Source of the DNA: Actinomycetes bacterium
Lineage (GTDB): Bacteria; Actinomycetota; Actinomycetes; Streptosporangiales; Streptosporangiaceae
Assembly: GCA_021792405.1 (NCBI GenBank)
Contig: JAJYUU010000034.1
Location: forward strand, 1-37,429
Length of the DNA stretch: 37,429 nucleotides
Direction of reading: 5' to 3'
Shown: one piece after another, positions 1 through 37,429 of the stretch
Position numbering within the stretch: position 1 is the first letter of the stretch
Layout of the letters: each line of letters opens with the position of its first letter
Notes under the pieces: model-generated
Databases searched by the model: none
Told to the model about the DNA's origin: nothing
What the model saw: only the letters and a program-made list of their open reading frames with translations
Position numbers and translations under genes: made by a program

Positions 1-704
1 AGGAAGATGATCATCCGGCGCCACTTGCGGAATCGTGCATGAGTCAGCACGCCAGCGAGGTTGAGCAGCACGAACACCAGCGGCAGTTCGAAGGCGATGC
101 CGAAGATCGTCAGCATCGCGCCCGCGTAGCTCAGGTAGGTATTGATGGTTATCAGCGCGGTGGTGTCAGCCGGCACCATGTGCAGCAGGAACTCAAGTCC
201 CCTGGTCATCGCGAAGTAGGCGATCGTCGCGCCGACCGCGAATAGCGGCAGCGCCGCGCCGACGAAGTAATACGCCCACCGGCGCTCCCGCCGGTACAGG
301 CCGGGCGCGATGAACGCCCAGATCTGGTACAGCCAGACCGGCGAGGAGATGATCACGCCGACGGCGATGCAGATCTGCAGCCGCAGGAACAGCGGGTCGA
401 ACACCCCGGTGACGTACAGCTGGCAGTGCGGGGCAACGGTGCCGGCGGACTTAGCCAGCGCATCCGCCACCGGCGAGCTGATCTGAGCATTGCAGTATGG
501 GCGCTTGATGAAATCCCAGACCGGTCCGTAAATGAACCAGCCGGCAACCGAGCCTGCCGTCACGGCCAGCGCTACCTTGATCACCCGGTTGCGGAGCTCT
601 CGGATGTGCTCCATGAGCGGCATCCGCGCGTCCGGATTGCTGCGCCCGGGCAGCCCCAGATCCGTGCGAGCCGGCGAGCTCAGCTCGTCGTCTGCCACTG
701 CCAT
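1..704 (-). CDS. tatC: Sec-independent translocase subunit TatC (3' end cut by window edge)
   Basis: TatC is the polytopic membrane receptor of the twin-arginine system; it binds RR signal peptides and recruits TatA to export folded proteins. About 234 codons are visible from the ATG at 704 to the left edge, so the C-terminus is missing. Residues near 30-40 read MPLMEHIRELRNRV, the conserved N-terminal cytosolic motif with the invariant Glu, followed by membrane segments such as VALAVTAGSVAGWFIYG, and later YRRERRWAYYF and FGIAFELPLVFVLLNL, the latter containing the conserved F-ELP motif. The start lies 12 bases after the tatA stop with only a weak GAG as ribosome site, so the two genes are probably cotranscribed. 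Position downstream of pafBC is the usual actinobacterial order. Confidence 0.95.
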   Translation of the reverse strand, partial: MAVADDELSSPARTDLGLPGRSNPDARMPLMEHIRELRNRVIKVALAVTAGSVAGWFIYGPVWDFIKRPYCNAQISSPVADALAKSAGTVAPHCQLYVTGVFDPLFLRLQICIAVGVIISSPVWLYQIWAFIAPGLYRRERRWAYYFVGAALPLFAVGATIAYFAMTRGLEFLLHMVPADTTALITINTYLSYAGAMLTIFGIAFELPLVFVLLNLAGVLTHARFRKWRRMIIF

Positions 705-716
705 CTCAGCGCGCGG

Positions 717-1103
717 CTAGAACGGCTGGGTTGGCTGCGCCTCGGAGACCTGCCCGCCGTTCGACGCTGCGCTCTGCCGCTGCAGGTCGGCTACCTGGCG
801 CTGCAGGTCGGCTAGCTGCTGAGCGGTTGCATCGGGCGCGGCGATCGGCGCCGGCGAGGGCTGAACCGCGGTGTAAGGCTGCGCGAACGAGTCCTGGGCC
901 ATGGGGTTCTGGCCTGCCGGGTTGGCCTCAGTGTCCTGGTAGTCGGAGTCCAGGCCCTGGACCGACCGCTTGAAGACATGCATCGACTGGCCAAGCGACT
1001 TGGCCGCTCCGGGAAGCCGCCGTGACCCGAACAGCAGGAGTATCACGACCAGCAGGACTATGATGTGCGGTGCGCTCGGATCGAACATTAAGGTCGTCCC
1101 CAT
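717..1103 (-). CDS. tatA: Sec-independent translocase subunit TatA
   Basis: TatA oligomerises with TatC to form the pore for folded proteins. The 128-residue protein has one N-terminal membrane helix (PHIIVLLVVILLLFG, about residues 12-26), the conserved FGSRRLPGAAKSLGQSM hinge and amphipathic helix, and a charged, Gln/Ala-rich cytosolic tail with a short coiled-coil-like stretch (LADLQRQVADLQRQ). FG followed by a basic pair and LP is the TatA signature. The ATG at 1103 gives MGTTLMF; the more usual MF start would be the ATG six residues in, so the start is uncertain by a few residues. It precedes tatC by 12 bases and follows pafC after 142 bases. There is no tatB here, normal for this locus. 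Confidence 0.93.
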   Translation of the reverse strand: MGTTLMFDPSAPHIIVLLVVILLLFGSRRLPGAAKSLGQSMHVFKRSVQGLDSDYQDTEANPAGQNPMAQDSFAQPYTAVQPSPAPIAAPDATAQQLADLQRQVADLQRQSAASNGGQVSEAQPTQPF

Positions 1104-1136
1104 TCAGCTGAGCCTGGGCTTGGCCAACTATCTGGG

Positions 1137-1142
1137 AGTCTA
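1137..1142 (-). promoter_or_regulatory. Possible -10 box of tatAC
   Basis: On the minus strand the hexamer TAGACT fits the actinobacterial TANNNT -10 pattern. Transcription would start near 1130, giving a leader of about 27 nt to the tatA ATG. I see no good -35, so this is a weak call; tatAC may equally be read from pafBC. Confidence 0.3.
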
Positions 1143-1198
1143 CACGCGGGAATAGCTCGCGCGGCTGAGCCTCTCTCGTCGGCCTTGGGCCGGTGTCA

Positions 1199-1232
1199 GG
1201 TTTTTAAGTAGGAAATATCATGTTTTAAGTTA
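1199..1232. repeat. AT-rich island with two TTTTAAGT direct repeats
   Basis: A stretch of about 34 bases between pafC and tatA is strikingly AT-rich in an otherwise GC-rich sequence. It contains TTTTAAGT at 1202-1209 and again at 1222-1229, a 20-base period (two helical turns) that would put two protein contacts on one face of the DNA. It could be a regulator site, a promoter upstream element or a weak termination zone after pafC. Function is not shown by sequence. Confidence 0.4.
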
Positions 1233-1245
1233 ATCAAGGCTCTCG

Positions 1246-2313
1246 TCACGTGTAGTGGCCGAGAGCCGCGGTGGCATCGGCGATGATCTGCTCGGCTAGC
1301 TCGGGTGGCGATACCACCCGGCCGGCCTCGCCCAGCCGCAGCGCCAGCCTGCGCACCCACTGGGTATCCGGGGTTCGCAGCCTGATCCGCATCCGGCCGT
1401 CGGCCAGCTCATCGATCTGCTCGCACGGGTAGTACTCGGCCACCCACCGTCCGGCCGGCGACAGTTCGAGCTCAACCAGGACATCCCCCGGCGACGGGCG
1501 GAACAGGCCGCGGTCGACGTCTACGTGCTCGGCGCTCGCGGGCACCTCGCTGGCGACGTCCAGCACCTCGATCGCCAGGATCCGGTCCAGCCGGAACAAC
1601 CGGACATCCCCCGCCCGGCGGCACCAGCCTTCCAGGTAGCTGCGGCCCTCCACGGCCAGCAGCCGCATCGGGTCCACGTCCCGCTCGGTCGCCTCGTCCC
1701 TGCCGGGCACGTAGTAGGAGATGTGGATCCGCCTGGCCCGGTTCAGGGCGTCGGCGACCAGGGCGGCGGCCGACTGGACGGCCATCGAGTCCCACGAGTC
1801 CTCTGATTGCACGGCCACCTGTGCGCTCGGTCCTGCCGCGCTGCCGGCCGCGGACTCGAGCTTGGCGATGGTTCGGCTCAGCGCAGCGCCGTCGCTGATG
1901 CTGGGCAGCTTCAGGTCGGCCAGCATCCGCAGCGCGATCAGAAGCGCGCAGGCCTCGTCCACACCGAGCCGCAGCGGCCTGCCGATGGCCTCGGCCTCGC
2001 TGACCACGATCTCGCCGCCCTCGTAGGACAGGTCGATCGGGCAGTACGGATCGGGCGAGCGCAGCTCGACGCACCACAGCAGGTTGAGGTCGTCCACCAG
2101 TTCGCGCTCGGTAACGCCGAACGCCGCAGCCGTCTCGGCCATCCCGACCACGTTGCGGCTGACCACGTACGGCACCAGGGCGAGCAGGCGCTGCAGCCGC
2201 TCGGTGGCGGTGCCGGCGGCCCCGGTCCTGGCCGGCCCCCTGCTGACCGGCCCCCTGCTAACCGACCCCCTGCGGTCCGGTACGGGCGGCCGGGCGGATG
2301 CATCGGCAGTCAC
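1246..2313 (-). CDS. pafC: WYL-domain transcription regulator PafC
   Basis: PafC pairs with PafB to form the PafBC activator of the RecA-independent DNA damage response of actinobacteria; despite the name it is not a pupylation enzyme. The 355-residue protein has an N-terminal winged-helix region (about residues 38-95: LQRLLALVPYV...ERELVDDLNLLWC), a WYL domain (about 190-260, with SYLEGWC in place of the WYL core and RLFRLDRI after it) and a C-terminal WCX domain. The first 35 residues are a Ser/Arg/Gly/Pro extension with an internal VSRGPVSRGPA repeat, probably disordered. The GTG start at 2313 overlaps the pafB stop in a GTGA, so the two are translationally coupled. Confidence 0.9.
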   Translation of the reverse strand: MTADASARPPVPDRRGSVSRGPVSRGPARTGAAGTATERLQRLLALVPYVVSRNVVGMAETAAAFGVTERELVDDLNLLWCVELRSPDPYCPIDLSYEGGEIVVSEAEAIGRPLRLGVDEACALLIALRMLADLKLPSISDGAALSRTIAKLESAAGSAAGPSAQVAVQSEDSWDSMAVQSAAALVADALNRARRIHISYYVPGRDEATERDVDPMRLLAVEGRSYLEGWCRRAGDVRLFRLDRILAIEVLDVASEVPASAEHVDVDRGLFRPSPGDVLVELELSPAGRWVAEYYPCEQIDELADGRMRIRLRTPDTQWVRRLALRLGEAGRVVSPPELAEQIIADATAALGHYT

Positions 2314-3263
2314 GCCAGCACCCCCTTCAGCTGCCCTATTACCGCATCGCGCAGGTCACTCGGCTCCAGCACCACAACGTCGGCACCGAAGGATGCCAGG
2401 TGCTCGCTCCACCAGCCGATATCGCTGTAGTTCAGCTCGGCCACGTCCCAGCCTGGCACCTGATCCGGCTCGATACCGATCGCGTGCCGCCGCAGGCCGT
2501 AGCCGGCACCGGCGCGGATTCGCAGCCTGCAGGTCCGCGGTACGACCGGATCGGCATCCCAGTCGCGGACGGCTGCGCGCACGTCGGTGCCGGGCGGCAC
2601 GACGACGGTGCCAGGCGGTCCGGTGAACCTCACCTCGCCCTCGATCCGGCTGAGCCGGAACACCCGCTCGGCGTCGCGGTCGGCGTCGCGCCCGACGACA
2701 TACCAGCGGCCGCGCCGGTTGACCACTCCCCACGGCTCGAGCCTGCGCTGCTGCGCGGCGGCGCGGCCCGCGGCCCGGTAGCCGAAACTGACCGGCCGCC
2801 CGTCCCTGACCGCTTCCCAGAGGGGCCCGAACGCTGCTTCAGGCGTCCGGACCCGCGGCTCGATCCCCGGCTGCGAGAGGTCTTCCGCGTCGATTCCAGC
2901 CGCCCGCAGCTTCAGCAGCGCGCCTTCGGCCGCTCCGGCCAGCTCGGCCCGGCGCCAGACCCGGGCGGCCAGGCCCAGCATGGCCGCCTCGTCGGCCTCC
3001 AGCGTGATCTCGGGCAACTCGTAAGCCTGCCGCGAGATCCGGTAGCCGTATTCCTCGTCGCCCGGCCCGTTGGTCCCGGTCTCCAGCGGGATGCCCAGCT
3101 CGCGGAGCTCGTCCTTGTCCCGCTCGAACATCCGCTTGAAGGCGTCGTACGACGCCGGGTAACCGGGCACTGCGTCCCTTATCTGGGTGGCGGTCAGGTA
3201 CCTGCGCGCGGACAGCAGGCAGACCACCAGGCTCAGCAGCCGTTCAGTCTTCCGCCTCGACAT
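2310..3263 (-). CDS. pafB: WYL-domain transcription regulator PafB
   Basis: Partner of PafC in the PafBC heterodimer. The protein opens MSRRKTERLLSLVVCLLSA, the typical PafB helix-turn-helix start (DNA-binding domain about residues 1-65), then a WYL domain near 170-230 with GRWYVVGRD (WYV replaces WYL) and a VFRLSRI motif, and a C-terminal WCX domain. Two ATGs are possible: 3269 and 3263. I chose 3263 because GGGAAGGG then sits six bases upstream, while it abuts the first ATG. Length is 317 residues, normal for the family. Upstream is a divergent NUDIX fusion gene only 37 bases away. The -10 box TAGCGT is at 3285-3290. Confidence 0.9.
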   Translation of the reverse strand: MSRRKTERLLSLVVCLLSARRYLTATQIRDAVPGYPASYDAFKRMFERDKDELRELGIPLETGTNGPGDEEYGYRISRQAYELPEITLEADEAAMLGLAARVWRRAELAGAAEGALLKLRAAGIDAEDLSQPGIEPRVRTPEAAFGPLWEAVRDGRPVSFGYRAAGRAAAQQRRLEPWGVVNRRGRWYVVGRDADRDAERVFRLSRIEGEVRFTGPPGTVVVPPGTDVRAAVRDWDADPVVPRTCRLRIRAGAGYGLRRHAIGIEPDQVPGWDVAELNYSDIGWWSEHLASFGADVVVLEPSDLRDAVIGQLKGVLA

Positions 3264-3284
3264 CGCCATCCCTTCCCGCGACCG

Positions 3285-3294
3285 ACGCTACCCT
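3285..3294. promoter_or_regulatory. Overlapping divergent -10 boxes of pafBC and the DUF3866-NUDIX gene
   Basis: On the minus strand TAGCGT (3285-3290) fits TANNNT and would start pafB transcription near 3278 with a 15-nt leader. On the plus strand TACCCT (3289-3294) stands exactly six bases before the GTG at 3301, the geometry of a leaderless mRNA. The two hexamers share the bases TA at 3289-3290, so polymerase cannot occupy both at once. This predicts mutual exclusion or shared control. Confidence 0.55.
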
Positions 3295-3300
3295 GCCGGA

Positions 3301-4911
3301 GTGATCAGGTGGCGTAGTGGCGAAGTTTCCGCGCTCGGCCGATCGTGGCCAGGCGCGCAGGAACTCAGTGTGACGGTGGCGGGCCAAAGCGTGCGCGCCC
3401 TTGCTTACCCAAGGCTTACCGGCCGGCCCGAGCCAGGCGACCGGGTGCTCCTCAATACCAGCGCCCTCGACCTGGGCCTCGGCACCGGCGGATACGCGCT
3501 GGTGGTGGCGATCCCGGACCGGTTGCCGCCCGACCCGGCCGGGCCGGGTCACCTCATCAAGGCCAGGTACACCCCGTTGCAGGCCTGCGTGCCGGGCGCC
3601 GACGAGCAGGGCTCGGCGTCGCACGACCTGCTGCGCGAGGCCGACGACCTGGCCGGCATGCCGGTCGTGGTCGCCGACCTGCATTCCGCCTTGCCAGCCA
3701 TCCTGGCGGGATACCGAGCGAGGCGGGCCGGCCTGGCCACCGGCGCAGCGGCGCCCCGCATCGCTTACGTGCTGCTCGACGGCGGTGCGCTACCCGCCTG
3801 GTTCTCCCGGTCGGCCGCGGCGCTCACGCAGGCCGGCTGGCTGGCTGGGACGGTATCGATCGGCCAGGCATTCGGCGGCGACCTGGAAGCGGTCAGCCTG
3901 CACAGCGGCCTGCTCGCGGCCCGGCATGTGCTCGGAGCCGAACTGGCGGTGGTGACCCAGGGTCCTGGCAACCTAGGCACCGGCACCCGCTGGGGCTTCT
4001 CCGGCGTGGCGGCCGGCGAGGCCGTCAACGCGGCCGCCGTGCTGGGCGGCAGGCCAGTGGGCTCGCTGCGGATCAGCGAGTCCGACCCGCGCGAGCGGCA
4101 TCGCGGTATCTCCCATCACAGCATGACCTGCTACGGCCGGGTCGCCCTGGCACCGGCCGACATCGTGATACCGGACCTGCCCGGTGACTTCGGCAGGCAA
4201 GTCCTGGCCGCCGCGCAGCCCCTCGCCGGCCGGCACAACCTGGTTCGGGTCAGCATCGACGGCCTGGCAGAGGTGCTGCGCGCCTGCCCGGTCAGGCTGT
4301 CCACCATGGGCCGGGGCCTCGACGAGGACCTGGCCTACTTCCTGTCGGCGGCGGCCGCAGGGCGCCACGCGGCATCGCTGACCAGCGGGGCGGGCAGCCG
4401 GGCACCCGACCAGGATCTCAGCTACGACATCGAGCGCTCTTGCGTCCGGGTCGTCCTGCAGGACGGCGGCGGGCGGATCCTGCTGTTCCGCGCCCAACTG
4501 GCGTCCCGCAGCAGCCAGCACTGGTGGGAACTGCCCGGCGGCGGCATCGAGCCGGGCGAGACCTATCAGCAGACCGCGGTGCGCGAACTGGCGGAAGAGA
4601 CCGGGCTGGCGGTCAGCCCGGCGCAAGTGAGCCCGCCGCGCTGGTGGCGCACGGCCACCTGGACGGCGCGCGGCGTCCGGCGACTGCAGCACGAGGCAGT
4701 CGTGGCGGTCCGGCTGGATGCCGACCGGCCGGCGGTCACCGACGGCGGCCGCACTGCCGACGAACTGGAGGACTACGTGGATGCCCGCTGGTGGGAGGTC
4801 TCCGAGGTACTGGCCAGCTCTGAGCGCTTCTATCCCGGCCGGCTGCCGGCCCTGCTGCCCGCCTTCCTGGCCGGGGCCGAGCTCACCGAGCCGTTCGAGC
4901 GCTGGAACTAG
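3301..4911 (+). CDS. DUF3866 domain protein fused to a C-terminal NUDIX hydrolase
   Basis: The 536-residue protein joins two families. Residues 1 to about 360 are a DUF3866 protein (function unknown, common in actinobacteria), with the family stretches DRVLLNTSALDLGLGTGGYA and STMGRGLDEDLAYFL marking its usual end. After a short linker (about 361-375) comes a NUDIX domain with a perfect Nudix box at about 414-436: G-x5-E-x7-REL-x-EE-x-G-L (GIEPGE...RELAEETGL). NUDIX enzymes cleave nucleoside diphosphates linked to another moiety; the substrate here cannot be read from sequence. The start is the GTG at 3301, where the DUF3866 homology begins and six bases after a TACCCT -10 box, so the mRNA is probably leaderless. 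It is divergent from pafBC and its stop overlaps that of the convergent FKBP gene. Confidence 0.9.
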   Translation: MIRWRSGEVSALGRSWPGAQELSVTVAGQSVRALAYPRLTGRPEPGDRVLLNTSALDLGLGTGGYALVVAIPDRLPPDPAGPGHLIKARYTPLQACVPGADEQGSASHDLLREADDLAGMPVVVADLHSALPAILAGYRARRAGLATGAAAPRIAYVLLDGGALPAWFSRSAAALTQAGWLAGTVSIGQAFGGDLEAVSLHSGLLAARHVLGAELAVVTQGPGNLGTGTRWGFSGVAAGEAVNAAAVLGGRPVGSLRISESDPRERHRGISHHSMTCYGRVALAPADIVIPDLPGDFGRQVLAAAQPLAGRHNLVRVSIDGLAEVLRACPVRLSTMGRGLDEDLAYFLSAAAAGRHAASLTSGAGSRAPDQDLSYDIERSCVRVVLQDGGGRILLFRAQLASRSSQHWWELPGGGIEPGETYQQTAVRELAEETGLAVSPAQVSPPRWWRTATWTARGVRRLQHEAVVAVRLDADRPAVTDGGRTADELEDYVDARWWEVSEVLASSERFYPGRLPALLPAFLAGAELTEPFERWN

Positions 4912-5873
4912 GCGGCAGGCTGGTAACCCAGGATGTCGACGACGAAGACGAGAGTGTCGGTCTTCTTGATTCCGGCCGTCGGCTGGCCGCCGGACGGCCC
5001 GTAGCCGAGGGCCGGCGGGATGACCACCATCACCCTGCTGCCCACCGGGACCCCCGCTACCGCATTACTCAGTCCAGGGATCACCTGCTGCCCGCCCACC
5101 TGGAAGCTCAGCAGCTGCCCTGCGGCACCTTGCGCCGACGGCCAGGACGTGCCGAACACCTTGCCAGTCCGCCAGTTGACGCCGACGTACTGGGCAACCA
5201 CGGTGTCGCCCTTGACCAGCGCGGGGCCGGAGCCCTTGACCAGCGTGGTGACCGACAGCTTCGCCGGCGCTGCGCTCTTCGGCACCGAGACGACCGGCTC
5301 CTGGCCGGGCTGCGCGGCCACCGACGGCAGGCTGCCGCCGCCCGTCGAGACCTGGGTCCCGGCGGCGGACTGTGTCGGGGAGTACTGCTGCATGAGGTCG
5401 ATCACCCAGACCAGGGTGTCGCTGCCGGTGACCTGCAGCTGGGAACTGCCACTGGTCCCGTAGCCGTACTTGGGCGGCAGCACCGCCACGATCCGGCTGC
5501 CGACGCGGGCGCCCTTCAGCGCAGCGGCCAGTCCGGGCAGGCCCGCCTGGGCCGGTATCAGCTGCGGCCCGGTGGTGAAAGTGCTGGCCGCCAGGCTGTG
5601 CTTGGTGCCGCTCCACTTGTAGACCGCGACGTCCGCCAGTGCCGTGTTGGCGCTTCCCAGCGCCGCCCCGGTGCCCTTGATCGGCGTCTTGATGACCAGG
5701 TTGGTACTGGCCTTCTCAGCCGGGATCGAGACGTCCGGCTGCTTGCCGAAACTTCCGGTGACCTTAACGGCAGCGTTCGCATCCGCAGCGGACGAGCCGC
5801 CCGACGAGCCGCAGCCCACCAGGGCGAGACAGGCGGCGAGCGGGACTAGCAGGGCTGCTGCGATGCGGCGCAT
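4908..5873 (-). CDS. FKBP-type peptidyl-prolyl isomerase lipoprotein, two FKBP domains
   Basis: This is an exported prolyl isomerase that should help fold secreted proteins. An N-terminal signal peptide ends in the lipobox LVGC with Cys21 as lipid anchor, followed by a Gly/Ser/Ala linker. Domain 1 (about 60-170) is FKBP-like but degenerate: it has KYGYG and TLVWVIDL, but lacks the usual Tyr and Asp active-site pattern near its start. Domain 2 (about 205-319) is canonical with VVAQYVGVNW, VIPGLSNAVAGVPVGSRV, PALGYG and DTLVFVVDIL. Length 321 residues matches the two-domain Streptomyces proteins near the proteasome locus. The ATG at 5873 follows GAGGA by five bases. Its stop shares the palindrome CTAG (4908-4911) with the stop of the facing gene. 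Confidence 0.92.
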   Translation of the reverse strand: MRRIAAALLVPLAACLALVGCGSSGGSSAADANAAVKVTGSFGKQPDVSIPAEKASTNLVIKTPIKGTGAALGSANTALADVAVYKWSGTKHSLAASTFTTGPQLIPAQAGLPGLAAALKGARVGSRIVAVLPPKYGYGTSGSSQLQVTGSDTLVWVIDLMQQYSPTQSAAGTQVSTGGGSLPSVAAQPGQEPVVSVPKSAAPAKLSVTTLVKGSGPALVKGDTVVAQYVGVNWRTGKVFGTSWPSAQGAAGQLLSFQVGGQQVIPGLSNAVAGVPVGSRVMVVIPPALGYGPSGGQPTAGIKKTDTLVFVVDILGYQPAA

Positions 5874-5907
5874 TAGATTCCTCGTCGTTGGCTTGCGAAG
5901 CTCAGTC

Positions 5908-5913
5908 AGCCTA
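5908..5913 (-). promoter_or_regulatory. Probable -10 box of the FKBP lipoprotein gene
   Basis: TAGGCT on the minus strand fits TANNNT and lies about 35 bases before the ATG, inside the 147-base gap after pafA. Transcription would begin near 5901. No clear -35 is visible. The FKBP gene can therefore be expressed apart from pafA. Confidence 0.4.
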
Positions 5914-6020
5914 CCGTCACCGGCGGAGTGCCCGACGTCAGCACAGCGGGCAGCCGGTTACCCGGCCATGACCGCACTGCGCCGGCCGGGGCCGCCACCT
6001 GCGGCGACCGCGCGGCGGCG

Positions 6021-7379
6021 CTACATGCCCGCGATGAGCTTCTCCACCCGCTCGTCGACCGAGCGGAACGGGTCCTTGCACAGCACCGTCCGCTGCGCCT
6101 GATCGTTGAGTTTCAGGTGCACCCAGTCGACGGTGAAGTCACGCCGCCGCTCCTGGGCCCGGCGGATGAACTCGCCCCGCAGCCGGGCCCGGGTGGTCTG
6201 CGGCGGAATCGACTTGGCCGCGAAGATGTCAAGGTCACGGCAGGCCCGGTCCACCGCGCCGCGCTTCTGCAGCAGGTAATACAGGCCCCGCCCCCGGTGC
6301 ACGTCGTGATAGGCCAGATCGAGTTGCGCCACCCTGGGAGAGGCGAGCGGCAGGTCGTGCTTAGCCCGGTAGCGCTCGATCAACTGGAGCTTGGTGACCC
6401 AGTCGATCTCCCTGGCCAGCAGGCCAAGGTCACCGGTCTCCACGGCGCGCAGCGTTCGCTCCCAGAGTTCGAGCACCCGGCTGGTCACCGGGTCAGCGCC
6501 CTTGCGTGCGATGAAGTCCTGTGCCTTGACCAGGTATTCCTGCTGGATGTCGAGCGCGCTGACCTCGCGCCCGTTGGCCAGCCGCACCCGGCGCCGACCG
6601 GTCATGTCGTGGCTGACATCCCTGATCGCCCTGATCGGGTTCTCCAGCGTCAGGTCCCGCATGACGATGCCGGCCTCGACCATCCGCAGCACCAGGTCGG
6701 TAGCCCCGACCTTGAGCAGCATCGTGGTCTCACTCATGTTCGAGTCGCCGACGATCACGTGCAGCCGCCTGAAGCGCTCGGCGTCGGCGTGCGGCTCGTC
6801 CCTGGTGTTGATGATGGGGCGAGACCTGGTGGTCGCCGACGATACGCCTTCCCAGATGTGCTCGGCCCGCTGGCTGACGCAGTACACCGCGCCCCGTGGT
6901 GTCTGCAGCACCTTCCCCGCCCCGCAGATGATCTGCCTGGTCACCAGGAACGGGATCAGCACGTCAGCCAGCCTGCCGAACTCGCCGTGCCGGCCAACCA
7001 GGTAATTCTCATGGCACCCGTAAGAGTTGCCAGCCGAGTCCGTGTTGTTCTTGAACAGGTAAATGTCGCCGGCGATGCCTTCCTCGCGCAGCCGGGTGTC
7101 GGCGTCGACGAGAAGTCCCTCCAGGATGCGCTCGCCTGCCTTGTCGTGGGTGACCAGGTCGATCAGGTTGTCGCACTCCGGCGTGGCGTACTCGGGGTGA
7201 CTGCCGACGTCCAGATACAGGCGGGCCCCGTTGCGCAGGAACACGTTGCTGCTGCGGCCCCATGAGACGACCCGGCGGAACAGGTACCTGGCTACCTCGT
7301 CCGGTGACAGCCGGCGCTGCCCGCGGAAAGTGCAGGTGACGCCGTACTCGTTTTCTAGCCCGAAGATTCGCCTGTCCAC
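6021..7379 (-). CDS. pafA: Pup--protein ligase PafA
   Basis: PafA uses ATP to phosphorylate the C-terminal Glu of Pup and joins it to a substrate lysine. The 452-residue protein is full length and begins [15 protein letters not shown]. It carries Glu9 for metal binding and Asp57 in [14 protein letters not shown], the putative catalytic base. Further landmarks are [33 protein letters not shown] and the [11 protein letters not shown] strand, all typical of the carboxylate-amine ligase-like fold shared with Dop. The C-terminal 60 residues form the usual small domain. The aldehyde dehydrogenase stop is only 10 bases upstream, so pafA is probably cotranscribed with it; no promoter of its own is evident. 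Confidence 0.97.
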
Positions 7380-7389
7380 CGCGTCCCGC

Positions 7390-8850
7390 CTACCAGTCGA
7401 CCGCGATGTACTTGGTCTCGGTGTACTCGAGCAGTCCGTCGTGTGCGCCCTCGCGGCCGAGACCGGACTGTTTCACGCCGCCGAACGGCGCCGCCGGGTC
7501 GGATACCACGCCCCTGTTGATCCCCACCATGCCCGCCTCGAGCGCATCCGCGATGCGCAGCGCCCGCCGCAGGTCACCGGAGTAAACGTACGAGACGAGC
7601 CCGTATTCGGTGCTGTTGGCCAGCGCGATCGCCTCCGCTTCGCTGGTGAACCGGACGATCGGGGCTACCGGGCCGAAGATCTCCTCGGCCAGCATCCCGG
7701 CCCCGGCCGGCACGTTGTCGAGCACGGTGGGCTGGTAGTAATAGCCGACGCGATCAGGCGCGCGGCCGCCGGTCAGCACTGCGGCGCCGGCCGTGGTCGC
7801 GGAGTCGACCAGGCGCGCGACCTTGTCCCTGGTATCCGCGTTCACCAGCGGGCCGAGCTCAACGCCCTCGTCGAGGCCGGGGCCGACCTTCAGCGCCGCG
7901 AGCCTGCTCGCGAGCCCGGCCGAGAATTCACTGGCCACCTTCTCGTGCACGTAGAACCGGTTCGCCGCAGTGCAGGCCTCGCCGCCGTTGCGCATCTTCG
8001 CCAGCAGCGCACCGTTGACCGCGGCATCGATGTCGGCGTCCTCGAGCACTACGAAGGGGGCGTTGCCGCCGAGTTCCATCGAGCAGTTCGTGACGTAATC
8101 GGCCGCCTGCTTGAGCAGCATCCGGCCTACCTCGGTGGAGCCGGTGAACGACAGCTTGCGTACCCGCGGGTCGGCCAGCACGGCGTGCGTCATCGGCCCG
8201 GGCTTGGCGGTCGGGAGCACGTTCACCACGCCGTCGGGAACGCCCGCTTCGGCCAGCAGCCCGGCTATCGCGAGCGCGGTCAGCGGCGTCTCCGCGGCCG
8301 GCTTGAGCAGCACCGTGCACCCGGCAGCGAGGGCCGGCCCGATCTTGCGGGTTGCCATCGCGGCCGGGAAGTTCCACGGCGTGATCAGGTAGCTGACGCC
8401 GACCGGCTGGCGAGTCACCATGATCCGGTTGGCACCGGACGGGGCGACCGAAAGCGACCCGTCGACCCGGACGGCCTCCTCGGCGTACCAGCGGAAGAAC
8501 TCGGCCGCATAAGCGATCTCGCCGCGTGCGTCCCGCAGCGCCTTGCCGTTCTCCACCACCATCAGCCGGGCAAGCTGCTCAGAACGCCCGATCATCAGCT
8601 CATAGGCCCGGCGCAGGCATTCAGCGCGCTCCCTGGGCGGACGCGCAGCCCAGCCGGGCAGTGCGTCGGCTGCGGCCGCAACCGCGTCCAGCGCGTCTTC
8701 CGGGCTCGCGTCGGCAACCTCGGTGACCGGCTCCTCGGTTGCCGGGTCGATGACCGGCAGCGTCCCCGCCCGCCCGGCAGACCACTGCCCGCCGATCAGC
8801 AGCCCGGTAGGCGCATCGATGCCGGTAATCGTGGCCAGATCGGCTGTCAC
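7390..8850 (-). CDS. NAD(P)-dependent aldehyde dehydrogenase, succinate-semialdehyde dehydrogenase type
   Basis: A cytosolic aldehyde dehydrogenase of 486 residues with all catalytic elements: Asn160 in PWNFP, Lys183 in LLKPAAETP, Glu259 in MELGGNAPF, catalytic Cys293 in [11 protein letters not shown], and EEIFGPVAP near 395. The LGGNAPF and ACTAANRF patterns are those of succinate-semialdehyde dehydrogenases (GabD-like), which oxidise succinate semialdehyde to succinate in GABA and glutamate breakdown; other semialdehydes are possible. The GTG at 8850 follows AGGAGG by about five bases. It sits between prcA and pafA, where I would not expect a metabolic enzyme, 10 bases ahead of pafA. A TAGCGT -10 box lies upstream, so it probably drives pafA as well. 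Confidence 0.9.
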
Positions 8851-8901
8851 GCTGTCCTCCTGCCAGGTTGGTCAGGCCGCAATAGTGCGTTCCCTATCCC
8901 G

Positions 8902-8907
8902 ACGCTA
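8902..8907 (-). promoter_or_regulatory. Probable -10 box of the aldehyde dehydrogenase-pafA pair
   Basis: Minus-strand TAGCGT followed by CGG lies in the 120-base gap between prcA and the dehydrogenase. Transcription would start near 8895, about 45 nt before the GTG. The same TAGCGT-Y-GG block occurs before pup and pafB. Confidence 0.4.
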
Positions 8908-8970
8908 CCAACACCGGACGGCCGGCCGTGATGTCCCGATCCGGGTGCGCCCGCCAGCCGACGGGCCGGG

Positions 8971-9789
8971 CTAACCACCGGAGGCGTCGTCGTTGTCTCC
9001 TGGCTGGTCGGCCGCACCGTCCCCGCCGACACCGTCCTCGCCGGCACCGGCCCCGCCGGCACCGCCGGCACCGTTGCCGGCCGGACTGGCGGCAGATTCT
9101 GCCAGCAGCGCCTCCAGCCGTGGCCCGGTAAGACGGCGGAACGCCCGGTGTGGTCGGCTTCGCTCCAATAGCGCAACTTCGAGCTGGCCGCTCGTTACCG
9201 GCTCGGCGGCCGCTCCATCGCCCTGGCCGCTGAGTGCCGCGATAGCCAGGGTCATCGCCTCGGCCAGCGACATGCCCGGCACGTAGCGCTCCTTGAGCAC
9301 GGCCGCGACCTTGTCGGCCTGGCCGCCCATCACGACGAAACCATGCTCGTCAGCGACCGAGCCCTCGAAGGTAATCCGGTAGATCTCATCGGCATCGGCA
9401 CTGGTGCCGACTTCTGCCACGACGATCTCCACCTCATACGGCTTGTTGCTGTCGGTGAACAGCGAGCCGAGCAGCTGCCCGTACCAGTTCGCCAGCCCGC
9501 GCGCGGTGACATCCTGCCGGTCGTACTGGAAACCGGTCATGTCCGCGTAGCGCACGCCAGCCTGGCGCAGTCTCTCGAACTCGTTGTAACGGCCGACCGC
9601 CGCGAACGCTATCCGGTCGTACATCTCGCTGAACTTGCGCAGCGCACGGGACGGATTCGGGGCAACGAACAGGATGCCGGCCTCGCAGTCGATCACCACG
9701 CCGCTGCGGATCTGCGCGATGCGCTTGCGCGCGTAATCCGCCTTGTCCTTCATCACCTGCTCAGGTGACACGTAGAACGGCATCGACAC
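8971..9789 (-). CDS. prcA: 20S proteasome alpha subunit PrcA
   Basis: PrcA forms the outer heptameric rings that gate entry to the proteasome and dock ARC/Mpa. The 272-residue protein starts MSMPFYVSPEQVMKDKADYARK, the gating N-terminus and H0 helix of the family, and continues with AVGRYNEFERLRQAGVRYAD. The last 40 residues are a low-complexity Gly/Ala/Asp tail (GGAGGAGAGEDGVGGDGAAD), longer and more glycine-rich than usual and probably disordered. The start is the GTG at 9789, with AAGGAAG eight bases upstream. It lies 96 bases after prcB, which suggests one transcript. Confidence 0.96.
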   Translation of the reverse strand: MSMPFYVSPEQVMKDKADYARKRIAQIRSGVVIDCEAGILFVAPNPSRALRKFSEMYDRIAFAAVGRYNEFERLRQAGVRYADMTGFQYDRQDVTARGLANWYGQLLGSLFTDSNKPYEVEIVVAEVGTSADADEIYRITFEGSVADEHGFVVMGGQADKVAAVLKERYVPGMSLAEAMTLAIAALSGQGDGAAAEPVTSGQLEVALLERSRPHRAFRRLTGPRLEALLAESAASPAGNGAGGAGGAGAGEDGVGGDGAADQPGDNDDASGG

Positions 9790-9885
9790 GGCGGGCGCTT
9801 CCTTACTCGAGTGGGGTCAGGGGGTCAAGGGTCGGTCTTCATGGCGGGCACCGTCAGCCTGGCGAGCGGGTGCCCGGCCAGGGCG

Positions 9886-10752
9886 TCATGCCGGGCGCAG
9901 CGGCGCCTGCGGGCCGTCCGGTACCTGCATCCGCCCGGAAACGACGGCTTCGGCGTAGCCGGCCGACTCTTCATCGCTCAGCCGCCGGTAGCCATCCGCG
10001 CTGACCGTCGCGATCACCGGGTAAATCCGCCGGGACATGTCCGGGCCACCGGTAGCCGAATCGTCGTCAGCGGCGTCGTAGAGCGATTGCATGATGGCCA
10101 GCACGACGTCGTCCATGCTCATGCCGTCGCGGTACAGCTTCTTCAGCGCTCCGCGCGCGAACACCGAGCCTGAGCCGATCGAGGCGAACCGCTGCTCCTC
10201 GTACTTGCCGCCAGCCACGTCGAAGCTGAAGATCCTGCCGTGCCCGGTCTCCTCGTCGTAGCCGGCCAGCAGCGGCAGCGCGACAAGTCCCTGCATGGCG
10301 CCGCCCAGGTTGGCGCGCACCAGGCCGGCCAGCCGGTTGGCCTTGCCCTCGAGCGACAGCTGCCGGCCTTCCAGCTTCTCGTAATGCTCGAGCTCGACCT
10401 GGAACAGCCGGACCAGGTCGATGGCAATGCCCGCGACGCCGGCGATCCCGACGCAGCTGTACTCGTCGGTCCCGAAGACTTTCTCCATGTCACGCTGCGA
10501 GATCATGCTCCCGGAGGTAGCGCGCCGGTCGCCGACCATCACCGCTCCGCCCTCGCACACGGCGGCGATGATCGTGGTGCCATGCGGCAGGTCAGTCAAG
10601 CCTGCCGCATGGACGGCGCCGCCCTCCGCATGCCGGACCCTTGGCAGCAGCTCAGGAGCTGCCATCGTGAGGAAGTCGGTGAAGGACGACGATCCGGTGG
10701 CGAGAAACGCCGAGTTGTGCCAACGAGCCTGTGGTTCAAAGCCACCCACCAC
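9886..10752 (-). CDS. prcB: 20S proteasome beta subunit PrcB (propeptide plus catalytic subunit)
   Basis: PrcB is the proteolytic subunit of the inner rings, made as a precursor. Residues 1-58 are the propeptide (SSSFTDFL is its conserved part) and cleavage between Gly58 and Thr59 (LPHG/TTIIA) frees the catalytic N-terminal threonine. Also visible are the catalytic-centre region [15 protein letters not shown], with conserved Asp and Arg, [24 protein letters not shown] and [15 protein letters not shown], all typical of actinobacterial PrcB. The GTG at 10752 lies seven bases after GGAGG. The 154-base gap after pup has a TAAGGT hexamer (10850-10855) that could be a weak internal -10, but I see nothing firm there. 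Confidence 0.97.
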
Positions 10753-10906
10753 GAAAGTCCCTCCGGTCTTGTGCCACCGCCAAACGCAGGACCGCCTGCC
10801 CCGGAAGCCCGGAGCGCCCGTTCCCGGTAAAACCTGTCGCGCTTTTGAGACCTTAACCCTGCCGCCGGCCGCAACTCACCGCGGCACGCTGGCAGCTACC
10901 GGCGGC

Positions 10907-11116
10907 TCACTCGCCGCCCTTCTGCACATAGGACCTGACGAACTCCTCGGCGTTCTCTTCAAGTACCTCGTCGATCTCGTCCAGGATCGCGTCCACATCA
11001 TCGGTCAGCTTGTCCTGCCGCTCGCGGACCTCCTCGCTGTCCTGGGTGCCGGTGTCCGGCTCCTCCTGCGTCCGCCGGGGCGCCTGCCGCTGCCCGCCAG
11101 TGTCCTTCGTCGCCAT
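10907..11116 (-). CDS. pup: Prokaryotic ubiquitin-like protein Pup
   Basis: Pup is the intrinsically disordered protein tag joined to lysines by PafA. The 69-residue protein begins MATKDTGGQRQAPRR, has the central helix-forming segment DDVDAILDEIDEVLEENAEEFV that binds the Mpa coiled coil, and ends VQKGGE. The terminal residue is Glu, not Gln as in mycobacteria, so ligation should need no prior deamidation by Dop. ATG 11116 is chosen over upstream starts because it matches the family N-terminus and lies seven bases after GGAGG. It is 212 bases downstream of dop, not overlapping, and has its own likely -10 box. Confidence 0.97.
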   Translation of the reverse strand: MATKDTGGQRQAPRRTQEEPDTGTQDSEEVRERQDKLTDDVDAILDEIDEVLEENAEEFVRSYVQKGGE

Positions 11117-11156
11117 TCCACAACCTCCGTGCCGTGCGATGCGGTCCGCAGTCCCA

Positions 11157-11162
11157 ACGCTA
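11157..11162 (-). promoter_or_regulatory. Probable -10 box of pup-prcB-prcA
   Basis: TAGCGT followed by TGGGA on the minus strand gives a start near 11150 and a leader of about 34 nt that carries the strong GGAGG of pup. TTGGAT at 11183-11188 is a possible -35, but the spacing of 20 is long. The 212-base gap between dop and pup holds no other gene that I can support. Confidence 0.45.
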
Positions 11163-11328
11163 TCCTCGCCTGCCGGTGCGCGATCCAACCCTGGCGCACT
11201 GCATCGGTATCACGCCGGAACAACTCGTCACAAGGGCAGACACACCGATGGCGGGATGCGCGTCTGGCTTGACGGTCTTTGCGGCATACGTCCGGCCGCT
11301 GGCCGGGCGGGCCCTCGCCGCCGGTGCG

Positions 11329-12843
11329 CTAGTGCCCGGTGAGCGCCGCCACCAGCTCGGCAGCGGTAGCGCAGGCGTCCAGCAGCCCGCCCACATGCGC
11401 CCTGGTGCCGCGCAGCGGCTCCAGGGTCGGCACCCGCTGCAGCGACTCGCGGCCCGGGATGTCGAAGATGACCGAGTCCCAGGACGCCGCCGCGACCGCG
11501 TCCGGATACTGCCGCAGGCAGCGGCCCCGGAAATACGCCCTGGTGTCCTCCGGCGGCTCGTCCATCGCCGCCATCACGGCATCCTCGGTGACCAGCCGCG
11601 TGATGCGACCGCGGCTGGCGAGCCGGTTGTAAAGCCCCCGGTCGGGGCGCACGTCCGAATACTGCAAGTCGACCAGTTGCAGGCGCGGATGTCCCCAGCC
11701 AAGACCGTCCCTGGACCGGTAGCCTTCGAGGATCTCCAGCTTGGCAACCCAGTCGAGCTCTCTCGAGGTGAGCATCGGATCCTCGGCGAGCCGGGTCAGC
11801 ACGCTCTCCCACCTGCTCAGCACGTCGCTGGTGATGTCGTCGACATCCCCGCCGTATTTGTCCTCGCTGTACTTGCGGGCAAGCTCCAGGTATTCCATCT
11901 GAAGCTGGACCGCGGTCATCTTGCGCCCGTCGCGCAGTGTCACGAGGTGCCGCAACGTCGGGTCGTGAGAGATGGCCCGCAGCTCCGCGACGGGCGATTC
12001 GATGCCGAGGTCGGCGGCCAGGAACCGGTCCTCGATCATCGCCAGCACCAGCGCGGTGCTGCCGAGCTTGAGATAGGACGATATCTCGCTCAGGTTCGCG
12101 TCGCCGATGATGACGTGCAGCCGCCGGTACTTGTCCGGGTCAGCGTGCGGTTCGTCCCTGGTGTTGATGATCGGCCGCTTGAGCGTCGTCTCCAGCCCGA
12201 CCTCGACCTCGAAGAAGTCGGCGCGCTGGCTGATCTGGAAGCCGTCCTCACGCCCGTCGGCGCCGCGGCCGACCCGGCCAGCGCCGCAGACTACCTGGCG
12301 GGATACGAAGAACGGAGTGAGGTGCCGGACGATGTCGGCAAACGGCGTCGCCCGGTTCATCAGGTAATTCTCGTGACAGCCGTACGACACACCCTTGTTG
12401 TCGGTGTTGTTCTTGTAGAGCTGGATCGCCGGGCCGCCGGGCATGGCGCTGGCCCTGGCCGCGGCTTCAGCCATCACGCGCTCGCCCGCCTTATCCCAGA
12501 TGACCGCATCCAGCGGGTTGGTGCACTCCGGCGCCGAGTACTCGGGATGCGCGTGGTCGACGTACAGCCGGGCGCCGTTGGTCAGGATGACGTTGGCCAG
12601 GCCAAGGTCCTCGTCGGTGAGCTGTGACGAATCAGCGGTTTCCGCCGCCAGGTCGAACCCCCTGGCGTCACGCAGCGGGTTTTCTTCCTCGAAATCCCAG
12701 CGGGCGCGGCGTGCCCTGGCCGCGGTCGCAGCCTGATACGCGTTCACCACCTGGGACGAGCTGACCATGGCGTTCACGCCCGGCTGGCCGGGAACGGAAA
12801 TGCCGTACTCGGTCTCGATGCCCATCACCCGGCGCGCGCTCAT
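11329..12843 (-). CDS. dop: Depupylase / Pup deamidase Dop
   Basis: Dop is the PafA homologue that hydrolyses the isopeptide bond between Pup and substrates, and deamidates Pup where its C-terminus is Gln. The 504-residue protein starts [16 protein letters not shown], with Glu10 for metal binding, and has the nucleophile Asp96 in [14 protein letters not shown]. Between about residues 40 and 80 is the Dop-specific loop ([13 protein letters not shown] and following), which separates it from PafA. Later landmarks are [18 protein letters not shown] and [13 protein letters not shown]. Since Pup here ends in Glu, the depupylase role is the one needed. A TAGGCT hexamer seven bases before the ATG and no ribosome site suggest a leaderless mRNA of its own. 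Confidence 0.97.
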
Positions 12844-12850
12844 GAGTAAG

Positions 12851-12856
12851 AGCCTA
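12851..12856 (-). promoter_or_regulatory. Probable leaderless -10 box of dop
   Basis: Minus-strand TAGGCT, then seven bases, then the dop ATG at 12843. No Shine-Dalgarno sequence is present in those seven bases. This fits a leaderless transcript and would let dop be expressed independently of arc. Confidence 0.45.
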
Positions 12857-12882
12857 ATGCCGGGCCGACCGGGGCGCTGCGC

Positions 12883-12918
12883 CGCGCCCGGCCGGCCGGG
12901 CGCGCGCCCGGCCGGCCG
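12883..12918. repeat. GC-only palindrome with adjoining direct repeat between arc and dop
   Basis: Positions 12883-12904 form a perfect 22-base palindrome (CGCGCCCGGCC and its complement). A 15-base direct repeat of GCGCCCGGCCGGCCG occurs at 12884-12898 and 12904-12918, so alternative hairpins can form. It sits just after the arc stop (12928) on the minus strand and 27 bases before the dop -10 box. It could be an arc terminator or attenuator without a U-tract. Confidence 0.5.
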
Positions 12919-12927
12919 ACGGCGGGC

Positions 12928-14736
12928 CTACAGGTACTGGCCGGTGTTGGACACGGTGTCGATCGACCGGCCTGCCTCGGTCCCGCTCTTGCCGGAGATG
13001 AGGGTGCGGATGTACACGATCCGCTCGCCCTTCTTGCCGGAGATGCGCGCCCAGTCGTCGGGGTTGGTGGTGTTCGGCAGGTCCTCGTTCTCCTTGAACT
13101 CATCCACGCACGCGCTCAGCAGATGCGCGATGCGCAGCCCCTTCTGGCCGGTCTCCAGGAACTCCTTGATGGCCATCTTCTTCGCCCGGTCCACGATGTT
13201 CTGGATCATCGCGCCGGAGTTGAAGTCGCGGAAGTACAGCACTTCCTTGTCGCCGTTGGCGTAGGTGACCTCGAGGAACTTGTTCTCCTCTGTCTCGGAG
13301 TACATCCGCTCGACCACGCGCTGGATCATCTCGGCGACCGTCGCGTCCGCGTTCCCGCCGTGCTCGGCCAGGTCGTCGGGGTGCAGCGGCAGGCTCGTCT
13401 GGACGTACTTGGAGAAGATGTCGCGCGCCGCCTCGGCGTCCGGCCGCTCTATCTTGATCTTCACGTCCAGCCTGCCCGGTCGCAGGATCGCCGGGTCGAT
13501 CATGTCCTCGCGGTTGGACGCGCCGATGACGATGACGTTCTCCAGCCCTTCGACACCGTCGATCTCGCTGAGCAGTTGCGGCACGATCGTGTTCTCCACG
13601 TCGCTGGAGACGCCCGAGCCGCGGGTGCGGAAGATGGAGTCCATCTCGTCGAAGAACACGATGACCGGCATGCCCTCGCTGGCCTTCTCGCGGGCACGCT
13701 GGAACACCAGCCGGATGTGCCGCTCGGTCTCGCCGACGTACTTGTTCAGCAGTTCCGGGCCCTTGATGTTCAGGAAGAAGCTCCGCGGCTCCTTGGCCGG
13801 CGGCCCGGCCGCCACCGGCAGCCCCGACTCGGCCGCATCCCGTGCGGCCCGCGCCGCCACCTGCTTGGCCAGCGAGTTCGCGACGGCCTTGGCGATCAGC
13901 GTCTTGCCGCAGCCGGGCGGCCCGTACAGCAGCACTCCCTTAGGCGGCCGTAGCTTGTGCTCGCGGAACAGATCCGCGTGCAAATAAGGAAGCTCGATGG
14001 CGTCCCGGATCTGCTCGATCTGCGGGCCGAGGCCGCCGATCTCGCCGTAGCTCATGTCCGGGACTTCCTCCAGGATGAGCTCCTCGACCTCTGCCTTCGG
14101 AATGCGCTCGAAAACGTAACCCGACCGTGGCTCGAGCAGCAGCGAGTCACCAGCCCGCAAGGTCTGCCCGCGCAGCGGCTCGGCCAGCCTGGCGATCCGC
14201 TCCTCATCGGCATGCGAGATCACCAGTGCCCGGTCGCCGTCCTCCAGGATCTCCTTGAGCATGACGACTTCGCCGACGCTCTCGTAGCCCTGGGCGATCA
14301 CGACGTTCAGCGCCTCGTTCAGCACGACTTCCTGCCCGGGCCGCAGGTCGTCAAGCTCGACGCCGGGGCTCACGCTGACCCGCATCTTCCGGCCACCGGT
14401 GAAGACGTCAGCGGTGCCATCCTCGGTCGCCTGCAGGAAGACGCCGAACCCGCTCGGTGGCTGCGCCAGCCGGTCGACCTCCTCCTTCAAGGCGATGATC
14501 TGGTCGCGAGCCTCGCGCAGCGTGCTGGCCAGCCGCTCGTTCTGGCCGGTGATCGCCGCCAGGTTCGACTCGGCCTCGCGCAGCCGCTGCTCAAGCAGAT
14601 GCGCCTGCCGCGGCGAGTCGGCGAGCCGGCTGCGCAGGGCGGCAACTTCCTCTTCAAGGAAGGAAACCTGCGTCGTCAGGACCTTGACCTCGTCATCGTG
14701 CCGCCCGGAGTAAACGCTGTCGTCACGAGAGGCCAT
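12928..14736 (-). CDS. arc: Proteasomal AAA ATPase ARC / Mpa
   Basis: This hexameric ATPase binds pupylated proteins with N-terminal coiled coils, unfolds them and feeds the 20S core. The 602-residue protein has a coiled coil (about residues 14-92), two OB-type subdomains (about 95-225), and an AAA module with Walker A GPPGCGKT at 272-279, Walker [10 protein letters not shown] at 358-366 and arginine finger region [17 protein letters not shown]. It ends GQYL, the C-terminal docking motif that opens the alpha ring. I chose ATG 14736; a GTG three codons upstream (14745) lies too close to AGGAGG. An 18-residue Ala/Pro-rich insert (about 297-318) follows Walker A. Confidence 0.96.
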
Positions 14737-14771
14737 GCCCCTCACCCCCTCCTGAGAGCCGAGTTACCTAG

Positions 14772-14799
14772 ACCCTACCTATCCCAGATCAATCCGTAA
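14772..14799 (-). promoter_or_regulatory. Probable promoter of arc
   Basis: On the minus strand TTACGG (14794-14799) and TAGGGT (14772-14777) are spaced by 16 bases, giving a start near 14765 and a leader of about 29 nt containing AGGAGG. The remaining gap up to the trmI stop at 14995 shows no gene. Confidence 0.4.
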
Positions 14800-14994
14800 C
14801 CTGGCGGCAGGCCCAGACTCGGCATTCTGCGTTACGATCCGGAAAACTTGCCGCCTGGCCGCCCCGGTTGCCCAGTCACCTGCGCCAGCTAACCGTCTCA
14901 TCGGAAGCTTCGGTCTCATTCGCCGCTGTGGCAACACCCGCGCGGGAAAATCCTCCGCTCCGCGTCAGGCGTCGGTGCGTCGGCCTCCGGCGTC

Positions 14995-15945
14995 TCAGCC
15001 TTCCCGGTCTTCCGCCTCCATACCGTTACGGCCGCTGCTTTCGTGCTCCCCGCGCACGAGGACAGCCGCTGCCGCCGCCTCGGCTCCCGCCGCCTCGGCC
15101 GCTGCCGCCTCCGCGCCCTTAGATGGCCGGCGCCGCCGCGGCGGAGCGACTACGCCGTCGGCCAGCCGCCGCGCGGTCACCAGGAACCCGGTGTGCCCGA
15201 CCATCCGGTGCTCGGGCCGGACGGCGAGCCCGTCGACGTGCCAGCCGCGCTGCAACGTCTCCCACGCCGCCGGCTCGGCAAAGTTTCCCTGCTCACGTAG
15301 CACTCCCACGGTCCTGGCCAGCTGGGTGACGGTTGCCACGTAGCAGCAGACCAGGCCGCCGGGCATCAGCATCGCGGCCGCGGCCGCGGCATGATCCCAT
15401 GGCGCCAGCATGTCCAGCACTACACGATCTACGCCGGTGATCCCGGCCGCATCAAGCTCGCCGACCATAAGCCGCCAGGCCGGATGCGGGCCGCCGAAAT
15501 ACTGCTCGACATTGGCCGCCGCGATCTCGGCAAAGTCACTCCGGCGCTCGAAGGAGGTCACGCTGCCGTGCTCGCCGACAGCCCGCAGCAACCAGCACGA
15601 CAGCGCGCCAGAGCCCGCGCCCGCCTCGACGACGCGCGCGCCGGGAAAGATGTCCGCCAGGCCGACGATCTGCGCAGCGTCCTTGGGGTACACCACCGCC
15701 GCGCCGCGCACCATCGAGATCGAGTAGTCCGCCAGCAGCGGCCGGAAGGCGAGGTACGGCGTGCCGCCCGCCGAGGTAACCAGGCTGCCTTCCGGCCTGC
15801 CGATCAGGTCGTCGTGTGCCAGCGCGCCCCGATGTGTGTGGAATGACCGGCCGGGCGCCAGCACCAGCCGATGCTGGCGGCCCTTCGGATCTGTTAGTTG
15901 CACCTGGTCACCGGCCGCAAACGGGCCGCGGGGATGCTTGATCAC
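14995..15945 (-). CDS. trmI: tRNA (adenine-58-N1)-methyltransferase TrmI
   Basis: TrmI methylates A58 of tRNA with S-adenosylmethionine. The protein (316 residues) has the N-terminal barrel (GDQVQLTDPKGRQH), the SAM-binding loop VVEAGAGSGALS near residue 105, and the catalytic region VVLDMLAPWDHA. The C-terminal 45 residues are an Arg/Lys then Ala/Glu-rich tail (AEAAAAEAAGAEAAAAA), probably unstructured. The start is uncertain: GTG 15945 (MIKHPRG) or TTG 15954 (MSAVIKHPRG). I prefer GTG because TAGCCT, a possible -10, ends eight bases before it and no ribosome site is visible. The M50 protease gene is upstream on the same strand. The order arc, trmI, RecB-like gene is conserved with mycobacteria. 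Confidence 0.93.
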   Translation of the reverse strand: MIKHPRGPFAAGDQVQLTDPKGRQHRLVLAPGRSFHTHRGALAHDDLIGRPEGSLVTSAGGTPYLAFRPLLADYSISMVRGAAVVYPKDAAQIVGLADIFPGARVVEAGAGSGALSCWLLRAVGEHGSVTSFERRSDFAEIAAANVEQYFGGPHPAWRLMVGELDAAGITGVDRVVLDMLAPWDHAAAAAAMLMPGGLVCCYVATVTQLARTVGVLREQGNFAEPAAWETLQRGWHVDGLAVRPEHRMVGHTGFLVTARRLADGVVAPPRRRRPSKGAEAAAAEAAGAEAAAAAVLVRGEHESSGRNGMEAEDREG

Positions 15946-15999
15946 GGCTGACAAGGCTAGCGCCGGGCAGCGCCCGCGCGGGCCGGGGAGCCGGCCCCG

Positions 16000-17184
16000 T
16001 CACACTCTGGTTCCGGCGAAGGCGTGGTCGAGGTCGGCAGTTGACAGCACCCCGTACACCTGGCCTGACGGCTCGACCAGCAGGTATTCCGATGCGGGGG
16101 CACGACGTACCGCCTCGATCAAGTCCATGCCGGACAAGTCCGCAGACAAGATCATGTCCGGATCCAGGGTCCGGGCAAGCGAGCCAGCGTCGATCCACGG
16201 CCGCCGCTGCTCGGGGGTCGCGATAACGGCGCCCTCATTGACGATAGCGATGGGCTTGGCCTCGTGATCAACTACTACGAGCGCCCTGGCCTGGGCGAGA
16301 TCGGCCCGCCTGATCGCCTCGGCGAGCGGCAGGCTGGACGGGATGGGGATCGCTCGCCGCGCCAGCGCGCGGGCCCTCAAGGCGGGCAACCGCTCGCGGA
16401 CCTTGGCCGACCGGAGCGCCTGGCTGGCGCTCATCCACATGAAAGCGGCAACCGCGACCAGCCAGATGCCGTAGCCGCTTACCAGGCCAATCTGACTATT
16501 GGGCGTGACCACCACCGCCGCCACCAGGGCAATGGCGAGCACCCGGCCGGCCCAGGCAGCCAGCACTGTCGAGTAACCGCTCTTGCCGGTAAGTTTCCAC
16601 AATCCGGCTCGCAGCACCCGCCCGCCGTCGAGCGGCAATCCGGGCAGCAGGTTGAACACTCCCACCACGGCATTAGCCAGGATCAGCCTGTCGATCAGCA
16701 CGCCCGCGATGCCAGGCGGGCTGAGCAGCACGTTCACGCCGATGCCGACCGCGGCCAGGAGCAGCGACATGGCCGGTCCGGCCGCTGACACCAGGAACTC
16801 CCTGCCGGGCGTGGGCGGCTCCTGCTCGATCTCGGAGAAGCCGCCGAGCGGATACAGCAGGATCCGCCGCACCGGCAGCCCGAACCCCCTGGCGACCAGG
16901 CTGTGGCTCAGTTCGTGGATCAAGACAGACAGGTAAAGCAGGACAACGAAGGCAACCGCAACCAGGTAGCGCGGGACAGATCCCTGGACGGTTCCGGGCA
17001 GCGAGTTCGAGTTGGAGTAAAGCACCACCAGCACTGCCGCGACGAGGAACCAGTACGGCGAGATGAACACCGGAATCCCGAACGGCCTGGCGATGATGAT
17101 CCCGAGCCGGGCATCAGATCGTGCCCGCGCCGGACCCGTACGCCCTGCCCGCTGCGGGCCATCCTGCTGGATTCCACCTGCCAC
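16000..17184 (-). CDS. Site-2 protease family M50 metalloprotease with CBS pair
   Basis: An intramembrane zinc protease of 394 residues. The active site is HELSH (His90, Glu91, His94) in a membrane helix, followed by LYPLGGFSEIE, and the third zinc ligand Asp186 in NLLPGLPLDGGRVLR. About six membrane segments precede a C-terminal pair of CBS domains (about 265-390), which usually bind adenine nucleotides; this is the SpoIVFB / Rip3-like architecture. The substrate is unknown, though members often cut anti-sigma factors. The GTG at 17184 lies exactly six bases after TAGCAT (17191-17196), so the mRNA is probably leaderless. The next gene, trmI, follows after about 54 bases and may be cotranscribed. 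Confidence 0.92.
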   Translation of the reverse strand: MAGGIQQDGPQRAGRTGPARARSDARLGIIIARPFGIPVFISPYWFLVAAVLVVLYSNSNSLPGTVQGSVPRYLVAVAFVVLLYLSVLIHELSHSLVARGFGLPVRRILLYPLGGFSEIEQEPPTPGREFLVSAAGPAMSLLLAAVGIGVNVLLSPPGIAGVLIDRLILANAVVGVFNLLPGLPLDGGRVLRAGLWKLTGKSGYSTVLAAWAGRVLAIALVAAVVVTPNSQIGLVSGYGIWLVAVAAFMWMSASQALRSAKVRERLPALRARALARRAIPIPSSLPLAEAIRRADLAQARALVVVDHEAKPIAIVNEGAVIATPEQRRPWIDAGSLARTLDPDMILSADLSGMDLIEAVRRAPASEYLLVEPSGQVYGVLSTADLDHAFAGTRV

Positions 17185-17190
17185 GCCTAG

Positions 17191-17196
17191 ATGCTA
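17191..17196 (-). promoter_or_regulatory. Leaderless -10 box of the M50 protease gene
   Basis: TAGCAT on the minus strand, then CTAGGC, then the GTG start at 17184. The six-base gap places the transcript start at the G of GTG. No Shine-Dalgarno sequence is present. Confidence 0.5.
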
Positions 17197-17291
17197 CGCG
17201 GCAAACCGCAATTGCCGATCCTTTCCGGCTGGCGCGGGAACGGCGGCCGGGTCAGTTGCGGCCGGGCCCAGTGCGCCGAAGGGCGCCCCGA

Positions 17292-17313
17292 TGTCGGAGG
17301 CCTCCCCTACTCT
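17292..17313 (+). promoter_or_regulatory. PafBC-type (RecA-independent DNA damage) promoter of the RecB-family nuclease
   Basis: TGTCGGAG (17292-17299), eight bases, then TACTCT (17308-17313), then six bases to the ATG at 17320. The published mycobacterial RecA-independent damage motif recognised through PafBC is TTGTCRGTG-N8-TANNNT. The match is TGTCGG plus the G at the last position, exact N8 spacing and a perfect TANNNT; one T is replaced by A and the leading T is A. The six-base gap to ATG suggests a leaderless mRNA. pafBC themselves lie in this window. Confidence 0.6.
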
Positions 17314-17319
17314 GCGTGC

Positions 17320-18207
17320 ATGAGCGAAGTGCCCGGGGACGCGAGCGAGCACGGTGGCCCCAGCCTGTCTCCGTCGCGCGCGGCTGACTTCATGACGTGT
17401 CCTTTGCTGTACCGGTTCCGGGTGATTGACCGGCTTCCCGAGCCGCCCAGTCCGGCTGCTGCACGCGGGACGCTGGTGCATGCCGTCCTTGAGCGCCTCT
17501 TCGACGAGCCGGCCAGCGGCCGGACTCCGGCTGCCGCGCGCACCCTGCTAGCGCCCCAGTGGGAGCGCCTGGCCACCGCCGAGCCCCGGATGCAGGAGTT
17601 GTTTGGCGACGATGCCGAGCGCCTCGCGTGGCTGGACGAGGCAGCGCGGATGCTGGACCGCTACTTCACGCTGGAAGATCCAAGCCGGATCGAGCCGAGC
17701 CATCGCGAACTGTCGGTACGCGCACTGCTGGCCTCGGGCCTGACCCTCCGCGGCTACATCGACCGGCTGGATATCGCACCGACCGGCGAGATCCGCATCG
17801 TTGACTACAAGACCGGCACCGCTCCGCGCGAGGAGTATGAAGCGAGAGCACTATTTCAGATGAAGTTCTATGCGGTCGTGCTCTGGCGCACGCTTGGCAC
17901 GGTTCCCCGCCTGCTCCAGTTGATCTACCTCGGGAACGGGGAAATCGTCCGGTACTCGCCGGACGAGGCCGACCTGCTGGCCACCGAACGCAAGATCAAC
18001 GCCATCTGGCAGGCGATCGACCGTGCCCAGGCATCAGGCGACTGGCGCCCGCACCAGAGCAAGCTCTGCGACTGGTGCTCTTACCAGGCGCTATGCCCGG
18101 TGTTCGGCGGCACTCCGCCGCCTTTGCCAGCCATGGAAGGGCCAGTTGCCCCGCTACCGGAATCGCCGGAACCGCCGCGCCCGGCGCCCGAGGCTACCGC
18201 CGTCTGA
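17320..18207 (+). CDS. RecB-family PD-(D/E)XK nuclease with Fe-S cluster
   Basis: A 295-residue stand-alone nuclease of the RecB / AddB C-terminal type. The catalytic signature is GTLVHAVLERLF with the conserved His, Asp148 in YIDRLD, and Asp162-Tyr-Lys164 in IRIVDYKTG, followed by the QMKFYAVVLW helix. Four cysteines (Cys27 in TCPLLYRF; Cys250, Cys253 and Cys259 in LCDWCSYQALCP) match the 4Fe-4S staple of this superfamily. It should bind and cut DNA during repair, but no helicase is fused. The ATG at 17320 is chosen since it follows a TACTCT -10 by six bases; the reading frame is open further upstream without homology. A Pro-rich C-terminus ends it. The neighbour trmI is the same as for Rv2119 of M. 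tuberculosis. Confidence 0.88.
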   Translation: MSEVPGDASEHGGPSLSPSRAADFMTCPLLYRFRVIDRLPEPPSPAAARGTLVHAVLERLFDEPASGRTPAAARTLLAPQWERLATAEPRMQELFGDDAERLAWLDEAARMLDRYFTLEDPSRIEPSHRELSVRALLASGLTLRGYIDRLDIAPTGEIRIVDYKTGTAPREEYEARALFQMKFYAVVLWRTLGTVPRLLQLIYLGNGEIVRYSPDEADLLATERKINAIWQAIDRAQASGDWRPHQSKLCDWCSYQALCPVFGGTPPPLPAMEGPVAPLPESPEPPRPAPEATAV

Positions 18208-18231
18208 GTCTGCCAACAGACACGATATTAC

Positions 18232-18261
18232 TTGACAGCGCTAGCGAAGATTACCTATTGT
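18232..18261 (+). promoter_or_regulatory. Probable sigma-A-type promoter of the peptide transporter operon
   Basis: A perfect -35 TTGACA (18232-18237) is followed after 18 bases by TATTGT (18256-18261), four of six matches to the -10 consensus. Transcription would start near 18268, giving a leader of almost 300 nt before the first gene. A second hexamer, TATAAC (18541-18546), lies just before the ribosome site but lacks a -35. Confidence 0.5.
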
Positions 18262-18270
18262 CGGATTTGC

Positions 18271-18419
18271 CGGGCGGGCCGGACGAACTTTGACGTGCGG
18301 CCCGCCCGCTACGGGGCCCCCTGGACCTTGAGGTCCAGCCAGTCCCCAACGGCCCGCAGAGCGGCGCCTCGCGCCGCCGGGCGCTAGCGGCCAACCGTGA
18401 AGGCCGGGTGGGTCACCCG
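18271..18419 (+). other. Leader with four consecutive perfect hairpins (possible regulatory RNA or terminator cluster)
   Basis: The 358-base gap between the nuclease and the transporter genes holds no gene. Its first half has four perfect inverted repeats: 18271-18280 with 18299-18308 (10 bp, 18-nt loop); 18321-18327 with 18332-18338 (7 bp, TTGA loop); 18361-18367 with 18371-18377 (7 bp, CTC loop); 18405-18410 with 18414-18419 (6 bp, GGT loop). The first begins about three bases after the predicted transcript start. They may form a structured leader that senses a ligand or controls elongation, or terminate the nuclease transcript; no U-tract follows any of them. I do not recognise a known riboswitch. 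Confidence 0.5.
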
Positions 18420-18455
18420 CCAGTGTGAGCCGACGTGCCGCCTGCCCTCGCACGA

Positions 18456-18503
18456 CCGTGTCACTGCGGCCGGCGCCGTGTCAAAGCGTCCGTGTCAAAG
18501 CGT
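18456..18503 (+). repeat. Tandem 14-base repeat (CCGTGTCAAAGCGT) plus degenerate copy before the transporter operon
   Basis: CCGTGTCAAAGCGT occurs exactly twice head to tail at 18476-18489 and 18490-18503. A related CCGTGTCACTGCG stands at 18456-18468, 20 bases before the first copy. The array ends 62 bases before the start codon. It looks like an operator with repeated protein contacts, or a recent duplication. Confidence 0.55.
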
Positions 18504-18565
18504 TATTCAAGTTCGCTTCCGGATGTGGCCTGCGACACAGTATAACTCTCGCTAAGGAGGCAGTG

Positions 18566-20305
18566 ATGCGACAGATCAGACCAAAAACAGCTCATCTCAC
18601 TGGCCGCCGGACCACGATGGCGACCCTGGCCGGGCTGGCAGTGCTTGCCCTGGCGGCCGCGGGATGCGGGAACAGCGCGGGCCCAAGCAGCAAACCAAGC
18701 ACGGGCGCCGGATCCGCCCATCAGGGCGGCGTCTTCACGATCCTGGCCAATTCATCGTTCGGTGTCGCTGACCCGGCGCAGAACTACACCCTGGAAGAGT
18801 GGCAGCTGCTGATCGACACCCATGACGGCCTCGTCGGCTTCGCCAAGGTCGGCGGACTGCCCGGAACGAAGATCGTGCCAGACCTCGCGACGTCAATCCC
18901 GATACCGACCAACGGCGGCAAGACCTACGTGTTCCACATTCGGCGGGGCATCAAATTCTCGAACGGGCAGACGCTCACCCCGAGTGCCTTCGTCACGACG
19001 TTCGACCGTCAGTTCACCGTGCCAGGCCCGACTTCCTTCTACAGCGGCATCGTCGGCGCCAGCAAGTGCAGCGTCAAGGGCTGCAACCTGGCCAAGTCCG
19101 GTGGCGTCATCGCCAACGACTCGGCCTACACGCTGACGATCAACCTGACCGCGCCGGACCCGGAGTTCATGGACCAGCTGACGCTGCCGTTCGCCTACGC
19201 CGTCCCGCCGAACACGTCGCTTAAGCTCACCGGCAACAACGTTCCCCCCGGCACCGGCCCGTACATGTGGAAGTCCTACAACCCCAACACCGAGGCCGTG
19301 CTGGTGCGTAACCCGTACTTCCACGTCTGGAGCAAGATCGCGCAGCCGAACGGCTACCCGAACGAGATCATCGAGAAGTACGGCCTCCAGGTCTCGGACG
19401 AGGTGACCGAAGTCGAGAATGGCGAGGCACAGGAGGTCTTCGACGGCGACCAGATCCCGTCTGACCAGCTGTCCACGCTGAACAGCCCGCAGTACGCCGG
19501 CCAGGTGCATGTCAACACGCTGACCGCGGACTGGTACATGGCGCTGAACACGCAGCGACCGCCGTTCAACAACCTACAGGCGCGCCAGGCCATTAACTAC
19601 GCGGCCAACCGCACCGCCTACGTCAAGATCGCCGGCGGCCCGTCCCTGGCGGTGCCCGCCTGCCAGATCCTGCCGCCGAACTTCCCGTCCTACAAGCCCT
19701 ACTGCCCGTACACCACAGGGCCGCAGACGACCTGGTCAGGGCCGAACCTGGCCAAGGCCAGGGCACTGGTCAAGGCGTCCGGCACCTACGGCGACAAGGT
19801 CGTGGTGGACAGTACCAACGACCAGGTGGGCACGGAACTGGCCGAGCAGATGGTGTCCGATCTGAACTCCATCGGCTACAAGGCGAGCACCCAGCTGCTC
19901 TCCGGCTCGGTTCAGTACCCGTTCGTCCAGAACTCGGCCAACTGGAGCAAGTGGAACGTCGCCTGGTCGGCCTGGTACCAGGACTATCCGGCGCCGTCAG
20001 ACTTCCTCAACGTGCTGCTGGGCTGCGGGTCCATCCACAAGAACAGTGACGCGAGCCCGAACATCGCGGCATTCTGCGACCCCGCCATCCAGAAGCTGAT
20101 CAACCAGGCAGAAGCCGACGGGTCCACCAACCCCGCTAAGGCTGCCGCGCTGTGGACGCAGATCGACCACATGGACACGCAGCAGGCGCCATGGGTCGAC
20201 CTGTACAACCCGAAGCAGATCGACTTCCTGGCGAAGAATGTCCACGGCTACGAGTGGAACCCGCAGTGGTACATCCTGATCGACCAGCTCTGGCTCTCGA
20301 AGTAG
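18566..20305 (+). CDS. ABC transporter extracellular solute-binding lipoprotein, family 5 (peptide/nickel type)
   Basis: This lipoprotein captures the substrate outside the cell for the importer encoded downstream. The 579-residue protein has an N-terminal signal peptide with lipobox AAGC and lipid-anchor Cys34. The rest is an SBP_bac_5 domain: YVFHIRRGIKFSNGQTL, GTGPYMWKSYNPN, LVRNPYFHVW, VARAAINYA-like RQAINYAANR, and a C-terminal PWVDLYNPKQIDF. An RR pair in TGRRTTMATLAG precedes the hydrophobic core, so Tat export is possible but the motif is weak. The ATG at 18566 is preceded by AAGGAGG with five bases between. The substrate may be oligopeptides; sequence does not settle it. It is first of a five-gene operon. 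Confidence 0.92.
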   Translation: MRQIRPKTAHLTGRRTTMATLAGLAVLALAAAGCGNSAGPSSKPSTGAGSAHQGGVFTILANSSFGVADPAQNYTLEEWQLLIDTHDGLVGFAKVGGLPGTKIVPDLATSIPIPTNGGKTYVFHIRRGIKFSNGQTLTPSAFVTTFDRQFTVPGPTSFYSGIVGASKCSVKGCNLAKSGGVIANDSAYTLTINLTAPDPEFMDQLTLPFAYAVPPNTSLKLTGNNVPPGTGPYMWKSYNPNTEAVLVRNPYFHVWSKIAQPNGYPNEIIEKYGLQVSDEVTEVENGEAQEVFDGDQIPSDQLSTLNSPQYAGQVHVNTLTADWYMALNTQRPPFNNLQARQAINYAANRTAYVKIAGGPSLAVPACQILPPNFPSYKPYCPYTTGPQTTWSGPNLAKARALVKASGTYGDKVVVDSTNDQVGTELAEQMVSDLNSIGYKASTQLLSGSVQYPFVQNSANWSKWNVAWSAWYQDYPAPSDFLNVLLGCGSIHKNSDASPNIAAFCDPAIQKLINQAEADGSTNPAKAAALWTQIDHMDTQQAPWVDLYNPKQIDFLAKNVHGYEWNPQWYILIDQLWLSK

Positions 20306-20333
20306 GCGGCCGGATCCTGGCGGAGATCAGATT

Positions 20334-21377
20334 ATGGCTGCTGTAGCTGAGCAGGTCACGTCCACCGGGTTGCGGTCGGCCGCGGTCGGCCGCAACCCGT
20401 GGGCGCTGGCCTGGCGCAGGCTCAGGCGCAACCGCCTCGCGCTGGCGGCGCTCGGCCTGCTTCTCCTGCTCATCGTCGTGTGCTTGGCCGCGCCGCTGTA
20501 CGCGCACGACGTGGCGCACGACGGGAACGTGCTCGGTCCCAACCTCAACGGCACGACGATCGTGGGCGGCAAGGTCGTGCCGGTCATGCAGGAAGGCGGC
20601 GGGATACTCAAGCTGGGCGAGACGCCGATCGGGCCGACGTGGGACCTCCACCACTATTTCCTCGGCGCCGACAACATCGGTCGTGACGTTGCGGCACTGC
20701 TCCTCTACGGCGGCCGCGCCTCGCTGCAGATCGGCATCTGCTCCGCCCTGCTGTGCTGCATCGTCGCCACGATCGTCGCGCTGATCGCCGGCTTCTTCGG
20801 CGGGCTGACTGACGCGATCTTGTCGCGACTGATGGACGTGATCTGGGCGTTCCCTGTCTACCTGCTGGCGATCTCGCTGGCGACCGAGCTGCTGACCCAC
20901 TCCAACGGGATCCAGATCGGATTCCTGCACGTCAGCGCGACCAGCCTGTGGACGCCGACGGTCATCATCGCGTTCATCTACGTGCCGTACGTCTACCGGC
21001 CGGTTCGCGGCCAGGTGCTCTCAGTCGCCAGCAAGGAGTTCGTCGAGGCCGCGATCGCCCAGGGCGCATCGAACTTCCGGCTGATCTTCTCGGAGATCCT
21101 GCCGAACGTGGTGTCGACCGTCATCGTGCTGCTGCCGCTGATGATCGCCACTACGATCCTTACCGAGTCGGCGCTGTCTTACCTCTCCGTTGGCGTGCAG
21201 CCGCCCAATGTCAGCTGGGGCACGATCATCTCCGATGGGCAGGACCTGCTCTACACCCGGCCGTGGGTCTCCCTCGCGCCGGGAATCATGATCGTGCTCA
21301 CGGTGCTGGCGCTCAACGTACTTGGCGACGGAGTGCGAGACGCGCTCGACCCGCGCGCGAAGCTGCGGGTGCGGTAG
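20334..21377 (+). CDS. ABC transporter permease, DppC/OppC type
   Basis: Inner-membrane permease of the peptide-type importer, 347 residues. The N-terminal OppC-type segment (NPWALAWRRLRRNRLALAALG) precedes the first membrane helix. A periplasmic stretch follows with LGADNIGRDVAALLLYGGRASLQIG, a hallmark of DppC. Five more helices follow, and the EAA loop that contacts the ATPases reads EFVEAAIAQGASNFRLIF (near residue 235). The C-terminus, LGDGVRDALDPRAKLRVR, is typical. The ATG at 20334 has GGAG eight bases upstream and lies 28 bases after the binding-protein gene. DppC precedes DppB here, the reverse of the common order. Confidence 0.92.
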   Translation: MAAVAEQVTSTGLRSAAVGRNPWALAWRRLRRNRLALAALGLLLLLIVVCLAAPLYAHDVAHDGNVLGPNLNGTTIVGGKVVPVMQEGGGILKLGETPIGPTWDLHHYFLGADNIGRDVAALLLYGGRASLQIGICSALLCCIVATIVALIAGFFGGLTDAILSRLMDVIWAFPVYLLAISLATELLTHSNGIQIGFLHVSATSLWTPTVIIAFIYVPYVYRPVRGQVLSVASKEFVEAAIAQGASNFRLIFSEILPNVVSTVIVLLPLMIATTILTESALSYLSVGVQPPNVSWGTIISDGQDLLYTRPWVSLAPGIMIVLTVLALNVLGDGVRDALDPRAKLRVR

Positions 21378-21408
21378 CGATGGTCATGCCCCGGAGCGGG
21401 TGCCGCCC

Positions 21409-22377
21409 GTGCTGACCTTCATCATCCGTCGCACGCTGTGGACTGTAGTCGTGATGTTCGTGATCACGGTCGTGGTGTTCTTCATCTTCTTCAAGACGCC
21501 GGGCGTCGACCCGGCCCGCGCCCTGGCAGGCCGCAACCCGAGCCCGCAGACGCTGGCCGAGGTCCGGGCTCAGCTCGGCCTCAACCGGCCACTGCTCGTG
21601 CAGTACGGGCTGATGATGAAGCGGATCTTCATCACCCGCAACCTGGTGTCCTACTCAGACCAGGGCCAGCTGGTCATCCCGGAGATCTTCGCCGCGGCGC
21701 CCGCGACGCTGTCGCTGGTCTTCGGTGCGGCGATCATATGGATCGTCATGGCCATCGTGATGGGCGTGGCCGCGGCCAGGCTGCGCGGCCGGATTTATGA
21801 CCCGATCCTGATGATTCTGGCCCTGATCGGCCTGTCCGCGCCGGTCTTCTGGATCGGGCAGGTCGCCAACCTCATCACCCAGGGCGGGCTGCACAACAGC
21901 GTGTTCAGCTGGGTGCCGCCGCTGGGCTATACGTCGTTCACCGTCAGCCCGCTGCACTGGTTCACCGGGCTGGTATTCCCGTGGATCACTTTGTCGATTC
22001 TGTACATCGGCTTCTATGCCCGGGTGCTGCGGGCCAACCTGCTGGAGATCCAGACGGAGGATTACGTCCGCACGGCGCGCGCCAAGGGATTGTCGGAACG
22101 GCGGGTCCTGCTCAGGCATACGCTGCGCACATCAATGATCACTTTCGTCAGCCTGTTCGGCCTGGACTTCGGGGCACTCGTAGGTGGCGGCGCGATCCTT
22201 ACTGAGGTGGTGTTCGGCATTCACGGCGTGGGCTTCCTGACCTGGCAAGCGCTTCAGAACCTCGATCTGCCGACGATCATGGCCGTGGTCATCTACGGTG
22301 CGTTCTTCATCGTGCTGATGAACGCGCTGGTCGATATCGCCTATGCGTGGCTCGACCCGAGAGTGCGGCCAGCCTGA
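21409..22377 (+). CDS. ABC transporter permease, DppB/OppB type
   Basis: Second permease subunit, about 322 residues. It begins LTFIIRRTLWTVVVMFVITVVVFF, the usual OppB N-terminal helix, followed by the LGLNRPLLVQYGLMMKR segment and five further helices. The EAA loop is EDYVRTARAKGLSERRV, and the C-terminus ends in ALVDIAYAWLDPRVR. The start is GTG 21409 or GTG 21400; GGAG at 21393-21396 is 12 or 3 bases away, so neither is ideal. I took 21409 because it gives the family N-terminus. Its stop TGA shares one base with the ATG of the next gene (TGATG), indicating translational coupling. Confidence 0.92.
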   Translation: MLTFIIRRTLWTVVVMFVITVVVFFIFFKTPGVDPARALAGRNPSPQTLAEVRAQLGLNRPLLVQYGLMMKRIFITRNLVSYSDQGQLVIPEIFAAAPATLSLVFGAAIIWIVMAIVMGVAAARLRGRIYDPILMILALIGLSAPVFWIGQVANLITQGGLHNSVFSWVPPLGYTSFTVSPLHWFTGLVFPWITLSILYIGFYARVLRANLLEIQTEDYVRTARAKGLSERRVLLRHTLRTSMITFVSLFGLDFGALVGGGAILTEVVFGIHGVGFLTWQALQNLDLPTIMAVVIYGAFFIVLMNALVDIAYAWLDPRVRPA

Positions 22378-23405
22378 TGGCAGATCCGCTGCTGGACATC
22401 CGCAACCTCAAGGTCGCCTTCCGGACCGACGACGGCCTCGTGCGGGCCGTGGATGGCGTATCGCTCTCGTTGTACGAGGGCGAGACGCTCGGCATCGTCG
22501 GCGAGTCTGGCTCGGGCAAGAGCGTGACCATGATGTCGGTGATGCGCCTGATCACCGACCCTAACGCCCAGTTCGATGGCGAGGTGATCTACAAGGGCAC
22601 CAACCTGATGGGCATGTCCCAGGACCAGATCAGGTCGATCCGCGGGGCTGGCATCAGCATGATCTTTCAGGATCCGATGACCTCGCTGAATCCCGTCTAT
22701 AAGGTCGGCTGGCAGATCGAAGAGCAGATCCGCGAGCACGAGCACGTCAGCCGGCCGGCCGCCAGGGATCGCGCGGTCGAGTTGCTGACCGCGGTCGGCA
22801 TCCCGAACGCGCGGGAACGGGCCGATGCCTATCCGCACCAGTTCTCCGGCGGCATGCGGCAGCGAGTCATGATCGCGATGGCGGTGTCCTGCAATCCCGA
22901 CGTGCTGATCGCCGACGAGCCGACGACCGCGCTCGACGTCACGATCCAGGCGCAGATCCTGTCTCTCATCAAGAAGCTCAAGCAGGACTTTGGCACCGCC
23001 GTGGTGCTGATCACCCACGACATGGGCGTCGTCGCGGACATGGCCGACCGGATAGCAGTGATGTACGCCGGCCGGATCATCGAGCAGGGCACGCAGCGGG
23101 AGCTGTTCTATGACCCGCAGCATCCCTACACCTGGGGACTGCTCGGATCTATCGCGCGACTCGACCGGCCCCGGCCGCGGCGGCTGACCGCCATCCCGGG
23201 CCTGCCCCCGTCATTGATGCAGCTCCCGGTCGGCTGCGCGTTCGGCGAGCGCTGCGCTCACCGGTTCGAGCGATGCCGCGAGACGCCGCTGCTGCTCGAC
23301 CGTGCCGGCCCGGGTCACCTGGACGCATGCCACCTGAGCGCCCAGCAGAAGCAGGACGTCAGGGATCGGACGATTCACCCTGAGCTGGTGGAGGAGAGAC
23401 CGTGA
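22377..23405 (+). CDS. ABC transporter ATP-binding protein, DppD/OppD type
   Basis: Cytoplasmic ATPase of the importer, 342 residues. Walker A is GESGSGKS, the Q-loop is [12 protein letters not shown], the signature is FSGGMRQRV, Walker B is [12 protein letters not shown], and the switch histidine is in LITHDMG. The C-terminal oligopeptide-transporter domain has cysteines in [16 protein letters not shown] and DACH; some members of this group hold an Fe-S cluster there. The ATG at 22377 overlaps the previous stop by one base, so the ORF is read by reinitiation. Its own stop overlaps the GTG of the following gene. Confidence 0.94.
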
Positions 23406-24514
23406 CCGACGGAGCCGTTGAGCTCGCGCTGCTCGAGGAAGGCCCGGCGGTAGCCAAGGGCGACGTGCTGCTGCGGGCCGACCATCTGAAGAAGTACTTC
23501 CCGATCAAGAGCGGCATCCTGATCCAGCGCGAAGTCGCCCGCGTGCATGCCGTCGACGATGTGAGCTTCGAGTTGCGGGCCGGTGAGACACTCGGCCTCG
23601 TCGGCGAGTCGGGCTGCGGGAAGTCGACGCTGGCCAGGTGCATCGCGCGGCTGTACGACATCACCAGCGGGTCGCTGGAATTCGAGGGCACGGACATCTC
23701 CAAGTACTCCCGCCGTCAGCTCCGGGCGGTCCGGCGCGACCTCCAGATGATCTTCCAGGATCCGTACGCGTCCCTGAACCCGCGCAAGCGCGTCGGTGCG
23801 ATCATCTCCGACCCGCTTCGCATCCACCGGGCGGGCAGCCGCGACCAGATCAGAAGGCGGATCCTAGAGCTGCTTGAGCTGGTCGGCTTGTCCGCAGAGC
23901 ACATCAACCGCTATCCGCACGAGTTTTCGGGTGGCCAGCGGCAGCGCATCGGGGTCGCGCGCGCCCTTGCGCTCAAGCCGAAACTAGTGATCGCCGACGA
24001 GCCGGTGTCCGCGCTCGATGTGTCCATCCGGGCGCAGGTGATCAACCTGCTCGACGATCTCCAGGATGAACTAGGCCTGACCTACATCTTCATCGCGCAC
24101 GATCTCGGCGTCGTCCGGCACGTGTCCGACCGTATCGCGGTCATGTACCTTGGCAAGATCGTCGAGATCTCCCCGGCCGAGGAGTTGTACCAGCGGCCAG
24201 TCCATCCTTATACCGAGGCCCTGCTGTCGGCGGTGCCGGTTCCCGACCCAGACTTGTCAGCGAGCCGCCAGCGGCTGGTGCTGGAAGGCGACGTGCCGAG
24301 CCCGATCGACCCGCCGAGCGGCTGCCGGTTCCACCCGCGCTGCCGGTACGCCACGCAGGTGTGCAAGGCGGCGGAGCCGCCCCTGGTTCAGCACGGCAGC
24401 CTGGGCCATCTAGCCGCCTGTCACCACCCGCTGAGCTTGCAGACCCAGGTAGGCGCCTGGGCCACCGTGCCCGTGAGCGCCGAGACGCCGCTGAGCGAGA
24501 CCGCGACCACCTGA
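23402..24514 (+). CDS. ABC transporter ATP-binding protein, DppF/OppF type
   Basis: Second ATPase of the importer, 370 residues, pairing with the DppD-type subunit. It has [10 protein letters not shown], the OppF N-terminal motif, Walker [11 protein letters not shown]-loop [16 protein letters not shown], signature [14 protein letters not shown], Walker [13 protein letters not shown] and switch AHDLG. The C-terminal domain has [14 protein letters not shown] and ACHH. The GTG at 23402 overlaps the DppD stop (GTGA) and is preceded by GGAGGAG. It is the last gene of the operon; the stop faces the stop of a minus-strand gene 18 bases on, and I see no clear terminator hairpin there. Confidence 0.94.
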
Positions 24515-24532
24515 CCTCACCCCTCGCCAGGC

Positions 24533-25006
24533 TCAGCTGATGCCGTGACGCTTCAGGATGTCGCGCACATCACCGAGATCGTCATCGTCTGCCGCCTTGG
24601 CCTTGCCGCGCACAGCAGGCACCGGAGCCTTCCCGCTGTCAGCGGGGCCACTGCCGCCAGGCTGCTTACGATCAGCGCGCCGCTTGCGCCCGGCCCGCGG
24701 AATGCCGCCGGACACCAGGAACAGCACGACCGCGACGCCAACCAGGATGACGCCCAGCCAGGTCCCGGGGGAGAACACGAAACTGGCCGCGAACTGCACG
24801 ACTGCGGACACCATGCGGCCGACCAGTGCGAGCGCGTGGACGAGGTAGATCGCCAGCGGTAGCAGTGACCAGGCAATACCCCGGATGCCACTGCGGGCGC
24901 CCTTCTTGCGCCAGACAAGGATGCTCAGGACGATTCCGGCGACCGTCACCGCCAGGCACACCGGCCCCGCGAAGCTGCCGGTCACGAAGTCGAGCCACTT
25001 GCCCAC
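24533..25006 (-). CDS. Small membrane protein of unknown function
   Basis: I do not recognise a functional family. The 157-residue protein has three likely membrane helices (about residues 13-32, 44-66 and 82-100), followed by a basic, Lys/Arg/Ala-rich cytosolic tail that ends in an acidic segment and a short conserved-looking helix (DDDDLGDVRDILKRHGIS). Related actinobacterial proteins are sometimes labelled cellulose synthase without basis. The GTG at 25006 lies five bases after GGGAGG, a strong ribosome site. It is convergent with the transporter operon and stands alone, upstream of a 131-base gap with no other feature that I can support. Confidence 0.75.
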   Translation of the reverse strand: MGKWLDFVTGSFAGPVCLAVTVAGIVLSILVWRKKGARSGIRGIAWSLLPLAIYLVHALALVGRMVSAVVQFAASFVFSPGTWLGVILVGVAVVLFLVSGGIPRAGRKRRADRKQPGGSGPADSGKAPVPAVRGKAKAADDDDLGDVRDILKRHGIS

Positions 25007-25137
25007 TTTCGCCTCCCCTCGTGGCCGCCCGACAGTTCTCGGTGCCCGTCATCTTGGCGTCGGCAGGCGGCCTAGGCGTAATCGGTTCCATTGTCGCACA
25101 TATCTGGTCCCATGCGACCGGCCGAGCAGCGCGGCGG

Positions 25138-25797
25138 TCAGCGCAGCGCCAGCCCTGACTGCTCCGCCAGGTCCGCCAGGGTCACCCCGGCCAGCGAGCT
25201 CAGGACGACCCGGCCGGGGGCCGCCGGGACGCTGACGACACTCGGCACCGCCACCGTGCGGTAGCCCGCCGCCTCGGCCGCGGCGGTGCCGTTGAGAGAA
25301 TCCTCGAGCGCGATGCTGTACTGCGGCTCGACCCCCAGCTTGGCCGCAGCAAGCAGGTAACCCTCCGGGTCTGGCTTAGCACGGGCCACGTCGGCGCCGC
25401 AGACCATCACCCCGAACTCCCCCGCGCCCAGCCGGGACAGCACTACCTCCACTATCTCCGGCTCGGAGGAGGTCACCAGCGCGTGCGGCAGGCCCGCTTC
25501 CCGGACCTCGCCCAGCAGTTCCACCGCACCGGGAAGAACCGGCAGCGGCTGGCTCGTCAGCTCCGCGATCATCGCCTCGGTCAGCCAGCGGGCGACGACG
25601 GCCGGCCGCTCTGCCCGCGTTCCCCGGTCCAGAAGGTAGCTGACGGTGGTGTCCATCGATCCGCCTACCAGGACACCCTGGTCGGCATGCGACCAGGTCC
25701 CGCCGAGACGTGCCATCACCACGCTCTCCGCCCGGAACCACAGCGGCTCGGAGTCGACCAGCAGGCCGTCCATATCGAACATGACGGCCTGGAGCAC
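25138..25797 (-). CDS. HAD-superfamily hydrolase (beta-phosphoglucomutase/phosphatase-like)
   Basis: A 219-residue HAD enzyme that should remove phosphate from a small metabolite. Motif I is FDMDGLLVDSE (DxDG with both Asp), motif II is LVTSSEP, motif III has the Lys in RAKPDPEGYLLAA, and motif IV is ALEDSLNG. The helical cap lies at about residues 18-90. DMDGLLVDSE and KPDPE place it in the subfamily of beta-phosphoglucomutases and sugar or glycolate phosphatases; the substrate is unknown. The frame is open far upstream, but GTG 25797, with AAGGGG six bases before it, gives a normal N-terminus (MLQAVMFDMDG). A TAGGAT hexamer (25877-25882) is a possible -10. Confidence 0.88.
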   Translation of the reverse strand: MLQAVMFDMDGLLVDSEPLWFRAESVVMARLGGTWSHADQGVLVGGSMDTTVSYLLDRGTRAERPAVVARWLTEAMIAELTSQPLPVLPGAVELLGEVREAGLPHALVTSSEPEIVEVVLSRLGAGEFGVMVCGADVARAKPDPEGYLLAAAKLGVEPQYSIALEDSLNGTAAAEAAGYRTVAVPSVVSVPAAPGRVVLSSLAGVTLADLAEQSGLALR

Positions 25798-26025
25798 GAT
25801 GTTCCCCTTGCTAGGCGTGGTGGCGAAGGCGCGTGAGCCCGGTCTCATGCCCGCGATCTGCGGCATGACCAGCCCCATCCTAGGGATGCTCTGGCCGGCA
25901 GCCCGAATCGCGCTGAGCCGGCGGTCTTTTATGGACCGGCCGGCTGCAGAACATAGGCTTGGGGTAAGTGGCCGCTCGGGTCGGGCCGTGCGCCGGCCGG
26001 GCCGCGGCGAAATGGAGGGAGGTGG

Positions 26026-26886
26026 CTGGCGATCGAGCTCGACGCTGTTGGGCATCTCACTTCGCCCGCTCTTATCGCTGCCTTCGAGGGCTGGAATGAC
26101 GCTGGTGAAGCTGCCAGCAGCGCGATCAGCCAGCTGAGCTCGGCATGGGACGCCAAGGCCATCGGCCAGATCGATCCCGAGGACTACTACGATTTCCAAG
26201 TCACCAGGCCGGTCATGGAAGTGACCGAAGGGCACGCAGAAGAACTGGTCTGGCCCACGACCCGGATTGAGATCGCCCGCCCGCCGCAAGTCGGCCGGGA
26301 CCTTATCCTGCTGCACGGCATCGAGCCGAACATGCGATGGCGCGGCTTCACCGCAGAGCTGGTGACGGCCTTCCGGGAGCTCGGCGTCGAGCTAGTTATC
26401 CTGCTTGGCGCGCTGCTTGCCGACTCACCGCATACCCGGCCGCTTCAGGTGACAGCCGCCACCTCGGGCAGCGAGCTGGCCGCGCAGCTGCATGTCGAGC
26501 CCGTCGACTACAAGGGCCCGACGGGCATTGTCGGCGTACTCCAGCAAGCCTGCAGCGCGGCGGGCATTCAGGCAGTGTCGCTGTGGGCGGCCGTCCCGCA
26601 TTACGTCGCGCAGCCGCCCAGCCCTAAGGCCACCCTGGCATTGCTGCGCAGCGTCGAGGACATCCTGGACATTTCCCTGCCGCTGGCTGATCTGCCCGCC
26701 GAGGCCAGGGCATGGGAGCGCGGCGTGGACGAACTTGCCGAGCAGGACAGCGACGTGGCCGAGTACGTGCGCAGCCTTGAGGAAGCCAAGGATGCCACCG
26801 ACCTTCCGGAGGCCAGCGGCGACGCGATAGCCAGGGAATTCGAGCGGTACCTGCGCCGCCGCGGCGAGCACGGCGGCCGGACCTAG
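26026..26886 (+). CDS. PAC2-family protein with probable CTG start
   Basis: PAC2 proteins resemble proteasome assembly chaperone 2; the bacterial members have no proven function. The sequence has FEGWNDAGEAASSAI, YYDFQVTRP, LHGIEPNMRWRGF, LGALLADSPHTRP, GPTGIVGVLQQA and VSLWAAVPHYVAQPPSPKA, all typical. Homology begins at IELDAVG (ATC at 26032), yet no ATG, GTG or TTG occurs in frame between the upstream stop TAG (25954-25956) and this point. CTG at 26026 is seven bases after GGAGG (26014-26018), so I take it as the start (287 codons, 286 residues). The first in-frame ATG is 26215 and would remove about 63 conserved residues. A TAGGCT -10 candidate lies at 25954-25959. A sequencing indel is the alternative. 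Confidence 0.8.
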   Translation: MAIELDAVGHLTSPALIAAFEGWNDAGEAASSAISQLSSAWDAKAIGQIDPEDYYDFQVTRPVMEVTEGHAEELVWPTTRIEIARPPQVGRDLILLHGIEPNMRWRGFTAELVTAFRELGVELVILLGALLADSPHTRPLQVTAATSGSELAAQLHVEPVDYKGPTGIVGVLQQACSAAGIQAVSLWAAVPHYVAQPPSPKATLALLRSVEDILDISLPLADLPAEARAWERGVDELAEQDSDVAEYVRSLEEAKDATDLPEASGDAIAREFERYLRRRGEHGGRT

Positions 26887-26935
26887 CGAGTACTCGCAAG
26901 GGCAGCCGCCAGCACGGAGGCTGGCCGCAACCAGA

Positions 26936-27790
26936 CTAGATCGGCGGCCACGGGACCGCCGGCCAGTCAGCCGGCGGGTACGGGTGAACTTTCGCCGCGA
27001 GCAACCGCTCGACCCGCTCGATCGTCGCGGCCACCTCTTCCGCCGTCAGCCAGTCCCGGAGCTCCTCGCCCAGATCGCCTGCGGTCAGCAGGTCATGCGA
27101 ACGGCGCAGCGCGCCGATCGCAGCTGGCGTCAGCTTCTTCCCGCGCCACTGCCACAGCACGGTCCGCAGCTTGTACTCGGCCGAGAAGCACACGCCGTGG
27201 TCGCAGCCATACAGCTGGCCGCCGGGCATCGGCAGCAAGTGGCCGATCTTCCGGTCGGCGTTGTTCACCACGGCGTCGAAGACGGCCATCTGCCGCAGCC
27301 GCGCGTCATCTGCGCTGCGCGCCAGTTCCACCAGGTCGACTGCCTGGTCCGCGTCTACCCACAGCTGGCACATGCCAGGCCCGAACGGCCCGTCGCGGTA
27401 GACCGTCGGCGGCACCACATCCCACCCGCCGGCCCGCGACACCAGATAGGCAGCCAGCTCACGGCCGGCCAAGGTGCCCTCGGGGAAGTCCCACAGCGGC
27501 CGTTCGCCGGCTATCGGCTTGTACACGCACGCTGCCTGCGCTCCGTCGGCCCTGATCCTGCAGTACATGGTCGCGTTCGAGGCGTCGACCAGACGACCCA
27601 CGACCTCCAGATCACCGGTAGCGAGCAAGCTCAGGCTCGCTGCCTCGGACGGCCAGGGATCGGCCGTGCCGTCCGCCGAAGCGCCAGGATCGATCACGGA
27701 GGAGTCAGCCGGCGCGGCTGCCGCCGCCCGGCGGCCGCTGCGGACCCGCCGTTCCCGCTTCGCCCCGCTGGCCGGCGCCGCATCAGCCAT
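26936..27790 (-). CDS. SCO1664-family protein (PI3/PI4-kinase-like fold)
   Basis: This 284-residue protein belongs to the actinobacterial SCO1664 family, seen near mycothiol genes, with no proven function. The sequence has kinase-like elements of the PI3/PI4-kinase and HipA type: a possible ATP-binding Lys in ACVYKPIAGERPLWDFP, a catalytic-loop-like FDAVVNNADRKIGHLLP, and GCDHGVCF where a metal-binding DxG motif would be. It may be a small-molecule or protein kinase. The ATG at 27790 starts inside the end of the DUF3090 gene (8-base overlap), so translation is coupled. An Ala/Arg-rich N-terminal extension of about 45 residues precedes the domain. It is convergent with the PAC2 gene. Confidence 0.85.
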   Translation of the reverse strand: MADAAPASGAKRERRVRSGRRAAAAAPADSSVIDPGASADGTADPWPSEAASLSLLATGDLEVVGRLVDASNATMYCRIRADGAQAACVYKPIAGERPLWDFPEGTLAGRELAAYLVSRAGGWDVVPPTVYRDGPFGPGMCQLWVDADQAVDLVELARSADDARLRQMAVFDAVVNNADRKIGHLLPMPGGQLYGCDHGVCFSAEYKLRTVLWQWRGKKLTPAAIGALRRSHDLLTAGDLGEELRDWLTAEEVAATIERVERLLAAKVHPYPPADWPAVPWPPI

Positions 27791-28337
27791 GCCCGACCCG
27801 GTGACCGTTCTGCCGCGGGCATACGTGGCCGGACGGATCGAGCGGCTGCCCGCACAGCGGGCAGGGCGGCCTGCCTTGCCTGACCACCTTGATGGCGCGG
27901 CGCGAGAACGCGCGAGCCGCCTCGGCCGTAATCCGCACCCGGAGCACGGCCGGCCCGGAGTCGGGTACGTCATCGGCGAGCGGCTCAAGCGGCTCGTCGC
28001 TTTCCTCCTGGGCCTCGATGATCACGCGCTCGCCGTCGTGATCCCAGGCGAGTGCGATCGCGCCGACCCGGAAGTCCTCGGTGAGCGGCAGGTCAAGCGG
28101 GCCGTCATCGGTCTCGCCGACCGCACTGCCCGCTCCGGACGCCGCGCCGGTGCGCCGCGTGACCTCATCGAGCAGCTCATCGAGGCGCTCAGCGAGCTGG
28201 CTGACCTGGCCCTTCTCCAGCGCGACGCTAGTGACCCTGGTACCGAGCGTCGCCTGCAGGTAGAACGTCCGTTCCCCAGGCTGGCCGACGGTGCCCGCGA
28301 CGAATCGCTCCGGCGGGTCGTACGAGTAGACCGGCAT
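27783..28337 (-). CDS. DUF3090-family protein with C-terminal Cys4-like motif
   Basis: A 184-residue protein of family DUF3090, function unknown, conserved beside the SCO1664 and MSMEG_4193-type genes. It opens YDPPERFVAGTVGQPGERTFYLQA, the family signature, and has DFRVGAIALAWD in the middle. The C-terminal part holds CPLCGQPLDPSGHVCPRQNGH, three cysteines and histidines that probably bind zinc. The ATG at 28337 is preceded by GGAGG with eight bases between, inside a tandem repeat. The 3' end overlaps the SCO1664-family gene by eight bases. Confidence 0.9.
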   Translation of the reverse strand: MPVYSYDPPERFVAGTVGQPGERTFYLQATLGTRVTSVALEKGQVSQLAERLDELLDEVTRRTGAASGAGSAVGETDDGPLDLPLTEDFRVGAIALAWDHDGERVIIEAQEESDEPLEPLADDVPDSGPAVLRVRITAEAARAFSRRAIKVVRQGRPPCPLCGQPLDPSGHVCPRQNGHRVGHG

Positions 28338-28340
28338 GAC

Positions 28341-28368
28341 CCTATCCTCCCGCGCCTATCCTCCCGCG
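28341..28368 (-). repeat. Tandem duplication of a 14-base block containing the ribosome binding site of the DUF3090 gene
   Basis: Read on the minus strand, CGCGGGAGGATAGG occurs twice without a gap (28355-28368, 28341-28354), then GTC and the ATG. Each unit contains GGAGG, so there are two Shine-Dalgarno sites at 8 and 22 bases from the start codon. This may be a slipped-strand duplication that changes translation strength. Confidence 0.7.
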
Positions 28369-28432
28369 CCCGAAGCCGCCCGCGCGCTGCCTGGCCGCAA
28401 GCTGACTGCCGCTCGCCAGGTCAACTGCCAGG

Positions 28433-29257
28433 CTACCGGCGGCGGGCTGGCTGAGTGTCGCCACTGACCTGCGGTGCGCCGCCCGGTCCGGCCGGTCCGC
28501 CCGGTCCGCCCGGTCCGTCGCCCGGCCGGTCCCCCGGTGCATCGCCCAGGGCATCGCCGACCGTGCCAGCGCCGCCGCCAATCTGCGCGTCGGCACCGGC
28601 CTTGGGGCCGCTCGCAGGCCGGCGGGCCAGCCCGGCCAGCGCCGCGGCGTCAGCACCCGTGTCGTTCATGCGCAGTACGAACGGCCGGAGCGCGGTGTAC
28701 CTGATCACGCTGAGTGAACACGGATCGACCTGGATCCGCTGCGACATGTCCAGGTGCATGCCGAGCGCATCGGCCAGGATCGCCTTGATGACGTCGCCAT
28801 GCGAGCAGATCAGGTAGGTCGCGTCCGGGCCCAGTTTCTCGTTCCAGCCCCGGACCGCAGTCACTGCGCGCTGCTGCATGCCGCTCATGGACTCGCCGTC
28901 CGGGCCGGGAAAGGTCACCGCACTGGGGTGAGCCTGGACGACCCGCCAGAGCGGGTCCCTGGCAAGCTTGCGCAGCGACTGACCGGTCCAGTCGCCGTAC
29001 TTGCACTCGCCGAGCCGATCGTCGGTGAGCACCTGCATCGAGTCGGCCTGGCCGCTAGCGATCGTCGTGGCGGTCTGCAGGCAACGTTCCAGCGGGCTGC
29101 TGACCACCGCCGCTAGCGGGAGGCTGGCCAGCCTGCCCGCCATCGCGGTCGCTTGTGCCAGGCCGCGATCATCCAGCGAGATCCCGGGCAGCCAGCCGGT
29201 CAGTGCTTTGCCGGTGGATGCCGTCAGCCCGTGACGAACGATCAGCACCACAGTCAC
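28433..29257 (-). CDS. MSMEG_4193-type histidine phosphatase / phosphomutase-like protein
   Basis: A histidine-phosphatase superfamily enzyme of 274 residues that forms a phosphohistidine during catalysis. The signature is VRHG (Arg8, His9) at the start, with RCLQTA, GECKYGDWTGQ and the second catalytic His in ICSHGD. It is the family that sits with DUF3090 and SCO1664-type genes next to mycothiol genes; the substrate is unknown. The last 60 residues are a low-complexity Gly/Asp/Pro tail (GDAPGDRPGDGPGGPGGP), reflected in the DNA as repeated CCGGTCCG units. The GTG at 29257 has no ribosome site and overlaps the stop of a 28-codon upstream ORF (GTGA). Confidence 0.88.
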   Translation of the reverse strand: MTVVLIVRHGLTASTGKALTGWLPGISLDDRGLAQATAMAGRLASLPLAAVVSSPLERCLQTATTIASGQADSMQVLTDDRLGECKYGDWTGQSLRKLARDPLWRVVQAHPSAVTFPGPDGESMSGMQQRAVTAVRGWNEKLGPDATYLICSHGDVIKAILADALGMHLDMSQRIQVDPCSLSVIRYTALRPFVLRMNDTGADAAALAGLARRPASGPKAGADAQIGGGAGTVGDALGDAPGDRPGDGPGGPGGPAGPGGAPQVSGDTQPARRR

Positions 29258-29340
29258 GCCCGTGTCACCGCCATGCCAGCCCTCGCCCCCCGGCTAAGAC
29301 TCTCCCGCCCAAGACCCGGCCGGCTCGAAGTACACACCAT
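29254..29340 (-). CDS. Putative 28-residue leaderless upstream ORF coupled to the histidine phosphatase
   Basis: The ATG at 29340 stands six bases after TAGAGT (29347-29352, minus strand), the same geometry as other leaderless genes in the window. It encodes 28 residues beginning MVCTSSRPGLGRE and ends in a TGA that overlaps the phosphatase GTG (GTGA). Since the phosphatase lacks a ribosome site, reinitiation from this ORF is a simple way to translate it. It has one Cys codon at position 3 and many Arg codons. There is no homology that I can name; the case rests on position. Confidence 0.45.
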   Translation of the reverse strand: MVCTSSRPGLGRESLSRGARAGMAVTRA

Positions 29341-29480
29341 GGTCCGACTCTAGCCAGGCCACAGCTGGATCGGACGCACCGCACCGGGCCACATGCTCGC
29401 CTGCCGTCCGGGTCGCCGACCGCGCGCGGTCCGGCCGCTGCCAGCGGTGCCGGGCCCGTTCCCGGCAGTAACGGCTTTGC

Positions 29481-30245
29481 TCACACGCCCATCGCGTGCG
29501 CGCCGCCGTCGACGTGGACGATCTCCCCCGTCGTCGCCGGGAACCAGTCGGACAGCAGCGCGACGCAACCACGCGCGGCCGGCTCGGCGTTGGCGAGATC
29601 CCAGCCGAGCGGGGCGCGCTGCGACCACACGCCCTCGAACGCCTCGAAGCCCGGAATGCTGCGCGCCGCCATCGTCTTGATCGGCCCGGCCGACATCAGG
29701 TTGACCCGGATGCCCCGCGGTCCGAGGTCACGCGCCAGGTAACGGGCAGTCGACTCCAGCGCGGCCTTGGCCACGCCCATCCAGTCGTAGGCCGGCCAGG
29801 CGACGCTCGCATCGAAGTCCATCCCGACGATCGCGCTGCCTGGTTGCAGCAACGGCAGCGCCGCCATCGCCAGCGCCTTCAGCGAGTAGGCGGAGACCTG
29901 GACCGCGGCAGCCACGTCCGGCCACGGCGTGTGCAGGAAATTGCCGCCGAGGGCGCTGGCCGGCGCGTGCCCGATGCCGTGCACCACGCCGTCGAGCCCG
30001 TCCAGGTGCCCGGTTACCCGCTCGGCGAGCGACGCGAGCTGGTCGGAGTTCGTCACATCGAGCTCCAGCACCGGCGGCGGCTCCGGCAGCCGTCTGGCGA
30101 TCCGTTCCACCAGGCTGAGCCGCCCGAAGCCGGTCAGCACGATCCGCGCGCCCTCGGCCTGGGCGATGCGCGCCACGTGGAACGCGATCGACGCGTCAGT
30201 CAGGACCCCGGTCACCAGGATCCGCTTTCCGTCCAGGATGCCCAT
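29481..30245 (-). CDS. inhA: Enoyl-[acyl-carrier-protein] reductase, InhA/FabI type
   Basis: NADH-dependent enoyl reductase of type II fatty acid synthesis, 254 residues. The N-terminus MGILDGKRILVTGVLTD and SIAFHVARIAQAEGARIVLTGF closely follow mycobacterial InhA. The catalytic motif is Tyr153-x-x-Met156-x3-Lys160 in PAYDWMGVAK. The end HVDGGAHAMGV is also InhA-like. The ATG at 30245 follows GGAGG by seven bases and lies 33 bases after fabG, matching the mabA-inhA operon order of mycobacteria. A 223-base gap follows toward the phosphatase, which holds the small upstream ORF. Confidence 0.94.
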   Translation of the reverse strand: MGILDGKRILVTGVLTDASIAFHVARIAQAEGARIVLTGFGRLSLVERIARRLPEPPPVLELDVTNSDQLASLAERVTGHLDGLDGVVHGIGHAPASALGGNFLHTPWPDVAAAVQVSAYSLKALAMAALPLLQPGSAIVGMDFDASVAWPAYDWMGVAKAALESTARYLARDLGPRGIRVNLMSAGPIKTMAARSIPGFEAFEGVWSQRAPLGWDLANAEPAARGCVALLSDWFPATTGEIVHVDGGAHAMGV

Positions 30246-30278
30246 GCTTGCTACCTCCGCTGTGCCGGGAACGGGCGG

Positions 30279-31067
<789 letters not shown>

Positions 31068-31107
31068 TCAGGCGCCGACACCGCAGCCCGGGATAGGTTG
31101 ACCAGTC

Positions 31108-32625
31108 GTGGAGCATAACCAGGCAGCCGGGCAGATAGACCCGGAGTTCACCGCCTACCCGCTGGCTGAGCTTGCCGATGCCGCGCTGGCAACGGCCGCG
31201 AAACTGGGCGCGTCGCATGCCGACTTCCGGGCCGAGCGGATCAGGGGCCAGCAGATCGGCTTGTCTGACGGCAACCTGGAGACCCAGTTCGACTCCGACG
31301 ACCTGGGCCTGGCGGTCCGCGTCATCGTCGACGGCACGTGGGGCTTCGCGTCAGCGGTCGACCTGACGACCGGGGCGGCCGCACGCGCGGCCGCCGAGGC
31401 TGTCGATGTGGCCAAGGTAGCCGCGGCAATCAACACCGAGCCAATCGAGCTGGCCGACGAGCCGGCCCACGGCGAGGTGCGCTGGCTGTCGGCCTACCAG
31501 GTCGACCCGTTCGGAGTCAGCGTCAGCGACAAGATCGCGCTGCTGGCCGACTGGACTGCGCGGCTGCTCGGGGCGGCCGGGGTCAGCCACGTCGATGCCT
31601 CGCTGCTGCAGGTCAAGGAGTGCAAGTTCTACACCGACGGGGCCACTACCGCGCTGCAGCAGCGCGTCAGGGTGCACCCGCAGCTGACTGCGGTAGCCGT
31701 CGGCGCTGGCGGCCGCTTCGACACCATGCGGACGCTCGCGCCGCCAGCCGGGCGGGGTTATGAGTACCTGACCGGTACCGGCTGGGACTTCGACGCCGAG
31801 CTGGCCGAGATACCCGAACTGCTGGCCGCGAAGCTGGCTGCGCCGTCCGTCCAGGCCGGCCGGTATGACCTGGTCATCGACCCGTCTAACTTGTTCCTGA
31901 CCATTCACGAGTCGATCGGACACGCGACCGAGCTCGATCGTGCCCTGGGTTACGAGGCGGCATACGCCGGCACCTCGTTCGCCACCTTCGACAAGCTCGG
32001 CGCCCTGCAGTACGGCTCGTCGATCATGCACGTCACCGGCGACCGCACGGCAGAGCATGGCCTCGCCACCATCGGCTATGACGACGAGGGCGTGGCAGGG
32101 CAGTCGTGGGATCTGATCTCCGGCGGCGTGCTGACCGGCTATCAGCTCGACCGCCGGATCGCCAGGCTGACCGGGCTCGGCCGGTCCAACGGCTGCTCGT
32201 TCGCCGACTCCCCTGGCCACATGCCGATCCAGCGGATGGCCAACGTGTCCCTGCAGCCAGCCCCGGGCGGGCCGTCCACCAGCGAACTCATCGCAGGCGT
32301 TACTGACGGCATCTACATAGTCGGCGACAAGAGCTGGTCGATCGACATGCAGCGGTACAACTTCCAGTTCACCGGCCAGCGGTTCTTCCGGATCAAGAAC
32401 GGCCAACTGGCTGGCCAGCTCCGGGACGTGGCCTACCAGGCCACGACCACGGATTTCTGGAACGCGATGGACGCCGTCGGCGGGCCGCAGACCTACGTGC
32501 TCGGCGGCGCCTTCAACTGCGGGAAGGGCCAGCCCGGCCAGGTCGCGCCGGTCAGCCACGGCTGCCCGTCGGTAGTCATGCGCGGCATCCGGATTCTCAA
32601 CACGGTCGAGGAGGCCGGCGCATGA
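31108..32625 (+). CDS. tldD: TldD metalloprotease subunit
   Basis: TldD and TldE form a heterodimeric zinc protease that trims unfolded peptides and matures some ribosomal peptide products. This 505-residue subunit carries the active-site motif HESIGH (267-272), unique to TldD, and the conserved CSFADSPGHMPIQRM and VGDKSWSIDMQRYNFQFTGQ segments toward the C-terminus. The GTG at 31108 is preceded by no ribosome site; TAGGTT (31094-31099) ends eight bases before it, which suggests a leaderless or nearly leaderless mRNA. The stop overlaps the tldE start (ATGA). Confidence 0.93.
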   Translation: MEHNQAAGQIDPEFTAYPLAELADAALATAAKLGASHADFRAERIRGQQIGLSDGNLETQFDSDDLGLAVRVIVDGTWGFASAVDLTTGAAARAAAEAVDVAKVAAAINTEPIELADEPAHGEVRWLSAYQVDPFGVSVSDKIALLADWTARLLGAAGVSHVDASLLQVKECKFYTDGATTALQQRVRVHPQLTAVAVGAGGRFDTMRTLAPPAGRGYEYLTGTGWDFDAELAEIPELLAAKLAAPSVQAGRYDLVIDPSNLFLTIHESIGHATELDRALGYEAAYAGTSFATFDKLGALQYGSSIMHVTGDRTAEHGLATIGYDDEGVAGQSWDLISGGVLTGYQLDRRIARLTGLGRSNGCSFADSPGHMPIQRMANVSLQPAPGGPSTSELIAGVTDGIYIVGDKSWSIDMQRYNFQFTGQRFFRIKNGQLAGQLRDVAYQATTTDFWNAMDAVGGPQTYVLGGAFNCGKGQPGQVAPVSHGCPSVVMRGIRILNTVEEAGA

Positions 32626-34055
32626 GTAGCGGCCAGTCCGAGCCAGCCCAGCCCGCTTCGGCACCGGCGCCGCAGATTGCGGTCGAGCGAGCCCTGGCGG
32701 CGGCGACGTGCGACGAGTGCATTGTCATCGCGGATGAGAGCTCCTCGGCCAACCTGCGCTGGGCGGGTAACTCGCTGACCACTAACGGAGTAGCCCGCTC
32801 CCGGCAGCTCACCGTTATCGCCGTCAGCCGCAGCGGCGACGAGGCCAGGGTGGGCGTGGTGTCCAGGGCGGGCCTGCGGGAGGACCAGATCGCCGATCTC
32901 GTCGCCGAAGCTGAGCACGCGGCCGCGGATGCCTCGCCCGCCGAGGACGCTCAGCCGCTGCTCACGCCCAATGCGGCCGGCCCGCGGGCGGCCGCCTGGG
33001 ACTCCCCGCCCGCAGCCACCGAAATCGGGGTGTTCGCCGCCTTCGCCCGCGACCTCGGCGGCGCTTTCGAGGTGGCCGCCGCCGGCGGCCGGAAGCTGTA
33101 CGGCTTTGCCGAGCACCAGCTGACCTCGACCTATCTCGGGACATCCGCCGGCCTGCGGCTGCGCCACGATCAGCCGACCGGGCGGCTTGAGCTCAACGCG
33201 AAGTCGGTCGACCTGGCCTCCTCCGCCTGGGCCGGACTCGGCACCGCGGACTTCACCGACGTCGACGTCGCCGCGCTCGAGGCGGGCCTGGCCGAGCGCC
33301 TCCGCTGGGCGGAACGGCCGGTCGAGCTGCCGGCCGGCCGCTATGAGACGCTGCTGCCGCCGACCGCGCTGGCCGACCTGATGATCTACATGTACTGGTC
33401 GGCGGGCGCTAAGGATGCGCTGGACGGTCGGACGGTGTTCAGCAAGCCGGGCGGCGGCACCAGGGTCGGTGACCGGGTCGCAAGTCTGCCGCTCGCGCTG
33501 CGCAGTGACCCGGCGGCGGCGGGCTTGCAGTGCGCGCCATTCGTGATCGCGCATGCGTCCAGCCGGGAGACCTCGGTGTTCGACAACGGGCTACCGCGAG
33601 CAGGCACCGACTGGATCGCCGACGGCCAGTTGGCCGCGCTCACCCAGACCCGGCACACCGCGCAGCTGTCCGGGCTCCCGGTGACCCCGGCGATCGACAA
33701 CCTGATCATGACTGTCCCCGGCGCGACCGACTCGATGGCCGACCTGGTCAGCCGGACCAGTCGCGGCTTGCTGCTGACCTGTCTCTGGTACATCCGCGAG
33801 GTCGATCCCCAGACGCTGCTGCTCACCGGACTGACCAGGGACGGTGTTTACCTGGTCGAGAACGGCGAGGTGACCGGAGCGGTGAACAACTTCCGGTTCA
33901 ACGAGAGCCCGGTCGGCATGCTCAGCCGGATCACCGAGGCCGGCGCCACCGTGCCGACTCTGCCCCGCGAGTGGAGTGATTACTTCACCCGAGCGGCCAT
34001 GCCGCCGGTCCGGGTGGAGGGCTTCAACATGTCGTCGGTGAGCCAGGCCAGCTAG
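32622..34055 (+). CDS. tldE: TldE/PmbA metalloprotease subunit
   Basis: The non-catalytic partner of TldD, 477 residues, lacking the HExxxH motif. It has the PmbA-type features AFARDLGGAFEVAA, LPAGRYETLLPPTALADLM, RVGDRVASLPLAL, FDNGLPRAGTDWIADG, VPGATDSMADLV and the C-terminal FRFNESPVGMLSRITEAG. The ATG overlaps the tldD stop by four bases, so the two chains are made in step. I see no peptide-product precursor beside the pair, so a general proteolytic role is more likely here. The gene ends 18 bases before a large palindrome. Confidence 0.92.
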   Translation: MSSGQSEPAQPASAPAPQIAVERALAAATCDECIVIADESSSANLRWAGNSLTTNGVARSRQLTVIAVSRSGDEARVGVVSRAGLREDQIADLVAEAEHAAADASPAEDAQPLLTPNAAGPRAAAWDSPPAATEIGVFAAFARDLGGAFEVAAAGGRKLYGFAEHQLTSTYLGTSAGLRLRHDQPTGRLELNAKSVDLASSAWAGLGTADFTDVDVAALEAGLAERLRWAERPVELPAGRYETLLPPTALADLMIYMYWSAGAKDALDGRTVFSKPGGGTRVGDRVASLPLALRSDPAAAGLQCAPFVIAHASSRETSVFDNGLPRAGTDWIADGQLAALTQTRHTAQLSGLPVTPAIDNLIMTVPGATDSMADLVSRTSRGLLLTCLWYIREVDPQTLLLTGLTRDGVYLVENGEVTGAVNNFRFNESPVGMLSRITEAGATVPTLPREWSDYFTRAAMPPVRVEGFNMSSVSQAS

Positions 34056-34073
34056 CGAGCAGTCAGCCCGACG

Positions 34074-34119
34074 TGGATGTTGGTTTTCTGTTGCCCTGGC
34101 AACAGAAAACCAACATCCA
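34074..34119. terminator. Perfect 46-nt palindrome, probable bidirectional terminator
   Basis: A 22-base arm (34074-34095, starting TGGATGTTGGTTTTCTG) is repeated as its exact complement at 34098-34119, with only two bases between. It lies between the convergent tldE and dodecin genes and would terminate both transcripts. The arms are far less GC-rich than the surroundings and contain TTTT/AAAA inside the stem rather than a trailing U-tract. Such a long perfect arm may also be a dispersed palindromic repeat. Confidence 0.75.
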
Positions 34120-34149
34120 TTCAAGATCACCGGCAATTGACCGCGCTGG

Positions 34150-34362
34150 TCAGGCGTCTTCGAGGCGGAAGCCGACCTTGAGGCCGACCTGATAGTGCGC
34201 GACCTCGCCGTCCACGATCTGCCCGCGGACTTGCGTTACCTCGAACCAGTCGAGGTGGCGTAGCGTCTGGGCAGCCCGGTGGAGCGCCCCTTTGATCGCC
34301 GGCTCGATGCCGTCCGGCGAGGTTCCGACGATTTCGGTGACACGGTAGGTGCGCTCGGTCAT
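34150..34362 (-). CDS. Dodecin family flavin-binding protein
   Basis: Dodecins form 12-subunit hollow spheres that store or buffer flavins (FMN, riboflavin), sometimes also CoA. The 70-residue protein has the family pattern YRVTEIVGTSPDGIEPAIKGAL, the flavin-stacking Trp in LDWFEVTQVRGQI, and the Gln in HYQVGLKVGF that contacts the flavin ring. Length is exactly typical. The ATG at 34362 follows GGAGG by nine bases. The 292-base gap upstream, up to the divergent DUF3099 gene, shows only a short GTAGTACTAC palindrome (34456-34465) and the DUF3099 -10 box. Confidence 0.92.
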   Translation of the reverse strand: MTERTYRVTEIVGTSPDGIEPAIKGALHRAAQTLRHLDWFEVTQVRGQIVDGEVAHYQVGLKVGFRLEDA

Positions 34363-34642
34363 GCTGCTGTCCTCCAGGTGCTCGGCTGCGGCCGGACTTC
34401 CGCACGCTGGGCTAGCGCCGCCGCAGCCGGAGGGCGGCCAGCCCTTAGACAGCCAGTAGTACTACCCAGATCGCCACCAGTGGTGCAGGATTCCCGGCCG
34501 CGTCGGTCAGCAGGCACCCCACGCCGCGAAACTCAGCGGAATCCGGCCGCGATGAGCCGCCGGCAGCCCGTGCCCCGGTGGACTTCCACGGTAACGCGCC
34601 CGCCCTGAAGCACCCTGCCTGGCGGAGTACCCGGCTCCGGAA

Positions 34643-34648
34643 TAACGT
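34643..34648 (+). promoter_or_regulatory. Probable leaderless -10 box of the DUF3099 gene
   Basis: TAACGT, then six bases (GGAGGT), then the GTG at 34655. A GGAGG is present but ends one base before the start codon, too close to work as a ribosome site, so leaderless initiation is more likely. Confidence 0.45.
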
Positions 34649-34654
34649 GGAGGT

Positions 34655-35002
34655 GTGAAGTCAACCCTAGGACCCCGTCGCGACGAGGCGCACCTGGTCA
34701 CCCAGGCTCGTCCCGGGCTGTCAGCGGACATCGCCCACCGCGAGCGCCGCTACCTGATCATGATGGGCATCCGTACGGTGTGCTTCATCGCCGCCATCCT
34801 GATGTACGTCAATCACCTAGGCTGGCTGACCGCCATTCCCGCCGTCGGCGCGCTGGTCATCCCTTATTTCGCCGTGGTGCTCGCCAACGGCGGCCGGGAG
34901 CCGACGGCAAACAGGACCTTCCGGCAGTACGAGCCGAACAGCCCCGCGACCTACCGGCCGCCGACCCGGCCGGACAACCAGCAGGTGCCGCCTAGCAACT
35001 GA
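34655..35002 (+). CDS. DUF3099 membrane protein
   Basis: A 115-residue protein of the actinobacterial DUF3099 family, function unknown. The core is LSADIAHRERRYLIMMGIRTVCFIAA, then two membrane helices (about 36-53 and 57-75) and the family end AVVLANGGREP, followed by a Pro/Asn-rich tail. The charged N-terminus and tail should be cytosolic. GTG 34655 is the only sensible start: an in-frame TAA lies at 34643-34645. No partner genes are evident nearby. Confidence 0.85.
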   Translation: MKSTLGPRRDEAHLVTQARPGLSADIAHRERRYLIMMGIRTVCFIAAILMYVNHLGWLTAIPAVGALVIPYFAVVLANGGREPTANRTFRQYEPNSPATYRPPTRPDNQQVPPSN

Positions 35003-35133
35003 CCGCGAACCGGGCAGAACGTGATGCATTCGGGAGCGTCCCGGCATTTCGTCTGATCAGGTCGTGAAGATGGTGCCAAAGTAGGACCGTAGTACGAGTC
35101 GGCCAGGATGGCGAGATTACCTCTAATCCGGTC

Positions 35134-35163
35134 TTGACGCACTAGGGGCATCTTCGGTGTAAC
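35134..35163 (+). promoter_or_regulatory. Promoter of the 6C-like small RNA
   Basis: TTGACG (35134-35139), 18 bases, then TGTAAC (35158-35163); TAACAT at 35160-35165 is an alternative -10. Transcription would start at about 35170-35172, directly before the first hairpin of the RNA. Confidence 0.55.
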
Positions 35164-35170
35164 ATTCGTA

Positions 35171-35284
35171 GCGGTGCTCTGGTCCCCCGCTGGGGCACCA
35201 ACTGCCGGCGTTCCGGGCCCCCGTCGGAGCGCCGATGAATGCGACGCCGGGTGGTTTGCCCCCGTAGCCACCCGGCGTCGCTCT
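35171..35284 (+). ncRNA. 6C-type small RNA (three hairpins with CCCCC loops)
   Basis: The 349-base gap between the DUF3099 gene and the ABC exporter has no ORF but holds three hairpins in a row, each with CCCCC in its loop. Hairpin 1 pairs 35173-35180 with 35192-35199, with two or three G-U pairs. Hairpin 2 pairs 35206-35215 with 35225-35234, with one wobble pair. Hairpin 3 pairs 35241-35254 with 35268-35281, 14 perfect pairs. A good promoter ends just upstream. C-rich loops on successive hairpins define the actinobacterial 6C RNA (the Mtb relative is B11), which binds G-rich ribosome sites of mRNAs. Hairpin 3 could also serve as terminator, for this RNA and for the facing exporter operon. 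The exact ends are inferred. Confidence 0.7.
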
Positions 35285-35351
35285 ATGCTGGCAGGCCGCC
35301 GACCTTCCTCAGATGGAATCCGGAAGGCGCACCCGCGGTCGGTGGCCGAAG

Positions 35352-36272
35352 TTACTCGGTCTTGCTGAACTCGGCGATGGCCACGGACATCATGCCCAGT
35401 CCCATGACCGCCACGATGCCGAGTGACAGCCACAGCGGTACTGCCCAGCCGTCCCAGGTGATGCCCGGCGCCAGGTGAGTGTTCAGGATCGCCGAGATCT
35501 GCGCCGAGACGTTCAGATGGCTGAAAACCAGGTGCCGCATCGGGCCGACCACATAGGTCAGCGGGTCGAGCCTGGTCAGCACTGTCAGCCAGGCAGGCAG
35601 GCCAGTAAGCGGGTACAGCGCGCCGGACAGGAAGAACAGCGGCATGACCAGCATCTGGGTCAGCGCCATGAATGCCTGGAACTGCCTGATCCTGGCGGCC
35701 ATCATCACGCCGAACGCGGTCAGCGTGAACGACAGCAATAGCATCATGCCGATCAGGCTCATGATCAGCACCGGGTTGTACGGCACGTGCGCGAACCAGG
35801 CCAGGCACAGGAAGATCACGCCCTGGAAGGTGGCGATGGTCGCGCCGCCAAGGCACTTGCCGACGACTATCGCACCGCGGCTGACTGGAGCCACCAGGAT
35901 CTCCCGCAGGAAGCCGAACTCCCGGTCCCAGACAATCGACCCAGCCGAGAAGATGGCCGTGAACAGCACAGACATCGCCAGCACGCCGGGATAGATGAAC
36001 GTCTTGAAGTCGAAAGTGCTGGATTGCGGCAGGTTGCCGCCGGCCAGCGTGGACAGTCCGGTGCCGAGAATGAACAAGAACAGGAACGGCTGCACCAGCG
36101 AGGTAATAGCCCGCAGGCGGTCGGTGCGGAACCTGATGAGTTCGCGCCGCCACACGATGCTGACCGCCCGCAGGTCGTGCCGCAGTCCCCGGTCGGGCGT
36201 CGTGACCCTGATCCGGTCGATGACGGCGCCGGCGCTGCTGACCTCAACCGGGTCAGTGGTCTTCATAGCCAT
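35352..36272 (-). CDS. ABC-2 type transporter permease (DrrB-like)
   Basis: Membrane subunit of an ABC exporter, 306 residues. A cytosolic N-terminus precedes the conserved WRRELIRFRTDRLRAITSLVQPFLFLFILG segment, and there are about six membrane helices. The helix pair around SIVWDREFGFLREILVAPVSR is the ABC-2 motif, and PLFFLSGALYPLTGLP with LDPLTYVVGPMRHL is typical of DrrB/NodJ-type proteins. The ATG at 36272 starts two bases after the ATPase stop; the ATG at 36266 is a possible alternative. The substrate cannot be told; lipids, drugs or polysaccharide precursors are all known for the group. Confidence 0.9.
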   Translation of the reverse strand: MAMKTTDPVEVSSAGAVIDRIRVTTPDRGLRHDLRAVSIVWRRELIRFRTDRLRAITSLVQPFLFLFILGTGLSTLAGGNLPQSSTFDFKTFIYPGVLAMSVLFTAIFSAGSIVWDREFGFLREILVAPVSRGAIVVGKCLGGATIATFQGVIFLCLAWFAHVPYNPVLIMSLIGMMLLLSFTLTAFGVMMAARIRQFQAFMALTQMLVMPLFFLSGALYPLTGLPAWLTVLTRLDPLTYVVGPMRHLVFSHLNVSAQISAILNTHLAPGITWDGWAVPLWLSLGIVAVMGLGMMSVAIAEFSKTE

Positions 36273-36274
36273 CG

Positions 36275-37318
36275 TTACCGCCTGCCTCCCGACCGCATCC
36301 TGTGCATATTGCGCATGAACTCGTTGCCCGCGCCGCCCTCGGCGTCGCGGATCGTCGTCCCGGTATAGGACATGAAGACGTCGTCCAGCGACGGCCTGGA
36401 CACGCTGACAGACCTGATCGGAACGGCGAACTCGCTGAACAGCCGCGGTACGAACTGCTCACCTGAGGCGACCGAGAAGGTCACGGCGCCCTCGTGCATG
36501 GCCGCCTCGAGTCCGAATTTCGCCGCGAGTTCACTGATGGCGGCCTGGTCGTCGGCCGTCTGGATCTGCACTCGGTCCTTGCCGATGCTGGCCTTGAGCG
36601 CCTCGGGCGTATCGATCGCCACAATCTTGCCGTGGTCAATGATCGCGATCCGGTCGCAATGCTCCGCCTCGTCCATGTAGTGAGTGGTGAGGAAGATGGT
36701 GATGTCCTCGCGTGTCTTCAGGTCGTTGATGTACGTCCAGATCGACGACCTGGTCTGCGGGTCGAGCCCGACCGTCGGCTCGTCCAGGAACAGCACGTGC
36801 GGCGCGTGCAGCAGCCCCCTGGCTATCTCAAGCCTTCGCTGCATGCCACCCGAGTAGGTGCTGACCAGGCTGTCCTTGCGGTCCCAGAGCCCGACCATGT
36901 CCATGACCTGGCGCATCCTGGGCAGCACAACGCCCTTCGGCACCCCGTAAAGCTCGGCATGGAACCGCAGGTTCTGCTCGGCGGTCAGGTAACTATCCAG
37001 CGTGGTGTCCTGGAACACCAGGCCGATGTTGCGGCGTACCGCATCGCGCTCAGTGGCCGAGTCATGGCCGGCTACTCGCGCGGTACCCGCAGTCGCATCC
37101 GCGAGCGTGCACAAGATCTTTATCGTGGTCGACTTACCGGCCCCATTCGGGCCGAGGAAGCCGAACGTCTCACCGCGGTTGACGGTGAAGTCGATGCCTC
37201 GCACCGCTTCCACGGCACCGTACCGCTTGACCAGGCCGGAGACCGATATTACGGTCTCCGGCCCAGTGCCGTCGCTGACCTGCTCCGGGCCCGGCTTAGT
37301 GCCTGCCTGCGCTGCCAT
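36275..37318 (-). CDS. ABC exporter ATP-binding protein (DrrA-like)
   Basis: ATPase of the exporter, 347 residues. Walker A is GPNGAGKSTT, Q-loop GLVFQDTTLDSYLTAEQNL, signature YSGGMQRRLEIARG, Walker B VLFLDEPTVGLDP and switch LTTHYMDEAEHCD. The C-terminal 90 residues form the DrrA-type extension with RPSLDDVFMSYTG, the motif that ends this subfamily. The ATG at 37318 lies eight bases after GGAGG. It is two bases from the permease, so one operon. The 111 bases upstream to the window edge have no clear promoter. Confidence 0.93.
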   Translation of the reverse strand: MAAQAGTKPGPEQVSDGTGPETVISVSGLVKRYGAVEAVRGIDFTVNRGETFGFLGPNGAGKSTTIKILCTLADATAGTARVAGHDSATERDAVRRNIGLVFQDTTLDSYLTAEQNLRFHAELYGVPKGVVLPRMRQVMDMVGLWDRKDSLVSTYSGGMQRRLEIARGLLHAPHVLFLDEPTVGLDPQTRSSIWTYINDLKTREDITIFLTTHYMDEAEHCDRIAIIDHGKIVAIDTPEALKASIGKDRVQIQTADDQAAISELAAKFGLEAAMHEGAVTFSVASGEQFVPRLFSEFAVPIRSVSVSRPSLDDVFMSYTGTTIRDAEGGAGNEFMRNMHRMRSGGRR

Positions 37319-37429
37319 AGCTGCTGCCTCCGGGGCGCTCTTTCGTCCTGATCCTCCGACCGGCCCGCTACGAGGGTAATCTCCTGGCCGGTTTGCCTGC
37401 CGAGCGCAGTCAGCCGCCGTCGGAAACGG

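Follow-up and report, generated by a model that had tools for sequence, protein, structure and literature searches.

Sequence-based description of a predicted small RNA with three CCCCC-loop hairpins in Streptosporangiaceae and of its relatives in other Actinomycetes

The locus and its predicted transcript

The window, meaning the whole stretch of 37,429 nucleotides that was analysed, contains near its right end a short intergenic region between a small DUF3099 gene and a convergent pair of ABC exporter genes. The features of this region are the following:

34655 to 35002, plus strand: small DUF3099 gene (PF11298, 91.8 bits), by synteny the usual upstream neighbour
35112 to 35127, plus strand: conserved upstream element of the GAGATC-N4/5-TCGTRAC type, from the alignment of 85 sequences
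35134 to 35139, plus strand: putative -35 element TTGACG, part of a near-invariant TCTTGAC in 85 aligned sequences
35160 to 35165, plus strand: putative -10 element TAACAT; GTG and then TANNNT are found in 85/85 aligned sequences
35171 to 35288, plus strand: predicted small RNA of about 115 nt, from folds and models, the 5' end placed from the -10 element and the 3' end from hairpin 3
35173 to 35199, plus strand: hairpin 1, 11 bp in the fold, loop CCCCC (UCCCCCG)
35206 to 35234, plus strand: hairpin 2, 11 bp in the fold, loop GCCCCCG
35241 to 35281, plus strand: hairpin 3, terminator-like, 16 bp in the fold and a further 2 bp past a one-base bulge, tip GCCCCCGUA
35352 to 36272, minus strand: DrrB-like ABC-2 permease gene, convergent, a neighbour only at those loci that resemble the window most
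36275 to 37318, minus strand: DrrA-like ABC ATPase gene (TIGR01188, 337.8 bits)

Genes for TldD and PmbA-like proteins lie 5' of DUF3099 (window 31108-34055, plus strand), and many relatives likewise have PmbA on the 5' side of the RNA.

A preliminary description of this DNA had proposed a small RNA preceded by a promoter-like pair and folding into three hairpins, with CCCCC exposed in every loop. The three hairpins and their loops were recovered by the fold and by a hairpin scan, the stems being slightly longer than the 8, 10 and 14 bp or so first given, and the idea of an sRNA-like gene gains from the conserved promoter, the three stems and the covariation reported below. In hairpin 3 the CCCCC stands at the tip with its first C paired in the fold model. 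The stretch 35171-35288 folds at -73.3 kcal/mol against -53.1 (sd 3.9) in shuffles (z -5.22), and 0/200 shuffles were as good. A triplet of CCCCC-loop hairpins (stem of at least 8 bp, all within 130 nt) was identified once on the plus strand of the window, never on the minus strand and in none of 200 order-1 simulations. The plus strand contains four CCCCC-loop hairpins with stems of at least 8 bp, three of them belonging to the RNA locus; the fourth is a lone hairpin at 25332, the chance expectation being about 1.5 per 37-kb strand. Two models of the RNA, R1 and R2, score the window copy at 115.4 and 80.5 bits.

The putative promoter at 35134-35165 is called on conservation. A plain sigma-70 scan of the window with spacers of 16-18 reported no promoter, because its limit was 18 and the spacer in the window is 20. 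The pattern TTGA[CT]N-20-TANNNT has this spacer of 20 in 84/85 aligned sequences and one of 21 in the last. From the TTGACG/TGTAAC pair initially proposed, TTGACG was thus kept, and TGTAAC (spacer 18) was replaced by the better -10 element TAACAT. Hairpin 1 begins 7 nt past this -10. Hairpin 3 is followed in the window by CUCUAUG, not a good U-tract, and several relatives have UUUUU at this place. The upstream GAGATC-N4/5-TCGTRAC block forms with TCTTGAC an 11-nt direct-repeat-like pattern, and the element at 35112-35127 is a possible activator site ahead of the -35. The constant 20-nt spacer together with the conserved upstream block suggests that promoters of the window type are under activator control.

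Putative promoters of other types were identified in relatives outside the host family. In the Streptomyces-type group, 79/80 sequences carry instead an extended -10 (TGACATACT, TGCCATACT, TGTCATACT or TGTAATACT), which ends 6 nt ahead of hairpin 1 in 73/79. More generally, a -10 of the form TG-N-[CAT]AT[AG][ACT]T, loosely placed, is present in 89/90 sequences outside the host-family type. In 48/80 Streptomyces-type sequences, locus L145 being an example, a CTCAAGAAAAGCTCAGA-like element lies 5' of the RNA; its two CTCA units are spaced by 11 nt, and it is a possible response-regulator site.

Conservation, distribution and genomic address

Searching 149 genomes with positions 35130-35300 as DNA query gave matches in 92; the host family, Streptosporangiaceae, accounts for 85 of these, out of 90 genomes (own genome counted). 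Alignment A1 comprises 83 distinct sequences, 82 from this family and one (L064) from a sister family; it excludes two duplicate sequences, four distant loci and the copy of genome G019, which is split. It contains 39 base pairs with 99.4% of cells paired, and 21 of these pairs show compensatory (double) changes, against a mean of 8.8 in shuffles, where 0/500 reach 21, and 1-5 in slid structures. Such changes were identified in 8/10 model pairs of hairpin 1, 5/11 of hairpin 2 and 8/18 of hairpin 3, so that covariation in the third stem, which the preliminary description had put forward as a check, was present.

The loops change far less. UCCCCCG is kept in 81/83 sequences of A1, GCCCCCG in 82/83 and UGCCCCCGUA in 83/83, and three CCCCCG[TC] motifs per RNA occur in 82/83. 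One natural loop variant, L083 (genome G029), has CCCC for CCCCC in loops 1 and 2 and an intact loop 3. Mean information over 85 sequences is 1.53, 1.69 and 1.84 bits in hairpins 1, 2 and 3, the last being the most conserved of the three, and drops to 0.21 bits in the 30 nt at 35291-35320. From the covariation, loop and information data we infer selection on the stems and on the exposed loop letters that fades right after hairpin 3. Model R2 also gave no match in the Streptosporangiaceae genomes G005, G018, G036, G054 and G060 and in the three genomes of family f3 searched, some of them incomplete. Since nearly complete relatives such as G018 (99%) and G091 (100%) are among the genomes without it, the RNA is dispensable.

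The wider distribution was surveyed in 393 Actinomycetes genomes for which a completeness of at least 90% was requested. R1 matched 62 of them at E <= 0.001, comprising 45/45 Streptosporangiaceae in the draw and 17 others; the matched RNAs outside the family have mostly two hairpins, one similar to hairpin 1 and the other corresponding to hairpin 3. R2 was built from 34 sequences of many families and contains 21 pairs, 13 with double changes; part of its sequences had been found by R1 and match R2 by construction. On the same genomes R2 matched 143, with one match each, and membership was counted from 50 bits up, a level reached by 131 matches, the other 12 falling below. The 131 include all 45 Streptosporangiaceae and all 43 genomes of family f20, which its sequences suggest to be Streptomyces-like. 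A draw across the phylum gave matches in 13/296 genomes, all within the same class. Among the matches listed, the hairpin-3 pattern was identified in named genomes of Streptomyces, Kitasatospora, Streptacidiphilus, Embleya, Jiangella, Nocardiopsis, Microbispora, Nonomuraea and further genera. The first hairpin of the 90 sequences that are not of the host-family type carries CCCCCGT in 86, only CCCCC in one and neither in three, two of which are the same locus. Some Streptomyces-type hairpin 3 loops have six C.

Weak R2 matches of about 40-47 bits were found at G104:C18:150285, G106:C144:5168, G145:C85:4183, G181:C13:5976 and G209:C154:17843, and weak matches to hairpin 3 only at G120:C8:111475, G191:C62:2703 and G102:C221:8712. 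The first five are either chance matches or terminators elsewhere in the genome that are related and likewise tipped by CCCCC.

Regarding the extra hairpin of the host family, hairpins 1 and 2 of the window form a 28-nt direct repeat, 71% identical, with the copies 34 nt apart. Over 83 sequences the mean identity is 0.64 between hairpins 1 and 2, 0.53 between 1 and 3 and 0.55 between 2 and 3, compared with 0.55 for hairpin 1 against shuffled hairpin 2. Compared with the first hairpin of the Streptomyces form, hairpin 1 has an identity of 0.76 and hairpin 2 one of 0.64. A tandem duplication is a possible and the simplest account of hairpins 1 and 2, the margin over the shuffled control being modest.

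The most frequent neighbour of the RNA is the DUF3099 gene. It lies upstream on the same strand in 67/90 loci within 1.2 kb and at about 1.5 kb in one more; 20 loci are without DUF3099 by tblastn, the Nocardiopsis-type ones among them, and two were too short. In a second locus set, which overlaps the first in some genomes and from which L142 was dropped (the RNA not being placeable there), the same arrangement was found in 125/138, with 9 loci lacking the gene and 4 too short. Outside Streptosporangiaceae and family f20, 32 of 37 RNAs among the matches listed adjoin a same-strand DUF3099; the five exceptions among them (in G104, G106, G145, G181 and G209) have scores of 40-47 bits throughout, and in G145 DUF3099 was matched at a second place besides the one that does not adjoin the RNA. 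The gene itself is far commoner than the RNA, since its Pfam model matches 378/393 class genomes, and 7 of the 45 Streptosporangiaceae contain the RNA without a DUF3099 match. One Streptomyces-type locus, with names assigned mostly by eye from translations, has the order moaA (convergent), RNA, DUF3099, small membrane protein, TyrS, PmbA and TldD. The Streptomyces form probably lies next to moaA (SCO1821).

The other neighbour is the exporter, on which the RNA had been said to converge, with possible termination of that operon. The convergent DrrB-like gene is indeed present in the window, and in 90 loci surveyed with flanks of 1.5-2 kb in most cases and less in some, DrrB was identified downstream in 19, all of which rank among the 22 closest in similarity to the window. 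The link is therefore only local, and a functional connection with the DrrAB exporter was rejected. Judged from gene order, the exporter neighbour is local and the DUF3099 neighbour old.

The usual position 3' of DUF3099, the terminator-like hairpin 3 and the convergent genes that come next in the window and in one Streptomyces-type locus would agree with a purely cis-acting element, an elaborate terminator or 3' end for the transcripts of DUF3099 and of a convergent gene that gives no regulatory RNA product. Such an element would not need its own conserved promoter at a near-fixed distance from hairpin 1, its loops are conserved far beyond the needs of a terminator, and most of the genomes with DUF3099 lack the RNA. 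The promoter and the near-invariance of the loops make a mere terminator unlikely, and the locus is very probably an independent small RNA gene.

Relation to known RNA families

The whole window gave no match at the gathering cut-off against Rfam 15. The preliminary description had assigned the RNA to the 6C type (RF01066), with which it shares a plan: both are small actinobacterial RNAs with hairpins carrying C-rich loops, as is B11, the 6C sRNA of mycobacteria. Nevertheless, the 6C model, whose cut-off is 47 bits, was not listed for 34900-35450 at E values up to 10. The genuine 6C of this genome was identified on another contig, at G000:C223:38987-39063 on the minus strand (locus L001) with 58.8 bits, so two distinct C-loop RNAs coexist in the genome, and neither R1 nor R2 detects the genuine copy. 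The consensus of 6C has two hairpins with six-C loops, whereas the window RNA has three hairpins with runs of five C followed by GU or GC; the two-hairpin plan is the one seen outside the host family. For the missing model match, the separate 6C locus and the blindness of R1 and R2 to 6C, membership was rejected, and a divergent member of that family is a most improbable reading of the locus.

The only Rfam entry with a small E value for the RNA stretch was ncS035 (RF02870, Burkholderia sRNA 35), with 25.8 bits and E 6e-4 against a cut-off of 79. It has three hairpins and a loop with CCCCC, and the resemblance is probably a convergence of composition and shape. A single Streptomyces-type homologue scanned up to E 1 gave only the same entry, below threshold (15.4 bits, E 0.19). 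At E values up to 10 the window RNA gave, in addition, Ms1 / 6S-like RNA (RF02566) with 11.8 bits against a cut-off of 162 and two further, unrelated entries. Identity with ncS035 or Ms1 was rejected, the scores being far under the cut-offs.

Several small RNAs of Streptomyces were also compared. In the available part of its description, scr5239 of Streptomyces coelicolor has 159 nt, five stem-loops and the core motif GCUGCGG (PMC4365011). It resembles the window RNA in being a conserved Streptomyces sRNA with base-pairing action; identity was rejected, as the window RNA has three hairpins and no GCUGCGG. The groups scr5583/sar2652/svr5279 and scr1434/sar6912/svr1031 are presented, in the accessible portion of their source, as conserved, highly expressed Streptomyces sRNAs with C-rich loops (PMC3765725); they are named there for other flanking genes and the likeness is one of description only. 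The survey of Panek 2008 gives coordinates and no sequences in the part of the article at hand (PMC2422843). In open-access literature text, no description of the RNA was found by loop or promoter strings, by DUF3099 with sRNA or by moaA with Streptomyces sRNA, and scr1819-scr1822 were not named as RNAs in the open-access literature. It is quite possible that the Streptomyces form is already listed, unnamed, in supplementary tables. Rfam appears to lack this family.

Proposed mode of action and significance

The best explanation as a whole is, with fair probability, an independent, trans-acting, 6C-like small RNA gene. Transcription would start at the foot of hairpin 1 and end at the terminator-like hairpin 3. 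The CCCCCGU loops may then be equivalent seeds, any of which could pair with G-rich sites (core ACGGGGG) of mRNAs at the start of translation or close to it, an antisense action modelled on the 6C/B11 sRNA of mycobacteria. According to the available part of the source, B11 represses translation by loop pairing at ribosome-binding sites, and in M. abscessus either of its C-rich loops alone suffices for repression there (PMC10470900). That a short RNA exposes redundant C-rich loops, nearly without variation, suggests G-rich sites as pairing partners. The additional hairpin in Streptosporangiaceae may have arisen from hairpin 1 by tandem duplication, and it would let the RNA bind with higher avidity or reach more targets. 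Taken separately, action in trans as an antisense regulator is given slightly better than even chances; the loops are conserved beyond the needs of G-U tolerant pairing, which was counted against it.

Target sites, whose prediction as G-rich Shine-Dalgarno sequences was another check put forward at the start, were searched crudely with a single seed, GACGGGGGA, the complement of the loop UCCCCCGUC, placed 2-12 nt before ATG starts only in 13 genomes, with the composition-matched 9-mer GCAGGGGGA as control. Distinct sites were counted (73 match rows are 70 sites, and 49 control rows are 48). The seed was found before ATG in 70/566 of its genomic occurrences (12.4%) and the control in 48/410 (11.7%), without significant enrichment over the 13 genomes (Fisher p 0.77), so this check lent the targets no significant support. 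The nine genomes with the RNA gave 50/352 for the seed and 30/275 for the control (p 0.23), the expected direction without significance, and the four genomes without it 20/214 and 18/135 (p 0.29). Reading 29 of the seed sites (30 rows), related genes were seen to recur only in near relatives, with the exception of a pair of Clp-type ATPases with 49% identity from two families. The recurring proteins in close relatives are presumably squalene-desaturase-like, DnaE2-like and lipoprotein-like. This test would not pick up a regulator that has only a few targets.

The absence of significant enrichment at antisense sites would also agree with a protein sponge. CsrB and RsmZ RNAs titrate CsrA through repeated GGA loops. 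The window RNA has in common with them the repetition of an identical loop motif and differs in its C-rich loops, GGA being absent; its repeated CCCCCGU loops might titrate an RNA-binding protein, with C-preferring proteins such as Rho, a cold-shock protein or a KH-type protein as candidates. Identical loop cores in every hairpin, kept while the stems change, and a hairpin added in one lineage, which may be a duplicate, are in line with titration. Two or three sites are nevertheless few for a sponge, and base pairing is how B11/6C acts with its two C-rich loops (PMC10470900). A sponge is on this balance a rather unlikely explanation, though one to be kept in view. Its full form, in which an uncatalogued RNA family of Actinomycetes would be a multivalent protein decoy, a C-loop counterpart of CsrB whose Streptosporangiaceae version was enlarged by hairpin duplication, is viewed with considerable doubt.

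Under either the preferred antisense reading or the sponge, the RNA can be traced across many families of the class with its structure, its loops and usually its genomic address kept. As it is kept in family f20 and in many other families, it is testable in model Streptomyces. Alignments A1 and A3 could serve to propose a new Rfam family. If protein binding is true, the RNA would be a new kind of decoy; if 6C-like regulation is true, two distinct RNA families of these bacteria would share the C-loop principle.
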